DNA from: Planctomycetota bacterium
GTDB lineage: Bacteria; Planctomycetota; Phycisphaerae; Phycisphaerales; SM1A02
Assembly: GCA_021414025.1 (NCBI GenBank)
Contig: JAIOPG010000002.1
Span: 124,001-188,000 of the forward strand
Reading direction: 5' to 3'
DNA: 64,000 nucleotides
Numbering within the stretch: the stretch's first letter is position 1; each line of letters starts with the position of its first letter. The notes below the pieces were generated by a model, which was not told the origin of the DNA, did no database searches, and saw only the letters and a program-made list of their open reading frames with translations. Shown here one piece after another: positions 1 through 64,000 of this stretch. The position numbers and the translations under genes are program-made.

Positions 1-381
1 AAGCTCGACGCCGGCGATGAATCGGGCGGGCGCGACTACTACGCGGCGATGAAGCTGGTGCTGCGGCAGATGCACCGGATCCTGCGCAACCGCCGCTACA
101 TGGCGATCTACGTCAGCGATTCCTGGCGCAAGCGCCGCGGCGAGAAGGGCAAGGGGGGCGGCATCTTTATGCCCATCGGCTTCGAGCTCTTCGCCCAGAT
201 GCGCGAACTCTTCCAGCCCGTCGACATCATCTGCGTGGCCCGCAAGAATTCCAAACTGGAGAGCGGGGAGTTCCGCCGCGCCGCCGAGGACGGCAACTTC
301 TTCCTGCGCGGTTTCAACTACCTCATGATCGGCAAGAAGGTGGACGACGAGGCGCCGACCGCCAGGAAGCCCAAGCCTTGA
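1..381 (+). CDS. Putative DNA methylase, C-terminal part (5' truncated)
   Basis: The reading frame is open from base 1, so the gene starts upstream of the window; the ATG at 49 is internal. The visible 126 residues include a segment like the last part of N-4/N-6 type DNA methyltransferases: RYMAIYVSDSW (a beta strand ending in D-S/D), then PIGFELFAQMRELFQPVDIICV and GNFFLRGFNYLMIGKK, a closing block I associate with that family. The catalytic DPPY-type motif and the SAM-binding motif would lie upstream and cannot be checked. It faces the lipoprotein gene ending at 448, and I see no intrinsic terminator in the 66 bases between. A different SAM-dependent methyltransferase remains possible. Confidence 0.55.
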   Translation, partial: KLDAGDESGGRDYYAAMKLVLRQMHRILRNRRYMAIYVSDSWRKRRGEKGKGGGIFMPIGFELFAQMRELFQPVDIICVARKNSKLESGEFRRAAEDGNFFLRGFNYLMIGKKVDDEAPTARKPKP

Positions 382-447
382 ACCGCGCGGGTCCTTGCGT
401 TCGAATTCTGAATTGAACTCGAGAGTGTTCGCAGCGCCTTGGCGCCT

Positions 448-2850
448 TCATTCGCCGGAGTGGAACAACGGCGTCTTGACCCAGTGGGTCAGCTTGTGCC
501 ATGCGTCGGAGTTGGTTCCCGCCATCAGCGCCACTTCCCGCAGCGCCCGCACATTGATCTCCTCGCGCACGTTGAGCAGGATCGCCAGGGCCGGGGCGCG
601 GCGCTGGAGCTGGTCGAAGTTGTCCTTGGAGATGGTGAAATCATCGTTGGCCCAGAGCTTGCGGGCCTCGATGATCTGGTTCAGCAGCTCGTCCAGGGCG
701 CTCTGGCGGGTCTGCAGCAAGACATCGGCTTGGTCTCGGGTTTCGTCCTGCGGCAGCTCCGCGACCATCTGGTTGAGCATGTCCTCGGCGGGGTGGCGGT
801 CGTAGAAAATTTCCGGATAGGCGAAGCGCCAGTAGGCGCGCTTCAATTCGCGGGCATCATCGGTGGCGAGGGAGCTGCAGGTGCCGCGCAAAATCTCCTC
901 CTGCACCTCGACGCGGGCCCGCGCGGTCGGCTCGACGCTTTTGGCCGCCGCGGCAAGGATCTCGCGCAGCCGCGTTTCACCGGCCGCCTGGTCCTGGTCG
1001 TTGAACTTGAAGTCGGTGATCAGCTTCTTCATGTTGAGTACGAAGCTGCGCAGCGCGTCGATGGTGGCCACCCGCAGACGGTCGGAGCTCTCCACCAGCG
1101 GCACGGCGGCGTCGATGATCGCCGCATCGGTGATGGCGTTGGCCTCGGGGGAGAGCTGGGCCTGGGCGAAGGCTGCGGGCAGGTCGATGGTGGCCTCGCG
1201 GTCGATCGCCACCAGCGAGCCCGCGGGGATCTTCCGCCAGTCGATGCTCGACGCCGTCACCGCGCGCTCGATGCGCAGGCGCTCGACGCGGGGATCGTTG
1301 GGGTCCAGTCCCAGCACGGCCGCGAGCTCGGCGATGGTCTGGTCCTCGATCTCGGTCAAGGCGTTGCGCGCCGAGTCGACCTCGGTCACCAGCGTGCGCA
1401 GGCGCCGCTGTGCCTCCGGGATCGAGATGTCGGAGGATGAGGCCTCCTTCATCCGATCTTCGGCGTCCTTGATTTTCTTGGAGCGCTCCTGGAAGGCCTG
1501 ATTCCACTTGTCCACGCTGTCGGCCAGCAGCGTCATGGAGACCGCGGTCTCGGTGTCAGAGTGGGGCTGCAGCGGACGCAGCCGGCTCTCCACCCAGGGC
1601 TCGAAATCCGGGGGCAGGAAAAGCGCGAAGGTCTCGGCGCTCTTGCGGATGGGCCAGCCATCCGGCGCGGCCTCGGGCGGCGGCGGCGGAATCAGCGCGA
1701 AAATATCGCCGAGCACCTCGCTGGGAAGCAATCCCGCAATGCTGGAGCGAAGCTGCTCGCCGGATTGCTTGCGCAGCGGCTCCAGCAACTTGCGGTAGGG
1801 CTCGCCGGCCGCCTTGATCATGGCCATGTTGCGCTGCTTGAGCAGTTCCTGCCGCGCGTCCTTGGCCAGCTTGGCGCGGGGATCGTCCTTGCCGCGCATC
1901 ATGGCGTTGGCGATCCGCAGGGCGATGTCGCGGTCGTCCTTCTCCCACGCCAGCACGATCTTGGCGATCTCCACGCGCTGCGCCTGGTCGAGGTTGGGCA
2001 GGCGCACGATCACCATCGGCGCCGCCTTCTGCCAGTCGGTGGGCTTCCACGATTCATGATTGACGAATCCGATCTTGAATCGCTCCACGGCCTCCTGGTC
2101 CGACAGACCCCCAAGCATTTCGATGGTCCGCAGGTTCAGGGCCACGATGCGATTGGCGGCCTTGTTCACAGCCTCGTCGTTGCCGTCGATGGGGCGGCGG
2201 ACGTTGGCCGCGGCGAAATCGTTGGCGGCCGGCAGCAGGTCGCGCGCATAGGTCCGCATGTGATCGTCGAACATCGCCCGCTTGTCGGCGGGCAGATCCA
2301 GGTCGGCGAGCACTTCGCGCAGGTCGATGAAGGACTGGTAGCCCGGCAGGGCGATGCTTTTGGCCCGCGCGATGGCCCGGTCCATCGCCAGGTCCTCGAT
2401 CAGAACCGCATGCTGCGGCCCGATGCATTCGCCCCACTGGGCAAAGAGATTCTGATCCAGCAGGGTGAGCTGCGTCAGCAGGGCGCCATGGCGGCGGCGC
2501 AGCTGCTCCATGAACTCGATGTCCTTGAGCCAGGAGCCTTGCATCTGCGGATCCAGCGCGTTGCTGCGCTGGCGGATGGCGCCGGTGATTCCAGTGATTT
2601 CCCGCTGCACCACGGCCTGCCATTGCGCGAGATATTCGTCGTGGGCGTGGTCGATGCAGGCCCAACTCTGCTTGTCGCCGTGAAAGCCCGCGCGGATCAG
2701 GCTGCTGGTGCCCACCGGCATCGGAACCACGTCGAAGCGGAAGGGCGTGGCCTTGCACGCGGGCAGCGCCATCAGGCACACCGTAATGAGTGACGCCAAG
2801 CGCAGCCAGCGCGTCAATCCGGTCGGGAGTTGAGGGCGTCCACCACGCAT
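448..2850 (-). CDS. Large hypothetical lipoprotein (800 aa)
   Basis: The N-terminus has a basic stretch, a hydrophobic core and the lipobox LPAC, so the protein is probably exported and lipid-anchored. I chose the ATG at 2850 because it gives a normal-length signal peptide; the frame extends to a TTG at 2901, which would add 17 residues. The mature part is helical and charged with no domain I recognise. It includes a proline run near the middle (IPPPPPEAAP), many Arg/Glu/Asp-rich stretches suggesting coiled coil, and several Asp-Asp pairs. It stands alone, convergent with the methylase fragment and divergent from the beta-helix gene at 3342 across about 490 bases. Function unknown. Confidence 0.75.
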   Translation of the reverse strand: MRGGRPQLPTGLTRWLRLASLITVCLMALPACKATPFRFDVVPMPVGTSSLIRAGFHGDKQSWACIDHAHDEYLAQWQAVVQREITGITGAIRQRSNALDPQMQGSWLKDIEFMEQLRRRHGALLTQLTLLDQNLFAQWGECIGPQHAVLIEDLAMDRAIARAKSIALPGYQSFIDLREVLADLDLPADKRAMFDDHMRTYARDLLPAANDFAAANVRRPIDGNDEAVNKAANRIVALNLRTIEMLGGLSDQEAVERFKIGFVNHESWKPTDWQKAAPMVIVRLPNLDQAQRVEIAKIVLAWEKDDRDIALRIANAMMRGKDDPRAKLAKDARQELLKQRNMAMIKAAGEPYRKLLEPLRKQSGEQLRSSIAGLLPSEVLGDIFALIPPPPPEAAPDGWPIRKSAETFALFLPPDFEPWVESRLRPLQPHSDTETAVSMTLLADSVDKWNQAFQERSKKIKDAEDRMKEASSSDISIPEAQRRLRTLVTEVDSARNALTEIEDQTIAELAAVLGLDPNDPRVERLRIERAVTASSIDWRKIPAGSLVAIDREATIDLPAAFAQAQLSPEANAITDAAIIDAAVPLVESSDRLRVATIDALRSFVLNMKKLITDFKFNDQDQAAGETRLREILAAAAKSVEPTARARVEVQEEILRGTCSSLATDDARELKRAYWRFAYPEIFYDRHPAEDMLNQMVAELPQDETRDQADVLLQTRQSALDELLNQIIEARKLWANDDFTISKDNFDQLQRRAPALAILLNVREEINVRALREVALMAGTNSDAWHKLTHWVKTPLFHSGE

Positions 2851-3015
2851 GCGTGCATCTTGACACGATTCATTTTGGAAAGGCCATCGGACTTGAGCCA
2901 AATTTCACAAAAATGCAAAAAGGGCAAGATTATTTGGGACCCAGCGGGAAATGCATGAAATTGCCAAGCCGACTTGCTTTCCGCGATTTGAATTCGACAG
3001 TGTCGCCGTGCACGA

Positions 3016-3314
3016 CGGGCCAAGGAGGGTTGGTCCGAACGGCAATCGGGGACGGCCTCGCGGGTGAAAGGGACCCGCGAAGCCGGGAAAAACTTGCGGC
3101 TGGGGAGCCGCGAGTGTTGGAAAGAGATTGCGGTTCTGGGAAAAGGGAACCGCAAGAATTGAAAGGCTCGCCGCGGAGGAAAACCGCGGGCGAGTGCGAG
3201 AGTCGCCCGGACGCGCTGGGGAGCGTCGTCCGGGCGACTCTGGCTGGCAGGGTCAAATTCAAATCAGTGCAGCAGAGGTTGGAATTGTGCGCTCGCGGCG
3301 CTTGCCGCGGCGCG
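3016..3314 (+). ncRNA. Candidate structured RNA: array of six to seven GC-rich hairpins with GGA-bearing loops
   Basis: The 491-base gap between the two divergent genes holds consecutive inverted repeats. H1 is 3016-3023/3030-3037 with loop GGAGGG. H2 is 3058-3065/3073-3080 with loop GAAAGGG. H3 is 3093-3101/3106-3114 with loop GGGG. H4 is 3128-3136/3147-3155 with loop TGGGAAAAGG. H5 is 3167-3176/3184-3194 with one bulge and loop AGGAAAA. H6 is 3199-3217/3222-3241, 19 pairs with one bulge and loop GGGG. A seventh without the purine loop lies at 3289-3314. Every loop of H1-H6 carries GGA or GGGA in or at its edge, and H3 and H6 share the identical apex CTGGGGAG. Linkers are purine-rich on this strand, which suggests plus-strand RNA, either a 5' leader of the 3342 gene or a small RNA. 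The base pairing is seen; the function is inferred. An A/T-rich patch near 2900-2935 may hold a promoter, but I see no convincing boxes. Confidence 0.45.
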
Positions 3315-3341
3315 TCAAGTCAACATTTCGAGGCGCTGAAC

Positions 3342-4418
3342 ATGAAGCAGGACCGCTCGACCGATCAAAATCAAACCCCGCGAACTCGGAACAAGGGAAC
3401 CTTCCTGAGGTCGCTGGGTTTGGCTCTCGTGGTGGCCGTGCCCATGGTTTCGCTCTGGAGCGGCTCCTTCGTGAACATCGTCAAGGCCAATTCGACCGGG
3501 GTTTCGGGCTTGGGGTCCGCCGCGCCGTCGACTCAGGACCTCGAGCAGAACAGCGACCGCAATGATCGCGCCCCGGGCGTGATCCTGGTGCCGGAAGAGG
3601 AGCCCACCCTGCAGGGGGCCATCGACCGGGCGGGCGACGGCAGCGTGATCATCGTGGCGCCGGGCGAGTACCGCGAGAATCTCTCCATCCGCGGCCGAAA
3701 GGTTTCCCTCTGGGCGATGGCCGGCGCCGAAGCGACCGTCCTGTCGGGCGATGGCCGCGAAGGACCCATTGCCATGATTGAGGACTCGAAGGTCTCCTTC
3801 GAGGGCTTCCAGATCCAGAATGGCCGCGGCGAGAACGGCTGCGGCGCGTTGCTGGAGCGCAGCAACGGAACCTTTACCGATTGCCGCTTCATGAACAACA
3901 AGGGCGGATTGGCCGCGAACGATTCGCAGGTCCAGCTTGACCATTGCGTGGTCGCGGAGAACAACTCCTCCTACGCGGGCGGCGGTCTTCGGGCGACCAA
4001 GTCCGAGGTGCGCCTGAGCGACAGCGAGTTCAATCACAACGCCGCGGGCACCTTCGGCGGCGGCGTCTACGCCTCCGGCACAACAATGCGCCTGTACAAC
4101 GTGGGCCTGGTCGACAATCGCGTCATCAGCGGCGCCTGGGGCGGCGGCCTTTACGCGGATGGCGGCAATCTGGAGGTGGACGCCTGCCTCATCTCCGGCA
4201 ACGCGTCGAATGTGTCGGGCGCGGGCATCTACGCCTTCGGCGTTCGGGCCCGCATCTACGGCACCGACTTCGAGGGCAATGTCGCGGCCAACGCGATGAG
4301 CGTGGACGGCGAGCACACGCTCTTCGACATCCAGAATTCGCCCCTGGAAATCGCGGATGAAACCCTGGTGGAGGCGGCCGCGGAACCGGCCCCGCTGACT
4401 CTGGCGTCGGACAACTGA
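3342..4418 (+). CDS. Secreted right-handed beta-helix repeat protein
   Basis: This 358-residue protein begins with a charged segment and a hydrophobic stretch (about residues 24-50), an export signal or membrane anchor. It is followed by repeats typical of parallel beta-helix proteins: TLQGAIDRAGDGSVIIVAPG, then units with SXF and GGGL/GGGVYA turns (YAGGGLRATKSE, FGGGVYASG, WGGGLYADGG, SGAGIYAFG). Such folds occur in polysaccharide lyases and adhesins, but no catalytic residues can be assigned. I chose the ATG at 3342 because the signal sequence starts there; the open frame reaches back to 2790 but runs through the hairpin array. A rho-independent terminator follows at 4439. Ligand and role are unknown. 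Confidence 0.8.
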   Translation: MKQDRSTDQNQTPRTRNKGTFLRSLGLALVVAVPMVSLWSGSFVNIVKANSTGVSGLGSAAPSTQDLEQNSDRNDRAPGVILVPEEEPTLQGAIDRAGDGSVIIVAPGEYRENLSIRGRKVSLWAMAGAEATVLSGDGREGPIAMIEDSKVSFEGFQIQNGRGENGCGALLERSNGTFTDCRFMNNKGGLAANDSQVQLDHCVVAENNSSYAGGGLRATKSEVRLSDSEFNHNAAGTFGGGVYASGTTMRLYNVGLVDNRVISGAWGGGLYADGGNLEVDACLISGNASNVSGAGIYAFGVRARIYGTDFEGNVAANAMSVDGEHTLFDIQNSPLEIADETLVEAAAEPAPLTLASDN

Positions 4419-4438
4419 TCAACGAGCAACCACCGCAG

Positions 4439-4476
4439 GCCTGCCTTGGAGGAAACTTCGAGGCGGGCTTTTTCTT

Positions 4477-4478
<2 letters not shown>
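4439..4478 (+). terminator. Rho-independent terminator of the beta-helix gene
   Basis: Seven-pair stem 4439-4445 with 4462-4468 (one G-T pair), followed by TTTTTCTTTT. It lies 20 bases after the stop codon of the 3342 gene and slightly overlaps the end of the convergent ABC-F gene. Confidence 0.75.
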
Positions 4479-6468
<1,990 letters not shown>

Positions 6469-6589
6469 GGGCGTCGAAGAGTAGTGCTTTTTGCCGGGAA
6501 TGCGAAATGAGCGGATGGATATGATCCGACGGCCCGAGGTTGAAGGGCGCGGTCATCGATGTTGAGAGAGCAACGGACGACGAACACAC

Positions 6590-7372
6590 ATGAAACTCCC
6601 GAAATTGGGCGCGCCGAAACTGGACCAGATCATCAATTTCTTCATGCCCGTGTTCTGGGGAACACGGGATGACGCGCAGGTGGAAACCCAGTTCCGTCAA
6701 GTGGCGGCCAACGTGGCGCCGGGCATCCATTTCGCCGACAACTTCTTCACCTGGGGGCGCAACAACTCCATGTTGGACGACGCGGAGTTCATGAAGTCGT
6801 GGGAGAGCAACGCACTGAACATGACGGACAAGGGGATCCTCTGGAGGCGCTATGTCCTGGCATGCGCCGCCTACCACTGCGTGCAGCTTGACGGAGATTT
6901 TGTGGAATGCGGCGCCTACACGGGCACCGCCGTGAAGACCGTCATGGACTATCTGGGCGGTCCCGCGTTTCCCAAGACCTTCTGGGCCTACGACCTCTTC
7001 GAGCACAACGAGGCGATGCTGCATCACTCCCTGCCCGCGCACGGCAAGGATCTGCACGAGCAGGTGAAGCACCGCTTCCGCGACTACCCGCAGGTCAGGA
7101 TCATCAAGGGATTCATCCCCGATGTCTTCGCCGAGCACGCGCCGGACAAGATCGCCTACATGCACATCGACATGAACCAGGCGCCCGCCGAGCTCGCGGC
7201 CCTGGAGGGCCTGTTCGACCGCATGGTTCCGGCGGGCATCCTGGTGCTGGATGATTACGAATGGACGCTGGGCTATCGCGGTCAGAAGCTCGCGGAAGAC
7301 CCATGGTTCGAGGCGCGCGGCTACCGGGTCATGCCCTTGCCGACGGGGCAGGGACTGGTCATCAAGCGATAG
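6590..7372 (+). CDS. TylF/MycF-like SAM-dependent O-methyltransferase
   Basis: This 260-residue protein carries the TylF-type core: FVECGAYTGTAVK (SAM-binding loop, near residue 105), an acidic metal-binding stretch YMHIDMNQAPAELAALE, and GILVLDDYEW, where the paired aspartates would bind Mg2+. TylF/MycF enzymes methylate sugar hydroxyls. Related proteins are common near polysaccharide or lipopolysaccharide genes, so a surface sugar is a plausible substrate, but nothing beside it confirms this. The preceding 121 bases separate it from the divergent ABC-F gene and hold no clear promoter. No signal peptide. Confidence 0.8.
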   Translation: MKLPKLGAPKLDQIINFFMPVFWGTRDDAQVETQFRQVAANVAPGIHFADNFFTWGRNNSMLDDAEFMKSWESNALNMTDKGILWRRYVLACAAYHCVQLDGDFVECGAYTGTAVKTVMDYLGGPAFPKTFWAYDLFEHNEAMLHHSLPAHGKDLHEQVKHRFRDYPQVRIIKGFIPDVFAEHAPDKIAYMHIDMNQAPAELAALEGLFDRMVPAGILVLDDYEWTLGYRGQKLAEDPWFEARGYRVMPLPTGQGLVIKR

Positions 7373-7425
7373 AGAAAATTGAGAATTGGGTTTGTTTCAC
7401 CTGCTTCCAGAGGTAGGCTGCTCAA

Positions 7426-8508
7426 GTGAACACTTTCTTCCGGGAAATCAACGTCGCCCGCTTTGCCGTCCGCCTGATCGCGATCGCCTGCGCGGCGATC
7501 TCTTCGGTTGCCAATGCGCAATCCGTCGTGTGCTGGGGAGACAATTCCGTGGGCCAGTGCAATGTGCCCGCAAATCTGGGCGAGGTCACACAGGTGTCTG
7601 GGGGCTGGTACCACACCGTCGCATTGAAATCCGATGGCAGCGTGGTGTGCTGGGGAGACAACTTTTACGGTCAGTGCACTGTGCCCGCGAATTTGGGCTT
7701 CGTCACGCAGGTGTCCGCGGGTCCGTACCACACCATCGCGCTGAAATCCGACGGGACCCTCGTGGCCTGGGGGCGCAACGATTTCGGACAGTGCAACGTG
7801 CCTGCGAATTTGGGAACCATCGTCCAGGTGTCCGCGGGCGAACTTCACACAATGGGCATTGAATACCCGGGCTTCGTGCAATGCTGGGGAAACAACGCGT
7901 ATGGTCAGTGCAATGTGCCGGGAAACCTGGGTCTGGTCTCGCAGATTTCGGCGGGCCCGATTCACTCCACGGCGATCAGGGCCATCAACAGCTCCGTCCG
8001 ATGCTGGGGCGACAACAGTCAGGGACAGTGCAATGTTCCTGGAGGATTGGGTTTGGTCTCGCAGGTTGCCGCGGGCGTGTACCACACCATCGCTCTCAAA
8101 TCCGACGGCACGGTCGTGTGCTGGGGGCGCAACATCGAGGGACAGTGCAATGTGCCTGCCAGCCTGGGAACCGCCACACAAGTCGCGAGCAATTCATTCC
8201 ACACCATCGCGATCAAAGCCGACGCGACCGTCGCGTGCTGGGGGTACAACGATCATGGCCAGTGCAATGTGCCCGCCAGCCTGGGAGCGGTCATGCAGGT
8301 GGCGGGTGGCCTGCTCCACACCATCGCGCTGAAAGTTCCGTGCGTTGGCGATCTCGATGGCTCGGGCGAAATTGACAGCGCCGACATTGGCTTGATCCTT
8401 CTGGACTTTGGACCATGCCCCGGCTGTCCCACCGACCTGAACGGCGATGGCGAGGTGGATGGTGCCGACATCGGGTTGGCGCTGCTCGGCTTTGGGCCGT
8501 GTCCGTAA
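7426..8508 (+). CDS. Secreted RCC1-repeat protein with dockerin-like C-terminus
   Basis: A 360-residue protein starting at GTG (AGAGG lies 12 bases upstream). The first 31 residues form a signal peptide ending VANAQS. Then come seven tandem units of 39 residues of the RCC1/BLIP-II beta-propeller type, each close to VVCWGDNSxGQCNVPxxLG plus HTIALKSDG. Seven blades would close one propeller. The tail (about residues 305-360) has two calcium-loop motifs, DLDGSGEIDSADIG and DLNGDGEVDGADIG, each followed by a short hydrophobic helix and FGPCP. That is the dockerin-like ending found on many exported planctomycete proteins. Each unit has a conserved CW and GQC, so disulfides are likely. The 2,158-residue protein at 52871 carries the same two modules. 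Binding partner unknown. Confidence 0.88.
   Translation: MNTFFREINVARFAVRLIAIACAAISSVANAQSVVCWGDNSVGQCNVPANLGEVTQVSGGWYHTVALKSDGSVVCWGDNFYGQCTVPANLGFVTQVSAGPYHTIALKSDGTLVAWGRNDFGQCNVPANLGTIVQVSAGELHTMGIEYPGFVQCWGNNAYGQCNVPGNLGLVSQISAGPIHSTAIRAINSSVRCWGDNSQGQCNVPGGLGLVSQVAAGVYHTIALKSDGTVVCWGRNIEGQCNVPASLGTATQVASNSFHTIAIKADATVACWGYNDHGQCNVPASLGAVMQVAGGLLHTIALKVPCVGDLDGSGEIDSADIGLILLDFGPCPGCPTDLNGDGEVDGADIGLALLGFGPCP
7522..8340 (+). repeat. Seven tandem 117-base coding repeats (RCC1 blades)
   Basis: The DNA repeats with a 117-base period; the strings TGCTGGGG and CAGTGCAATGTGCC recur in nearly every unit. Unit 4 diverges most. The phase is coding, and the units correspond exactly to the seven RCC1 blades. 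Conservation at the DNA level suggests expansion by unequal recombination or selection on the codons used. Confidence 0.85.
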
Positions 8509-8560
8509 AAACAACTTGATCCGTCCGAAATGGTGCGGCTATTTCCGTGTGGAAATGTCC

Positions 8561-8598
8561 TTGACTGGCCCGCGATTTGTAATTAACCTTCAGGTTAA
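8561..8598 (+). promoter_or_regulatory. Promoter with overlapping palindromic operator of the arsR-AHSA1 operon
   Basis: A -35 box TTGACT (8561-8566) and a -10-like TAACCT (8584-8589) are 17 bases apart. The perfect inverted repeat TTAACCT-TC-AGGTTAA (8583-8598) covers the -10 box, so a dimeric repressor bound there would block the promoter. The repressor gene starts 18 bases later with AGGAG at 8603, so autoregulation by the ArsR protein is the natural inference. Confidence 0.7.
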
Positions 8599-8616
8599 CT
8601 ACAGGAGCACGGCCGC

Positions 8617-8976
8617 ATGACCGCACTGCAGAACACCCTCGATCGCACCTTTGCCGCGCTGGCCGACCCGACGCGCCGGGCCATGATCGCCCGGCTCTCC
8701 AAAGGCGTGGCCAATGTGTCCGAGCTCGCCGCGCCGTTTCTCAAGAGCATGAGCCTGCCCGCGGTGACCAAGCACCTGAAGGTGCTGGAGCGGGCGGGCC
8801 TGGTCACAAAGACCAAGGACGCGCAGTGGCGGCCATGCCGGCTCAACGGTGTGCCGCTGAAGGACGCCACGGCCTGGATGGAACACCACCGGAAATTCTG
8901 GGAAGAAAGTTTTGATCGACTCGACGCATATTTGAAAACCGTTACCAGCGAGAAAAAAGGAAGGCACAAGAAATGA
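8617..8976 (+). CDS. ArsR-family winged-helix repressor
   Basis: A 119-residue ArsR/SmtB-type regulator with FAALADPTRRAMIARL at the N-terminus and the recognition helix region SLPAVTKHLKVLERAGLV (about residues 45-63). No metal-binding cysteines of the CXC kind are present, as expected for the subgroup paired with AHSA1/SRPBCC genes. The stop overlaps the start of the next gene by four bases (ATGA), so the two are translationally coupled. A palindrome overlapping the -10 box upstream is its probable operator. The inducing signal is unknown. Confidence 0.9.
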   Translation: MTALQNTLDRTFAALADPTRRAMIARLSKGVANVSELAAPFLKSMSLPAVTKHLKVLERAGLVTKTKDAQWRPCRLNGVPLKDATAWMEHHRKFWEESFDRLDAYLKTVTSEKKGRHKK

Positions 8977-9953
8977 CCAACGCAACCCCATCGAACGAAA
9001 TCCGCCTGACCCGCATCTACGACGCACCGGTGAGCGTGGTCTGGGACGCCTGGACCGACCCCGCCCAAGTGGAGCAGTGGTGGGGGCCGCGCGGCTTCAC
9101 GCTGACCACGCACAGCAAAGATCTTCGACCGGGCGGCAAGTGGATCTACACGATGCACGGACCAGACGGCACGGACTATCTGAATGTGACCCCGTACTAC
9201 GAGGTCGTCAAGGAATCCCGGCTGGTGTACGACCACGGAGGCGGCGAAGACCGGCCACCACTGTTTCGCGTCACCGTGCAATTCACGGACCTCAAGGGCA
9301 AGACGAAAATGGAATTCAAGGCGGTGATGGCGACCGCGGAAGTCGCGGCGGAGATGCGCAAATTCATCAAGAAGGCGGGCGGCGACGGCACATGGGACCG
9401 GCTCGGCGAATACCTGGTGAAGAAGCTGTCGGGCAAGGAGCACTTCATCATCAACCGGGCGTTCGACGCGCCGATCGACACGGTGTTCCAGATGTGGACC
9501 GACCCGAAGCATTTCTCGCAGTGGCTGCCGCCCACGGGTTTCACGATGGAGTTCCGCCGCGCCGAGATCAAGCCCGGCGGGAAGGCGGTTTATTCCATGA
9601 GCAGCGAGGATGGAACCATGACCATGTTCGGGCGGGTGGAATATCTGAAGATCGAGAAGCCCGGATTCATCGTCTACACGCAGCAGTTCTGCGATGCGAA
9701 CGAGAACATCTCGCGCCATCCGAAGGCGCCCACCTGGCCCGAGACGATGCTCACCACCGTTCAGCTGGCGGCGGAGGGCGCCGACCGGACGCGAGTGACT
9801 GTCACTTGGGAACCGCACGGCAAGGTGACGCGCGAGGAGCTTGAAGCGTTCGTCAATGCGCGGGCGGGCATGACGCAGGGTTGGACGGGTTCGTTCGACA
9901 AGCTGGAGGCGAGGCTCGCGGACACAGTGCGGACCGCGGGGCATCTTGTTTGA
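8973..9953 (+). CDS. Tandem AHSA1/SRPBCC domain protein
   Basis: A 326-residue protein made of two copies of the AHSA1 (activator of Hsp90 ATPase homologue 1-like) domain, where usually one copy of about 150 residues is found. Copy 1 begins TRIYDAPVSVVWDAWTDP with WWGPRGF; copy 2 begins NRAFDAPIDTVFQMWTDP with WLPPTGF. Both have the RPGGKW or KPGGKA turn. The fold forms a hydrophobic ligand cavity; the bacterial members are mostly of unknown function. It overlaps the ArsR gene by four bases. The fusion may be an internal gene duplication in which the second copy keeps a full cavity. Confidence 0.88.
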   Translation: MTNATPSNEIRLTRIYDAPVSVVWDAWTDPAQVEQWWGPRGFTLTTHSKDLRPGGKWIYTMHGPDGTDYLNVTPYYEVVKESRLVYDHGGGEDRPPLFRVTVQFTDLKGKTKMEFKAVMATAEVAAEMRKFIKKAGGDGTWDRLGEYLVKKLSGKEHFIINRAFDAPIDTVFQMWTDPKHFSQWLPPTGFTMEFRRAEIKPGGKAVYSMSSEDGTMTMFGRVEYLKIEKPGFIVYTQQFCDANENISRHPKAPTWPETMLTTVQLAAEGADRTRVTVTWEPHGKVTREELEAFVNARAGMTQGWTGSFDKLEARLADTVRTAGHLV

Positions 9954-9972
9954 TGGATCGATTCTTCAGCAA

Positions 9973-10046
9973 CGCACGCGGTTGGATTCGAACCAACGAC
10001 CCTCGGTTTCGAAGACCGATGCTCTATCCAGCTGAGCTACGCATGC
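9973..10046 (-). tRNA. tRNA-Arg (anticodon TCG)
   Basis: A complete 74-base cloverleaf on the minus strand. The acceptor stem is GCATGCG with CGCGTGC (one G-T pair) and discriminator G at 9973. The D arm is GCTC/GAGC. The anticodon stem TCGGT/ACCGA holds loop CTTCGAA, giving anticodon TCG that reads CGA. The variable loop has 5 bases and the T arm is GTTGG-TTCGAAT-CCAAC. The 3' CCA is not encoded. It lies between the AHSA1 gene and the metallopeptidase gene, alone. Confidence 0.95.
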
Positions 10047-10089
10047 AATCGACGGGGATTCTAGCCAAGAACATCCGAATCGTCCCACG

Positions 10090-12069
10090 CTAGATCCGGT
10101 TCAACGCCGCCGCGCAATCATTCGCAAGCGGCTCGATGGAGAGCGGTGCACCGACAGCCTTGCGCATCCACAGATCCGGTGTCAGTCGCCCCAGGCTGGT
10201 GATGCGCTTGGTCTCGCCCGCCAATTCCTTGCCGCGCATGAACGAGCGAATCTGGTGGCTCATGACATGGCCGATCGTGTAGTCCGCCAGGTACAGCGGA
10301 TGCGCCACCATGTGCTGGTACGCCGCAAGCAACCTGTTGCGGTCCTTGCCATGCAGCGGCTCGTAGAAGCGGCTCCACAATTGATCTGCGATTGCGATCA
10401 CCTGGTCTCGCAGTTGCTCAGCGCTCGCTGTGGGATTGGCGTAGATCCATCGCCATGTGTAGAGCTCGAGCAGGCTCGGCCCCGCGATCTGGCACGCGGC
10501 CAGCATGGTTCCCACGGAGTCGAGATCGAAACTTCGCTTCACTTCCTCCGGCTTCTCAAGGCCAAGCACGCGGCGGCCAAGCGACTGGTAGAGGAACGCG
10601 AACGCCTCGGTGCACGCGGTGTTGGGAACATTGCGCAGCAGCGGACGCGGCGCGAAGTGCGTGCTGCAGAGCTGCTCCAGGTTGTGGCCGAGCTCGTGCA
10701 TCGCGGTGTCGAAGCCATCCCAGCCGAACTCGCGGTCCAGGCGGCTGGTGCGAAGCCACGCGCCGTACTCGGGCATGCCCGGACGCATGGCGTGGCCGGA
10801 GCCGCGGGCGATCTCCACGCGGATGCGGCTGCCCAGGAAATGCGAGTCGTCCTTTGAGAAGCCCAGCGACTGCAGAATCTCCGGCAGCTTGCGCTCGAAC
10901 TCTTTCTCGTCGGGGAAATGCTTGGCGACAACGGCGTTCATCTCCTCGGGCGGGCGCGATTCGGCGATGTCCTCGAAGTAGACGTCGTGCGGTTCCAACG
11001 CCCGGCCCAGCCGCTTGCGCAGCCACGCGGCAATTTGCTCGCGCACCGGATGCTCGAGCAGCGAAATCAATAGACGCTCCACTTCAGCCTCGGGAATCTC
11101 GCGGGCCAGGTCGAACTTTCGCGCGATGGCGGTGGGGGCTTCCGGATAGAGCGGATCAAATTGCGCCGCGAGATCGCGCTGCGAATTCCAGAACTGGTAG
11201 CGCACTGCGCCGAGCGTCTCGCCGCACTCGCCGCCGCCGATCTTGTTCGTGTCGGGGTTCCAGTCGTCGGAGCCCTTGCATTCCATGACGGCTTTCGGAA
11301 TGGTCCCGTCGATGTGACGCCCCATGACGCGCATCAACGCGCGCTGCTTTGCCAGTCCGTCGGGGTCGCCGTAGCCGGCCTTGACCTCCTCGCGCACCAG
11401 CCAGTGCGCCAGCAGCTTGCGGTCGGGCTCGAACCATCGCTTGCCCTGCTGGTCCACCATGCGTCCAACGGGAATGTGGAAGCCGCTGACAAACTGGTTG
11501 GCTTCGTGCGTGACCTTGCGAGCGCGATCGGCCAAGTCCATGGGAATGCGCGGGCCGAACGCCTGCGCGAGCCGTGCTTCCGCCCAGCGGGTCGTCGACC
11601 AGGTCGCTCCCTTGGCGAGCATCTCCGCGAGCGTGCCGCGGTCGAAGTTCAGCAGGGCGATGAAGGCGACCTTCTGCCGGTAGAACTGGTCGGAAAGATC
11701 CGGCGCCGGGTCGAACTTGGCCAGCGCGTCGTCGACGCCGGCGAAGGTGTCGGTTTTGACATCGCTCCACCAGCGCAAGTCGCGGCGAATCTCATAGAGG
11801 TGCCCGCCGACGCTTGTGAGCATTTTCTCGAGCCGGTCGAGCAGGCGGGTGACATCGGCTTCGGCAGCGACGAAGTTCGTCGTGCAAAATGTTGTGAAGT
11901 CCTCCGCGGTTCCATCGTCGCTGCGCCAGCGCAGGGCGACCTGCTTCACGCCCGTCTCCGCGCGTTTCTTCGCGGCTTCGCCATGCTGCTTCACCAGTTG
12001 CGTGATGACGGCTTCTGTGGGAAGTGAATTGGCTTTCGACGCGGGAACGGTGGCTTGCGCGCTCTTCAT
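10090..12069 (-). CDS. M3-like zinc metallopeptidase
   Basis: A 659-residue cytoplasmic protein with no signal peptide. The zinc site HELGH lies at residues 458-462, and a third-ligand glutamate sits 26 residues on (ACTEAFAF), the spacing of M3 gluzincins such as oligopeptidase F and thimet oligopeptidase. The overall length and helical character also fit M3. An upstream segment, RKVTHEANQFVSGFHIPVG, and the ending HVMSHQIRSFMRG resemble the family only loosely, so this is a distant member. M3 enzymes cut short peptides in the cytoplasm. It starts at ATG 12069 and is followed downstream by tRNA-Arg. Confidence 0.7.
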   Translation of the reverse strand: MKSAQATVPASKANSLPTEAVITQLVKQHGEAAKKRAETGVKQVALRWRSDDGTAEDFTTFCTTNFVAAEADVTRLLDRLEKMLTSVGGHLYEIRRDLRWWSDVKTDTFAGVDDALAKFDPAPDLSDQFYRQKVAFIALLNFDRGTLAEMLAKGATWSTTRWAEARLAQAFGPRIPMDLADRARKVTHEANQFVSGFHIPVGRMVDQQGKRWFEPDRKLLAHWLVREEVKAGYGDPDGLAKQRALMRVMGRHIDGTIPKAVMECKGSDDWNPDTNKIGGGECGETLGAVRYQFWNSQRDLAAQFDPLYPEAPTAIARKFDLAREIPEAEVERLLISLLEHPVREQIAAWLRKRLGRALEPHDVYFEDIAESRPPEEMNAVVAKHFPDEKEFERKLPEILQSLGFSKDDSHFLGSRIRVEIARGSGHAMRPGMPEYGAWLRTSRLDREFGWDGFDTAMHELGHNLEQLCSTHFAPRPLLRNVPNTACTEAFAFLYQSLGRRVLGLEKPEEVKRSFDLDSVGTMLAACQIAGPSLLELYTWRWIYANPTASAEQLRDQVIAIADQLWSRFYEPLHGKDRNRLLAAYQHMVAHPLYLADYTIGHVMSHQIRSFMRGKELAGETKRITSLGRLTPDLWMRKAVGAPLSIEPLANDCAAALNRI

Positions 12070-12097
12070 GGCCCCATGGTATTCGCCGCCACCGCGT

Positions 12098-12982
12098 TTA
12101 ATTCAGCGGCTGCTCCTGCCACTTTTGGATCTTTTCCTGCAGGCGGGCCACCTGGGGAAAGCGCGACAGGACGCCGGCGCGGTCCCTGGGTTCCGTCTTC
12201 GCGGTCACCACCAGGAGAACCGTGAAGAACAGCGTGAACAGGACGAAGGAGACAAAGCGATCGGCCCAGAAGCGACCCTTCCCGGCGCTGCCCAGCTGCC
12301 GCAGAGCGGCGTAGATCGCGTAGATGCCGCTGCCCACGACGAACCATTGCAGATGAATCCAGGGCCGCAGGGGATCCGTGAAGAGGGCGAGGAGGCACGC
12401 GATGAAAAAAATCTTGAATGCATTCGCCTTGGCAGTCGCGAGCAGGGCCTTGGGATCGGCCCAGGGGGGCCAGTCGCCCTGCAGGATCTTGGCGACATTG
12501 CCCCGAAAAACCTGGCCTCCGCCGCGCCGGGCCTGCACGCCGCGCCGCGGGGGAACACGGCGTTCCGTGCGATTGGCCGCCGCGGCCTGCAGGGCCGCGC
12601 CCTCAGCGGCTGCGGCGAAGAGCTCGTGGCCGGCGGCGTGGGTGGCCAAGTCGGGCCGTGGCCGCGAGGCCCACATGCTCTCCTTCACGCCGGGCTCGCC
12701 CAGCAGCAGGCCGTCGCGCTGGTCGCGAAACTCGACCACGGTCAGCCACCCGCTGGCGATGCTGCGGCGCATCCGGTGGATCGCCTTGGCGTGCTTGCGG
12801 TAGGCGCTGCTCACCGACGCCTCGAAGGCGCCCTCGAAATCCCACGCATCGATCCATTGCTCGCTGCCCGCGGGGGCGATGGAGTCGTCGAGATCCATAA
12901 TGCCGTTCTGGATCAGGAACATGATTTGCGAATGGGGCAGCTGGTCGTGACGACGGGAATCCTGCAGCTTGACCCGGTACAT
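12098..12982 (-). CDS. Hypothetical membrane protein with three C-terminal helices
   Basis: A 294-residue protein from the ATG at 12982; an in-frame TTG at 13021 is possible. The first 50 residues (MYRVKLQDS, then IQNGIMDLDDSIAPAGSEQW) faintly resemble a GYF_2-type domain. A charged Ala/Arg-rich linker follows (about 130-165). Three hydrophobic segments then come near the C-terminus: FKIFFIACLLALF, WFVVGSGIYAIYAAL and FVSFVLFTLFFTVLLVV. The protein ends in a short charged helix. No function recognised. It lies 28 bases upstream of the metallopeptidase in the same direction and may share its transcript. Confidence 0.65.
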   Translation of the reverse strand: MYRVKLQDSRRHDQLPHSQIMFLIQNGIMDLDDSIAPAGSEQWIDAWDFEGAFEASVSSAYRKHAKAIHRMRRSIASGWLTVVEFRDQRDGLLLGEPGVKESMWASRPRPDLATHAAGHELFAAAAEGAALQAAAANRTERRVPPRRGVQARRGGGQVFRGNVAKILQGDWPPWADPKALLATAKANAFKIFFIACLLALFTDPLRPWIHLQWFVVGSGIYAIYAALRQLGSAGKGRFWADRFVSFVLFTLFFTVLLVVTAKTEPRDRAGVLSRFPQVARLQEKIQKWQEQPLN

Positions 12983-13064
12983 TTGTGTCGTGAATCCATT
13001 CACGGCACGAAGTGTAATCAATCGCCCGCGCCCTCACCGACGGCACGCAGGACTTGGATCCCTT

Positions 13065-13418
13065 TTGCTCTGCGCCGGGCTTCGGCCCGCGCTGTTTGTT
13101 GCGCCGCTGCTTGCGCTGCTCTGCGCAATGGGTTGCGAATCGCAATACCAGGAGAATTGGAGCCGGGTCCGCGCGGGCATGACCAAGGAGCAGGTCGAGC
13201 ACTTGCTTGGCCCGCCCAGCAGCAAGTACCAAGCGAAGACCGAGGACGGCAAGGTGATCATCGCGCAGGATCGCTGGCAATACGGCGACAACCTGAGCAC
13301 GCTGGCCACCGGCGCCATGTTCCCGGAGGAGCCGCACCCGCGGGCCTGGTCGATCAAGTTCGACTCGTACGGCAAGGTCACGGAGATTCAGGTTCCCGAG
13401 TGGGAAACGAAAAAATAG
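13065..13418 (+). CDS. BamE/SmpA-like outer-membrane lipoprotein
   Basis: A hydrophobic leader ends in the lipobox AMGC, followed by NWSRVRAGMTKEQVEHLLGPP. That is the SmpA/OmlA (BamE) signature, in which a helix with MTKEQV leads to a GxP turn. BamE belongs to the outer-membrane protein assembly complex, but many SmpA-fold lipoproteins have other roles. No ATG lies ahead of the lipobox. I use TTG at 13065 (117 residues, CAGGA 13 bases upstream), which gives a compact signal peptide; GTG at 12990 is the alternative. It is divergent from the membrane protein gene. Confidence 0.7.
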   Translation: MLCAGLRPALFVAPLLALLCAMGCESQYQENWSRVRAGMTKEQVEHLLGPPSSKYQAKTEDGKVIIAQDRWQYGDNLSTLATGAMFPEEPHPRAWSIKFDSYGKVTEIQVPEWETKK

Positions 13419-13489
13419 TCGGGTGATTGAAATTTGCTCAATGGCGTCATTATGCAAATGTCGCCAACACAGAGGCAGAACTGGCCTGT

Positions 13490-13529
13490 GCAAAGAAACA
13501 GAGCCGACCTTTGCGAGATCGGCTCTGTT
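13490..13529 (-). terminator. Terminator-like hairpin between bamE-like gene and atpD
   Basis: A perfect 11-pair stem (13497-13507 with 13519-13529) around an 11-base loop lies between two convergent genes, 50 bases past the atpD stop. The minus-strand tail is TCTTTG, a weak U-tract, so termination may be partial or bidirectional. Confidence 0.6.
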
Positions 13530-13578
13530 CAATTCAAATTAATTTCTGAAATCGTGTCTCGGAAATTCTGAACCCGAC

Positions 13579-15189
<1,611 letters not shown>

Positions 15190-15417
15190 TCAAGCCCGGA
15201 TATTGAGGAGCCGGCCGCGGGCAAGCCCGGTGGCGACCTCGATCCGATCCGCCGCACGCGTGTAGAACTGCAGCCGATCGGGTCCCGAGCTCAGCAGCGG
15301 CGCCGTAAATGGATCCGGCGCCACCGGAACCCGCGCCGCGGCCATGCCATTCATGGCAGGGGCGGTGGCGACCGGTCGCGAACCGGCAAGCGACAGCATG
15401 GAGCTCTGAATTTCCAC
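15190..15417 (-). CDS. Small hypothetical protein (75 aa)
   Basis: A short frame in the same direction as its neighbours, sitting in the gap between the beta-helix gene and atpD. It starts at GTG 15417 or ATG 15399. The sequence is Ala/Pro-rich at first and ends DRLQFYTRAADRIEVATGLARGRLLNIRA, a helix with alternating charge. A TAGAAT -10-like box (minus strand, 15429-15424) just upstream supports expression. No family recognised. The 168 bases on to atpD hold no other gene. It could be spurious. Confidence 0.35.
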   Translation of the reverse strand: MEIQSSMLSLAGSRPVATAPAMNGMAAARVPVAPDPFTAPLLSSGPDRLQFYTRAADRIEVATGLARGRLLNIRA

Positions 15418-15468
15418 GCAGGGATTCTAACGGGGGTCAACCGGGGTTTGTAAAGATCCCATTCGATC

Positions 15469-16857
15469 TCAGGGTTGTTTCGGCGCTGCCGATGGCGTTT
15501 TTGGAGCCTCAGCGGGATTTTTCTTTTCCGAATTATTCCATCCAAAGGCGCGGGCCTTCTCTTCCACCGGATTGAAGCCATGCATCTCGACATTGGGATT
15601 GATGTCGAAGACCTGCGGGGCCAGCTCCACGCCGAATGGTTTTCCGACGATCTCGAAAGCCGCCGGCAGCTCTTCACTCCACCAAAGATTTTTCTTGAGG
15701 CGAATGGACTCAGGGGGAATGCCGCCGGCGACGGCACTGATCCGCTCGATGCGGCCCGGCACCCAGGTCACCAGATTGTTTTCAAAGGTGACGAAGTTGG
15801 GAACGCCGCACGAGCCATCGGCGCGCCAGACGCACCGGCTGCTCTCGATGATCGAGTTGCTGTCGATGTTGGCGATGTCCACCGAGCCGAGCGAGACGAA
15901 GCAGGACGTGTCCAGCACGGCATTGTGCGCGATCAGAATTCTCCGCGCCGGATGCTGCAACGATTCGTCCGGGACGCTCAGCGACGTGGGATCGCAGACG
16001 CCCAGTTCGAAGGCCGTCTGCACGTTGGGGCCGAAGCTCAGGTACATGCAGGAGATGTCCTCGCAACCCGAGCGAATCGCCACGCCCCGGTATTGCGGCA
16101 GCATTTTGGAGGTATCCAGTTCGCACTGCGAAATGCCCACGCGGCGGCAATTGTCCAGCACAAAAGCCGAACTGTTCCAGCCCCTGATCTTGATCGCGGA
16201 CAGATCAGCCTTCTGGATGGAGCGCAGATAGATCGCGGATTGATTGGTCGACTGGCCATCCTGGCGGATGCGCAGGTTTGACACGATCAGATTCGACTCC
16301 CACGGGACATCCTCGACCACGGGCGCGGCTCCCAGCGTGCCATCGACGACAACCGTCGGGCCCGCGGAATTGCCCACCATCAGATCGCGCAGGATCACAT
16401 TTCGCGGCCGCTGCAGCAGAATGCTGTAGGCCTCTCCCTTGACGTAGGGCGGCGGCTTGTCGGCTTCAGTCTGGTAGCCGCGGATGATGATGGGCTTCTC
16501 GCGGTCGCCGCGAAGATCCGCCAGCGCGAAGGGCAGGTGGATTCCGGGAAGCAATCGCACTTCGTCGCCCGGCAGCAGAAAAGGCGCGAGCGAATTGAAG
16601 GCGACTCCGGGCTCGATGTTGAAGATGCGCCCGCCGAGTGTGTTGAGTCCCGCGACCGGAAAGGGCGGCGTGTTGGTCGCGGCCGGTGCGGTGGCGGAGG
16701 TCGCAGGATTCGTTGGAGGGGCGCTTGTCGGGGAATTTGGTGGCGCACTTGCCGGCTCACCGGGCGCCGTTTGCTGCGCCGAAGCGCAACCCGCGTAGAG
16801 CAGCGAGAGCGTCGCAACGATCGGCATGAGTCGGATGGAAGCGGTGAGGCAATTCAC
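15469..16857 (-). CDS. Beta-helix lipoprotein
   Basis: A 462-residue exported protein. A hydrophobic leader ends in the lipobox YAGC, followed by a Pro/Ala/Thr-rich linker (about residues 28-65) that would span to the surface. The main part opens with FNSLAPFLLPGDEVRLLPGI and proceeds through short beta rungs (IILRDLMVGN-like, LSAIKIRGWNSSAFVLDNC, ANIDSNSIIESSRC), typical of right-handed parallel beta-helices as in pectate lyase or chondroitinase B folds. Catalytic residues cannot be assigned. It starts 9 bases after manA and is the last clear gene of the fabZ-manA operon. It may bind or cleave a polysaccharide. Confidence 0.75.
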   Translation of the reverse strand: MNCLTASIRLMPIVATLSLLYAGCASAQQTAPGEPASAPPNSPTSAPPTNPATSATAPAATNTPPFPVAGLNTLGGRIFNIEPGVAFNSLAPFLLPGDEVRLLPGIHLPFALADLRGDREKPIIIRGYQTEADKPPPYVKGEAYSILLQRPRNVILRDLMVGNSAGPTVVVDGTLGAAPVVEDVPWESNLIVSNLRIRQDGQSTNQSAIYLRSIQKADLSAIKIRGWNSSAFVLDNCRRVGISQCELDTSKMLPQYRGVAIRSGCEDISCMYLSFGPNVQTAFELGVCDPTSLSVPDESLQHPARRILIAHNAVLDTSCFVSLGSVDIANIDSNSIIESSRCVWRADGSCGVPNFVTFENNLVTWVPGRIERISAVAGGIPPESIRLKKNLWWSEELPAAFEIVGKPFGVELAPQVFDINPNVEMHGFNPVEEKARAFGWNNSEKKNPAEAPKTPSAAPKQP

Positions 16858-16866
16858 AGCGAGAGC

Positions 16867-17916
16867 CTAGGCAATGAAGCGGTCCATCGGATCGGGCAGC
16901 GTGATGCGCAGGAAGGTCGTCCCCAGCCCGAGCTTCGCCATGCGTCCTTCGGCGCTGGCCGGAAAGAGCAGCGTTTCCCAGGACTTCGCCGCCACCGGCA
17001 CATCGCCCTCAATGGTGACCGAGCCGCCCAGCACCAGCCAGCAGACCGGCCGCTGATGGGTGATGACTTCCAGGTTGGTGGCCCGCATCGCCTCGATCCG
17101 CTCGATCTTGTAGTGGTCGGTGCGGCAGAGCAGCGTGGTGCGAAAGGCCAGCGTCTGCACCGCCGGCGCCGTGGAGGCATTGCGGATTGGCAGGTGCTCA
17201 AGGCGCTGGCTGCGGCCGAATTGCATGCACGCCATCGCCTGGTCAATGTGCAATTGGCGCGAGGGATCATTGCGATTCCAGTCGAAGACCCGAAAGGTGG
17301 TGTCGCTGGGGGTCTGGATCTCGGCGACGGTGATGCCTTCACCAAGTGCATGGCACAAGCCGCTGGGCAGATCGATGCAGTCGCCCGTCTGCACGCGAAC
17401 CTCCACGAGCAGATCGAGGATGCTCGCCCCGCTGCGCAGTCGCTGCTCGAACTCCGGCTTGGTCACCTGCTCCTTGATGCCGCGCCAGATCATGGCGCCG
17501 GGTTTGGCGGCCAGCACGAACCACGACTCGGTCTTGAGGTGCGCCGTCGGATTGATCGCGGCGTATTCCTCGTTGGGATGCACCTGCACGGAAAGATGCT
17601 CAGCCGCGTCGAGAAATTTCACCAGCAGGGGGAAGCGGCCCTGCGGCGTCAGACGCGCCCGGCCCATCCATCCCTGCGTGTCGCGGTCCACCAATTCATG
17701 CAGGGTTTTTCCGGCGCCCGCGCCGGCCGCGACGCGCGAGCGGCCCTCGGCGATCGACTCGGGCAGATCCGCCAGCTCCCAGCTTTCGCCGATGGGAAGC
17801 TGCCCCGGCGCCGGTGCCTTGAACTTGCTCCATTGGACAAAAGTCTTGCCTCCCCAGGCGCGCCCCTTGGCGATGGGTTCCAGCAGGACGGGGCCGGTCG
17901 GCTTGGACGATGTCAT
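16867..17916 (-). CDS. manA: Mannose-6-phosphate isomerase, type I
   Basis: A 349-residue phosphomannose isomerase interconverting fructose 6-phosphate and mannose 6-phosphate, the entry to GDP-mannose for surface sugars. It has the N-terminal RAWGGK and IGESWELADLP, the metal-binding LSVQVHPNEEYA, a second-metal-site region LPSGLCHALGEGITVAEIQ, and DWNRND before the C-terminal domain. It is the short bacterial form. The start lies 7 bases after the fabZ stop and the gene is followed closely by the beta-helix lipoprotein, so the three probably share a transcript. Confidence 0.92.
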   Translation of the reverse strand: MTSSKPTGPVLLEPIAKGRAWGGKTFVQWSKFKAPAPGQLPIGESWELADLPESIAEGRSRVAAGAGAGKTLHELVDRDTQGWMGRARLTPQGRFPLLVKFLDAAEHLSVQVHPNEEYAAINPTAHLKTESWFVLAAKPGAMIWRGIKEQVTKPEFEQRLRSGASILDLLVEVRVQTGDCIDLPSGLCHALGEGITVAEIQTPSDTTFRVFDWNRNDPSRQLHIDQAMACMQFGRSQRLEHLPIRNASTAPAVQTLAFRTTLLCRTDHYKIERIEAMRATNLEVITHQRPVCWLVLGGSVTIEGDVPVAAKSWETLLFPASAEGRMAKLGLGTTFLRITLPDPMDRFIA

Positions 17917-17923
17917 CGGGGTC

Positions 17924-18397
17924 TTAGAGTTTCATACCCGTGATGCTGCTTTCGAAGACCAGCTTGCCTTCGACGACGCCTTGCACTGTGCAGACGAACC
18001 GCCGCTTGTTGCGCTGAATGAGCCGGCTGAGCAAATAGAAACTGTCGCCCGGCACAACCTGGCCCCGGAATGAGGTGTTGTCGCATCGGGTGAAGCCCAG
18101 AAAACCGATGTCGGGAATGGCCAGGGTCTGCAGAACACTGCACAGCTGGGCTGCGGCCTCGATCATCATCACCCCGGGCATCAGCGGACGGCCGGGAATG
18201 TGGTAGGGAACCCAGAATTCATCCTGGCGGATCTTCTTGACGCCGACACCGCAGGTGATTTCCTCATCCTTCCAAATCAGATGGTCCAATTGCCGCATGG
18301 GACCCGTTTGGGGCAGCAATTTGTCGATGTCCTTGCCCCCGAGTGCCACAGCATTGAGGTCAACGGTGTTCAGATCGATGATGAGTTCGTTTGCCAT
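17924..18397 (-). CDS. fabZ: FabZ-like 3-hydroxyacyl-ACP dehydratase
   Basis: A 157-residue hotdog-fold protein. The active-site block HIPGRPLMPGVMMIEAAAQ contains the catalytic His and, in the following helix, the Glu, as in FabZ. FabZ dehydrates beta-hydroxyacyl-ACP in fatty acid synthesis. Start chosen at ATG 18397; an upstream TTG would add six residues. It leads a short operon with manA. Two FabZ-like paralogues are common in this phylum, so this copy could be a specialised one. It diverges from the Hc1-like gene. Confidence 0.88.
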   Translation of the reverse strand: MANELIIDLNTVDLNAVALGGKDIDKLLPQTGPMRQLDHLIWKDEEITCGVGVKKIRQDEFWVPYHIPGRPLMPGVMMIEAAAQLCSVLQTLAIPDIGFLGFTRCDNTSFRGQVVPGDSFYLLSRLIQRNKRRFVCTVQGVVEGKLVFESSITGMKL

Positions 18398-18470
18398 GGA
18401 GCGGTTTGGCCCCAAAACGAGGCATGGCGGCCAAGATAACCCGGTTGGGACAATTTTGGAGGGTTAGGGC

Positions 18471-18518
18471 TGATATCGAAAAGAGCCGATATCATGGTGC
18501 AGGGGCGGTTTCGCCCCT
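18471..18518 (+). promoter_or_regulatory. Two consecutive hairpins ahead of the Hc1-like gene
   Basis: A perfect 8-base inverted repeat TGATATCG/CGATATCA (18471-18478, 18487-18494) is followed by a 7-pair stem AGGGGCG/CGCCCCT (18501-18518) with tetraloop GTTT. They precede the AGGAG ribosome-binding site at 18536. The first could be a DNA operator, since it contains GATATC half-sites; the second looks like an RNA stem. Confidence 0.5.
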
Positions 18519-18550
18519 TTGACATCTCAAACCTCAGGAGATCAGAAGTC

Positions 18551-18733
18551 ATGGAACACTACGAATTGCTCAAAAAGAAGGTTGAAGCAGCCGCTGAAGA
18601 CATTGCCAAGGCCTGTGGCGGCAACAAGGCGGCGGGAACGCGTGTTCGCAAGGCCATGCAGGACATCAAGGCCTCGGCCCAGGATATTCGGATCAAGGTT
18701 CTGGAAATCTGCCGGCAGCCCCCCAAGGCCTGA
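18551..18733 (+). CDS. Histone H1-like protein (Hc1 family)
   Basis: A 60-residue, Lys/Ala-rich, all-helical protein: MEHYELLKKKVEAAAEDI, then GNKAAGTRVRKAMQDIK and QDIRIKVLEIC. This matches short bacterial Hc1-like histones, in which GNKAAGTRVRK is the most conserved stretch. They are thought to bind and compact DNA. Start chosen at ATG 18551 because AGGAG lies 10 bases upstream; an earlier in-frame ATG at 18494 falls within the upstream inverted repeat. An intrinsic terminator follows at 18820. High expression is likely given its own leader and terminator. Confidence 0.85.
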   Translation: MEHYELLKKKVEAAAEDIAKACGGNKAAGTRVRKAMQDIKASAQDIRIKVLEICRQPPKA

Positions 18734-18819
18734 TCACGGTTCAATTTCGGGGTTTCGATCGCTCGCTGATTTCAGTGCGGTAGCGATTCATTCCGGCAAT
18801 TCAAGAATTCAACATGCAA

Positions 18820-18845
18820 GGAGCCTCTCCGGGCTTCTTTTATGT
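18820..18845 (+). terminator. Rho-independent terminator of the Hc1-like gene
   Basis: Stem GGAGCC/GGCTTC (18820-18825 with 18832-18837, one G-T pair) followed by TTTTATGTTTTT. It ends at the stop of the convergent isochorismatase gene. Confidence 0.6.
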
Positions 18846-18847
18846 TT

Positions 18848-19411
18848 TTAGAAGCAGATCTGCTTGGCCAGATCAAGGCAGGCCTTGAATTTGGGATGCG
18901 TTGAATCCTGCATCAATTCGTACATCGCGGAGAGGGTTCCGGTGGAAATGCCGTTGGCGTGCTCCATTCGCCGAAAGGCCGGGGCGATTTGCGATGCATC
19001 CACGGCCGATATGGCGTCCGTGACCAGAAAAGGCTGCCGGCCGTTGGCGGCCAGATCGAGCACTGTTTGAAGGACGCAGACCTGGGCCTCGATTCCACAA
19101 ATGAGGACCTGCGATCGATTCAGAGAGCGAAGCTGGGCGGCGACCTCGCTGGTGTAGGCGCTGAAACGGGTTTTGGCGAAGACCGGTGTGCCCTTGGGAA
19201 GGAGTCCAGTTATTTCGGGGATCGTTGAACCCAGACTTTGCGGATTCTGCTCGGTCACGATGACTGGGATCGCCAGTTCATTGGCCATGCGCACCAGGAT
19301 GCCGGCATTAGTGACCACGAAATCCCACTTGGCGATGTGCTTGGCGAATTTCGTCTGCAGGTCGACCACCAGCAGTGCGGCATCATTGATTCGAAGGCGG
19401 GGATGAAGCAT
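18848..19411 (-). CDS. Isochorismatase-family cysteine hydrolase
   Basis: A 187-residue alpha/beta hydrolase of the isochorismatase/nicotinamidase superfamily. The catalytic triad is visible: Asp17 in LLVVDLQ, a Lys in VFAKTRFSAY, and Cys in ICGIEAQVCVLQT. The substrate (amide or vinyl ether) cannot be told from sequence; EAQVC resembles the ycaC/MAR1-like subgroup. It lies 31 bases after purB in the same direction and is probably the last gene of the pfkA-to-purB operon. Confidence 0.88.
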   Translation of the reverse strand: MLHPRLRINDAALLVVDLQTKFAKHIAKWDFVVTNAGILVRMANELAIPVIVTEQNPQSLGSTIPEITGLLPKGTPVFAKTRFSAYTSEVAAQLRSLNRSQVLICGIEAQVCVLQTVLDLAANGRQPFLVTDAISAVDASQIAPAFRRMEHANGISTGTLSAMYELMQDSTHPKFKACLDLAKQICF

Positions 19412-19442
19412 CGGGAGTTGTGCGCGGGTCCTGGGGTGTTGG

Positions 19443-20897
19443 TCAAACCTTCAGCGAAGGCTCATGGGCGAGGGTGGCGGCGTACTTTTTGCGAAACGGC
19501 GCCGCGACATTGGCGATCCAGCGATCAGTTTGCTCGCCGCTGCGGCCGGTCAGGCGCTTGGCGTCGAGGGCCCTGGCGATGTCGACCTTGGCCAGCAGCG
19601 GGTCGCCGGCGAGTCGTGAAGCGAGGTCATTGGTGGCGCCATTCTTCACGCGGTCGGCGGCAGCCAAGGCATGGCGGCGCAGGGAGTCGTGAGCCTTCTC
19701 GCGGTCGACGCCGGCCCGCACCGCGGCGATCAGGATGTCCTCGGTGGCCACGAAGGGCAGCTCGTTGGCCAGGCGATGCGCGATCACGCTCTCATTCACC
19801 ACCAGGCCGCCGAGCACGTTGATCATCACGTCCAGCGCGCCGTCCAAGGCGAGGAAGGCCTCGGGCAGGGAGAGTCGTCGCGCGCTGGAGTCATCCAGCG
19901 TGCGCTCCAGCCACTGCTCGCTCGCAGTCGACATGCCCACCGAGGCGAGGCCGATCACGAAGCGGGCCAGGCCGGTGGCTCGCTCGCAGCGCATCGGGTT
20001 GCGCTTGTAGGGCATGGCGCTTGAACCGATTTGATCTTTTTCAAAAGGCTCTTCGACTTCGCGCAGGTTGGCCAGCAGGCGAATGTCGTTGCAGCATTTG
20101 TGGATGGCGCTGGCGCCGACCGCCAGGGCGTTGAGCACGGTGGCCTCGAAGACGCGGGGCGAGGTCTGCCCGCACACGCTCCAGACATCATCGGGATTCC
20201 ATTGCAGATGGGCGCAGAACTTGGCTTCGAGTTGGTCGACACGGGCGGCGTCGCCCAACAAGGCCAGGAAGGAAAATTGCGTGCCGGTGGCGCCGCGCAG
20301 GCCCTTGAGGCGCACGCCGGCGAGGCGCCGCTCGATGTCCTCCAGCGCGATGGCGAAATCCTGACCCCAAAGCGTGGCCCGTTTGCCCAGGGAGAGAGGC
20401 TGGGCCGGCTGGAAGTGCGTGTATCCAAGGCAGGGCAGGTCGCGGTGCTTGGCGGCGAAGGTGGCGACGCGGTCGATGGCGCGGGCGAACTTGACGGCGA
20501 TCAGACCCAGCGCCTCGCGCAGCACCAGGGCATCGGCGTTGCAGATCACGTCCTGACTGGTCAACCCGAGATGGATGAACCCCTGCGCCGCCAGCGCCGA
20601 CTCGCCGAAGGCGTGCACGTGGGCCATCACGTCGTGGCGCAGTCGCTTCTCGTGGTGCGCGACCGCGGCGAAGTCGGTTGTGTGGAGATTGTCGCGCATC
20701 GCGTCGATCGCGGCCTTGGGAATGTCGACGCCGAGCTCGTGCTGACTCTGGGCCACCGCCAGCCAGACCCGCCGCCAGAGCTGGGCGCGGTGCGCGTCCG
20801 ACCAGAGACGCTGCATTTCATTGGAGGCGAACCGCGTCGAGAGCGCGCTCTGCCAGAGGTCGGAAGAGTTCGAAGTGGGCTCGGGGGCGGCGGTCAC
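19443..20897 (-). CDS. purB: Adenylosuccinate lyase
   Basis: A 484-residue enzyme of the fumarase/aspartase superfamily that releases fumarate in two steps of purine synthesis. The signature GSSAMPYKRNP is present (mobile catalytic-serine loop), as are the catalytic region LGYTHFQPAQPLSLGKRA and LTSQDV. The length and AMPYKRNP form resemble the eukaryote-like PurB branch. The GTG at 20897 overlaps the plsY stop as GTGA, so translation is coupled. The open frame extends much further upstream but there it only shadows plsY. Confidence 0.95.
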   Translation of the reverse strand: MTAAPEPTSNSSDLWQSALSTRFASNEMQRLWSDAHRAQLWRRVWLAVAQSQHELGVDIPKAAIDAMRDNLHTTDFAAVAHHEKRLRHDVMAHVHAFGESALAAQGFIHLGLTSQDVICNADALVLREALGLIAVKFARAIDRVATFAAKHRDLPCLGYTHFQPAQPLSLGKRATLWGQDFAIALEDIERRLAGVRLKGLRGATGTQFSFLALLGDAARVDQLEAKFCAHLQWNPDDVWSVCGQTSPRVFEATVLNALAVGASAIHKCCNDIRLLANLREVEEPFEKDQIGSSAMPYKRNPMRCERATGLARFVIGLASVGMSTASEQWLERTLDDSSARRLSLPEAFLALDGALDVMINVLGGLVVNESVIAHRLANELPFVATEDILIAAVRAGVDREKAHDSLRRHALAAADRVKNGATNDLASRLAGDPLLAKVDIARALDAKRLTGRSGEQTDRWIANVAAPFRKKYAATLAHEPSLKV

Positions 20898-21631
20898 AAA
20901 TGAATCGTAACGGAGGGCTTGCGCTTCTGGCCAACGCGAGGTTCGGTGCCTGAAAGCAGGCGTTTCACATTGGCTCGGTGCGTCGCAAAGACCAGCGCCG
21001 CGATCAGGCCGCAGGCGATCACCGCGGGCAGCGGCGTTCCATTGGGGGAGAGCGGAATGCCTGGAGTCGCCGGTTCCGGGGGGGCTTCGAACTGATCCCA
21101 TGGCAGCAGCAGCGCCGCGCTCAGCGGCAGCGAGAGCGCCGCGATCATGCTGGAGAGGCTGACGATGCGGGTCAGCTTCATGCAGATCAGCCAGAGGCCC
21201 AGCGCGATCAGGGTCGGATAGGTGAGCACGGGCCACATGGAGACCAGCGCGCCGAATCCGGTGGCCACACCCTTGCCGCCTTTGTAGCCCAGCCATGGCG
21301 AGAAGATGTGCCCAGCGATTGAGGCGAAGGCGACGATGATCCAGTTGGTCAGCGCCCCGGGCGCGATTAAATGAATCGGCTGGCCGAAGAGTCCCTGGTC
21401 GACTCCGAAGATCATCACGGGGGTCGCGCCCTTGATGGCGTCCAGCCCGAAGCAGACGAATCCCCACTTGCGGCCCAGTGCGCGGGCCACATTGGTGGCG
21501 CCGATGTTGCCGCTGCCCACCTTGCGAAGGTTGATCCCCTTGCTCTTGGCGATCAGCACGCCGAAGGGAATGCTCCCGCACAGAAAGGCTCCAAGCACCC
21601 AGACGAGCCATTCGAGGGAGGGGAATTGCAT
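20894..21631 (-). CDS. plsY: Glycerol-3-phosphate acyltransferase PlsY
   Basis: A 245-residue integral membrane enzyme that transfers acyl groups from acyl-phosphate to glycerol 3-phosphate, the first step of phospholipid synthesis. It has the conserved loop motifs GSIPFGVLIAK, GSGNIGATNVAR and the GYKGGKGVAT active-site loop, with several hydrophobic helices between. It is about 40 residues longer than many PlsY, due to a proline-rich loop between late helices (FEAPPEPATPGIPLSPNG). Start ATG 21631. Coupled to purB by a 4-base overlap. Confidence 0.95.
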   Translation of the reverse strand: MQFPSLEWLVWVLGAFLCGSIPFGVLIAKSKGINLRKVGSGNIGATNVARALGRKWGFVCFGLDAIKGATPVMIFGVDQGLFGQPIHLIAPGALTNWIIVAFASIAGHIFSPWLGYKGGKGVATGFGALVSMWPVLTYPTLIALGLWLICMKLTRIVSLSSMIAALSLPLSAALLLPWDQFEAPPEPATPGIPLSPNGTPLPAVIACGLIAALVFATHRANVKRLLSGTEPRVGQKRKPSVTIHL

Positions 21632-21680
21632 TGGGAAAATATTAGCGATTCGCGGCGCGCATGCTCCGGCTCGACTTCGG

Positions 21681-22745
21681 TCAACGGCGATTCGCGCGCA
21701 GCAGCGCCGCCGCGGCGTGGGCGACGTCGCCCACGGAGATCCGCTCCATCCGCGCGATCGCAGCGACATGATTGGCGATCACCTCGCGGGGCAGAAAGGG
21801 ATCGGCTACGAGCAGCCATTCGCGGATGCTCCGGGAGCCGGCGGTCTCGCGCTCATAGAGCGTGGTGAAGCGGTGATCGGTCGGACCGAAGAGCGCGACG
21901 CACGGTGTGCCGAAACCCGCAGCGATGTGGCGCGGTCCCGTGTCGTTGGAGACCAGCAGGTCGGCCTGAGCGATGGCACCCTTGAGGCCGGCGAGGGTGA
22001 CTCCGCGCTCAACCAGCGAGATGGCACTGCCGCCGCTGGCGGCGACCACGGCATCCACGACCTCGCGCTCTCCCGGCGAGCCTGTGACGGCGACTCCGGC
22101 GCCGAGATCCTTCTGAAGGATCGACGCGAGGCGGCCGAAATTTTCCGCGGACCAACGCTTGTCGAGTCGGTTGGCGCCAGGGTTAAAGATCACGCGCGGC
22201 CGCGCCAACCCATCGAGCAATCGTTCGCCCTCCGCGAGCTCCTCGGGTGAGCACTTCAATTCCACGGCGCGGTCAGTGATCGTGGTTCCCAGGGCCAGCG
22301 CCGCGAGGTCGGCGTAGTTGTCCACGCTGCTGTGTGGTGTGCTCATGAAGGGCGGCGCCGCCGGATGCGTGAGCAGCCAGCCGCGATGTTGGCGGTTCCA
22401 GCCGATCCGGGTCCGCGCCCCGCTCGCCAGCGCGATGATCGCGCTGCGCAGGCTGTTGGGAAAGAGCAGCATGGCGTCGGCCTTGATGGCGCGGATCGGG
22501 CCAAGGTTGCTCAATGGGCCGAGCCAGCCGCGCATTGGATGCTCGAGGCACTCGTCAAAATAAGGAAGCCCGCGCAGCAGCGTGGAGAGCCCGGCGCGTC
22601 CCAGCAGCGTGATGTGCGCTTGCGGCAGATGCACGCGAAGGGCCCTCAATGCCGGCGTGGCCATGACCGTGTCGCCGATCCACGAGGGAAGGATGACGCA
22701 GAGGCGATTGCACTGCGAAAGCGGCGCCCTCACCAGGATCCCCAT
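21681..22745 (-). CDS. Glycosyltransferase family 9 (heptosyltransferase-like)
   Basis: A 354-residue GT-B enzyme of the ADP-heptose:LPS heptosyltransferase family. It has the N-terminal RLCVILPSWIGDTVMATPALRAL, the region VIFNPGANRLDKRWSAENFG, and the nucleotide-sugar site LLVSNDTGPRHIAAGFGTPCVALFGPTD. Such enzymes build the inner core of lipopolysaccharide. It overlaps the end of gmhB by 16 bases, and GmhB makes a heptose intermediate, so the pair supports a heptose-containing lipopolysaccharide. Which core position it serves cannot be told. Confidence 0.92.
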   Translation of the reverse strand: MGILVRAPLSQCNRLCVILPSWIGDTVMATPALRALRVHLPQAHITLLGRAGLSTLLRGLPYFDECLEHPMRGWLGPLSNLGPIRAIKADAMLLFPNSLRSAIIALASGARTRIGWNRQHRGWLLTHPAAPPFMSTPHSSVDNYADLAALALGTTITDRAVELKCSPEELAEGERLLDGLARPRVIFNPGANRLDKRWSAENFGRLASILQKDLGAGVAVTGSPGEREVVDAVVAASGGSAISLVERGVTLAGLKGAIAQADLLVSNDTGPRHIAAGFGTPCVALFGPTDHRFTTLYERETAGSRSIREWLLVADPFLPREVIANHVAAIARMERISVGDVAHAAAALLRANRR

Positions 22746-23587
22746 GGGCTTTCAGCGGCGCGGTGGGTGCGCCACCAGCGCTCGCTGTCGCGGCGCAGCT
22801 CGGCGACGAATCCCAAGGCGATCACATCCCCGCCTTCGACCGTCGCCGCCACGCTGCTGCTCTGGAAGTCGAGTCGCACCAATCTGATCCCCGTTCGGCT
22901 GGCCAGCTCACGGGCCATGGAAGCGATCGCCGTCTGGAAGTCCGCGTCGGCCAAAATATCAGAGCGCCGCGCATGCAGCGCGATGGTGCCGCGGGAGGGG
23001 GATTCGATCTCGCCCGCGGCGATGCGCCGTGCGGCGTGGAGCAGATCCGCCTCGACGAAATCGGCGGCGCTGGCGGCGGAGTGCTCGCGATTCACCGAGA
23101 GCAGCAACGTCCGGCATCCGGCGGCGGCGCCGGCGGCCACGTCGCGCTCCTGGTCGCCCACCATCCAGCTGCGCGGCAGATCGATCGCGTGCTCCAGCGC
23201 GGCGGCCAGCAGCATGCCCGGAGCGGGCTTGCGCCAGGGATGCTCGCGCTTGTAGTGCTCCAACGTGGCCAGCGGATGAAAGGGACAGAAGTAGAAGCCG
23301 TCAATGACCGCGGGCAATCGCAGTTGAGCTCGCAGCATCTGCTCGATCCGCGCATGGACCAAGGCCACCGCATCTTCGCTGTACTTGCCGCGGGCGACGC
23401 CGCCCTGGTTGGTCACCACGATCAACTTGAAATGGTTCTCGAGCAGAATCTTCAGCGCCTCCGGCACGCCGGGAAGCAACTTGACCTGCTCCGGATCGCC
23501 GAGGTCGCCGGGGTTGTCGATCAAAGTGCCGTCGCGGTCGAGGAAGACGGCGGGCCGCAGACACGACTCGCGGGCGGCTTCGCTCAC
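22730..23587 (-). CDS. gmhB: D,D-heptose 1,7-bisphosphate phosphatase-like, with C-terminal extension
   Basis: The first 190 residues are a HAD phosphatase of the GmhB/histidinol-phosphatase group: FLDRDGTLID (nucleophile and acid Asp), VVTNQGGVARG, KPAPGML and VGDQERDVAAG. GmhB removes the 1-phosphate in ADP-heptose synthesis. The family zinc loop is degenerate: the first pair CPFH is kept, but the later CXC is replaced (EHPWRKP). A 90-residue C-terminal extension (RGTIALHARRSDI to the end) has no match I recognise. Start is GTG 23587, overlapping the pfkA stop as GTGA. Next to the heptosyltransferase. Confidence 0.85.
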   Translation of the reverse strand: MSEAARESCLRPAVFLDRDGTLIDNPGDLGDPEQVKLLPGVPEALKILLENHFKLIVVTNQGGVARGKYSEDAVALVHARIEQMLRAQLRLPAVIDGFYFCPFHPLATLEHYKREHPWRKPAPGMLLAAALEHAIDLPRSWMVGDQERDVAAGAAAGCRTLLLSVNREHSAASAADFVEADLLHAARRIAAGEIESPSRGTIALHARRSDILADADFQTAIASMARELASRTGIRLVRLDFQSSSVAATVEGGDVIALGFVAELRRDSERWWRTHRAAESPWGSW

Positions 23588-24738
23588 ACGACGACCGCGG
23601 GTTTCGAGTCGGAGAAATGCACCTGGGGAACCTTGTCACCGAAGCAGGTGCCCATGGCGCGGCCGGCGGCGATCAGTCCATGGTCCAGCGGCACCAACCG
23701 CTGCTTGCCCACGGTGTGCAGCAGGTCGACGTCGGAGAAGACGTTGTTGCCGCGCACCACCATGCGGTTCTGCCCGCCCGCCATCAGCGTGAGAATGGCG
23801 TGGTAGCCGAAGTGCGTTGCCAGGATGCGGTCGGAGGCGATCGGCGGCCCGCCGCGCTGGATGTGCCCGAGCACCGTGGTGCGGGTCTCGACCTTGCAGA
23901 GCTTTTCGATGCCCTGGGCCACGAAGGCGCCGATGCCGCCCAGGCGGATCGGATCGGGGCTGGTCGGATCGACCCGGGCCACCATCTGCTCGCCGGATTT
24001 CAGCTTGGCCCCCTCGGCGACCACCACGATCGCGAAGCCCGGGCCCTTGCTCATGCGCGCATTGATGAAGGAGCAGACCGGGTCGAACTCGAAGGGAATC
24101 TCCGGGATCAGCACCACATCGCTGCCGCTGGCCACGCCGGCGGTGAGGGCGATCCATCCCGCGTTGCGGCCCATGAGCTCGCAGACCATGACGCGGTGGT
24201 GGCTGTCGGCGGTGGAGTGCAGGCGATCCAGTGCGTCGGTGGCGGTGGAGACCGCGGTGAGGAATCCGAAGCTGATCTCGGTGCCGACGATGTCGTTGTC
24301 GATCGTCTTGGGAACGCCGATGATGTTCAAACCTTTTTCCACGAGGCACGAGGCGGCGCTCATGGTGCCGTCGCCGCCGATGACGATGATCGCGTCCAGG
24401 CGGTGGCGCTTGGCGGTGGCGACGCAGCGGTCGGTCATGTCGCGGAAGACCGGAGCCCCGGTGTGGTCGTTGCCCACGTGGTATTTGCGCGGATTGCAGC
24501 GGTTGTTGCTGCCCAGGATGGTGCCGCCGCGGACCAGGATGCCGGCCACGTCGCGCGAGGTCAGCGGCCGGACGCGGTCGTCGATCAATCCCTGAAAGCC
24601 ATCCTCGATGCCCGCCACCTCGATGCCGTACTGCAGGATGGCCGTCTTGGTGACGGCGCGGATCACGGCGTTCAGGCCGGGGCAGTCGCCGCCGCCGGTG
24701 AGCACGCCGATCCGGCGAATGTTCTTGGGAGGTGTCAT
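23584..24738 (-). CDS. pfkA: 6-phosphofructokinase
   Basis: A 384-residue phosphofructokinase phosphorylating fructose 6-phosphate. It has GVLTGGGDCPGLNAVIR at the nucleotide site, IGGDGTMSAAS, the catalytic PKTIDNDI and the substrate-binding MGRNAGW. At the two donor-deciding positions it has Gly (GGDGT, typical of ATP use) and Lys (PKTIDND, typical of PPi enzymes). That is the mixed type seen in some actinobacterial ATP-PFKs, so ATP is the likelier donor. It leads the operon with gmhB, GT9, plsY and purB, and diverges from lysS across 77 bases. Confidence 0.95.
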   Translation of the reverse strand: MTPPKNIRRIGVLTGGGDCPGLNAVIRAVTKTAILQYGIEVAGIEDGFQGLIDDRVRPLTSRDVAGILVRGGTILGSNNRCNPRKYHVGNDHTGAPVFRDMTDRCVATAKRHRLDAIIVIGGDGTMSAASCLVEKGLNIIGVPKTIDNDIVGTEISFGFLTAVSTATDALDRLHSTADSHHRVMVCELMGRNAGWIALTAGVASGSDVVLIPEIPFEFDPVCSFINARMSKGPGFAIVVVAEGAKLKSGEQMVARVDPTSPDPIRLGGIGAFVAQGIEKLCKVETRTTVLGHIQRGGPPIASDRILATHFGYHAILTLMAGGQNRMVVRGNNVFSDVDLLHTVGKQRLVPLDHGLIAAGRAMGTCFGDKVPQVHFSDSKPAVVV

Positions 24739-24815
24739 GGCAAGGCGTCAGATCGTATCGATCTTTTGCCCGCGCGATGGACGCGATCCTCCGCGGCATC
24801 GCTACCATTCGTGCC

Positions 24816-26411
24816 ATGACGCACGCGACGCCACCCGCGAATCCGGATTCCTCCGGCGGCGGCGAGGAGATCCATCCCTCGCAGCTCGAGGCTGCGCGCC
24901 GCGCCAAGCTGGAGCGCTACCGCGGCGAGCTGGGAGTCGATCCCTTCGGCGGCCGCACCGAGGGTTTGGTCTCGCTGAGCGAGGCCCGCACCGCCTTTCA
25001 ATTGGAAGCCCAGACGAATTTCGAGAGCGACACCGCCAAGGCCAAGGCGGATCCGGCGCACAAGATCAACGACGCGCGGCCGCGCCGCAAGGTCGCCGGT
25101 CGCGTGGTGCAGCACCGCGACTTGGGCAAAATTGTCTTCTTCTGGCTGCGCGACCACACCGGCGACCTGCAGATCTCCATGAGCAAGTCCGCCGCGGAGG
25201 CGAAGTCCTTCGAGATCACCAAGGCCCTGGACTACGGCGACATCGTCACCGTCGAGGGACCGGTCGGCCGCACCCAGAAAGGCGAGATCTGCATCTGGGG
25301 CACGCACGTCGCGCTGCAGTGCAAGAGCCTGGCCCCGCCGCCGGGCAAGTGGCATGGGCTGGAGGATGCCGAGACGCGCTATCGCAAGCGCTACCTGGAC
25401 ATGTGGGCGACGCCGCGCACCCTGCAGGTTTTTCAGCTGCGCAGCCGCATCGTCTCCATGGTGCGCCGCTTCATGGAGCGGCGCGGATTCCTCGAGGTCG
25501 AGACGCCGATGCTGCAGCCGCTGGCCGGCGGAGCGGCGGCGCGGCCCTTCGTGACCACGCACAACGCGCTGGACATGAATCTGTTTCTGCGCATCGCGCC
25601 GGAGCTCTACCTGAAGCGGCTGCTGACCGGCGGCATGCCGCGGGTCTTCGAGATCAACCGCAATTTCCGCAATGAGGGCGTGGACCGCAGCCACAATCCG
25701 GAGTTCACCGCCATGGAGGCCTACGAGGCCTTCGGCAACTATGAAACCATGCTCGAACTGACCGAGTCGCTGGTGCACGAGTGCGCCGCCGAGCTCGCCA
25801 AGGAGATGCCCGACGTGCCCGCGGGGCCGGTGCTGCCCTTCGGCGAGATGAAGATCAACTACGCCAAGCCCTTCCGCCGCGTGAAGTTCGCGGATCTCTT
25901 CAAGGAGGGCTCCGGCATCGACCTCTTCGACGAGAAGGCGGTCATGAGTGAGGCCCTGAAGCGGCACGTGCCCGACGCGTCGAAGCTGGACCACTGGCTG
26001 CTGGTGGAAAAACTCTTCGAGATTTTCGCCGAGCCGAAGATCGATCCGCTCAAGCCGACCTTCGTCACCGACTGGCCCAGCGCCGTGAGTCCGCTCACGC
26101 GGCCGCGCAAGGATGACCCGCGTCTCTGCGAGCGCTGGGATCTCTTCGTCGGCGGCATGGAGATCGGGCCCGCCTACACCGAGCTCAACGATCCCGACGT
26201 GCAGCGAGAGAAGTTCACCGAGCAGCTCAAGGGCGTCGACGAGGAGGAATCCACTTTCCGCACGCTGGACGAGGATTTCCTCGAAGCGCTGAAGGTGGGC
26301 ATGCCTCCGGCCGGCGGCATGGGTCTGGGCATCGACCGCCTGGTGATGCTGCTGACCAACAGCGAAAGCATCCGCGACGTCATTCTCTTCCCGTTGATGA
26401 AGCCGGAGTGA
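24816..26411 (+). CDS. lysS: Lysyl-tRNA synthetase, class II
   Basis: A 531-residue class IIb synthetase. The N-terminal OB fold (VAGRVVQHRDLGKIVFFWLRD) binds the anticodon. Motif 1 lies near GFLEVETPMLQPLAGGAAARPF, motif 2 is VFEINRNFRNEGVDRSHNPEF, and motif 3 is GGMGLGIDRLVMLL. Start chosen at ATG 24816, giving MTHATPPANPD; the frame extends upstream to 24732. The stop overlaps the next start (TGATG), so the transglutaminase gene is coupled to it. Confidence 0.96.
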   Translation: MTHATPPANPDSSGGGEEIHPSQLEAARRAKLERYRGELGVDPFGGRTEGLVSLSEARTAFQLEAQTNFESDTAKAKADPAHKINDARPRRKVAGRVVQHRDLGKIVFFWLRDHTGDLQISMSKSAAEAKSFEITKALDYGDIVTVEGPVGRTQKGEICIWGTHVALQCKSLAPPPGKWHGLEDAETRYRKRYLDMWATPRTLQVFQLRSRIVSMVRRFMERRGFLEVETPMLQPLAGGAAARPFVTTHNALDMNLFLRIAPELYLKRLLTGGMPRVFEINRNFRNEGVDRSHNPEFTAMEAYEAFGNYETMLELTESLVHECAAELAKEMPDVPAGPVLPFGEMKINYAKPFRRVKFADLFKEGSGIDLFDEKAVMSEALKRHVPDASKLDHWLLVEKLFEIFAEPKIDPLKPTFVTDWPSAVSPLTRPRKDDPRLCERWDLFVGGMEIGPAYTELNDPDVQREKFTEQLKGVDEEESTFRTLDEDFLEALKVGMPPAGGMGLGIDRLVMLLTNSESIRDVILFPLMKPE

Positions 26412-27934
26412 TGCGCCGCACGCCCGCGTTGATCCTGTGGTGCGCCGTGGCGATGTTCGCCGCGCAATTTGCTGCGACACCCACCCGTATGGCGGCCGAC
26501 GAAGCGCCGCGCTGGTACTACATCACCCTCAACGAAGTCCCGGTGGGCTGGTCCTGCTCGCTGACCAAGCCGATCGAGGGGGGCTTCCGCACTGAGTCGC
26601 AGACGCGCCTGCGCATGGCGCGAGAGAAGCAAATTCTGAGCATGACCACGACGGCGTGGATCGAGGAGGACGCCGCGGGCAAACCGCTGCGCAGCGGGCA
26701 GAGCCAGACCGGCGGGGGTCTTTCGGTGCGCGTGAACTGGGAGTGGGCCGAGGAGGGCATTCGCGAGCGGCGCACCCAGGGCGCGTCGGTGACGGAGAAA
26801 CTCCTGCCGGCCATCGCCAAGGAAGCGCTGCCTCCCGCGGCGGCGCTGCGGGCGGCGCAGGCGGCGCGAACGGCGGGGAAAAAGGATTTCACGCTGCTTC
26901 TGCTGGATCCCGGTCAGGGAGTGCAGCCGGCCGAAGTCCGCTCTGAGCTCGTCGGCTCCGCGAGCGTTCCGGTGAACGGCAAGCCCGTGGAGTGCACGCA
27001 CTGGAAATCGTCGGGCCCGCTGATCCCGCTGGGCAGCGAGGAGTGGATCGACGCCGCAGGCGAGATGGTGCAGAGCCAGACGCCCACCGGTCTGGGCGTG
27101 TTGCGCAGTCTCCTGTGCAGCGAGACCACGGCGATCTCGGCGCTGGACGATGCCAAGCCGCCGGTCGAAGTCATGGTGGCGAGCTTCGTGAAAGTGGATC
27201 CACCTCTTGCGGATGTCATGAAGAAGCGCTCCGTCCACTTGCTCGTCAAGGCCAAGAAGCCGCCGATCATGCCGCTGCCGCAGGAGGGCTTCCAGCGCGT
27301 GAAGCGAAATCCCGATGGCTCGTTCGACGTGACCATCGACCTGGATCGCCCCGCCGAGCCGTCGCTCAAGAGCGTCGCCGCCGACGCGGCCTTCATGGAT
27401 TCCTCACCGATGATCGACTGGAAGGATCCCTCGGTGTTGGCGCTAAAGGAGAGCGCGCTGGCCGGCGCCCATGTCGCGGCGACCGACTCGGCCGGCAGAT
27501 CGAAATTGTTCCAGGCCGCCGTGGCCAGCCACATCACCAAAAAGGATCTGGCCAGCGCCTTCGCCAGCGCCAGCGAGACCGCGCAGTCGAAGTCGGGGGA
27601 CTGCACGGAGCACGCGGTGCTGTTGGCGGCCCTGCTGCGGGCCGACGGCATTCCCAGCCGCGTGGCGGCGGGTCTGGTGTGGGCGGATTTCTTCGCGGGC
27701 GAGCGCAACGTCTTCGCCTGGCATCTCTGGACGCAGGCGCTGATTGACGGGCGCTGGGTCGACCTGGACGCCACGCTGCCCGCCAATGGCGAGTCCTTTC
27801 ATCCGGGGCATCTCTTGCTGGCGGTGACGCCGCTGCGCGACGCGGCGAGCGACCCGGCGTGGACCAGCCTTCTCACATCCATGGGCAATCTTTCAATCGA
27901 GGTGCGCGATGGAGCGGATCACGCAAACCCCTGA
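26411..27934 (+). CDS. Exported transglutaminase-like protein
   Basis: A 507-residue protein with an N-terminal signal peptide (to about residue 30) and a C-terminal transglutaminase-core domain. The papain-like triad is visible: Cys398 in SGDCTEHAVLLAALLRADG, His438 in FAWHLWTQALIDGRW and Asp in WVDLDATLP. The first 350 residues form a beta-rich unknown region. Bacterial members of this family are often proteases or peptidoglycan-related enzymes rather than crosslinkers; the substrate is unknown. The gene overlaps lysS by one base and nnrD by 26. Confidence 0.88.
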   Translation: MRRTPALILWCAVAMFAAQFAATPTRMAADEAPRWYYITLNEVPVGWSCSLTKPIEGGFRTESQTRLRMAREKQILSMTTTAWIEEDAAGKPLRSGQSQTGGGLSVRVNWEWAEEGIRERRTQGASVTEKLLPAIAKEALPPAAALRAAQAARTAGKKDFTLLLLDPGQGVQPAEVRSELVGSASVPVNGKPVECTHWKSSGPLIPLGSEEWIDAAGEMVQSQTPTGLGVLRSLLCSETTAISALDDAKPPVEVMVASFVKVDPPLADVMKKRSVHLLVKAKKPPIMPLPQEGFQRVKRNPDGSFDVTIDLDRPAEPSLKSVAADAAFMDSSPMIDWKDPSVLALKESALAGAHVAATDSAGRSKLFQAAVASHITKKDLASAFASASETAQSKSGDCTEHAVLLAALLRADGIPSRVAAGLVWADFFAGERNVFAWHLWTQALIDGRWVDLDATLPANGESFHPGHLLLAVTPLRDAASDPAWTSLLTSMGNLSIEVRDGADHANP

Positions 27935-28829
27935 GCTTCCCGCGCGCGATCCGCTGGGCCACAAGGCGACCTTCGGCCGCGTCTGTGTGGTGGGCGGCTC
28001 CTGCGGCGAGCGACCGATGATCGGGGCGCCGGCGCTGGCGGCCCGCGCCGCGCTGCGCAGCGGATGCGGACTCTGCGCGGTCGCGGTGCCGGCACCGATC
28101 TTGCAGGCGGTGCTCGCGGTGGTGCCCGCCGCCACCGGCGTGGCGCTTCCGGTCGATGCGCAGGGGCAATTGTTCGCCGCCGGTTGCGCCGAAGCGATCG
28201 ATCAGGCGATCGCCAACATCGACGCCCTGGTGGTCGGCCCGGGTTTCGGCCATGGGTTGCCGCAGCAGCAGATCGTCATCCGGCTCGCGTCGTCATTTGG
28301 AAAGCCGCTGGTCTTGGACGCCGACGCGCTGCGTGCGTTGGCGCAATTGCCCGACTTTGCGCGAGACTTGAAGGCGCCGATCATTCTCACGCCGCATCCG
28401 GGGGAGTTCGACGCGCTGGCCCATGCTCTGCATCTGGATCTCAATGCTGTCTCAGAGGAGACGCGCGACGCGGCGGCGCTGGCGATGGCGGGGCGGCTGG
28501 GCTGCATCGTGATCCTCAAAGGGGCGCACACGCGGGTCAGCGACGGCGTCCGCGTGTGGAGGAGTCCGCATGCCGAGGCGGCCTTGGCGATCGGCGGCAG
28601 CGGCGACGTGCTCTCCGGAGTGACGGGGGCCTTCGCGGCGCAGTTCGCGAACAAGAAGACCACGCCCGCGCTCGATCTCTTCCAGGTCGCCTGTCTTGCG
28701 GTGCACGTGCACGCACTCACGGCGGAGGCCTGGTCCAAGACGCATGGACACGCCGGGCTTCTGCCGGAAGAGCTCGCCGACGGCATTCCCGCCGTGATGG
28801 CGAACCTTCGCGGCGAGTTGAACGACTAG
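27909..28829 (+). CDS. nnrD: ADP/ATP-dependent NAD(P)H-hydrate dehydratase
   Basis: A 306-residue ribokinase-like enzyme that repairs hydrated NAD(P)H. It has HKATFGRVCVVGGSCGERPM, LVVGPGFG, LDADALRAL, the conserved TPHPGEFDAL, and the nucleotide/phosphate loop GGSGDVLSGVTGAF. The epimerase half (NnrE) that is often fused in front is absent, so it must be encoded elsewhere. Start ATG 27909 lies inside the end of the transglutaminase gene, indicating coupling. Confidence 0.92.
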   Translation: MERITQTPELPARDPLGHKATFGRVCVVGGSCGERPMIGAPALAARAALRSGCGLCAVAVPAPILQAVLAVVPAATGVALPVDAQGQLFAAGCAEAIDQAIANIDALVVGPGFGHGLPQQQIVIRLASSFGKPLVLDADALRALAQLPDFARDLKAPIILTPHPGEFDALAHALHLDLNAVSEETRDAAALAMAGRLGCIVILKGAHTRVSDGVRVWRSPHAEAALAIGGSGDVLSGVTGAFAAQFANKKTTPALDLFQVACLAVHVHALTAEAWSKTHGHAGLLPEELADGIPAVMANLRGELND

Positions 28830-28867
28830 TCTTCAGGCCGCCTCTTTCCCATGGTTACACTCGCACA

Positions 28868-29896
28868 ATGAGCAACTCCGATCACATCGCGATCAAGGAT
28901 TTCCGCCCCAACGCGCAGATCAGCGGCGTCTATGGGCTGGTGAATCCGCAGATCGGCACCACGCGGGCGGGCAAGTCCTTCTTCAAGGCCCTCATTCGCG
29001 ACGCTTCGGGCGAGGCGGCGCTGCGCGTCTGGGTCTTCGACGAGTCGCGGCTGGGCGAGACGATCCGCACCGGCTTCGTCCACCTGAGCGGGCAGACCCA
29101 GAACTACAACGGACACATCCAGGTGATCGCGGACACCATCCGCGCCGAGGAGGTCTCGACCGACCAGCTCAAGAAGCTCCTGCCCGCGACCACGCGCGAC
29201 ATCGAGCACATGATGAAGGAGGTCGAGCGTCTGCTGCACAGCATGCAGCACCCAGGCATGCGTGCACTGGCGGAGCAGTATCTGGCCAACGACCACATCA
29301 CGCAGCACTTCCGCCGTGCGCCGGCCGCGGTCAGTGTGCACCACGCCTACATCGGCGGCTTGCTCGAGCACACGCTGCAGCTCATGCTGCTGGCGGAGGT
29401 GATGCTGCCGCTCTATCCCGCGCTCAATCGCGACCTGGTGCTGATGGGTCTTTTCCTGCACGATCTGGGCAAGACCGTCGAGCTGGAGTGGGAGCGAGGT
29501 TTCGCCTACACCGCCGACGGCAACCTGGTCGGGCATGTGGTGCGCGGAGCCATCTGGCTGCAGACGATGGCTGCGGCCGCCTCGAAGAAGGCGCCGCTGC
29601 CCCCCGAGGCGCTGCGCGTGCTGCTGCACACGATCATCAGTCATCACGGCGCGCTGGAGCATGGCGCGGCGAAGTTGCCCAGCACTCCCGAGGCGATGTT
29701 TGTGGCGATGCTCGACAACCTCGACGCCAAGACCACCGCGACGCTGGTGGCGGCGGCCCGCGACCGCGCCGACGCCTACGAGCCCGGCCATGAGTTCAGC
29801 GACAAGATCTGGTCGCTCGATGTGCGGGTGTATCGGCCCGATCCGCTGATTCCGGCCCCCGCGCCGAAGTCCGCGGAGCCTGCTCAAGAGGAGTGA
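28868..29896 (+). CDS. HD-domain 3'-5' exoribonuclease, YhaM-like
   Basis: A 342-residue protein with an N-terminal OB-fold (about residues 10-95, FKALIRDASGEAALRVWVFD) and a C-terminal HD domain: SVHHAYIGGLLEHTLQ, the metal motif GLFLHDLGKT, ISHHGALEHG and MLDNLDAKT. This order is that of YhaM of Firmicutes, which trims RNA from the 3' end. Start ATG 28868. It ends the lysS-led gene row. The C-terminus is short and Pro/Ala-rich. Confidence 0.9.
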   Translation: MSNSDHIAIKDFRPNAQISGVYGLVNPQIGTTRAGKSFFKALIRDASGEAALRVWVFDESRLGETIRTGFVHLSGQTQNYNGHIQVIADTIRAEEVSTDQLKKLLPATTRDIEHMMKEVERLLHSMQHPGMRALAEQYLANDHITQHFRRAPAAVSVHHAYIGGLLEHTLQLMLLAEVMLPLYPALNRDLVLMGLFLHDLGKTVELEWERGFAYTADGNLVGHVVRGAIWLQTMAAAASKKAPLPPEALRVLLHTIISHHGALEHGAAKLPSTPEAMFVAMLDNLDAKTTATLVAAARDRADAYEPGHEFSDKIWSLDVRVYRPDPLIPAPAPKSAEPAQEE

Positions 29897-29955
29897 GCGA
29901 TCACATTTCGCAGCGAGTGCTCACGCGTTGACAGAAGCGTGAGGCTCGGCCTTGA

Positions 29956-30321
29956 TCAGCGCGCGAATGGCTCGACTTCCACAGGCTTGCCGCAGTAGTA
30001 GCAAGCGGGGCGGCGCTTGGCGAGCATGCGGCCGCAGTGGGGACAGGCTCGCGGCTCGGGGGGAGCGGCGTGGCCGTCGAGCTTGCCGTCACGAAGTTCG
30101 ATCTCCTTCACGAGCTTGGCGAGGTCTTCATCCTTGTAGCCGTGCTGTTGTTTCAGGCAGACCCATAGCGCCTCCGTGATCATCGACAGGCGCTCGACAT
30201 CACATTGAAGCGACTCAAGACGCGACTGCGCGCTGCGAGCCTCGCGCTGGGCGTTCTCAGCCGTGTTCTGTGTCGCCGCCGTATCTTGGGCGGTTGCTCC
30301 AGTAATGAAGGGGAAAAACAT
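29956..30321 (-). CDS. Small coiled-coil protein with C-terminal zinc ribbon
   Basis: A 121-residue protein: a Gln/Ala-rich helical part with a likely coiled coil (about 20-60), an amphipathic segment with GYKDEDLAKLVKEIELRDGK, then a zinc ribbon, CPHCGRMLAKRRPACYYCG. There is no clear signal peptide despite the hydrophobic start. No family recognised. The convergent HD gene ends 60 bases away, and a 7-pair inverted repeat at 29920-29943 lies between. Confidence 0.65.
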   Translation of the reverse strand: MFFPFITGATAQDTAATQNTAENAQREARSAQSRLESLQCDVERLSMITEALWVCLKQQHGYKDEDLAKLVKEIELRDGKLDGHAAPPEPRACPHCGRMLAKRRPACYYCGKPVEVEPFAR

Positions 30322-30351
30322 GGTCAGTCCTCACTTTGGCGATGCACATTC

Positions 30352-31485
30352 TTACGGGTTTTTGCGGACCGGTCGCAACCCGACATATCCTCCGTCGGCG
30401 TCATACAGATAATCGTAACGCGCCAGCGCCCGCAGACCGGTGTTGATCAGCGACCCGGAGGGCTTGACCCAGGTCACCTTTCGCGGAGCTGCGGGATTTG
30501 CGGCGTCCCCAACCTTGAAGCTGTGGGAGAGCCGGCCGCTGAGCAGATGGACGGTGATCTCAGTTCCTTCGGCGACATCGCCTTTGCATGAAGGCTCCGG
30601 AGCCGGGATCATCATGTTGGTCAGCCCCGTGTCGAGCAGCATGCTGAGGTTCTCCGTCTTGAGTCCGCCGACCGTGACCCAGCCGCGCGAACCCTCCCAA
30701 TCCTTCACGCTCTGCTTGACGGTGGGCGTCGCATCGGGCGCCGCGACGTGCTCCTTCAATTGCTCGTAGAGATAGCCGCTGCCGACCATCCGCGCTGTCA
30801 GCCCGAGCGTGACGCCGTCGCGGGTGATCGTGTATCCGCGACGCATGGTGCCGGCCTGCATTTCCTTCAGGTTCACCCACGGATTCTGGTCCTGGCGCGG
30901 CAACTTCCCGCGGCCCGTGCCGATGCCGAGCATGTGCACCTTCGGGTTTTTCATCGCCGTGGAGTTGCCACTGTTCACGGCGCCCGCGTGCACCTTCCGC
31001 TCCGTCACGGCGAGCACCGGCACGATGGCCGTCGCGACATTGCCAAGTTCGTCCTTCGAGTCGGGGAATGTCAGCGTCACCGGCGTCCATATGCCGATGA
31101 GTTCGATGCCGCTGCTGCTGTAGGTGATCGAGCCCGCAGCGCCGTTGGGATCGATGTTCGGCACATCGTCCGCACCGACGATCACGCCGCACGAACCCGT
31201 ATCCACCTGCAGCTTGAGTGGCGGACCGCCGTTGAGCGAAACCCGCACGCTCAAGGATTGCAGATGCTCGAAGTCCACAGGCTTCGGATTGGCGAATGGG
31301 ATCCGGTAGCTCTGCGTGTAGGCCGAATAGTCGGGATGTGGAGGTTCAGGAGCCGGGGCTTGCTCTTGGTCCACGGCTCCGGCGATGAGCAGCAGCGGCA
31401 GAGCGATCGCCAAGGCGATTCGGAAGGACCTTGGAGTCTTGGCCTTGGCACTCCGCTTGAGCGAAGGGTTAGGCGTCGCGGTCAT
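30352..31485 (-). CDS. Aspartic-protease-like protein (retropepsin/pepsin fold)
   Basis: A 377-residue protein with an N-terminal membrane or export segment (ALAIALPLLLIAGAV). The mature part has two DTG triads, LKLQVDTGSCGVIVG and LSMLLDTGLTNMMIP, about 200 residues apart, as in bilobal aspartic proteases. Activity is plausible but unproven. The ATG at 31485 overlaps the stop of the DUF1398 gene as ATGA. Its first codons read through an attC-like sequence (encoding NPSLKRSA), so the N-terminus may have been created when that site was truncated. Confidence 0.7.
   Translation of the reverse strand: MTATPNPSLKRSAKAKTPRSFRIALAIALPLLLIAGAVDQEQAPAPEPPHPDYSAYTQSYRIPFANPKPVDFEHLQSLSVRVSLNGGPPLKLQVDTGSCGVIVGADDVPNIDPNGAAGSITYSSSGIELIGIWTPVTLTFPDSKDELGNVATAIVPVLAVTERKVHAGAVNSGNSTAMKNPKVHMLGIGTGRGKLPRQDQNPWVNLKEMQAGTMRRGYTITRDGVTLGLTARMVGSGYLYEQLKEHVAAPDATPTVKQSVKDWEGSRGWVTVGGLKTENLSMLLDTGLTNMMIPAPEPSCKGDVAEGTEITVHLLSGRLSHSFKVGDAANPAAPRKVTWVKPSGSLINTGLRALARYDYLYDADGGYVGLRPVRKNP
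31451..31474 (-). other. Half attC-like site (integron cassette recombination site remnant)
   Basis: On the minus strand, just after the stop of the DUF1398 gene, lies GCCTAAC (31474-31468, matching the RYYYAAC core) followed by CCTTCGCTCAAGCGGAG. This is the 5' half of many chromosomal-integron attC sites. I find no matching 3' half (GTTRRRY with complementary arm) downstream, so the site appears truncated. Position right after a stop codon is where a cassette attC is expected. Confidence 0.45.
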
Positions 31486-31889
31486 TTGGAACTCGGGCCT
31501 GCTCCCGGAAACCACTCGGTGTGCTGGTCGCCACCGCGACTCCAGTACGTCACACGCTGTCCGCGCAGGAAAGCGATGTAGCCCTGCACGCCGGCGTCCA
31601 TCGCACGCCGGGTAAAGTCTCGAAAGTGCTGACCGTGGCGCTGGCTGTCGAGAATCGCCGCACGCAATCCGCCTGCATCGAAGTCGGCGGCTACGGGAGG
31701 CAACCCCTCGTAGGAAATGGTGGTGGTCACGACCTCGCCCGTGGCGCTGTAAAAGCGCTTCTGCAATGCGACATAATCGACGTGGTAATACTCAACACCC
31801 GTTTCGATGAGTCTGCGGACAACTTCTGGGAAAGGGATTGAGCCGTCGAGGGCGGCGCGAGCAGCTTCAGTAACAATCTGGGTATTCAT
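31482..31889 (-). CDS. DUF1398 family protein
   Basis: A 135-residue cytoplasmic protein similar to the YbcV/DUF1398 group: FPEVVRRLIETGVEYYHVDY, then LRAAILDSQ, FTRRAMDAGVQGYIAFLRG and GDQHTEWFPG. The function of the family is unknown. It overlaps the protease-like gene by four bases and is followed immediately by half of an attC-like site, so it may have arrived as an integron cassette. Confidence 0.82.
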   Translation of the reverse strand: MNTQIVTEAARAALDGSIPFPEVVRRLIETGVEYYHVDYVALQKRFYSATGEVVTTTISYEGLPPVAADFDAGGLRAAILDSQRHGQHFRDFTRRAMDAGVQGYIAFLRGQRVTYWSRGGDQHTEWFPGAGPSSK

Positions 31890-31901
31890 GGAGGCCTCGT
31901 T

Positions 31902-32693
31902 TCATTGTTGCTGTCGCCGTGAAGTCACGTGGCGGTTGATGGATTCGCCGCGGTCCGAGAGAAGCGTGTCGATGGCCTTCTCGTAGATGGAATCGTCGGC
32001 GACCGCTCCCTGGAAATTCTGGCCTTGCAGCGAGCCGCAAAGATTGGCGCAGGCGAGCGGCGCACTCAAATGCCGCGCGTACTCGATCAACCGGTGCGGC
32101 ATGTCAAGGGCGATGTCCGTCATAAGGGCGGGACTCAGCATGCCGACGTTTTCCAGGAGGGGAAAGGGGAGCGCATTGCGAAGTTGCGTGAGAAAAAGCG
32201 TCCCGACATCGAGCTTGCCGATCTCAGGCTTGTGGCGGGCGATGCGCTGGCAGGCGTCGATGAAGAAATCAAGATGCACATTGCCCTTGCAGAACGCGGT
32301 CACCGAATTGTTCACCCGGTGGCTGACATGGTTGGTGCCGGCGGCCTCGGGGACCATCCAGACTTCGTGGCAAAAGGTGAAATCCGATTCCAAATCGATC
32401 GCCAGCTTCTCCGGGGCAAACACCAGCATGTCCGCGTCGATCCAGATGGTTCGCTCGTACCCATTGGCAAGGAATTCCTTGGCGGCGACCAGACGGGCCA
32501 GATCGGTCACGGGACAGATCTGATGATTGACCTTGTCCCGATACCAGTCCGGCGCGTATTCGAAAAAGGAATCATCGAAGAAGCGGTACTCGAAGTCCTT
32601 GGACTCCGCCCACGCCTTCACGCTTTTCATGCACGTCGCGATCCATGGCTCAACGCGGCTCGTTCGATAGGACTGATAGACGATGGTCTTCAT
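31902..32693 (-). CDS. Glycosyltransferase-like protein with DXD motif
   Basis: A 263-residue protein opening with MKTIVYQSYR and containing ERTIWIDADMLVFAPEKL. That is the DXD metal/nucleotide-sugar motif of GT-A transferases, set in the strand-helix context of the family. Other features are KFLxNG-like spacing before it and an HxVNNSVTAFCKGN region. The donor and acceptor are unknown. ATG 32693 overlaps the stop of the upstream unknown gene (ATGA). It is the last of three coupled genes (34812 to 31902). No transmembrane segment. Confidence 0.7.
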   Translation of the reverse strand: MKTIVYQSYRTSRVEPWIATCMKSVKAWAESKDFEYRFFDDSFFEYAPDWYRDKVNHQICPVTDLARLVAAKEFLANGYERTIWIDADMLVFAPEKLAIDLESDFTFCHEVWMVPEAAGTNHVSHRVNNSVTAFCKGNVHLDFFIDACQRIARHKPEIGKLDVGTLFLTQLRNALPFPLLENVGMLSPALMTDIALDMPHRLIEYARHLSAPLACANLCGSLQGQNFQGAVADDSIYEKAIDTLLSDRGESINRHVTSRRQQQ

Positions 32694-34063
32694 CCCGCGG
32701 ATTGCTCCACGCGTGCCTGCAACTGGTCGCGCAACCGGGCGATCGCGCCGGGCGTGTGGAGCAACGCGCACCAGGATCGTCGAAGCGCGAGCTCCTTCGA
32801 TTGCTTCGCCTGCTGCAAGGACTGCTCCGAATGCTGAAGTTCCGTCAAGGCCGATGCGAGTTCAATGCGGCGAGATTGGCGGTCGACGACCAATGACTCG
32901 AAGAGCCGCCGTCGCTGCGGACTGCGGCGGGGGAGCGTCGCGATCTGATCCAGGAACATCTTTCGCCGCGGGCTCGGGCCGATGCCGGAAACCATCGCCA
33001 GATCCGGATCGCACCAGGCGGCGCGGAAGGGCTTTTGCCGGGGCAGTTCCTTGATCTCAAGCGGCAGGCGGAGCGTGGCCGAGACGCAGTCGAACGCGGG
33101 CGCCTTCCATCCAAGCCATCGCCGCGTCCATGCATCGGAGACATCCTCGTAGACCTTGCCGCCAAGCCCATGCGTGAAGCGATCCGCCAGTGCCGTGCGC
33201 GCCAGCACGCCCAGCAGGAACGCTCGGGGAAGCAGGGGCTTGTCGGACGAACGCGCCGCGCGGACGCCATCGGCGGTCGCGCGAACGCGTCCGCCCGATT
33301 CATCCAGCAACCAGAGTGGCAATTCGCTCTGTGCGCCTTGAACACGAAGCGGCCGCGCCGCGCGCGGATGCCGCTCCAGGGCCGAGTTGAAGGCCGCCGC
33401 GCAGGCCTCGGGGTCCTTCAGCATGCGGTCGATGAGATGCACCCCGAAGGAAGTGCCGGTCAATTGCGAGGCGCTGACCACGCGCGGCATGGCGCACCAA
33501 TCCGACAAACCCTCGAGTTGCGCGAGCGAAACTTGCAGCGGCGCGTTCGGCGCTTTCGCATGGGAGCGAAGCAGCTGCGCCAATTTCTTGAGTCCTTGTT
33601 GCACTGAATCCGGCGCGTCGGGGCATGGGCCGATCTCTCGCGGCTGGAATGCCGGAACCGTCATCGCCGCCGCCTCCTGGGAAGCGCTCGCGAATCTGTG
33701 GCCCTTCGCCGTCCAGAAACCATCCTTCATTTCCGGCCATTCCACGAAGAAACCGTCGAAGCCATCCTGATCCACCACCAGATGGACGGCCGTTGCTTGT
33801 GCCTGCCGCGCCCTCGCGTCGGTCCAAAAAGTCTTGGCGACGATTCCTGGATGCCACGCCTGAGCCTGGTGACCGGCGGCAAAAACCGGCGCATCCGGCA
33901 GACCGAGGTGGCGCCGCGCCTCGCTGCGCCACGCCGCCAGTAAGCGGCCCTCAATGTGATTTGTGGGATCAGCAAGCGATCGTCCCTCAATCGCCGCGCC
34001 GGCATCCACACCAGGCTCCGCGCGCTCGACCAGAATTTCCACCGCTTCGGCCTCGGCCATCAT
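32690..34063 (-). CDS. Unknown protein between two glycosyltransferases
   Basis: A 457-residue soluble protein. The segment APVFAAGHQAQAWHPGIVAKTFW followed by HLVVDQDGFDGFFVEWP resembles, weakly, the N-terminal part of BshC-like enzymes (a GHQ/GQQ-type turn). The rest (GTSFGVHLIDRML, LWLLDESGGRVRA, a CDPDLAMVSGIGPSPRRKMF stretch, and a C-terminal coiled coil rich in Leu/Gln/Ser) matches nothing I know. Both ends overlap neighbours by four bases, so it should act with the two glycosyltransferases, perhaps on a sugar or thiol-linked glycan. Confidence 0.6.
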   Translation of the reverse strand: MMAEAEAVEILVERAEPGVDAGAAIEGRSLADPTNHIEGRLLAAWRSEARRHLGLPDAPVFAAGHQAQAWHPGIVAKTFWTDARARQAQATAVHLVVDQDGFDGFFVEWPEMKDGFWTAKGHRFASASQEAAAMTVPAFQPREIGPCPDAPDSVQQGLKKLAQLLRSHAKAPNAPLQVSLAQLEGLSDWCAMPRVVSASQLTGTSFGVHLIDRMLKDPEACAAAFNSALERHPRAARPLRVQGAQSELPLWLLDESGGRVRATADGVRAARSSDKPLLPRAFLLGVLARTALADRFTHGLGGKVYEDVSDAWTRRWLGWKAPAFDCVSATLRLPLEIKELPRQKPFRAAWCDPDLAMVSGIGPSPRRKMFLDQIATLPRRSPQRRRLFESLVVDRQSRRIELASALTELQHSEQSLQQAKQSKELALRRSWCALLHTPGAIARLRDQLQARVEQSAG

Positions 34064-34812
34064 TCTGCAATTGGATCAGGCATGGCGGCGCTTTGCAAAA
34101 GCCGCGGCGCCTCCGCCATGGCGACCCGCAGCGTGTTGCGGTAGAGGCGCAACCGGGTCTCGGGACAGTCCAGGCCATTGCCGAAGGTGCGGCGCATGTC
34201 TTTGTAGATCCGGCGCACCGGGATCTCGCGGATGCGCAGGTTCAGGAAAGCGGCCTGGGCCCAGAATTGCATGGGAAAGTCGTAACCGTCCACGCCCAGG
34301 CGCATTTGCTTCATCGCCTCCGTGCGGTAGGCCTTGAATCCGCAGAAGGCGTCGGTGAGATTCAGGCGCAGGGCGGAGTTCACCTCCTCGGTCACGATGC
34401 GGTTGACCCGGAAGCGGTCCTCGGGGGCGTCGTCGTCCTCGATGCGCTCGATCAGGTAGCGGCTGCCGCTGATGATGTCGGCGTCGTTGCGCTCGATGGC
34501 CCGCACGAAGGAGGGAATCTCGGCGGGCTCATGCTGCTCGTCGCAGTCCATGGTGATGACCCACTGGTAGCCGTCGAAGTCCGCCCAGCGCAGGATGTCC
34601 TGCATGGAGCGACCGTAGCCGCGGTTCTCGGCGTGGCGGATCACCTCGACCTGATGCTTGGCCAGCAGTTGCGGCGTGCCGTCCTTGCTGCCATCGTCGA
34701 TCACCAGCACGTCGCGGGCAAAGATGCTCACGTCGCGCAGCACGCGCTCGATGGACTTCGCCTCGTTGTAGACCGGGATCGCGAGCAGGATGTGGGAGCG
34801 GTCGGCGGACAT
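34060..34812 (-). CDS. Glycosyltransferase family 2 (DPM1/polyprenyl-phosphate type)
   Basis: A 250-residue GT-A enzyme: LLAIPVYNEAKSIERVL, VIDDGSKDGT, RGYGRSMQ, the DXD-type VITMDCDEQHEP, and SGSRYLIERI. A conserved DAFCGFKAYRTEAM block and the DFPMQFWAQ segment resemble polyprenyl-phosphate mannosyl/glucosyl transferases. There is no C-terminal membrane helix, so it is soluble or peripheral. First gene of the coupled trio ending at 31902. Confidence 0.85.
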   Translation of the reverse strand: MSADRSHILLAIPVYNEAKSIERVLRDVSIFARDVLVIDDGSKDGTPQLLAKHQVEVIRHAENRGYGRSMQDILRWADFDGYQWVITMDCDEQHEPAEIPSFVRAIERNDADIISGSRYLIERIEDDDAPEDRFRVNRIVTEEVNSALRLNLTDAFCGFKAYRTEAMKQMRLGVDGYDFPMQFWAQAAFLNLRIREIPVRRIYKDMRRTFGNGLDCPETRLRLYRNTLRVAMAEAPRLLQSAAMPDPIAE

Positions 34813-34832
34813 GCGTGAACCTGTCGAAGAGG

Positions 34833-35597
34833 CTAGGGGCTGGAGGCCCCGACTTTCCCGCCTGAGGGAGAATCTTTCCGAAATTTTTCGGAAATTTTCA
34901 CCAGCAGCCGATCGGCGGTGCGGGGAAAGAGCCCCAGAACCACCACCTTTTCGCGGGTCCGTTCGGCGATCGGACCGATGCCCTGTGCGCTCCAGATGGT
35001 CACGGATCGCTCCACGGCGGCGTGGCGCAACGCGGCGGTGAATTGCATGGTGACCACGGTGCAGTCGAAGGTTCCCAATTCGGTTGTGATGTTGGCCTTC
35101 CCTTCAATGGTCAAGGTTCGCGCAGCAGGACCGCGGTCGCGCTCCTTGCCCGTGTCCGTGGACTCCACGCGCATCGCCGATGAGCTCTCAAAAGGCGACG
35201 CGCTGGTCAGCCGCGTCGGACACATCGGCAGCGGGGGATCAAAGACGCTGCGCGTGCGCTCGGTCAAGGAGTCGACGCCGTGCATGGCGCAGGATCCATC
35301 CTCGTTCCACTGCAGGCGCGTGACGCGTTGCCCAGGCTCCTCGATGGACCACGCGCCATCGGCTGCGCGGGAAACTTTCATCTCAATCACGTCGCCCTCA
35401 TCCGCTCCCGACTCGACGCGCCACAGACTCGTGCCCTCCGCCGCGGGGTACAGGTCCTTCGCCTCGACTGAGCACTCCGCAGGCTGGGGCAATGGCCAGG
35501 CTTGTGGAAGAACAGCCGTTGAACCGCATGCGACGAGCATCAAGAAACAGCATGAAAAAGCCGCAAAATGCGTTGCGCGGCCCGCGGCCTGGGTCAA
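34833..35597 (-). CDS. Hypothetical lipoprotein
   Basis: A 254-residue exported protein with lipobox MLVAC early in the sequence. The mature part is beta-rich: LWRVESGADEGDVIEMKV, VTRLQWNEDGSC, FDCTVVTMQFTA, VTIWSAQGIGPIAERTREK. A pattern of this sort occurs in YceI- or DUF-type extracellular beta proteins, but I recognise no family. I use TTG 35597, which overlaps the previous stop as TTGA; the frame extends to 35759 but then lies inside the upstream gene. Confidence 0.65.
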   Translation of the reverse strand: MTQAAGRATHFAAFSCCFLMLVACGSTAVLPQAWPLPQPAECSVEAKDLYPAAEGTSLWRVESGADEGDVIEMKVSRAADGAWSIEEPGQRVTRLQWNEDGSCAMHGVDSLTERTRSVFDPPLPMCPTRLTSASPFESSSAMRVESTDTGKERDRGPAARTLTIEGKANITTELGTFDCTVVTMQFTAALRHAAVERSVTIWSAQGIGPIAERTREKVVVLGLFPRTADRLLVKISEKFRKDSPSGGKVGASSP

Positions 35598-37141
35598 GGC
35601 TGCAAGCCCTTGGCTTTCCAGAGTCGCTCGATTTCGGAAAGCGTGGTCGGCGCCATGCGCGTTCCGCTGGGATCGTTGCGAAGGATCAGCCGGCCATGCT
35701 CGTCCACCTGGTCGGTGCTGACAGGACCATCCAGCGAGGTCTGCGTATCCAGCGTCCATTGCCCGGGATGGGAGTCATCCGCCTGCCACTTCAGAGTGCG
35801 CTGCGAAATCTTTCCCGAGCCCGGATCGAAGCACCACATCGAGTAGCGGCCGGCCGCCGTCGCATCCCTTGGCAGCAGCTCCGCCATCATGAAGCTCAGC
35901 GGATGGGGCAGGTAGGCGTTGTTGGGAACCGTCCAGCTTTCAGGCTCGGCCGTCGCTCCCACCGAGTTGGTCAGCACGGCAAGGTCGTTGCCCGCGGCGC
36001 CGTCGGCGCCGCGGAATCTCGCGCCGGTCTGCGAGAAAATATTCTTGGGGCCGGGGATCTGCGGAATGCTGCGCACCGACCAGACTTCGCTGCCCAGGTC
36101 CCAGGCGACCCAGTAGCGATTGCGCGAACTCGTCAGGGTCAGACCATCCTCGCCGATGCTGCGGCTGTCGATCGACAGCAGAAAACCCTGTTCTTTCGCG
36201 CTTTCCGAATAGGCCTTGGGATTCGCGGCGGGGTCGGCGCTGCCGCGCGGTGCGGCCGCGATTTCAATCGAGATCCAGGCCAGCTCCACGTCGCCCTCTG
36301 GCGTCTCGCGCCAGGAGCGGAAGAGCCGCTTCTTGCCATCGGCCAGCGACTTCAGCCGCGCTGGCGTGAGCGTCTTGATGACGTCGGCGCCGCGCTGCAG
36401 CCGGTCGCTGCGCTCCTTCTGCACCAGCGACATGTCGCGCAGCTCGATTGTGTTCACGGCGTGATCGATCGCGGATTCCGCGTAGGCGAAATCCTTTTCG
36501 GTGGTCAAGATGCTCAGCACGACGAACTGCCCGATGCCGGTCTGCAGGATGAACCATCCGCTGATGGCGCGGATGTCGCCGGTGGGAGTGGAGAGCCAGA
36601 AGAAGCGGGCCGGAAGACCGGCGACCGTGGTCGGTCGGTCCGCGAGCAGCGTGAACTCGCTTCCCGCCGTCTTGAGCGTCTGCAGGTGGTTCTTCATCTG
36701 CGATTCGGTGTTGCTCTGCGGGTCGTTGGAGACGACCGCCTGGATGCGGAAGAACCATCGCGCCGGATCGCGTTCATCGGAGACCATCCAGGAGATCGCG
36801 TTGTTCACCGAGTCCTTGGCGACCATGGTTCCCTTGGGCAGTTTCATCTTCAGGCCCAGCGATTCAAAGTCGTAAGGGGTGGCTTCCATCACCACCGGCT
36901 CCAGTCCGGCTTGCGGCGCGATGGGTTGGAGGTGCTTGGAATCGTCTGTTGCGCCGGTTTTGGTCTTTGGTCCTGTTTTTTGCGATTCAGAACCGTTATT
37001 ATAAGACTTCGACGTGCTGCTCTGGCCTGATTTTTCCGAATTCCCGCCGCTTTGGCCCGAGGCATTCGCGCAAACCATGAAAAACACGACCGATGCGACC
37101 AGTACTTTCCAAGTCAATTGAAAATGGCGGAGGGAAATCAC
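35594..37141 (-). CDS. Hypothetical exported protein
   Basis: A 515-residue protein with a signal peptide (hydrophobic VLVASVVFFMVCANAS) followed by a Ser/Gly/Lys/Asn-rich low-complexity linker (about residues 30-65). Two mixed alpha/beta parts follow (LGLKMKLPKGTMVAKDS, then IEIAAAPRGSADPAAN onward). The first part resembles domains that start with Leu-Lys-Met-Lys-Leu-Pro and bind surface ligands, but no family is certain. Start chosen at GTG 37141 because the longer frame to 37342 crosses the ribosomal promoter and the start of rpsJ. Coupled to the lipoprotein at 35597. Confidence 0.6.
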   Translation of the reverse strand: MISLRHFQLTWKVLVASVVFFMVCANASGQSGGNSEKSGQSSTSKSYNNGSESQKTGPKTKTGATDDSKHLQPIAPQAGLEPVVMEATPYDFESLGLKMKLPKGTMVAKDSVNNAISWMVSDERDPARWFFRIQAVVSNDPQSNTESQMKNHLQTLKTAGSEFTLLADRPTTVAGLPARFFWLSTPTGDIRAISGWFILQTGIGQFVVLSILTTEKDFAYAESAIDHAVNTIELRDMSLVQKERSDRLQRGADVIKTLTPARLKSLADGKKRLFRSWRETPEGDVELAWISIEIAAAPRGSADPAANPKAYSESAKEQGFLLSIDSRSIGEDGLTLTSSRNRYWVAWDLGSEVWSVRSIPQIPGPKNIFSQTGARFRGADGAAGNDLAVLTNSVGATAEPESWTVPNNAYLPHPLSFMMAELLPRDATAAGRYSMWCFDPGSGKISQRTLKWQADDSHPGQWTLDTQTSLDGPVSTDQVDEHGRLILRNDPSGTRMAPTTLSEIERLWKAKGLQP

Positions 37142-37205
37142 GCTCGCAAGAGTACCCAAATCCGCGCCGGACTTCCCAAAATTGTCATGAATACCCCCCA
37201 ACGGC

Positions 37206-37233
37206 TTGACAGAAACGCACAATCGCCTACCTT
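37206..37233 (+). promoter_or_regulatory. Sigma-70-type promoter of the ribosomal protein operon
   Basis: TTGACA (37206-37211), a perfect -35 box, lies 16 bases before TACCTT (37228-37233). The predicted start is near 37240, leaving a leader of about 80 bases with a short GCACG/CGTGC stem before rpsJ. It is the best promoter in the window by sequence. Confidence 0.8.
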
Positions 37234-37319
37234 TGTCGATTCCCCATTTCCGCCGTTGCACGGCATCGAGTCGTGCGCGGAAAGAGGCGTTGGTTTCTGA
37301 ACGAAGGGCACGCACTGCA

Positions 37320-37628
37320 ATGACTGGCGGCAAGATTCGCATCCGGATGGAAGCGTACGATCACCAGGCTCTCGACGCCTCGGCGCGGGAGATCGTCGAT
37401 CACGCCAAGCGCACCGGCGCACGCGTCGCCGGTCCGGTGCCGCTGCCGACCCGCCGCGAGATCTACACGGTCAACCGCTCCCCGTTCATCGACAAGAAGA
37501 GCCGCGAACAGTTCGAAATTCGCACCCACAAGCGGATCATCGACATCACCGACGTCAACCCCCGCACCGTCGACGCGCTGAACCGCCTGGTGGTTCCCGC
37601 CGGCGTGTTCGTGAAGATCAAGGCCTAA
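37320..37628 (+). CDS. rpsJ: Ribosomal protein S10
   Basis: A 102-residue S10, the first gene of the operon and a 30S head protein. [18 protein letters not shown] at the start and the loop [20 protein letters not shown] are diagnostic. Start at ATG 37320 with GAAGGG upstream; an ATG at 37206 is in the promoter. S10 also serves as NusE in antitermination. Confidence 0.97.
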
Positions 37629-37641
37629 AGAAGAACCCACC

Positions 37642-38328
37642 ATGCCCATCGCAATCCTCGGAAAGAAAATTGGAATGACGCGCTGGTTCATGGAAGATGG
37701 CCGCAACATTCCCGTCACCGTGATCCAGGCCGGACCGTGCGTCGTCACCCAGGTGAAGACTGCGGAGTCCGATGGATATGCCGCGGTGCAGCTCGCCTTC
37801 GACGATGCCAAGCCCCGCGCCACCACGCAGCAGCTCATCGGTCACGACGCCAAGGCCGGATCGGTCCCCAAGCGCGTCCACCAGGAACTTCGCCTTGAGA
37901 AGGATGAAGAGGCCTCGGCGTACCAACTCGGCCAGGTTGTTTCCGTCGACACCTTCAGCGGATTGAAGTTTGTCGATGTCAGCGGCACCTCCAAGGGCAA
38001 GGGCTTCCAGGGCACCATGGTGCGCTGGAACTTCAAGGGCATCTGCGCCAGCCACGGCACCGAGCGCAAGCATCGTTCGCCCGGCAGCATCGGCGGCGGC
38101 GGAACCGATCGCGGCACCGGCCCCAAGCTCAAGAAGGGCAAGAAGATGTCCGGCCGCATGGGTGGCGAGCGCACCACCGTCCGCAGCCTCGACCTGATCT
38201 CGGTCGACACCGAAAAGAATTTGCTGGTCGTCAAGGGCGCGGTGCCCGGGGCGTCCAATGGATATTTGTTCATTCGCACCCCCAAGCGTCTATATAAGAC
38301 AAAGGCAGTACTTCAGGCGGCAAAATAA
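37642..38328 (+). CDS. rplC: Ribosomal protein L3
   Basis: A 228-residue L3, an early-assembly 50S protein. It has LGKKIGMTRWF at the N-terminus and the long loop GTERKHRSPGSIGGGGTDRG that reaches the peptidyl-transferase region, then KGAVPGASNGYLFI. Thirteen bases separate it from rpsJ, and 150 unusual bases follow before rplD. Confidence 0.97.
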   Translation: MPIAILGKKIGMTRWFMEDGRNIPVTVIQAGPCVVTQVKTAESDGYAAVQLAFDDAKPRATTQQLIGHDAKAGSVPKRVHQELRLEKDEEASAYQLGQVVSVDTFSGLKFVDVSGTSKGKGFQGTMVRWNFKGICASHGTERKHRSPGSIGGGGTDRGTGPKLKKGKKMSGRMGGERTTVRSLDLISVDTEKNLLVVKGAVPGASNGYLFIRTPKRLYKTKAVLQAAK

Positions 38329-38340
38329 CCGGCTGAAAGA

Positions 38341-38464
38341 TTGGGAAGGCCGTTACGGAACCGCCCAGTCGCGACAGTTTGCAGAACCCCAACCGAGTCG
38401 ATCCCTGCCAAGCCCAGAAGTAACGGGCCTTGGAGGGTAGGCGAGACGGCCTGATCAACAGGCC
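38341..38464 (+). promoter_or_regulatory. Structured leader between rplC and rplD
   Basis: In a 150-base gap where this operon is normally tight, the RNA can form a long bulged stem (38403-38415 with 38425-38437, 12 pairs, loop AGAAGTAAC) and a perfect 6-pair hairpin GGCCTG/CAGGCC (38448-38464) ending 14 bases before the rplD start. An outer TTGGG/CCCAA pair (38341/38392) is also possible. No T-run follows, so translational control is likelier than termination. L4 regulates the S10 operon in some bacteria, but there the site is at the operon start. Confidence 0.5.
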
Positions 38465-38478
38465 AAAAGGTAAGAACC

Positions 38479-39138
38479 ATGATTGAACTTCCAATCCTCG
38501 ATGGCAACGGCAAGAAAGTGGACGTCCTCAAGATCGATGAGGCCACGCTCGGCGGCGAAGTCCGCCCGGCTCTCCTGAAGCAGGCCTACGTCATCACCCA
38601 CGGCAATCAACGACAGGGTTCCGCTCGAACCAAGAGCCGCGGCAGCGTCGCGGGCTCCACACGAAAGCTCTACAAGCAAAAAGGCACGGGCAATGCCCGC
38701 GTCGGCGCCTCGCGCGTTCCGCACCGCAAGGGCGGCGGCGTGGCCTTCTCCAAGACCCGCACCCGCGAGGATTTCCGCACCTCGATGACCCGCAAGATGC
38801 GTCAGCTCGCCAATCGCAACGCGCTGCTGGCCAAACTGGTCGACAGCGAGGTGAAGTGCATGAAGGAGCTTTCCTTCGCCAAGCCGCGCACCAAGGACTT
38901 CGCCGCGCTGCTCAAGGCCTGCGGCGTCGATCGCACCTGCCTGGTCGCCGTCGACGGCACCAATCAGAACACCATCGCCAGCGCCCGCAATGTGGCGGGC
39001 GTCAGCGTGGTCCGCATCGAGCAGCTCACCGCGTTCGATCTGCTCAACCACCGTTTCCTGGTGGTGGACAAGGCCGCCCTGCAGTCGTTCATCGACGGCA
39101 CCGCCTTTCAAACCGCTGATTCCAAGGAGGCCGCGTAA
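38479..39138 (+). CDS. rplD: Ribosomal protein L4
   Basis: A 219-residue L4. It has NQRQGSARTKSRGSVAGSTRK and the long-loop motif KGTGNARVGASRVPHRKGGG that lines the exit tunnel. The start, preceded by AAAAGG, follows a structured gap. The stop overlaps rplW by one base (TAATG). Confidence 0.97.
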   Translation: MIELPILDGNGKKVDVLKIDEATLGGEVRPALLKQAYVITHGNQRQGSARTKSRGSVAGSTRKLYKQKGTGNARVGASRVPHRKGGGVAFSKTRTREDFRTSMTRKMRQLANRNALLAKLVDSEVKCMKELSFAKPRTKDFAALLKACGVDRTCLVAVDGTNQNTIASARNVAGVSVVRIEQLTAFDLLNHRFLVVDKAALQSFIDGTAFQTADSKEAA

Positions 39139-39416
39139 TGGAAGCCACACGAGTCATTCGCCGCCCGATCGTCACGGAAAAAGCCACCTTCGCCACCGGC
39201 AAGGCGAACCAGTACACCTTTGAGGTGGACGGCAAGGCCACCAAGGACGACATCAAGAAGGCCGTGAAGAAGATGTACAACGTCCGCGTGCTGGGGGTCA
39301 ACACCCAGATCCGCAAGGCCCGCGACCGCGCCATGAAGTTCGGCCTGGTCACCGGCAAGCTGACCAAGCGGGCGATCGTGAAAATTCATGCTGAGGACAA
39401 GATCGAGCTCTTCTGA
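39138..39416 (+). CDS. rplW: Ribosomal protein L23
   Basis: A 92-residue L23 at the tunnel exit, where signal recognition particle and trigger factor dock. VIRRPIVTEKATF, the beta-hairpin KANQYTFEVDGKATKDDIKK and VRVLGVNT are typical. It is followed by rplB after 14 bases. Confidence 0.96.
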   Translation: MEATRVIRRPIVTEKATFATGKANQYTFEVDGKATKDDIKKAVKKMYNVRVLGVNTQIRKARDRAMKFGLVTGKLTKRAIVKIHAEDKIELF

Positions 39417-39430
39417 GCAAAGGAATTCCA

Positions 39431-40285
39431 ATGGCGATTCGAGTCTATAAAAGAACATCGGCCGGACGGCGCAACGCGAGCGTGAACCTGCACACCGAGG
39501 TCACACGCTCCAAGCCCGAGAAGAGCCTCTGCCGTCCGCTCTCCAAGACCGGCGGCCGCAACTGCCAGGGCAAGCTCACCGTCATCCAGCAGGGCGGCGG
39601 CCACAAGCGCCGCTACCGGCTGATCGACTTCAAGCGCCGCAAGGATGACGTGGTCGCCACCGTGACCACCATCGAGTACGACCCCAACCGCTCCTGCCAC
39701 ATCGCGCTGCTCACCTACGCCGACGGCGACAAGCGCTACATCCTGGCCCCCAAGGGCATCACGGTCGGACAGAAGATTCTCTCCAGCCAGAAGCTGATCG
39801 ATCCCAACGTCGGCAACTGCATGCCGCTGAAGAACATTCCCGCCGGCCTCGACGTGCACTGCGTCGAGATGGTGCCGATGCGCGGCGGCGCCCTGGTGCG
39901 CTCCGCCGGCATGAGCGCCCGACTGACGAATAAGGAAGGCCGCATGGCGACCCTCGTGCTGCCCTCGGGTGAAATCCGCCAGGTGCTGCTTGAGTGCCGC
40001 GCCACCATCGGCGCCGTCGGCAACGCCGATCACGCCAATGTCGTGCTCGGAAAAGCCGGTCGCGCCCGCTGGCTCGGACGACGTCCGCGCACCCGCGGTG
40101 TGGCCATGAGCCATCACCAGCATCCGCACGGCGGTGGCGAAGGTCGCAGCAAGGGAGGCCAGGAGCCTTCCAACGCCAGCGGCACGCAAAGCAAGGGCGG
40201 ACGGACCCGTCGATACGGGCTGTCCAGCGATGACCTGATCATTCGTCGGCGCTTCAGCCGCCGTTACGGCCAATTGAAACTCTGA
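39431..40285 (+). CDS. rplB: Ribosomal protein L2
   Basis: A 284-residue L2 with KTGGRNCQGKLTVIQQGGGH at the N-terminal half and the conserved HPHGGGEGRSKGG near the C-terminus, where the functionally important His sits close to the peptidyl-transferase centre. Normal length for a bacterial L2. Confidence 0.98.
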   Translation: MAIRVYKRTSAGRRNASVNLHTEVTRSKPEKSLCRPLSKTGGRNCQGKLTVIQQGGGHKRRYRLIDFKRRKDDVVATVTTIEYDPNRSCHIALLTYADGDKRYILAPKGITVGQKILSSQKLIDPNVGNCMPLKNIPAGLDVHCVEMVPMRGGALVRSAGMSARLTNKEGRMATLVLPSGEIRQVLLECRATIGAVGNADHANVVLGKAGRARWLGRRPRTRGVAMSHHQHPHGGGEGRSKGGQEPSNASGTQSKGGRTRRYGLSSDDLIIRRRFSRRYGQLKL

Positions 40286-40300
40286 TAGAGGAAATGAACC

Positions 40301-40642
40301 ATGAGTCGATCGACTAAAAAAGGACCGTTCGTTGACGAGAAGCTCTACCGCAAGGTGGAGAAGATGCAGGCTTCGGAGCGGCGCACGCCACTGAAGACCT
40401 ACAAGCGCTCCTGCACCATCGTGCCGGAGTTCGTCGGCATCACCTTCCAGGTCCACAACGGCAAGTCCTTCCTGGACTGCTTCGTTACCGAGGACATGGT
40501 CGGTCACAAGCTCGGCGAGTTCTCGCCCACCCGCGTCTTCCGCGGACACACCAACAAGAAGGAAGGCCTTGACGCCGGACCCGGCGCCGGCGGCCCGAGC
40601 GCTGGTCCGTCAAGCGGCCCCAAGAGCGGTCCTAAGAAGTGA
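40301..40642 (+). CDS. rpsS: Ribosomal protein S19 with Gly/Pro-rich tail
   Basis: A 113-residue S19. The core ([53 protein letters not shown]) is standard and ends near residue 86. A Gly/Pro/Ser/Lys tail of about 25 residues ([20 protein letters not shown]) follows, which most bacteria lack. Confidence 0.97.
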
Positions 40643-40662
40643 CCCCGAGAGGAACAACCACC

Positions 40663-40992
40663 ATGGCCTATCAATCCTGTCATCGTTACGCTCGAATCGC
40701 CCCCCGCAAGGCCCGCCTTGTGGCGGACATGATCCGCGGCAAGCCCGTGGACCAGGCCCTCACGGCCCTGGACTTCAGCACCAAGCGCGGCGCCAGCTTC
40801 CTCCGCTACGTCCTTCGCGCGGCCATCGCGCAAGCCGAGTTGGCCAGCGTCGATCCGGGCCGGCTGTTCGTCAGCGAGAGCCGCGTCGACGAGGGCCCGA
40901 CCCTCAAGCGCTTCCAGGAAAAGGACCGCGGTCGTTCACACCAGATCCTCAAACGCACTTGCCACCTTCATGTGGCGGTGGATGCCCGCTGA
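40663..40992 (+). CDS. rplV: Ribosomal protein L22
   Basis: A 109-residue L22. RYARIAPRKARLVADMIRGK is the family start, and the C-terminal beta-hairpin (DRGRSHQILKRTCHLHV) lines the exit tunnel. I start at ATG 40663, which has GAGAGGAA upstream; an earlier GTG at 40639 overlaps rpsS but lacks similarity. Confidence 0.96.
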   Translation: MAYQSCHRYARIAPRKARLVADMIRGKPVDQALTALDFSTKRGASFLRYVLRAAIAQAELASVDPGRLFVSESRVDEGPTLKRFQEKDRGRSHQILKRTCHLHVAVDAR

Positions 40993-41010
40993 TCGCGAAG
41001 GAATAGAACC

Positions 41011-41715
41011 ATGGGACAAAAAACACATCCATTTGGCTTCCGAGTCGGAGTCACCGAGCCGCACAAGAGCCGCTGGTTCGCCCCCAAGGCGCTCTTCGGC
41101 GAGCTGCTGATCGAGGACTACCGCATCCGCGCCTTCATCGACAAGCGCCTCAACAAGACCCCGCCCTACGCCGCGGTCTCCGATGTGCACATCGAGCGCA
41201 CCCGCGAGGAGCTGGCTGTGATCGTGAAGACGGCGCGTCCCGGCCAGGTGGTCGGTCTCAAGGGTGCCGAAGTGGAGAAGCTCACCGCCGACCTGCAGGT
41301 CCTCACCGGCCGCAAGGTGGTCATCCGCATCATCGAAATCAAGAATCCGGAAATCGACGCCAAGCTGATCGCCGACTCGCTCGCCGAGCAGATCAAGAAG
41401 CGCGCCAACTTCCGCAAGGTGCTCAAGCAGCGCTGCGAAGGCGCCATGCAGAATGGCGCCTTGGGAGTCCGCATTCAGGTCTCCGGCCGCATCGGCGGCG
41501 CCGAAATGAGCCGCGTGCTCAACACGCGCCTGGGCACGATCCCGTTGAGCACTTTGCAGGCCAACGTGGACTACGCCATGACCCACGTGTTCACCACCAG
41601 CGGCGTGCTGGGCGTGAAGGTGTGGGTGTTCAAGGGCATGTACAGCGAATCGCAGCCGGATGAAGTGGTGTCGAATGCAGCGGGTGGCCGCGCCCGCGCC
41701 CGCGGCCGCCATTAA
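41011..41715 (+). CDS. rpsC: Ribosomal protein S3
   Basis: A 234-residue S3 with the N-terminal MGQKTHPFGFRVGVTE, a KH domain (about residues 65-110) and the C-terminal part with GALGVRIQVSGRIGGAEMSR and a wide loop. It ends in an Arg-rich tail (GGRARARGRH). S3 is in the 30S mRNA entry site and has helicase function. Confidence 0.98.
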   Translation: MGQKTHPFGFRVGVTEPHKSRWFAPKALFGELLIEDYRIRAFIDKRLNKTPPYAAVSDVHIERTREELAVIVKTARPGQVVGLKGAEVEKLTADLQVLTGRKVVIRIIEIKNPEIDAKLIADSLAEQIKKRANFRKVLKQRCEGAMQNGALGVRIQVSGRIGGAEMSRVLNTRLGTIPLSTLQANVDYAMTHVFTTSGVLGVKVWVFKGMYSESQPDEVVSNAAGGRARARGRH

Positions 41716-41742
41716 AAAGAATCAGGACCCAGGAGATCAGTC

Positions 41743-42162
41743 ATGAGTTTCATGCCAAAACGAGTTAAGTTCCGCAAGCAGCAGCGCGGCAAGATGAAGG
41801 GCAACGCCACGCGCGGCAACTATGTCGCCTTCGGCGACTACGGTCTGCAGAGCCTGCAGACGCATTGGCTCAGCGCCCGCCAGATCGAGGCGGGACGCGT
41901 CGCGGCCCAGCACTTCCTGCGCCGCCAGGGCGTGCTTTACATCCGCGTCTTCCCTGACAAGCCGATTTCAAAGAAGCCGCTGGAAACCCGAATGGGAACC
42001 GGCAAGGCGCCCGTCGACTATTGGGCCGCCTGCATCAAGCCCGGAACCCTGATCTACGAGATCGCCGGAGTCCCCGAGGAATTGGCGAAGCAGGCCTTCG
42101 CCCGCATCGCCCACAAGATGCCCGTGAAGTGCCGCTTCGTGGGTCGCCGCATCGCCGTCTGA
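41743..42162 (+). CDS. rplP: Ribosomal protein L16
   Basis: A 139-residue L16 that contacts the A-site tRNA. It has MPKRVKFRKQQRGKMKGNATRG, IEAGRVAAQHF and ETRMGTGKAPVDYWAACIKPG. It follows rpsC after 27 bases and precedes rpmC. Confidence 0.97.
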   Translation: MSFMPKRVKFRKQQRGKMKGNATRGNYVAFGDYGLQSLQTHWLSARQIEAGRVAAQHFLRRQGVLYIRVFPDKPISKKPLETRMGTGKAPVDYWAACIKPGTLIYEIAGVPEELAKQAFARIAHKMPVKCRFVGRRIAV

Positions 42163-42174
42163 TTGGAGTCAATA

Positions 42175-42579
42175 ATGAACGCACATGACATTCGCAAACT
42201 GACCTTGGAACAAGTGAAGGACGAGCTCACCGCGTCGCGCCGCAAGATTTTCGATCTTCGCGCCCAGGCCGTGACCGAGAAGGTCGCCAACACCAGCCAG
42301 TTCGGCACGCTCCGCCGCACCATCGCCCGCCTTTTGACCGAGCAGGGGGTTCGTGCCCGTGCCGCCTCGCCCGCCGCCGGCAAGAAGTTCATCCGCGGCC
42401 TCTCCAAGGAGGGCCGCGAGAAGCTGATCGCCAAGACCGTCCATCCGTCGACCTACTCCAAGGCCGGAACCAAGAATCCCGCGGGCAAGACCGCTGAGAA
42501 GTCCGCGAAGAAGACCGCCGGCGCGACCGCCGCGGTCTCCAAGCCCAAGACCCGCCGCAAGGCCGAGGTGAAATCATGA
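42175..42579 (+). CDS. rpmC: Ribosomal protein L29 with long basic tail
   Basis: A 134-residue L29, twice the usual length of about 65. The core ([32 protein letters not shown]) ends near residue 62. The added tail, rich in Lys, Ala and Thr, includes [14 protein letters not shown] and ends in [12 protein letters not shown]. Start ATG 42175; the stop overlaps rpsQ as ATGA. Confidence 0.9.
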
Positions 42580-42887
42580 GTCACAAGACCGCCGCCGTCA
42601 CCATCCCGCCCAAGAGCCCGCGCCGCATCGGCGTGGTCGAGAGCGACAAGCGGGTCAAGACCCGCACCGTGGTGGTGAATTTCGTGACCAAGCATCCCAA
42701 GTACGGCAAGTACGTGAAGAAGCGGACCGTGCTGCACGTGCACGACGAGAAGAACGAAAGCGGCCTCGGCGACCGCGTCGAGGTGGCCGAGTGCCGCCCG
42801 ATCAGCCGGACCAAGAACTGGATCCTTGTTCGCGTTGTCGAGAAGGCCCCGGTCAAACTTCTAGCCATGGAGGAGACAGCCCGCTGA
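42576..42887 (+). CDS. rpsQ: Ribosomal protein S17
   Basis: A 103-residue S17. [39 protein letters not shown] and [15 protein letters not shown] mark the family. It overlaps rpmC by four bases. The N-terminus has about 12 extra residues before the usual start of the fold. Confidence 0.97.
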
Positions 42888-42906
42888 CGCGGACTGCAGC
42901 AACACA

Positions 42907-43293
42907 ATGATTCAAAAAGAATCCAGAATCGAAGTCACCGACAACTCCGGCGCCAAGCTGGCCATGGTCATCGGCATCATGGGCGTCAGCACCGCCCGCG
43001 GCAAGTTCACCCGCGTCGCCATGGGCGTGGGCGACAAGGTCATGGTGGCCGTGAAGAAGGCCATTCCGACCGGCGACGTCAAGAGCGGCGACAAGGCCAT
43101 CGCGGTCATCGTGCGGACCAAGTATCCCACGCGACGCGACGACGGCAGCTACGTCCGCTTCGACTCCAACGCCTGCGTGCTCATCGACGCCGAGGGCAAT
43201 CCCCGCGGCACCCGCATCTTCGGCGCCGTGGCCCGCGAGCTGCGCGAGAAGAACTACATGAAGATCGTTTCGCTGGCAACGGAGGTGGTGTGA
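42907..43293 (+). CDS. rplN: Ribosomal protein L14
   Basis: A 128-residue L14 with [33 protein letters not shown] and [21 protein letters not shown] stretch of about six residues after [10 protein letters not shown] is normal for the family. The stop overlaps rplX (TGATG). Confidence 0.98.
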
Positions 43294-43631
43294 TGCCAAG
43301 GCACGTACGCAAAGGCGACATGGTTCTGGTCCGCGCCGGCAATCAGCGCGGCACCGTGGCCGAGGTCCTGGCGGTGATCCCGGATGACAACCGCGTCATC
43401 GTCAAGGGCGTCAACGTCCGCACCCACCACCTGAAGAAGACCCAGGCCCGTCCCCAGGGCGGTCTGCTCAAGCAGGAAGCCCCGATCCACATGTCCAACG
43501 TCAGCCCGGTGGTCGACGGCAAGCCGACCCGCGTCCGCTTCCAAACCAAGTCCGACGGCAGCAAGGTCCGCGTCGCGGCCCGCACCGGCAAGGAACTGCA
43601 CACGCTGCACGCTCCGTCCAAGAAGAAGTAA
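43293..43631 (+). CDS. rplX: Ribosomal protein L24
   Basis: A 112-residue L24, initiator of 50S assembly, with the KOW motif RKGDMVLVRAGNQRGTVAEV and NVRTHHLKKTQARPQGGLLK. Start ATG 43293 overlaps rplN by one base; the GTG just before it is less likely. Confidence 0.96.
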   Translation: MPRHVRKGDMVLVRAGNQRGTVAEVLAVIPDDNRVIVKGVNVRTHHLKKTQARPQGGLLKQEAPIHMSNVSPVVDGKPTRVRFQTKSDGSKVRVAARTGKELHTLHAPSKKK

Positions 43632-43658
43632 TTCGCACACCAGCCCAAAGAGAATCCC

Positions 43659-44249
43659 ATGGCCGCCCAGAAAACAATCCGCCTGCAGAAAATCTTCAAG
43701 GAAGAAGTCGTCCCGAAGGTGATGAAGGAGTTCAAGCTCAAGAACGCCCACCAGGTTCCCAAGCTCTCCAAGATCATCGTCTCCACCGGCGTCGGCAAGC
43801 GCCTGGAGAACCAGAAGCTCAAGCCTGAATTGAAGGACACCGTGGTCGACACCTACCGCAAGATCACCGGCCAGCAGCCGATCATGATCAAGGCCAAGAA
43901 GGCCGTGTCGAACTTCAAGGTCCGCGAGGGCGCTCCCAGCGCCTTCATGGTCACCATGCGCCGCGACCGCATGTGGGGCTTCCTGGATCGCCTGATCAAC
44001 CTCGCGATTCCGCGTATCAAGGATTTCCGCGGCGTGAACGACAAGAGCTTCGACGGCGGCGGCAGCTGGTGCATGGGTCTCTCCGAGCAGGCCGTGTGGC
44101 CGGAGATCAACATGGCCAACGTCAACCACAACATCGGAATGCACATCAACCTGGTCTTCGAGAACAGCACCCCGGCGATGAGCCGCTTCCTGCTGAGCGA
44201 GCTCGGCATGCCCTTCGCCCGGCCCGAAGCCACCAACAAGAAAGCCTGA
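43659..44249 (+). CDS. rplE: Ribosomal protein L5
   Basis: A 196-residue L5 that binds 5S rRNA. It has LSKIIVSTGVGKRLENQKL, TGQQPIMIKAKKAVSNFKVR and FRGVNDKSFDGGGSWCMGLSEQ. Slightly longer than the usual 180, with no unusual domain. Confidence 0.97.
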   Translation: MAAQKTIRLQKIFKEEVVPKVMKEFKLKNAHQVPKLSKIIVSTGVGKRLENQKLKPELKDTVVDTYRKITGQQPIMIKAKKAVSNFKVREGAPSAFMVTMRRDRMWGFLDRLINLAIPRIKDFRGVNDKSFDGGGSWCMGLSEQAVWPEINMANVNHNIGMHINLVFENSTPAMSRFLLSELGMPFARPEATNKKA

Positions 44250-44264
44250 TCCAAAGGAACCCCC

Positions 44265-44450
44265 ATGGCCAGCAAAAGAGTCTTTGTCAAAATGAAGCAG
44301 AAGCCGAAGTTCAGCACCCGCAAGCAGAGCCGGTGCGAAATCACCGGCCGCGCCCGCAGCGTCTACCGCAAGTTCCGCGTCTGCCGCCATGTGCTGCGCG
44401 AGCTCGCCTTGCAGGGCATGGTGCCCGGCATGCGCAAGGCGTCCTGGTAG
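44265..44450 (+). CDS. rpsN: Ribosomal protein S14, short form with lost zinc ligands
   Basis: A 61-residue S14 of the short (normally zinc-binding) length. Where that form has CEICG and CRxCF, this one has CEITG and CRHVL, so one Cys of each pair is replaced and a four-Cys zinc site cannot form. The family ending [11 protein letters not shown] is normal. It therefore looks zinc-independent, although short. Confidence 0.95.
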
Positions 44451-44470
44451 TCCGCACGAAGGAATTCCCA

Positions 44471-44869
44471 ATGCCCCTACACGATCTCACCGCCGACATG
44501 CTGACCCGCATCCGCAACGCCGTTTCGATTCACGCGAAGCAGGTCATGGTCTTGGACAACAAACTCAACTGCGGCGTCGCCAAGGTGCTGCAGGAGGAGG
44601 GCTTCATCCGCGGCTTCGAGCGCATCCCCGACAGCCGGGGCGGCCTGATCCGCGTCGACCTGAAGTACTCGCCCACCGGCGAGAGCGCCATCAACGCCAT
44701 CGACCGCGTCAGCACGACCGGCCGCCGCGTCTATTCGGGAACCAACGCGCTGCCCAAGCCCCAGCAGGGCCTGGGCATCGCCATTGTCAGCACAAGCTCT
44801 GGCGTGATGAGCGATCGTCGCTGTCGCGAGAGCAAGGTCGGCGGCGAAGTGGTCGCGGTCGTCTGCTAA
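44471..44869 (+). CDS. rpsH: Ribosomal protein S8
   Basis: A 132-residue S8: DLTADMLTRIRNA, LDNKLNCGVAKVLQEEGFI, VDLKYS and the closing STSSGVMSDRRCRESKVGGE. S8 binds 16S rRNA and, in some bacteria, the spc mRNA. Start ATG 44471; the larger open frame upstream is only a shadow of rplE. Confidence 0.97.
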   Translation: MPLHDLTADMLTRIRNAVSIHAKQVMVLDNKLNCGVAKVLQEEGFIRGFERIPDSRGGLIRVDLKYSPTGESAINAIDRVSTTGRRVYSGTNALPKPQQGLGIAIVSTSSGVMSDRRCRESKVGGEVVAVVC

Positions 44870-44887
44870 GGAAATCAAGGAGTCGTC

Positions 44888-45445
44888 ATGAGTCGCATCG
44901 GAAGAAAATCAATCGCAGTGCCCGCCGGCGTGAAGGTGCAGGTCAACGCCTCCACCCGCGTCATCGATTTCCAGGGGCCCAAGGGCAAGCTCTCCATGAC
45001 GCACCGACCCGAGGTGAAGGTGGCCTACAACGACGCCGACAAGAGCATCGTGTGCGAGGTCTCGCCCGAGCAGCTGGACGTGGGCAACAACCGCGCCTAC
45101 TGGGGCACCACCCGCTCCGTGATCAACGGCATGGTGGAGGGCGTCCTCAAGGGCTACGAGAAGAAGCTCGAGATCGTCGGCGTGGGCTGGGGCGCCAAGG
45201 TCCAGGGCAAGAAGCTCGTGCTCGCCATCGGTTTCGCCAATGCGATCGAGGTCATGATCCCCGCCAATCTCACCGTGGCCATCAACGGCACGCTGATCGA
45301 AGTCTCCGGTCCGAACAAGCAGACCGTGGGCGCCTTCGCCAGCGACGTCCGCGCCTGCCGCAAGCCCGAGCCCTACAACGGCAAGGGCATCAAGTACGTC
45401 GACGAAGTGATCCAGCGCAAGCAGGGCAAGGCGTTCGGCAGTTAA
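44888..45445 (+). CDS. rplF: Ribosomal protein L6
   Basis: A 185-residue L6 with MSRIGRKSIAVPAGVKVQV, WGTTRSVINGMVEGVLKGYE, IEVSGPNKQTVGAFASDVRA and the C-terminal PYNGKGIKYVDEVI. Normal length. Confidence 0.97.
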   Translation: MSRIGRKSIAVPAGVKVQVNASTRVIDFQGPKGKLSMTHRPEVKVAYNDADKSIVCEVSPEQLDVGNNRAYWGTTRSVINGMVEGVLKGYEKKLEIVGVGWGAKVQGKKLVLAIGFANAIEVMIPANLTVAINGTLIEVSGPNKQTVGAFASDVRACRKPEPYNGKGIKYVDEVIQRKQGKAFGS

Positions 45446-45465
45446 TCAACAAAGGAACCTGAACC

Positions 45466-45828
45466 ATGGCATCTGCAACACTGATCAAATTGAAGCGACG
45501 GACCCGCCGGAAGGCCGGACTTCGCAAGCGCATCATCGGCACCACGGAGCGGCCGCGCATGAGCGTGTTCCGCTCGCTCAACCACATCTACGTGCAGGTG
45601 ATCGACGACTCCAATGGTCGCACCCTGGTCTCCGCCAGCGATCGCGAGAAAGCCTCCGCGGCCGCCAAGGGCAAAGTGACTTCGGCGAAGAACATCGGAA
45701 AAGTGGTGGCCGAGCGGGCCGCCAAGGCCGGCGTGACCAAGGTGGTCTTCGACCGGAACGGATACCTCTTTCACGGCCGCGTCAAGGCGCTCGCCGAGGG
45801 CGCCCGCGAGGGCGGCCTGCAGTTCTGA
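45466..45828 (+). CDS. rplR: Ribosomal protein L18
   Basis: A 120-residue L18 that brings 5S rRNA into the large subunit. [40 protein letters not shown] and [21 protein letters not shown] are diagnostic. Confidence 0.97.
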
Positions 45829-45846
45829 TCGGAACGGAAACCCAAC

Positions 45847-46593
45847 ATGAGCGGACACAATCAAGAATCACGCGACTCGGACTCCACGACGGTGGGCGTC
45901 TATCGCACCAGCACCACCGTGGCGGGCGGACGTCGTTTCTCCTTCGCGGCCATGGTCGTCACCGGCGACCGGCAGGGCGGCGTGGGCGTCGGCTATGCCA
46001 AAAGCACCCAGGTGCCATCCGCGGTTGAGAAGGCGGAGAAGGAAAGCCGCCGCAAGCAGAAGAAGTTCAACATGCAGGGTCGCACCATTCCCCACATGGT
46101 GGAAGGCCGCTACGGCGCCAGCAAGGTTCGCCTTGTGCCCGCCGCTCCCGGAACCGGCGTCATCGCCGGCGCCGCGGTGCGCTCCATCCTGGACATGATC
46201 GGCGTGCAGGACTGCCTGACCAAGTGCTTCGGCAGCAGCAACCCCAAGAATCTCATCAAGGCCACCATGCTGGCCCTCGGCAAGCTGCGCACCCGCGAGA
46301 TGGTCGAGGCCCTGCGCGGCATCACCCTCGCCAACACCGAGGTCGAAGACGCCATCACCCGCGGCAGCGCGGCGGTTCCCGCGGCCCGCGGCGCCCAGAA
46401 GGCCCAGGGCCCGGTCAACACCGTCGGCGACGAGCGTCGCGGCGGACGTGGCGGCGGTCGTGGCGGCGCCGGCGGCGGTCGTGGCGGCATGGGCGGCGGA
46501 CGCAGCGGCGGTGGTCGCAGCGGACCCGGCCGCGGACGCGGACCGGATGCGGCGGCTCCTTTGGCCGCCGATCCACCGGCGCAGGCTTCGTAA
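45847..46593 (+). CDS. rpsE: Ribosomal protein S5 with RGG-rich C-terminal tail
   Basis: A 248-residue S5, about 60-80 residues longer than usual. The core has TSTTVAGGRRFSFAAMVVTG, VGVGYAKSTQVPSAVEKAEK and GAAVRSILDMIGVQDCLTK. From about residue 198 the protein becomes a run of RGG and GGR triplets (GRGGGRGGAGGGRGGMGGG), ending Ala/Pro-rich. RGG boxes bind RNA in other proteins. The gene rpmD (L30), which normally follows, is absent. Confidence 0.93.
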   Translation: MSGHNQESRDSDSTTVGVYRTSTTVAGGRRFSFAAMVVTGDRQGGVGVGYAKSTQVPSAVEKAEKESRRKQKKFNMQGRTIPHMVEGRYGASKVRLVPAAPGTGVIAGAAVRSILDMIGVQDCLTKCFGSSNPKNLIKATMLALGKLRTREMVEALRGITLANTEVEDAITRGSAAVPAARGAQKAQGPVNTVGDERRGGRGGGRGGAGGGRGGMGGGRSGGGRSGPGRGRGPDAAAPLAADPPAQAS

Positions 46594-46647
46594 GCATCAC
46601 TCGAATCAATTGACAGAGCACACTTCAGTCCCACAAGGAATTTCACC

Positions 46648-47112
46648 ATGATGATCCAAGACATCACCGCCAAGGTCGGAGCCCACAAGAAGCGAATGCG
46701 CGTCGGCCGCGGCGAAGGCAGCGGCAAGGGCGGCACCAGCGGCCGCGGACACAACGGCGCCAAGAGCCGCGCGGGTTGGACCAGCCGTCCCGGTTATCTC
46801 GGCGGTTCCACTCCGCTCGCCCGTCGCTTCCCCAAGCGCGGATTCTCCAACTCCGGCTTCCGCACGCTCTTCGAGGAGATCAACGTGCAGGATCTGGAGA
46901 AGCACTTCGACAACGGCGCCACGGTCGACGCCAAGGCCCTGGCCGCCAAGCGTCTCATCCGCGACGTCAAGCTGCCGCTCAAGGTCCTCGGCCACGGCGA
47001 CCTGAAGAAGAAGCTGACCGTCAACGCCGCCAAGTTCAGCGCCTCGGCGCGGACCAAAATCGAGAAGGCAGGCGGGACCGCCGTCGCGTCCCTGCCCACA
47101 ACCCCAGCGTGA
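46648..47112 (+). CDS. rplO: Ribosomal protein L15
   Basis: A 154-residue L15 with KKRMRVGRGEGSGKGGTSGRG, SRPGYLGGSTPLARRFPKRG and the C-terminal KVLGHGDLKKKLTV. It follows rpsE after 54 bases, where rpmD would be expected. The last bases overlap the secY start as GTGA. Confidence 0.97.
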   Translation: MMIQDITAKVGAHKKRMRVGRGEGSGKGGTSGRGHNGAKSRAGWTSRPGYLGGSTPLARRFPKRGFSNSGFRTLFEEINVQDLEKHFDNGATVDAKALAAKRLIRDVKLPLKVLGHGDLKKKLTVNAAKFSASARTKIEKAGGTAVASLPTTPA

Positions 47113-48524
47113 TCCAGGCGTTCATCAACATCTTCCGCGTCGCCGAACTGCGCAACCGCGTGCTCTTCACCCTGGGCATGCTGGTGATCTATCGCATCGG
47201 CTTCTGGATTCCGCTGGTCGGCGTCGACCAGTCGCAGCTGGCCAAGGCCGCCGAAAAGGCCAGCGAGAACGCCACCGGCTTCGGCCGCATCGCACAGTTC
47301 GCCAGCATCTTCTCCGGCGGAAGCCTGCAGCAGAGCACGATCTTCGGCCTGGGCATCATGCCCTACATCACCGCGGGCATCATCTTCCAGCTTTTGCAGA
47401 GCGTGGTCCCCAGCCTCGCCGACCTGAAGAAGGAAGGGGCCAGCGGCCAGCAGAAGATCGCCGAGTGGACGCGCTACGCCGCCGTCGCCCTCTGCGTCTT
47501 CCAGGGATGGATGTGGCTGAGCTACCTGCGTCAGACCAACCTGGTGCAGCCGCAGTTCGACTCCGGCGCCAACCTGGTCGTCTTCTATGTCGCCGGATTT
47601 TCGGCGCTGACCGCCGGCAGCCTCTTCCTGATGTGGCTGGGCGAGCAGATCGACAAGTACGGCATCGGCAACGGCGTCAGCATCATTCTCACCGCGGGCA
47701 TCCTGGCCCGCATGCCCCACGCGGTCGGCTGGGTCGTCGACAACTTCGACCCGCGCCAGAGCAGCGACGCGGAAGGAAAGATCGGATTGGTCGGCGTGCT
47801 CCTGCTCGCCGGCGGTTTCATCCTGGTCACGGCCGGCGCCATCGTCATCACCGTCGCCCAGCGGCGCATTCCGATTCAGCAGGCCAAGCACACCACCGGC
47901 CGCAAGATGTACGGCGGACAGAAAACCTATCTGCCGCTGCGACTCAACCACGCGGGCGTCATGCCGATCATCTTCGCCTCGAGCCTGATGGTCTTCCCGT
48001 CGGCGATCTTCGGCTGGCTCTCCACGCGGGCGCAGGCCGAAGGCTCCACCGGCATCGGCGCCTGGATCTCGAATTTCCTCTCCGAGAATTTCCAGCATGG
48101 CGCCTACCCCTACGTGGTCACCGAAATCGCCCTGATCTACTTCTTCAGCTACTTCTGGACGACCGTCCAATTCAGCCCCGAGGAGATGTCCAAGCAGCTC
48201 CGCGACCATGGATCGATGGTTCCCGGCATCCGCCCGGGCCCCTGGACCAGCGAGTACCTGGAGCGGACCATGGAGCGGATCACCTACGTCGGAGCCGGTT
48301 TCCTGGCCGTGATCGCCATTATTCCCACCCTGGTGACCCAGCAACTGGGCATTCCCTTCAACGTCAGCCAGTTCCTCGGGGGCACCGGTCTTCTGATCGT
48401 GGTCAGCGTGGGGCTTGATTTGGTGCAGCGCATTGAGGCAAACTTGGTGATGCGCAACTACTCGGGGTTCCTGTCCAAGGGCAGCGACTCCAAGGGTCCG
48501 CGCATCAGGAGTTCCCGCGCATGA
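47109..48524 (+). CDS. secY: Protein translocase subunit SecY
   Basis: A 471-residue integral membrane protein forming the central channel of the Sec translocon. FIFRVAELRNRVLFTLGML-like start, FSGGSLQQSTIFGLGIMPYI (plug and TM2a region), GNGVSIILTAGIL, TVAQRRIPIQQAKHTTGRKM and the C-terminal SFxL-type end are consistent, with about ten hydrophobic helices. Start GTG 47109 overlaps the rplO stop by four bases; the frame further upstream is a shadow of rplO. The stop overlaps map. Confidence 0.95.
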   Translation: MIQAFINIFRVAELRNRVLFTLGMLVIYRIGFWIPLVGVDQSQLAKAAEKASENATGFGRIAQFASIFSGGSLQQSTIFGLGIMPYITAGIIFQLLQSVVPSLADLKKEGASGQQKIAEWTRYAAVALCVFQGWMWLSYLRQTNLVQPQFDSGANLVVFYVAGFSALTAGSLFLMWLGEQIDKYGIGNGVSIILTAGILARMPHAVGWVVDNFDPRQSSDAEGKIGLVGVLLLAGGFILVTAGAIVITVAQRRIPIQQAKHTTGRKMYGGQKTYLPLRLNHAGVMPIIFASSLMVFPSAIFGWLSTRAQAEGSTGIGAWISNFLSENFQHGAYPYVVTEIALIYFFSYFWTTVQFSPEEMSKQLRDHGSMVPGIRPGPWTSEYLERTMERITYVGAGFLAVIAIIPTLVTQQLGIPFNVSQFLGGTGLLIVVSVGLDLVQRIEANLVMRNYSGFLSKGSDSKGPRIRSSRA

Positions 48525-49507
48525 GCACCGAACCCACGACATCCGAGACATCCGCCTCCGGCAAGCCCTCATGGTGGTCGCAGAGTTCCGAGGATGGCCG
48601 CGCCACCGCGCGACCCAACCACGACACCCGGCCGCTGCGAACGGTCCGCCGCACCGCGGCGATCGAGATCCGATCCACCGAAGAGATCCAGCGCATGACG
48701 GAAGCGGGGCGCGTCGCCGCCACCGCGCTGCACGCGGCCACCACGGCCTGCGTCGCGGGCACGTCCACGGCGAGCCTTGACTGCGTCATCGCCGGCGTCA
48801 TTGCCGCCAATCGCGCCGAGGCTGCCTTTGTCGGCTACGGCAAGAACGATGTGCGCCAGGCCTTCCCGGCCAGCTCCTGCATCAGCGTCAACGAAGAAGT
48901 GGTCCACGGCATCCCCGGACCGCGCGTGCTGGTCAACGGCGACGTGGTCAAGATCGACTGCGGCGTCCGCTACCGCGAATGGTGCGCCGACGCCGCTGTG
49001 ACCGTCTGCGTGGGCCGCGTTTCGCCCGAGATCCGCGCCATGGTCGACCACACCAAGGCCATGCTCGACGAGGCCGTCGACCTGGTCCAACCCGGCGTCC
49101 GATGGAGCACCATCGCCGAGCGCCTGCAGAACATGGCGATCGAGGGCCGCTACGGAGTGGTCACCGATCTGATGGGCCACGGCATCGGCCGCACCCTGCA
49201 CGAATGGCCCGAGGCTCCCAACAGCGTCAGCCGATCGCTGCTGGAGCGGCGCGACTTCACGCTGCTGCCCGGCATGACCATCGCGATCGAGCCGATGCTC
49301 ACCCTCAGCGACGGCTCCGCCTCGGTCCGCGACCGCGACGGCCACCTGATGGGCATCGCCACGCGTCTTCAGGCTGACGGTTGGACCGTCGTCACCGCCA
49401 GCGGTCTTCCCTCCGCGCACTTCGAGCACACGATTGTCGTCACCCGCACCGGCGCCCAGGTCCTCACGGCCCTGCCTGTCCTTGCGACTTCCCAGGGCTC
49501 CAACTAA
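48521..49507 (+). CDS. map: Methionine aminopeptidase with N-terminal extension
   Basis: A 328-residue type I methionine aminopeptidase that removes initiator Met. The catalytic core starts near residue 48 (IEIRSTEEIQRMTEAGRVAA). Metal ligands are visible: Asp in KIDCGV and CADAAV, His in GHGIGRTLHEWP, Glu in IAIEPML and HFEHTIVV. The first 47 residues are an unusual Ser/Thr/Arg-rich extension. It directly follows secY; the adk gene that often lies between is missing. Confidence 0.94.
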   Translation: MSTEPTTSETSASGKPSWWSQSSEDGRATARPNHDTRPLRTVRRTAAIEIRSTEEIQRMTEAGRVAATALHAATTACVAGTSTASLDCVIAGVIAANRAEAAFVGYGKNDVRQAFPASSCISVNEEVVHGIPGPRVLVNGDVVKIDCGVRYREWCADAAVTVCVGRVSPEIRAMVDHTKAMLDEAVDLVQPGVRWSTIAERLQNMAIEGRYGVVTDLMGHGIGRTLHEWPEAPNSVSRSLLERRDFTLLPGMTIAIEPMLTLSDGSASVRDRDGHLMGIATRLQADGWTVVTASGLPSAHFEHTIVVTRTGAQVLTALPVLATSQGSN

Positions 49508-49723
49508 ATGGCCAAAGATGACAAGATCACCCTCGACGCCGAAGTCACCGAAGCCCTGCCGGACGCCATGTTCCGGGTCCGCCTGCAAAACGACAAGGAA
49601 ATTCTCGCCTACGTCAGCGGCAAGATGCGCAAGTTTTTCATCCGCATTCTTCCCGGCGACAAAGTCACCATTGAACTCAGTCCCTACGACATGACCAAGG
49701 GACGGATTGTGTACCGCTTCTAA
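49508..49723 (+). CDS. infA: Translation initiation factor IF-1
   Basis: A 71-residue OB-fold protein: [46 protein letters not shown]-like [19 protein letters not shown]-1 binds the 30S A site during initiation. It begins one base after map stops. Confidence 0.97.
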
Positions 49724-49741
49724 CGAAATGAAAGAACCATC

Positions 49742-49858
49742 ATGAAAGTCCGCAGCAGCATCAAACGAAGAACCCGCGATTGTCAGATCGTTGTCCGCAA
49801 GGGCAAGCGTTTCGTCATCAACAAGAAGAACCCCCGTCTCAAGCAGCGCCAAGGCTGA
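49742..49858 (+). CDS. rpmJ: Ribosomal protein L36, zinc-free type
   Basis: A 38-residue L36. It begins [20 protein letters not shown] and ends [10 protein letters not shown]. The usual C-x2-C, C and H ligands are reduced to one Cys (DCQIV), so this is the zinc-free form like the second L36 (YkgO type) of some bacteria. It stands in the normal L36 position between infA and rpsM. Confidence 0.95.
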
Positions 49859-49894
49859 TCTCGAGCTGACACTGATTTGAACTAAGGAGCACCC

Positions 49895-50272
49895 ATGCCA
49901 CGACTTGCAGGTATCGACATTCCCGAGCGAAAGAAGATTCTCTACGCTCTTCAATACATCCACGGCATCGGGCCGAAGTACGCCAAGGACATCCTGGCCA
50001 AGACCGGCATCGACGCCGAGCGCCGCGCCAGCACCCTGGACGACAAGGAGCTCGCCAACATCAGCCAGCTGCTGGACCAGAACTACATCCTCGAGGGCGC
50101 CCTGCGCCGTCAGACCCAGCAGGACATCCAGCGTCTCAAGGACATTCGCTGCTACCGCGGCGAGCGCCATCGCAAGGGATTGCCCTGCCGCGGCCAGCGC
50201 ACACGAACCAACGCCCGCACTCGTAAGGGCAAGAAGCGAACGGTCGCCGGCAAGAAGGGCGTGAAGGGTTGA
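49895..50272 (+). CDS. rpsM: Ribosomal protein S13
   Basis: A 125-residue S13 of the 30S head: MPRLAGIDIPERKKILYALQ, HGIGPKYAKDILAKTGI, and the basic tail GERHRKGLPCRGQRTRTNAR. The GPK variant of the usual GIG motif is normal for the family. Start ATG 49895. Confidence 0.97.
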   Translation: MPRLAGIDIPERKKILYALQYIHGIGPKYAKDILAKTGIDAERRASTLDDKELANISQLLDQNYILEGALRRQTQQDIQRLKDIRCYRGERHRKGLPCRGQRTRTNARTRKGKKRTVAGKKGVKG

Positions 50273-50307
50273 TGCCCGGACGCAACTAAAGAACAGGAAC
50301 CAACCCC

Positions 50308-50682
50308 ATGGCAAGCAAGAAAAAGATCCGCAAGAATGTCGTGAAGGGAATCGCCGTCGTGACGGCCTCCTTCAACAACACCATCGTGACCATCACCGAC
50401 GTGAACGGCGAGACCCTGGCGTGGGACTCGGCCGGAAGCGTCGGTTTCAAGGGCGCCCGCAAGAGCACTCCGTTCGCCGCCAGCCGCGCCGCCGAGAAGG
50501 TGGCCGGCAAGGTCAAGCGACTGGGCATGCGCGAAGTGGAAGTCCGCGTGAAGGGCCCGGGACCGGGCCGCGAGAGCGCCGTGACCGGCCTGCAGCACAA
50601 CGGCCTGAAGGTGCTGGCCATCGAGGATCACACCCCGATTCCGCACAACGGATGCCGGGCCCCCAAGAAGCGCCGCGTGTAA
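50308..50682 (+). CDS. rpsK: Ribosomal protein S11
   Basis: A 124-residue S11 with [50 protein letters not shown] and the ending [18 protein letters not shown]. In most bacteria rpsD follows; here a 154-base gap and rpoA follow instead. Confidence 0.97.
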
Positions 50683-50709
50683 TCCGCTGGTTTGAAAGGT
50701 TTTTTCCGC

Positions 50710-50796
50710 TATACTGCCCGACTTCGTTTTTCTCCCAGCCAAGAAGGCGCGTTGAACCGTTGCGACAGGGTTCACCGTTCGCCGCGAGACTGGGAG
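50710..50796 (+). promoter_or_regulatory. Putative promoter and structured leader of rpoA
   Basis: A near-consensus -10 box TATACT (50710-50715) follows T-rich sequence, but no good -35 box lies at the right distance. About 20 bases on, the sequence can form an outer 7-pair stem CTCCCAG/CTGGGAG (50732-50738, 50790-50796) enclosing an inner TGAACC/GGTTCA hairpin (50753-50758, 50769-50774). A GGAG ribosome-binding site precedes the rpoA ATG. Confidence 0.5.
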
Positions 50797-50836
50797 CGTC
50801 CTGTTCTGGATCCTGCCGCAACTTTGGAGAATCCCC

Positions 50837-51853
50837 ATGCACGTTCGATGGCGCGGACTTGAGCTTCCGTCACATGTCACAGTCGATCAGAAGAGCCTGA
50901 CCAGCACCTTTGGCCGTTTCACCGCCGAGCCTTTCGAGCGCGGCTTCGGAACCACCATCGGCAACAGCCTCCGTCGCATTCTGCTGTCCAGCCTTGAAGG
51001 CGCGGCCATCACCAGCGTGAAGATCGCCGGCGTGACCCACGCGTTCACCAGCCTTCCCGGCGTGACCGAGGACGTCACCGACATCATTTTGAACATCAAG
51101 AAGCTGGTGGTCAGCATGGAGGGCGACGCCCCCAAGACCATGCGCCTGCTGGCCGAGGGCCCGGGCGAAGTGACGCCGGACCTGATCGAAGCCGACGCCT
51201 CGATCCAGATTCACAATCCCGAGACCGTGCTCGCCACCTTGACCGAGAAGCGTGAGTTCGCCGCCGAGTTCACCGTCGAGAAGGGCCGCGGCTACCTGCC
51301 GGCCAGCGAGCAGTGGGCCAAGATCGACGAGCAGGAGATCGGTTTGATCCCCGTGGACGCCATCTTCAGCCCGGTGCTCCGCGTCCGCTACCGCGTGGAA
51401 GACACCCGCGTCGGTCAGCGCACCAATTACGACCGCCTGATCATGGACATCTGGACCAACAGCACCATCACGCCGGAAATGGCGCTGGTGGAGGCCTCCA
51501 AGATCCTGCGCAAGCACCTCAATCCCTTCGTCATGTATGACAACGAAGGCGACGAAGTGGTGCCCAGCAGCATCGCCAACGAGCCGGACGCCGAGCTGGA
51601 GCTCATCCGCAAGCTCAACATGCCCATCTCCGAGCTCGACCTCACGGTGCGCGTGAGCAACTGCCTGGAGAGCGCCAAGATCAAGTACGTTCACGAGCTG
51701 GTGAACAAGACCGAGAACGACATGCTGAGCCTGCGCGCCTTTGGCCGCACCAGCCTGCGTGAATTGAAGAAGTCGCTCGAGGACGAGGGGCTGGGCCTGG
51801 GCATGGTCCTTCCCGAAGGCTTCAAGCACGCGGCCAGCGAGAGCCACGCCTGA
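50837..51853 (+). CDS. rpoA: RNA polymerase subunit alpha
   Basis: A 338-residue alpha subunit. The N-terminal domain has FTAEPFERGFGTTIGNSLRR, SLEGAAITSVKI and IVDAIFSPVLRVRYRVEDTR-like VDAIFSPVLRVRY; the C-terminal domain has VRVSNCLESAKIKYVHEL, LRAFGRTSLRELKKSLEDE and the short GLxLGM end. It has its own putative promoter and leader after the rpsK gap. Followed by rplQ. Confidence 0.97.
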   Translation: MHVRWRGLELPSHVTVDQKSLTSTFGRFTAEPFERGFGTTIGNSLRRILLSSLEGAAITSVKIAGVTHAFTSLPGVTEDVTDIILNIKKLVVSMEGDAPKTMRLLAEGPGEVTPDLIEADASIQIHNPETVLATLTEKREFAAEFTVEKGRGYLPASEQWAKIDEQEIGLIPVDAIFSPVLRVRYRVEDTRVGQRTNYDRLIMDIWTNSTITPEMALVEASKILRKHLNPFVMYDNEGDEVVPSSIANEPDAELELIRKLNMPISELDLTVRVSNCLESAKIKYVHELVNKTENDMLSLRAFGRTSLRELKKSLEDEGLGLGMVLPEGFKHAASESHA

Positions 51854-51883
51854 ATTGAACCGAACTGAAACGAGGAGTCCCCC

Positions 51884-52498
51884 ATGCGTCACAAAGTAGC
51901 CGGAAAACAACTCTGCCTGAAGGAAGACCATCGCCGGGCGATGATCCGAAATCTGGCCGCGGGCCTGTTCGAGCACGGACAGATCGAGACCACGCTTCCC
52001 AAGGCGAAGATGGTGCAGCCCTTCATCGAGAAGCTGATCACCACGGCCAAGCAGAAGACTCTGCTGACCCGCCGTCAGTTGCTCACCAAGCTGCCGGACC
52101 GCAAGGTCTTTGCGTGGATCGCGGACCCCAACGTCCCCGAGAGCCGCAAGACCAGCGAGTTCTGGGAGCTGCCTCCGCAGGATTCGGTTGAGTTCAACCG
52201 CTTCGGCGAGGTGCGCAAGGCGCCGCGACTGATCGAGCACATCCTCACCCGCGTCGCTCCGCGCTACAAGGATCGCGCCGGCGGTTACACCCGCATCATC
52301 AAGCTGGACAAGCACCGCGTGGGCGATGCGACCAGCCTGGTGATCCTTCAGCTGGTCGGCTCCGAGAGCGGCAGCCAGGTCAGCGGACGGGCCGGACATC
52401 GACGCAAGGTTTCCAATCGCCGCTCCGCGTTTGCCGCGAAGAAGCGCAAGGAAATCGCCGACGCGAAGACATCGGCCAAGAGCGAAGCCAAGGAGTGA
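51884..52498 (+). CDS. rplQ: Ribosomal protein L17 with insertion and basic tail
   Basis: A 204-residue L17, where 115-130 is usual. The core is clear: MRHKVAGKQLCLKEDHRRAM, LFEHGQIETTLPKAK, and APRYKDRAGGYTRIIKLDK. Between them lies an unusual insertion (about residues 68-115, with FAWIADPNVPESRKTSEFWE). The C-terminus adds an Arg/Lys/Ala tail of about 45 residues. It is the last gene of the operon and is followed by a strong terminator. Confidence 0.92.
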   Translation: MRHKVAGKQLCLKEDHRRAMIRNLAAGLFEHGQIETTLPKAKMVQPFIEKLITTAKQKTLLTRRQLLTKLPDRKVFAWIADPNVPESRKTSEFWELPPQDSVEFNRFGEVRKAPRLIEHILTRVAPRYKDRAGGYTRIIKLDKHRVGDATSLVILQLVGSESGSQVSGRAGHRRKVSNRRSAFAAKKRKEIADAKTSAKSEAKE

Positions 52499-52554
52499 TT
52501 CGGCAAGGACGGGTGACCGTCCATGCGATCGAGTTGGTCAACCAAGTTTGCATC

Positions 52555-52586
52555 CCGCCCCGGCCTGAACGCCGGGGCGGTTTTTT
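52555..52586 (+). terminator. Rho-independent terminator of the ribosomal operon
   Basis: A perfect 10-pair GC stem (52555-52564 with 52571-52580) with loop CTGAAC and a T6 tract, 57 bases after the rplQ stop. The next 284 bases hold no gene or repeat that I can see, only an A/T-richer stretch at 52678-52740 that may contain the promoter of the giant gene. Confidence 0.93.
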
Positions 52587-52870
52587 GCCGGAGACCGGGC
52601 AGGGGAAGGCTTGGCGGCGCGGACCGGATCGACTCGACTCAGGCGGTTTCGCAGGGGATTTCGCGGCTCAAAAGAGTGAGCAATAACCTCGTTTGAACCA
52701 CATAAAATGCAATTCGTCCATGTTTCCGCTTATTTTTGCCCAAACCGGGGTTAGATTGGTCGCACGCCGGTTCCCCCTCACGTTCCCTCGCCTCGTCCCT
52801 GATTCCACAGCCCGTTCCCACGCCGAAACCAACAGTGATTCGTTATGCCATGCGACATCCCCGTGAGTGC

Positions 52871-55800
52871 ATGAAGCGCAATTTGCGTCTTTTTATCGCT
52901 CGGGCCAAGGGACTCGCAAGGCCAAGCGGATTCCGGGCAATGCACCTCCGCGCGTCGACCGCGATGGTGGTGCTGCTGGGCGCGGGGAGCGCCGTCGCGG
53001 ACTCCTCGCTCAACATCACCGATGTCGGCAGTCTCACCGCCAACTCCAACGCCCAGGTCGTCAGCGCCGATGGCTCGGTCGTGGGCGGCCACAGCGCCGA
53101 CCAGACCTTCCGCTGGACCGGCGAAGATGGCATGCATGGTCTGGGCACGTTGCCGGGCGCCGAACATCCCTTCGACGCGACCGCCATGAGCGCCGACGGA
53201 AACTCCGTGATCGGAACCTCCGACACCTTTGATGCCGCATCCGGCATGTCGATCCGCAAGATCGTTCTCTGGACCAGCGGGGGCGGGCTGTTCAATCTGG
53301 GCGAGCCGCCATCGGCCTCCCAGGGGCACAACGAATGGGACATGAACGCGTCGCCGCAGATCAGCGGCAATGGATTGGTGGTGGTGGCGATGCGTCAGGG
53401 CAGCGATGGTCACCGGATTTGGCGCTGGTCCAGCGAGAGCGGCTGGCAGGATCTGAATCCGCCGCCCGGTGGCACAACGCAATGGGACTCCAGCGTGCTT
53501 CGGTTGAGTTTCGACGGCTCGTTCCTCATCGCCAACAGCCAGGATGACAAGGCTTGGCGCTGGTCCGATGACGACGGATGGACCGCGGTCGAGGCCAACT
53601 GGACGCTCGACGAAGGCGGGGGCGCGTGGGCTACCGACATCAGCGCCGATGGAAGCGTGGTGGTCGGCATCACGGCTTTTGACATGGGCGGCCATGTCTT
53701 CCGTTGGACCGCCGAGTTCGGGATGGACGATCTCGGCCAGCCTCTCGGCGGGCTTCCGGGCGACAAGCTCTTCATCAGCGGTGACGGCCTGGTGATCGCG
53801 GGCTCCTGCGAGGGCTACTTTGGGAACGAGCACTTCGTGACCCGTGCCTTCCGATGGGAAGCCGGTGGAGGAGACGCCTTGGATGGAGGTTGGCAGGCCC
53901 TGGGCACTCTGTCCGAGGATGAAAGCTCCAAGGCGAGTGGGCTGAATTTCAATGGCTCGGTGGTCGTCGGCCAATCCTTCACTGAGGATCCGGACACTCA
54001 GATCACGCTGGTCAACCACGCCTTTCGATGGAGCACATGGGACGGCATCGCCGACCTCGGCACGCTTCCCAACGACGCCACCGACTCCGGCGCCAACGCC
54101 GTCAACAACGACGGCACCGTTGTGGTCGGCGTGATGGCGCGCAGGGTGCAGCCCACTCAAATGGTGGAAGTTCGCGCCTTCCGGTGGACCAATGATGATG
54201 GTGTGGAGAGCCTCGGTGCGCTGGCGAGTCCGACCTTCCCCGGCGATGTCAGCAGCGACGGTTCGACGGTGGTCGGCCAGGCGATCTTCGGGGACTTGCT
54301 TCACGAGAATCAACAGCAGGGATCGGAATCCGGTTCGCACGCCTTCCGATGGACCGATTTCACCGGCATCGAGGATCTCGGCATGGCGCCCGGGGAATTC
54401 GACGCCCGCGCCGAGTTTGCCAATGGCGACGGCTCGGTCGTCGTTGGCACCACGCGAAGCCGCGACGAGAGCACGGGGCGGCGCTCGACGCAGGCCTTCC
54501 GCTGGAGCGGCGAGGGGCTGGATCATCTGGGCACGCTTTCCGGCGACACGGATTCCTACATCGCCTCCGAGACCCATCCCGGCCCCGACGACGAGAGCGG
54601 CGGCGGCAGGTGCGTGAGCGAGGATGGATCGGTGGTGGTCGGCACGAGCGAGAATCGCGATCCGCAAACCGGCGAGCTCATCGGTTCCCGCGCCTTCCTG
54701 TGGTGGGATGGCGAGGGCATGTACAACCTCGGCGCCTTGGACGAGGGACAGAATTCCTACGCCCAGGCGGTGAGCGGTGATGGCTCCACGGTGGTGGGCG
54801 GCAGTGCCGGTCCGGATGAGAACGAGCACTTCATCCATCGAGCCTTCCGCTGGACGGACGAGGATGGCATGCAGAATCTCGGCACTCTGCCCGGCACCGA
54901 GAATGCCGTCGCCTTTTTCACGAGCGTCGATGGCTCGGTCGTGGTCGGATCCTGCTTCAACACCGACCCGAATTCAGGCGACCGCAAGGAATTCCAGGCT
55001 TTCCGTTGGACCGACGGCGATGGCATGGTCTCGCTGGGGACGCTGCCCGAGGACAGCGGCCAGGACAGCTACTGGCCCGTGAGCGTCAGCAGCGACGGCT
55101 CGGTGGTGCTGGGCATGCGCCATCATCCGGGCGTCGGCGGTGGAACCCGCACCGCCTTCCTGTGGAGCGTCGATCATGGGATGGTTGCGCTTCCCTCGGC
55201 GCTTCAGCACATCCATGCCTTCAGCCTCAGCGGCGATGGCTCGCTGGTCGCCGGTGCCACCAACGCGGGCTCCGGCCGCGCCGCCTGCATCTGGAACGCC
55301 TCGTTCGGGCTGGTCGACCTTCGCGCCTACCTGGTGGCCTTCGGCCTGAACATGGACAGCTGGAATCTGCTGGAGTGCGGAATTTCCAAGGATGGATCCA
55401 CCATCGTCGGCACCCACGAAATCGACGAACGAACTTCAACCTTTGTCGTGACCGGCTTCCACACGCTGCCCACCAATGTCGAGGCGTGGGGTTATGACGA
55501 TTTCGGTCAAACGAACTTGCCGGTGACGCTGGGCAACTGCAAAGCTGTTTCCGCAGGCATCTACTACTCGATGGCGCTTCAGGATGATGGCACGGTCGTG
55601 GCCTGGGGACGCAACGACTTTGGTCAATGCAATGTGCCGTTTGACCTCGGACCCTGCAAGGCGATTGCGGCGGGCTCCTACCACGGCGTGGCGCTCAAGC
55701 TGGATGGCACGGTCGTCTGCTGGGGTTCCAACGGTCTGGGACAGTGCGATGTGCCTGCGGACCTCGGTCCCTGCAAGGCCATCGCCGGAGGCCGCTACCA

Positions 55801-58800
55801 CACGGTCGCCCTCAGGGAGGATGGAACCGTCGTGGCCTGGGGCGCGGGAACTTTTTCGGACAGTTCCTTCTATCACCACGGCCAATCGGTGGTGCCGGGC
55901 GACCTCGGTACTTGCAAGGCGATCGCCGCCGGTGGATTCCACAGCATGGCGATCAAGGAGGATGGAACTGTCGTCGCCTGGGGCTCGGGATACCAGGGGG
56001 CCGGGCACTCCACCGTGCCGCCTGATCTTGGCTTGTGCAAGCAGATCGGCGCCGGCTTCGATCACTCGTTGGCGCTTCTTGAAGATGGAACGGTCGTGGC
56101 TTGGGGAGCGAACAATGTCGGACAGGGCTCCGTGCCCGCGGGACTTGGCGCCTGCAGCCGTATCGCGGCAGGGACCCAGCATTCGCTGGCGATCAAGTTG
56201 GATGGTACGGCTGCCGCCTGGGGCCAGAATGACTTTGGCGAAGGCTCCGTGGCCGCCGATCTCGGTCCCTGCATGGCCATTGCCGGCGGCGGATACCACA
56301 CGCTGATCATTCATGTGCCTATGGAAATTCCACCTCCGACCGATGTCGCCGCCTCGGATGGAACGAGCACGGATGAAGTCTCCGTGACCTGGACCGGCGT
56401 CGCGGGCGCCGACAGTTACTCCATTCTCCGCGCCGGCGACGGCCCCGCGGCTGAGATCGGCACTTCATTGACCACGAACTATTCCGACACCAGCGCGGTG
56501 CCGGGCACGCTCTACACCTACACGGTGAAGGCCATCAAGGGCGCGCTGGTGAGCGTGGAAAGCGCCGGCGACACGGGGTACCGCAATCTTTCCGCACCGA
56601 GCGATGTGGCTGCGAGCGACGGCACGAGCACGACCGAAGTCGCCGTGACCTGGAGCGGCTCGACCGGTGCCGCAAGCTACGAAATTTTCCGCTCCACGGG
56701 CGGGTCGCCCACTCACATCGGCGACTCGGGCACGACCACCTATCACGACAACAGCGCCGTTGCCGGCACGCTCTACACCTATTCGGTCAAGGCTGTCGGA
56801 AACGTGGGCACGAGCGCCGCCAGCGGCGCCGACACGGGATGGCGGCACGTCCTGGCTCCGACCAACGTTTTGGCCTCGGCGGGATCGAGCACGAGCGAAG
56901 TCGCACTGACCTGGACCGCCTCCACGGGCGCGACGGGCTATCAAATCTTCCGCGATGGCGGCGAGTCACCCATCGGCACATCCGGCAGCGCGAGCTACCA
57001 CGACACTTCGGCGCCGATCGGCATCACCGCCTCCTATGCCATCCGCGCGGTCTACACCATCTCGGAGATGGATCACTACAGCGACCTCAGCACACCTGGC
57101 GCGACGGGATGGCGTGCGCCCGCCGCGCCGAGCTTCGTGGAGGCCTCCGACGGCGCAAGCACGGCCATGGTGAGCGTGGCCTGGAATGAAGTGACGGGGG
57201 CCACGGGCTACGAAGTGAGCCGCAACGGCGTGGTCATCCGCGCGCCCGAGGTGCAGACGACCGCCTCCTTCGACGATGTCGTGACCGCGGGATTGTCCTT
57301 CACCTACGTGATCCGGGCGCATGCTCCGGCCGGGTATGGTCCCGCCAGCGCGCCGGAGACCGGTTTCCAGAACATTTCACCGCCCACCGGTGTCGCGGCC
57401 ACGGATGGCAACTTCACCGACCACGTGGAGATCACCTGGAACGCAGCGGCCGACGCGGTGGGCTACCAGATTTTCCGCAGCGGCACCTCGGGTCCGATCG
57501 GCGCGACCACTTCGGCGCTGACCTTCAGCGACACCACGGGCGGCATCGGCACCACCTACAGCTACTGGGTGAAGTCCGTGTCGCAGGCGGGCGCGGGATC
57601 GAATCCGGTCATCCCCAGCTCGTCCAGCCTTGTCAATTCCGGCTACCGCAAGGTCGCGGCGCCGACCGGCGTCGTCGCCAGCGACGGCCTTGGCAGCAAG
57701 GTCACCGTGACCTGGACCACGGTGCCCGGCGCAGTCGGTTACTACATCTACCGCACCTCAGGCGTCACCACCGCGCTGGCAGGCACGGTCACCGGCAACG
57801 CCGTGGGCACCTACGACGACGTGACCGCGACCTTTGGAACCCTCTTCACCTACACGGTCAAGGCGCTGGCACCAGCGGGCTTGAGCGATCCCAGCGCGGG
57901 CAACACCGGCTACCGCATGGCGGCACCGACGGGAGTGCTGGCCAGCGACGGCTCCCTCACCAACATGGTCTTCGTCAACTGGACCGCCCCGGCCAACGCG
58001 ACCGGCTACCAGATCCTGCGCCGGCTGAATCCAGCCGACGAACCCACGACCATCGCCACCATCGTCAGCGGCGCCGTGCTCAGCGGCGGCGACCTTACGG
58101 CGGATCCGAACACGATCTACCTCTATTCCGTCCGCGCCAATTCCGCGGCGGGATACGGACCGGAAAGCCCGACCGACAGCGGCTACCGCGGCATGCCCGC
58201 GCCGACCGCGGTCGCGGCCAGCGACGGCGAGTACGAGGATTCGATCCGCGTGCAATGGTCGCCGATCGCCGGCGTGAGCGGCTATGAGATCCTGCGCAAT
58301 GGCGTCTCGATCGGCACGGTCGCCGGCGGTTCCTCCACGCCGTTCTATGTGGACGGCAACACCGGCGCGGTGGCGCCGGTCACCACCTACACCTACACGG
58401 TGAAGTCGCTCTACGGGGAATCCGGCTCCAGCCTGGCGAGCCTGGGCAACACCGGCTGGCGCGGTCCGGCGCCGAAAAACGTCGCCGCCTCGGATGGCCA
58501 GTATTCCAATCACGTGGACATCATCTGGACCAAGATGATCGGCGTGTCGACCTACCGCGTCTTCCGCAATGGCGTGCAGATCTCGGGCAAGCTCACCGGC
58601 AGCGGCAACATCATGCTCATGTCGGATACGACGGCAATGCCAAACGTTACCTACACCTACACCGTGCGCGCCGTGCTGGCCCTGGGACTGGGTCCGGCGA
58701 GTTTGGGCGACAGCGGAAGCTTGATGGGCAACATCAGCTCGCTGACGGGTGGCGACACCGGCGATTCTTCGGGAGACGCGGGCAAGCATGGCAAGGGGAG

Positions 58801-59347
58801 CCGTTCATCGCATGGCAGCGGGGGAGCGGCGGCGGGCGGCGAGACCAAGGATGTGACTCAGGATGCCGAGACCGTCGAGGCCGTTGAATTGGTCGACGAA
58901 TCGTCGGTGGTGTGCGACGAACTCTTCCTGAGGATCTCCGACCGCATCGCCGCGGCGCAGAATGAGCTGGACACCGCGATTTCGACCAACGATGGCGCGG
59001 GTTCGACGGCGGGCGCGGCCATCGGCGTCAAGACCTTTGATCGCGCCGAAACGACCCGCATGATCGCCGATCTCGTGGAGCAGTTGACGCTTGATGCGGA
59101 CCAAAACGGCGTGCTCGACCTCTGCCAGCGCGCCGGCGGCGATGTCGACATCAACGGAACAGTGGATGACTTCGACATGGTGGCCTTCGTGACCGCGATG
59201 GAGAGCGGCGACCTGCGCGTCGGCGATCTCAATGGCGATGGCGAGATCGATGGCGCCGACCTGGGCATGCTGCTGCTGGCCTTCCCGGAGATCGACCACG
59301 GCGACGCGGTCGACGCTCTGGATTCAAAGGTGAGCGGAGCGGAGTAG
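52871..59347 (+). CDS. Giant secreted mosaic protein (HAF, RCC1, FN3-like, dockerin-like)
   Basis: About 2,158 residues. The start is uncertain: I use ATG 52871, but ATG 52850 and 52940 are also possible; all lead to a signal peptide ending AVADSS. Layout: HAF-type repeats first (about residues 40-865, for instance GLGTLPGAEHPF and AFRWTDEDGM with SxDGSVVVG), about 16 units. Then come seven RCC1-type units (VVAWGRNDFGQCNVP with GxYHTVALREDGT), nine fibronectin-III-like units (APSDVAASDGTSTTEVAVTW and the ending TYTYTVKA), a Ser/Gly/His-rich linker, and a dockerin-like end (DLNGDGEIDGADLG). It is probably a surface adhesin or matrix protein. The ligand is unknown. Confidence 0.85.
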   Translation: MKRNLRLFIARAKGLARPSGFRAMHLRASTAMVVLLGAGSAVADSSLNITDVGSLTANSNAQVVSADGSVVGGHSADQTFRWTGEDGMHGLGTLPGAEHPFDATAMSADGNSVIGTSDTFDAASGMSIRKIVLWTSGGGLFNLGEPPSASQGHNEWDMNASPQISGNGLVVVAMRQGSDGHRIWRWSSESGWQDLNPPPGGTTQWDSSVLRLSFDGSFLIANSQDDKAWRWSDDDGWTAVEANWTLDEGGGAWATDISADGSVVVGITAFDMGGHVFRWTAEFGMDDLGQPLGGLPGDKLFISGDGLVIAGSCEGYFGNEHFVTRAFRWEAGGGDALDGGWQALGTLSEDESSKASGLNFNGSVVVGQSFTEDPDTQITLVNHAFRWSTWDGIADLGTLPNDATDSGANAVNNDGTVVVGVMARRVQPTQMVEVRAFRWTNDDGVESLGALASPTFPGDVSSDGSTVVGQAIFGDLLHENQQQGSESGSHAFRWTDFTGIEDLGMAPGEFDARAEFANGDGSVVVGTTRSRDESTGRRSTQAFRWSGEGLDHLGTLSGDTDSYIASETHPGPDDESGGGRCVSEDGSVVVGTSENRDPQTGELIGSRAFLWWDGEGMYNLGALDEGQNSYAQAVSGDGSTVVGGSAGPDENEHFIHRAFRWTDEDGMQNLGTLPGTENAVAFFTSVDGSVVVGSCFNTDPNSGDRKEFQAFRWTDGDGMVSLGTLPEDSGQDSYWPVSVSSDGSVVLGMRHHPGVGGGTRTAFLWSVDHGMVALPSALQHIHAFSLSGDGSLVAGATNAGSGRAACIWNASFGLVDLRAYLVAFGLNMDSWNLLECGISKDGSTIVGTHEIDERTSTFVVTGFHTLPTNVEAWGYDDFGQTNLPVTLGNCKAVSAGIYYSMALQDDGTVVAWGRNDFGQCNVPFDLGPCKAIAAGSYHGVALKLDGTVVCWGSNGLGQCDVPADLGPCKAIAGGRYHTVALREDGTVVAWGAGTFSDSSFYHHGQSVVPGDLGTCKAIAAGGFHSMAIKEDGTVVAWGSGYQGAGHSTVPPDLGLCKQIGAGFDHSLALLEDGTVVAWGANNVGQGSVPAGLGACSRIAAGTQHSLAIKLDGTAAAWGQNDFGEGSVAADLGPCMAIAGGGYHTLIIHVPMEIPPPTDVAASDGTSTDEVSVTWTGVAGADSYSILRAGDGPAAEIGTSLTTNYSDTSAVPGTLYTYTVKAIKGALVSVESAGDTGYRNLSAPSDVAASDGTSTTEVAVTWSGSTGAASYEIFRSTGGSPTHIGDSGTTTYHDNSAVAGTLYTYSVKAVGNVGTSAASGADTGWRHVLAPTNVLASAGSSTSEVALTWTASTGATGYQIFRDGGESPIGTSGSASYHDTSAPIGITASYAIRAVYTISEMDHYSDLSTPGATGWRAPAAPSFVEASDGASTAMVSVAWNEVTGATGYEVSRNGVVIRAPEVQTTASFDDVVTAGLSFTYVIRAHAPAGYGPASAPETGFQNISPPTGVAATDGNFTDHVEITWNAAADAVGYQIFRSGTSGPIGATTSALTFSDTTGGIGTTYSYWVKSVSQAGAGSNPVIPSSSSLVNSGYRKVAAPTGVVASDGLGSKVTVTWTTVPGAVGYYIYRTSGVTTALAGTVTGNAVGTYDDVTATFGTLFTYTVKALAPAGLSDPSAGNTGYRMAAPTGVLASDGSLTNMVFVNWTAPANATGYQILRRLNPADEPTTIATIVSGAVLSGGDLTADPNTIYLYSVRANSAAGYGPESPTDSGYRGMPAPTAVAASDGEYEDSIRVQWSPIAGVSGYEILRNGVSIGTVAGGSSTPFYVDGNTGAVAPVTTYTYTVKSLYGESGSSLASLGNTGWRGPAPKNVAASDGQYSNHVDIIWTKMIGVSTYRVFRNGVQISGKLTGSGNIMLMSDTTAMPNVTYTYTVRAVLALGLGPASLGDSGSLMGNISSLTGGDTGDSSGDAGKHGKGSRSSHGSGGAAAGGETKDVTQDAETVEAVELVDESSVVCDELFLRISDRIAAAQNELDTAISTNDGAGSTAGAAIGVKTFDRAETTRMIADLVEQLTLDADQNGVLDLCQRAGGDVDINGTVDDFDMVAFVTAMESGDLRVGDLNGDGEIDGADLGMLLLAFPEIDHGDAVDALDSKVSGAE
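52999..55470 (+). repeat. HAF repeat array in the mosaic protein
   Basis: About 16 repeats of roughly 40-60 codons, each holding a pattern of the type AFRWT-DG-LG-LP followed by A-SADGSVVVG. Unit lengths vary, unlike the strict RCC1 units that follow. HAF repeats are thought to form beta propellers in extracellular proteins. Confidence 0.7.
55478..56308 (+). repeat. RCC1-type repeat array in the mosaic protein
   Basis: Seven units from VEAWGYDDFG to GGGYHTLIIHVP, each close to 117 bases; the fourth and fifth are longer by an inserted loop. The units are closely related to those in the 7426 gene. Seven blades would close a propeller. Confidence 0.8.
56330..58720 (+). repeat. Nine fibronectin-III-like repeats
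   Basis: Nine units of about 88 codons (265 bases on average), each beginning AP(T/S)-V-ASDG with a conserved W of strand B (VTW, ITW) and ending in TYTYTVKA followed by a short loop to GYR. Spacing is regular, as expected for a rod of stacked beta sandwiches. Confidence 0.78.
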
Positions 59348-59362
59348 TACACTTTCCTGGGC

Positions 59363-59935
59363 ATGTACCTCTTCTTCGACACTGAAACCACCGGCATACC
59401 AAGAAACTACAAGGCGCCGCCCTCGGACCTGGCCAATTGGCCGCGCATCGTGCAGCTGGCGTGGGTGGTCGCGGATGAGGGAGGCGGCGAGTTGAAGTCT
59501 GTGGAGCGCATCATTCGCCCCGACGGCTTCACGATCCCCGAGAGTGCGGCGCAGATCCACGGCATCACCACGGAGATCGCCACGCGCGATGGCGTCGATT
59601 TGAGGCTGGCCCTGGACGAGATCGAATCGGACATGTCAAAGGCCGCCGGACTCTTCGCCCACAACATGTCCTTCGACGAGAACATTCTTGGTGCGGAGTT
59701 TCTCCGCGCCGGGCGGCCGAACATTCTGCTGGGCAAGTCGCGCGGCTGCACCATGGTTTCATCGACGCACTTCTGCAACATTCCCGGTCCTTACGGACCG
59801 AAGTGGCCCAAGCTGCAGGAGCTGCACACCAAGCTCTTCGGCGAATCTTTCGAAGGCGGGCATGACGCACTGATTGATGTCCGCGCTTGCGCTAAGTGCT
59901 ATTTTGAACTGCGACGGCTTGGCCAGATGCAGTAG
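59363..59935 (+). CDS. DnaQ-like 3'-5' exonuclease
   Basis: A 190-residue DEDD exonuclease. Exo I is YLFFDTETTG, Exo II is FAHNMSFDENIL, and Exo III is GGHDALIDVRACAKCY with the His of the DEDDh type. It is a stand-alone exonuclease, not fused to a polymerase, and may act in proofreading, repair or RNA maturation. It lies 15 bases after the mosaic protein gene, so some read-through transcription is likely. Convergent with mntH. Confidence 0.9.
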   Translation: MYLFFDTETTGIPRNYKAPPSDLANWPRIVQLAWVVADEGGGELKSVERIIRPDGFTIPESAAQIHGITTEIATRDGVDLRLALDEIESDMSKAAGLFAHNMSFDENILGAEFLRAGRPNILLGKSRGCTMVSSTHFCNIPGPYGPKWPKLQELHTKLFGESFEGGHDALIDVRACAKCYFELRRLGQMQ

Positions 59936-59943
59936 CGCGCTGT

Positions 59944-61293
59944 CTAGCCTTGGAAAGTCTGCACCAGCAAGTACATATTGAGTAGTGCGATGACACCGGT
60001 CACGGTCCACGCGACTGTCGCCAGCATGGGTGAGTTCGCGAAGCGGCCCATCTTCAGCTTGCTGCCGGTGAACCACACCAGCGGCACGACCGCGAAGGAA
60101 AGCTGCAGCGAAAGGATCACCTGGCTCAGGATGAGCAATTTGTTGACCCCCGACGCGCCGTAGAGCGCCGCCACGATGACCGCGGGAATGATGGCGATGA
60201 GTCGCGTGATCAGCCGGCGCAGCCAGGGCCGCAGGCGAATGTTGAGGAAGCCTTCCATGACCACCTGGCCGGCGAGCGTGCCGGTAAGCGTGGAGTTCTG
60301 CCCCGAGGCGAGCAGGGCAATGGCGAACACCGTGCTGGCCATCGACGCGCCCAGCACGGGCGTGAGCAGTTCGTAGGCGTCCTCGATGCCGGCGACATCC
60401 TGGTGTCCGGTGGTGTGAAACGTTGCCGCTGAAAGAATCAAGATGGCGGCGTTGATGAAGAAGGCAAAGAGCAACGCGATGGTCGAGTCGGCGGTGGCGT
60501 AGCGGATCGCCATCGACTTGCCCGTCTCATTGCGCGGATAGTCGCGGGTCTGCACGATCGCGGAGTGCAGGTAGAGGTTGTGCGGCATGACCGTGGCGCC
60601 AAGAATTCCAATGGCGATGTAGAGCATCGCGGGGTTGACGACGATCTGCGGGCTGGGGATCAGGCCGCGCAACACGTCGGGCAGGTCGGGGCGCGACGCC
60701 ACGATTTCATAGGCAAAGCAGCCGCCGATCGCGAAGACCAGCCCGGCGACAAGGGCCTCGATGTAGCGCCATCCCTTGCTTTGCAGGAAGAGGATCATCA
60801 GGACATCGACTGCGGTGAGGCAGACGCCCCAGATCAGGGGAAGGCCGAAGAGCAGGTTGAGCGCAATCGCCGAGCCGATGACTTCCGCCAGGTCGCACGC
60901 GGCGATTGCAATCTCGCACAGCACCCACAAGCCGAACGAAACCTTCGGGCTGAAATGGTCGCGACAGGCCTGGGCCAGGTCACGCTCGGCGACCACGCCC
61001 AATTTAACGGCCAGATGCTGCAGCAGGATCGCCATCAGGTTGGAGATCAGCACCACCGAGAGCAGCAGGTAGCCGAACTGGGCGCCGCCGGCGAGATCGG
61101 TGGCCCAGTTGCCGGGGTCCATGTAGCCGACCGCCACCATGAGTCCGGGGCCGCTGAATGCCATCAGCTTGCGCCACCGTCCCGCCGACATCGGCACGGA
61201 GACGGTGGCGAAAGCCTCGGGCAGTGAGTTCGCGGCGCTCTCTTTGCGCCATGCGGTACGGATCCGGGAAGGGCTCGTCGAGATGCGACTCAC
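59944..61293 (-). CDS. mntH: Nramp-family Mn2+/Fe2+ transporter
   Basis: An approximately 449-residue, eleven-helix Nramp transporter that imports divalent metal with protons. TM1 has VGYMDPGNWATD and TM6 has ATVMPHNLYLHSAIV, the metal-binding segments of the family. The start is uncertain: GTG 61293 fits just downstream of a predicted promoter and would give a nearly leaderless message. ATG 61341 would place the operator inside the gene, and ATG 61191 gives a short N-terminus. It is divergent from the MntR-like gene, which likely represses it in metal excess. Confidence 0.93.
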   Translation of the reverse strand: MSRISTSPSRIRTAWRKESAANSLPEAFATVSVPMSAGRWRKLMAFSGPGLMVAVGYMDPGNWATDLAGGAQFGYLLLSVVLISNLMAILLQHLAVKLGVVAERDLAQACRDHFSPKVSFGLWVLCEIAIAACDLAEVIGSAIALNLLFGLPLIWGVCLTAVDVLMILFLQSKGWRYIEALVAGLVFAIGGCFAYEIVASRPDLPDVLRGLIPSPQIVVNPAMLYIAIGILGATVMPHNLYLHSAIVQTRDYPRNETGKSMAIRYATADSTIALLFAFFINAAILILSAATFHTTGHQDVAGIEDAYELLTPVLGASMASTVFAIALLASGQNSTLTGTLAGQVVMEGFLNIRLRPWLRRLITRLIAIIPAVIVAALYGASGVNKLLILSQVILSLQLSFAVVPLVWFTGSKLKMGRFANSPMLATVAWTVTGVIALLNMYLLVQTFQG

Positions 61294-61300
61294 GCCCGGG

Positions 61301-61337
61301 AGTGTAACACGAAAGTTTGAACGGTCAAACATTTGAC
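61301..61337 (-). promoter_or_regulatory. mntH promoter with overlapping palindromic operator
   Basis: On the minus strand TTGACC (61328-61323) and TACACT (61306-61301) are 16 bases apart. The repeat GTTTGA-ACGG-TCAAAC (61315-61330) overlaps the -35 box and shares a half-site with a second repeat GTCAAA-CA-TTTGAC (61324-61337). Three half-sites in a row suggest cooperative binding by the divergent DtxR-type regulator. Confidence 0.65.
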
Positions 61338-61435
61338 GCATGCGCGTTCGAACCCGAGGTCACGAGCCTGAATCCTTCGATTTCTCGCTAGGTTTCGGCC
61401 CTTTCCGGCGGCAGCCGCCGTTACCATGCGGCTCC

Positions 61436-62098
61436 ATGGCCACGGAAACCGTCGAGAACTACATCAAGGCCATCTACCTGCTCTGCCGGGAGACTCCCGG
61501 CGGCGAGGCGGGCGTGGTTCGGCTGGCCCTGGAAGTGGGCGTGACCAAGGGCACGGCGACCAGCATGATCCAGCGCCTGGCGCGGGCCAAGCTGGTGAAG
61601 GCCGAGCGCTACAGCGGCGTCACCCTGACCCCGGCGGGGAAAAAGGTCGCACTGGATGTGCTTCGGCGCCATCGGGTGATCGAGACTTTCCTGGTACGGA
61701 CCCTCAAGCTGGACTGGGCCGATGTGCACGAGGAGGCGGAGCGGCTCGAGCACGCACTCTCGCCGCGCATCCTCGACCGCCTTGACGAGTTCCTGGGCCG
61801 CCCTTCGACTGATCCACACGGCGACCCGATTCCCAACGCGGCGGGAAAAGTCTCCGAAATGCAGAGCAAGCCGCTGGCACAATTCGCGTCCGGCGCCCGG
61901 GTGGCCATTGTGCGCATCGCCGACCAGAACCGCGCCTTCCTCAAGTTTGTCGCGACCAGCGGCCTGAAGCCGGGAGCGCGCCTGTCAGTGAAGGCCGTGC
62001 AACCTCAGGCCGGCTCGATCACGGTGCGGGTGGCGGGAGCGAAACCCCTCGCGCTTTCGCAGGCGGCGGCGGCGAAGATCCTGGCGCGACCGGTGTGA
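61436..62098 (+). CDS. mntR: DtxR/MntR-family metal-dependent repressor
   Basis: A 220-residue regulator: winged helix with TVENYIKAIYLLCRET and the recognition helix region VGVTKGTATSMIQRLA, a dimerisation part with LEHALSPRILDRLDEFLG (metal ligands expected nearby), and a C-terminal SH3-like FeoA domain (GARVAIVRIADQNRAFLKFV). This is the longer DtxR form with three domains. Start ATG 61436. Its position opposite mntH supports manganese control; iron sensing cannot be excluded. Confidence 0.92.
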   Translation: MATETVENYIKAIYLLCRETPGGEAGVVRLALEVGVTKGTATSMIQRLARAKLVKAERYSGVTLTPAGKKVALDVLRRHRVIETFLVRTLKLDWADVHEEAERLEHALSPRILDRLDEFLGRPSTDPHGDPIPNAAGKVSEMQSKPLAQFASGARVAIVRIADQNRAFLKFVATSGLKPGARLSVKAVQPQAGSITVRVAGAKPLALSQAAAAKILARPV

Positions 62099-62161
62099 TC
62101 GTGCGTGACGTGCGGCGGGAGCAAAAAGCCTCGGTCAAGGCAAAATCGCTAAACTTCGCCC

Positions 62162-63154
62162 GTGCTTGAAGCCATCGACCAACATGAGCAGGAGGCGATC
62201 TCCACGCTGGCCTCCGCCGCCAACGCGGCCCAGCTCGAGGCGTGGCGAGTGGCCTGGCTGGGCACGTCCGGCCGCGTCGGCGCCATGATGGAGGCCCTTC
62301 GCTCCGCCCCCAAGGAGAAGAAACCCGTCCTGGGCAAGCAGCTCAATGCCATGAAGCAGAAGCTGGAGGCCGCCTTCACGGAGAAAAAGTCCGCGGCCGG
62401 GTCAGCACCGGAAGGGCCATCCATCGACCTGACCGAGCCGGGCCTGCCCGCGGGCATGGGTCGCCGCCACGTGCTCACGCGCACCATCGCCGACATCGTC
62501 GACATCTTCGGACGCATGGGTTTCCGCGTGGCCGAAGGCCCCGAGGTGGAGGATGAGTGGCACAACTTTACGGCCCTGAACATTCCCGAGGGCCACCCCG
62601 CCCGCGAGGCGACCGACAATTTCTACATGGCCGAGCAGGGGGGCGTGCGCCGCCTGCTGCGCACCCAGACCAGCACCGTGCAGATCCGCACCATGGAGAA
62701 GGAGAAGCCGCCGCTGAAGATCGTCGCGGTGGGCCGCGTCTATCGGCCTGACACGCACGACGCCACGCATTTCTCGATGTTCCACCAGGTCGAGGGGCTA
62801 TGCGTGGACAAGAACATCTCGATGGTCGACCTGAAGACGGCGCTCTGGCAGTTCGCTCGCGCCTGCTTCGGGCCCGAGGCCGAAGTGCGCATGCGTCCGA
62901 GCTTCTTTCCATTCACCGAGCCCAGCGCCGAAGTGGACATGAAGATGAAGATCAAGGGCGAGTGGCGCTGGGTGGAACTTGGTGGGTGCGGCATGGTGGA
63001 TCCGGCAGTGTTCGAATCCGTCGGCATCGATCCTGAAATCTGGACGGGCTACGCCTTCGGATTGGGCGTGGAGCGCATCGCCATGCGCCGCCACGGCATC
63101 TCCGACATCCGCTGGCTCTACGAAAATGATGTGCGGTTTCTGAGACAATTCTGA
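62162..63154 (+). CDS. pheS: Phenylalanyl-tRNA synthetase subunit alpha
   Basis: A 330-residue class II synthetase subunit. The N-terminal coiled coil binds tRNA. The catalytic part has RRHVLTRTIADIVDIFGRMG, LLRTQTSTVQIRTM, AVGRVYRPDTHDATHFSMFH, RPSFFPFTEPSAEVDMK and the closing YAFGLGVERIAMRRHGI. Start GTG 62162. pheT is not next to it; the stop overlaps the following gene (TGATG). Confidence 0.95.
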   Translation: MLEAIDQHEQEAISTLASAANAAQLEAWRVAWLGTSGRVGAMMEALRSAPKEKKPVLGKQLNAMKQKLEAAFTEKKSAAGSAPEGPSIDLTEPGLPAGMGRRHVLTRTIADIVDIFGRMGFRVAEGPEVEDEWHNFTALNIPEGHPAREATDNFYMAEQGGVRRLLRTQTSTVQIRTMEKEKPPLKIVAVGRVYRPDTHDATHFSMFHQVEGLCVDKNISMVDLKTALWQFARACFGPEAEVRMRPSFFPFTEPSAEVDMKMKIKGEWRWVELGGCGMVDPAVFESVGIDPEIWTGYAFGLGVERIAMRRHGISDIRWLYENDVRFLRQF

Positions 63155-64000
63155 TGAAGGCGCGCTTCCTGCTGAAAGCCGTCGTCATCATTGCGGCGTT
63201 CGCCGCACTATATGGAATCGCGGACGTGGTCTTACCCTTTCTCGCTGAGTCCGCGAAGGAAGCACATCCCGGGCCGGCGACTCTGGCCAAGCCCGGCATG
63301 GCTCCGATTGAGCCGGCGAACGCCGCACAGCCGGGCGACGGGGATCAGTCGGCTCCAGCAAATCAAAAGTCGGACGATTCTCATTCCGCGATCGTGAAGA
63401 AGTCCGTGCAGCGTCTTGAAGAAGGCAATGCAGCCCAGTCGCTGGTCGAGATGCAGGCCGCCATCGACCTGGCCAAGCAGCAGGGGGCGTCACCCACCGA
63501 GGTCGACGCCCTTCGCAACATGCAGATGCGCATCCACTGGTGCCAGGATGGTCCCGAAGGCATGCTGGCCTGGATGTCCGCTCCCGAGGCCGCGCTGGCT
63601 GTGCCCGATCCGCAGTCACCCGCCGTGATCGACCGCGACCGGATGGAGATCGAGGCACTGCTGGCGCTGGGAAAATTGCAGGAAGCCTGGGACAAGTCCA
63701 AGGTGCTGCTCTCGCGCTTCGAGAAGCCGGGACCCGGCCAAGGCAAGGAGCCGCTGGCTCTGGAGCAGGCGATCCGCATTGCCGCGACCGCCGGCGCGGA
63801 TGACCAGATTCCGGCGCTGGAAAAGAAATTGCGCACCGCGATGGAAGCCAGCATCTCCCTCAAGACGCTTGTGGATCCACAACTGCCGCTGGCCACGCTG
63901 GGCACCCTGGCGAAGGCGCGCGGCAACTGTCTCACCGCGATCAAGCTCTATGACCAGGCGCTGGAAGGCTTCGACACCAATCTCTGGCTGCGCGAGAAGC
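63154..64000 (+). CDS. Membrane-anchored TPR-like protein (3' truncated)
   Basis: The frame runs from ATG 63154 to the end of the window (282 residues seen, no stop). The first 30 residues form a hydrophobic anchor (FLLKAVVIIAAFAALYGIAD), followed by a Pro/Ala-rich linker and helical repeats (QRLEEGNAAQSLVEMQAAID, LLALGKLQEAWDKSKVLL, GNCLTAIKLYDQAL) of tetratricopeptide style. Such proteins serve as scaffolds. It overlaps pheS by one base. Function unknown. Confidence 0.7.
   Translation, partial: MKARFLLKAVVIIAAFAALYGIADVVLPFLAESAKEAHPGPATLAKPGMAPIEPANAAQPGDGDQSAPANQKSDDSHSAIVKKSVQRLEEGNAAQSLVEMQAAIDLAKQQGASPTEVDALRNMQMRIHWCQDGPEGMLAWMSAPEAALAVPDPQSPAVIDRDRMEIEALLALGKLQEAWDKSKVLLSRFEKPGPGQGKEPLALEQAIRIAATAGADDQIPALEKKLRTAMEASISLKTLVDPQLPLATLGTLAKARGNCLTAIKLYDQALEGFDTNLWLREK

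Follow-up and report, generated by a model that had tools for sequence, protein, structure and literature searches.

A conserved structured RNA between rplC and rplD in a planctomycete order, and its probable role as an autogenous operator for ribosomal protein L4

In the window (the whole stretch of 64,000 nucleotides that was analysed), the genes for ribosomal proteins L3 (rplC, 37642–38328, plus strand) and L4 (rplD, 38479–39138, plus strand) are neighbours in the S10 operon and are separated by a gap of 150 nt (38329–38478), the coordinates of which had been given in the initial annotation and are borne out by the gene ends. The question raised by this locus is what such a gap does in the middle of the operon. 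It had been proposed to hold a 12-pair bulged stem and a 6-pair hairpin before the rplD ribosome-binding site, and to act as a translational control element, perhaps a new L4 autoregulatory leader.

A structured RNA in the rplC-rplD gap

Both of these structures are found in the minimum-free-energy fold of the gap, just 5' of the AAGG ribosome-binding site: the bulged stem, here P2, at 38403–38437 and the hairpin, here P3, at 38448–38464 (all parts of the element are on the plus strand). P3 is variable, and was absent by eye in loci L037, L038 and L039. Beyond the earlier description, the gap contains a strongly covarying upstream hairpin, P1 (38339–38370), and two nearly invariant strands, ACCGAGUC (38392–38399) and GGCGA (38440–38444), the GGC of the latter (38440–38442) being the partner of the GUC in the former. 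P1 consists of a lower stem, GAUUGGG/CCCAGUC (38339–38345 with 38364–38370), and of inner features, namely AAGG (38346–38349), an apical CCG/CGG, an AA bulge (38359–38360) and CC (38361–38362). It is followed by a GCGACA linker (38371–38376), the ACA of which is identical in 59/59 rows of alignment A6. The Shine-Dalgarno sequence of rplD, AAGG(U), lies at 38467–38471 (AAGG at 38467–38470). No terminator-like site was seen in 38200–38600. A promoter in the gap was considered and rejected, the only promoter-like match being on the opposite strand.

To see how widely the gap occurs, 61 genomes, that of the window included, were searched with the L3 protein, and a match was obtained in 57. Complete rplC-rplD gaps could be read in 55 of them (the contigs of L005 and L014 end inside the gap). 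The gap was 133–407 nt long in 54 of the 55, and the remaining one (L054) measured 38 nt and was without the CC(N)GAGUC motif. Among the 54 long gaps this motif was exact in 52 and present as a one-letter variant in L016 and L020, and (G/A)GC(G/A) was found 15–160 nt downstream of it in all 54. The gap and its structure are conserved in most of the order members examined. L054 (genome G053) and L264, which has no motif, are order members lacking the element; they are apparent losses and would be useful as natural controls. In L043, L046, L051 and L058, the P1 core (in an AAGUC form) begins with bases of the rplC stop codon UAA; there the 5' strand of P1 is inside the rplC coding sequence, so that a terminating ribosome would cover P1.

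Covariation was analysed in three alignments. The seed alignment A3 comprised 13 sequences from the same family, outside the genus of the window, which were aligned with MAFFT without a covariance model, the structure being drawn from L017. Over 27 pairs, 92.6% of its cells were standard pairs and both-side changes numbered 44 against 11.9 in shuffles, while pairing fell to 35–47% when the partners were slid. Alignment A7 (94 rows, 93 distinct) was fitted to a covariance model and hence leans towards the structure; over the same number of pairs, 92.9% of cells were paired, against 68.8% in shuffles and 37–47% after sliding, and both-side changes were found in 25/27 pairs (11/12 within P1) and in 564 cells, against 167.4 in shuffles. 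The same picture was obtained with A6. The GUC/GGC helix was paired in 97.4, 99.4 and 99.6% of cells in the three alignments (the last value being that of A7); it is nearly invariant, its C-G pair being replaced by U-A in two rows, L214 and L215. Because covariation is seen in A3, A6 and A7 alike, P1, P2 and the GUC/GGC helix are real, and in most members examined the stretch immediately 5' of rplD contains a structured RNA that is conserved and covaries. An unconserved gap, or a lack of compensatory changes in relatives, had been named at the outset as the outcome that would count against the idea; what was found instead is a long gap in 54/55 cases and 564 cells against 167, and the idea survived.

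These data bear on two explanations that do not involve a regulatory protein. The stems might be chance products of a long gap with no function, and the fold of the window gap taken alone is only modestly more stable than chance (z −1.51; 16/200 shuffles equally stable). Conservation and covariation span six families of the order (f1–f6), and the covariation refutes this explanation, to which we attach almost no credence. Alternatively, the element might be a site of mRNA processing or stability, such as a cleavage site for RNase III or RNase E or a protector of the rplC 3' end, that parts rpsJ-rplC from rplD and the genes after it. The position of P1 close behind the rplC stop codon, whose UAA even gives its first bases in the four loci mentioned above, is in keeping with this; the lack of a terminator-like site around the gap speaks against it, as does the fact that invariance is highest at junction or unpaired bases and in the strands next to them, not in the long stems. 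We regard a processing element as very unlikely.

Covariance models were then used to follow the element. Model R1, built from A3, recovered the window element, which was absent from its seed, with 68.2 bits (E 1e-12), and matched 31/42 non-training mRNA loci at E<=0.01. In the whole genome of the window its single significant hit was at the rplC-rplD junction; a second copy of the element was looked for with R1 and rejected, the next hit having an E value of 1.8. Model R2, built from 39 sequences, matched 59/63 mRNA loci at E<=0.01 (unmatched: L034, L036, L042 and L054), and 20/24 non-training loci, eight of the 24 having been found by the models themselves. At named rplD loci of GTDB contigs, R2 matched 77 of 80, with hits ending 28–151 nt before the rplD match; many of these loci come from the same assemblies as the training genomes, and the sets are not independent. 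The three misses were L264, without the motif, and L261 and L269, which have it. By title, 47 of the 80 contigs are Phycisphaer-; most of the others are labelled Planctomycetota, Planctomycetia or uncultured. R2 also matched L213, L214, L219 and L273, whose contigs bear the names Limnohabitans, Candidatus Kuenenia, Singulisphaera and Leptolyngbya; their rplD is 50–73% identical to that of the window, and these names look wrong. Scans of whole genomes with stricter filters gave lower counts, with R2 finding the element in 26/41 order genomes at E<=0.1 and R1 in 5/150 class genomes at E<=0.01. Gaps were read in 11 of the 15 genomes missed by the R2 scan. When R2 was run on the locus itself, seven of these matched, L034 and L036 matched weakly (E 0.033 and 0.013), and L042 and L054 did not match. 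Genome-wide scans with stricter filters undercount the element.

As a comparison, 45 rplD loci from outside the order were collected, 21 from the same class and 24 from elsewhere in the phylum. R2 matched 0/45 of them at E<=10. In 38/45 rplC is upstream of rplD, with gaps that range from an overlap to 189 nt. The bare pattern CC(N)GAGUC..GGC is not specific, as 2/45 of these loci (L083 and L119) have it in the 420 nt before rplD, and at neither of them did R2 give a match. Other arrangements were noted in this set: in L100, L106, L111, L113 and L119 (elsewhere in the phylum), rplD comes directly after rpsJ, without an intervening rplC. In L110 and L115 (genomes G247 and G266, from family f70 of another class), no rplC or rpsJ was found before rplD; the stretches upstream of rplD in these two share 70% identity over 228 nt (E 4e-18) and are possibly another, unrelated leader.

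A known RNA family was ruled out against Rfam 15. Over the window, one unrelated tRNA elsewhere and nothing else reached the gathering score; an E-value search of 37000–39500 gave four hits, all far below the gathering score; and 19 relatives gave no match at that score.

Likeness of the core to 23S rRNA

The sequence CCGAGUC, with which ACCGAGUC shares identity, occurs once in the 23S rRNA of the same genome, at nt 606, and at nt 634 in E. coli 23S rRNA. The core CCGA-GUC...GGC-GA of the element, with GUC paired to GGC, is identical in sequence and pairing to nt 606–623 of its own 23S rRNA (E. coli 634–651). In the Rfam structure of 23S rRNA, this place is formed by a hairpin GG-GAAA-CC preceded by AA, then GA, and then a GUC/GGC hairpin. 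The order in the mRNA is CC, GA, GUC, then P2 where the rRNA has its hairpin loop, then GGC and GA, with the same letters and the same pairing, the middle pair being U-G. In the Rfam consensus, the bases flanking this helix, just before GUC and just after GGC, are paired too; here they form an A-G mismatch. The match amounts to about 10 nt plus a 3-pair helix. In shuffled 23S sequences, CCGAGUC..GGCG was found in 65/3000 cases and CCGAGUC alone in 556/3000. R1 matched neither of two 23S loci.

In 24 genomes of the order with both sequences at hand, the mRNA had CC before (G/A)AGUC or U(G/A)AGUC, as read with a pattern that requires CC, and the rRNA had CC in 11 and GC in 13; therefore, outside GAGUC..GGC the likeness is not followed letter by letter. 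On the sequences compared, the difference would fit a CC that is held in the mRNA by the GG of the Shine-Dalgarno sequence. CGAGUC was present anywhere in the 23S segment in 52/56 cases and was read at the site itself in 50/56, and the rRNA motif is present also in genomes of other orders. In genus g40, the mRNA element of L063 (genome G133) has CCAAGUC, and so does the 23S rRNA of a congener, L146 (genome G298); the same G-to-A change is seen in element and rRNA within one genus, yet the 23S rRNA of G133 itself keeps CCGAGUC. No clear rRNA counterpart was seen for P1. The possibility that P1 is a second rRNA mimic (AAGG..AACC compared with AAGG-GAAA-CC) was dropped because P1 reads AAGU..AAAC in other families, a change that does not track their 23S rRNA, and a comparison of P1 with the L4 region of domain I, made by eye on the Rfam structure, gave no convincing match.

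Could the likeness be due to chance? The element would then be a riboswitch for a metabolite or ion, or a ligand-free structure that sets the ratio of rplC to rplD translation. An elaborate, partly invariant fold beside a Shine-Dalgarno sequence is typical of riboswitches too, the conserved, AA-bulged core of P1 has no rRNA counterpart, and CCGAGUC alone turns up in shuffled 23S rRNA as often as stated above. Against these points stand the lack of any Rfam family at gathering score, the single significant hit of R1 in its own genome at just this gene junction, and the fact that what is shared in the core extends beyond the letters to the pairing, U-G pair included. We consider this explanation unlikely.

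In 23S rRNA, the CC of CCGA pairs with an upstream AAGG, and in the mRNA an AAGG, that of the rplD Shine-Dalgarno sequence, lies downstream. This strand could replace the rRNA AAGG by pairing with CC (a helix here named P0), and the mimic would then be circularly permuted, since the AAGG strand is upstream in the one and downstream in the other. AGG is at the Shine-Dalgarno place in 56/58 loci examined; L224, L226, L229 and L231 have no GG at the expected place (the start of L231 may be misplaced). General covariation of the outer P0 pair was tested twice and gave no excess (44/56 standard against a shuffled mean of 42.1, and 43/70 against 40.2), so the anti-Shine-Dalgarno helix is not counted as supported by covariation and is kept only as something that we infer. 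In the five loci with U before CC, at least three of which look like close relatives, the outer pair was U-A in 5/5, and 9/5000 shuffles were as high. CC followed by U goes with AAGG in 8/9 cases, against 14/47 of the others, a comparison confounded by relatedness. The mean predicted probability of P0 was 0.18 and exceeded 0.5 in 6/56; when the three-way form with P0 was forced in the window, it lay 2.1 kcal/mol above the minimum. In two relatives that have no P3 (L037 and L039), the minimum-energy fold shows ACC/GGU, GA against GAAA, GUC/GGC and P2; the third (L038) folds otherwise.

A proposed operator for L4

Two of the features expected of a ribosomal protein leader are found here, namely a conserved, covarying RNA in a ribosomal protein mRNA and a consistent position upstream of rplD (at 77/80 named loci). 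Conservation and covariation support the translational control element that the initial annotation had suspected. Which protein would bind it is suggested by gene position and by the rRNA match. We propose that in this order the gap between rplC and rplD serves as an operator, inside the S10 operon, by which L4, the predicted ligand, controls its own translation, and put the probability of this reading at roughly 0.65. L4 would be the natural ligand because the adjoining gene is rplD. The segment of E. coli 23S rRNA from nt 626 to 651 is, as we take it, H31/H32, and L4 presumably crosslinks near U615. In a cryo-EM study of early 50S assembly, as far as its text was available to us, uL4 density appears together with domain II helices H27-31 (PMC9935924), and the L4 part of the earlier suggestion gains from this, since the core of the element matches a 23S site in the region seen to form when uL4 joins. 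What the element would share with L4's own rRNA site is the core letters and the GUC/GGC helix, the assignment of that site to L4 coming from this one paper.

The following course of events may be envisaged. The transcript would fold into P1 and then into a junction of CCGA-GUC and GGC-GA that copies 23S rRNA, with P2 replacing the rRNA hairpin loop. L4 in excess of free 23S rRNA would bind this rRNA-like fold, and bound L4 would lock the Shine-Dalgarno strand into it, blocking rplD. The block would extend through coupling to rplW and later genes; the stop codon of rplD overlaps the start codon of rplW (UAAUG, 39136–39140), which could carry repression to the genes that follow. Unlike in E. 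coli, rpsJ and rplC would be left unrepressed. Newly made 23S rRNA would compete L4 away. L4 as the ligand, the masking of the Shine-Dalgarno sequence, the repression and the coupling are all inferred steps, and the masking is held to be less probable than the operator as such because P0 shows no general covariation and has a low predicted probability. A bolder form of the proposal, for which we would offer somewhat less than even odds, is that this is a new RNA family made of a permuted copy of the domain II element AAGG/CCGA-GUC...GGC, kept across the order in mid-operon, in which the rplD Shine-Dalgarno sequence is a strand of the mimic; the step in which L4 organises domain II as the 50S subunit assembles would then be the same one that closes its own ribosome-binding site.

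The operator might instead be read by another ribosomal protein, such as L3, L23, the product of a later gene of the operon, or L15, a further neighbour of this part of domain II. An element between rplC and rplD would be readable by any product of the operon, and the rRNA match indicates a site in the rRNA, not which protein binds there. The element abuts the Shine-Dalgarno sequence of rplD itself, which argues for L4, and in the portions of PMC9935924 used here it is uL4 that appears with H27-31, whereas the appearance of uL23 is tied to helices of domain III, and uL3 has a part in domain VI. We consider another ligand unlikely.

Comparison with known L4 sites and other rRNA mimics

In E. 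coli, according to the parts of PMC10931766 and PMC7186457 drawn on here, L4 controls its operon at the level of both transcription and translation from a leader before rpsJ, and 23S rRNA competes with this operator through domain I; PMC10931766 reports the operator in a subset of gamma-proteobacteria and, in those parts, its absence in Pseudomonas. An L4 operator in the rplC-rplD gap would have in common with that leader the use of L4 as repressor of its own operon, competition by 23S rRNA and RNA mimicry. It would differ in position, being between rplC and rplD and not 5' of rpsJ; in the lack of any terminator-like site in the interval searched, where E. coli has a NusA-assisted terminator; and in the rRNA site, where E. 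coli uses domain I and the likeness here is to domain II. This last mismatch counts against L4 as the ligand.

The L4 r-leader candidate of Archaeoglobi (Eckert et al. 2020, PMC7247131) is likewise a proposed L4 leader from comparative genomics. It is archaeal, is listed as regulating rplC, rplD, rplW, rplB and more, and has a motif rating of '?' in the portions of that paper drawn on; it is set apart from the present element by description only. The operators of L1, S8, L20 and S15 are also mRNAs that copy features of the rRNA site of their protein, in the accounts given in passages of PMC10931766 and PMC7247131. Here, the protein and the site are others, the strand order would be permuted and the Shine-Dalgarno sequence would be a strand of the mimic. 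At the tnaC-tnaA spacer of E. coli, L4 acts at an intercistronic spacer and lowers translation of the next gene; that target is non-ribosomal, is bound with a Kd of 2.1 uM, and has no conserved structure as far as the passages of PMC7186457 consulted go. Planctomycet- and Phycisphaer- do not occur in the main text of PMC7247131, nor rplD in the main texts of PMC2864571 and PMC11109978. The element is new as far as Rfam 15 and the non-subscription literature searched go.

Taken together, the element looks like an independent solution to the control of L4, one that is found in a different phylum, sits elsewhere in the operon and apparently copies a different rRNA site. It raises the question of whether L4 can exert regulation through its contact with domain II, and whether a Shine-Dalgarno sequence can serve as a functional strand in a mimic of rRNA. 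For annotation, it adds a new RNA family in at least six families of one order.
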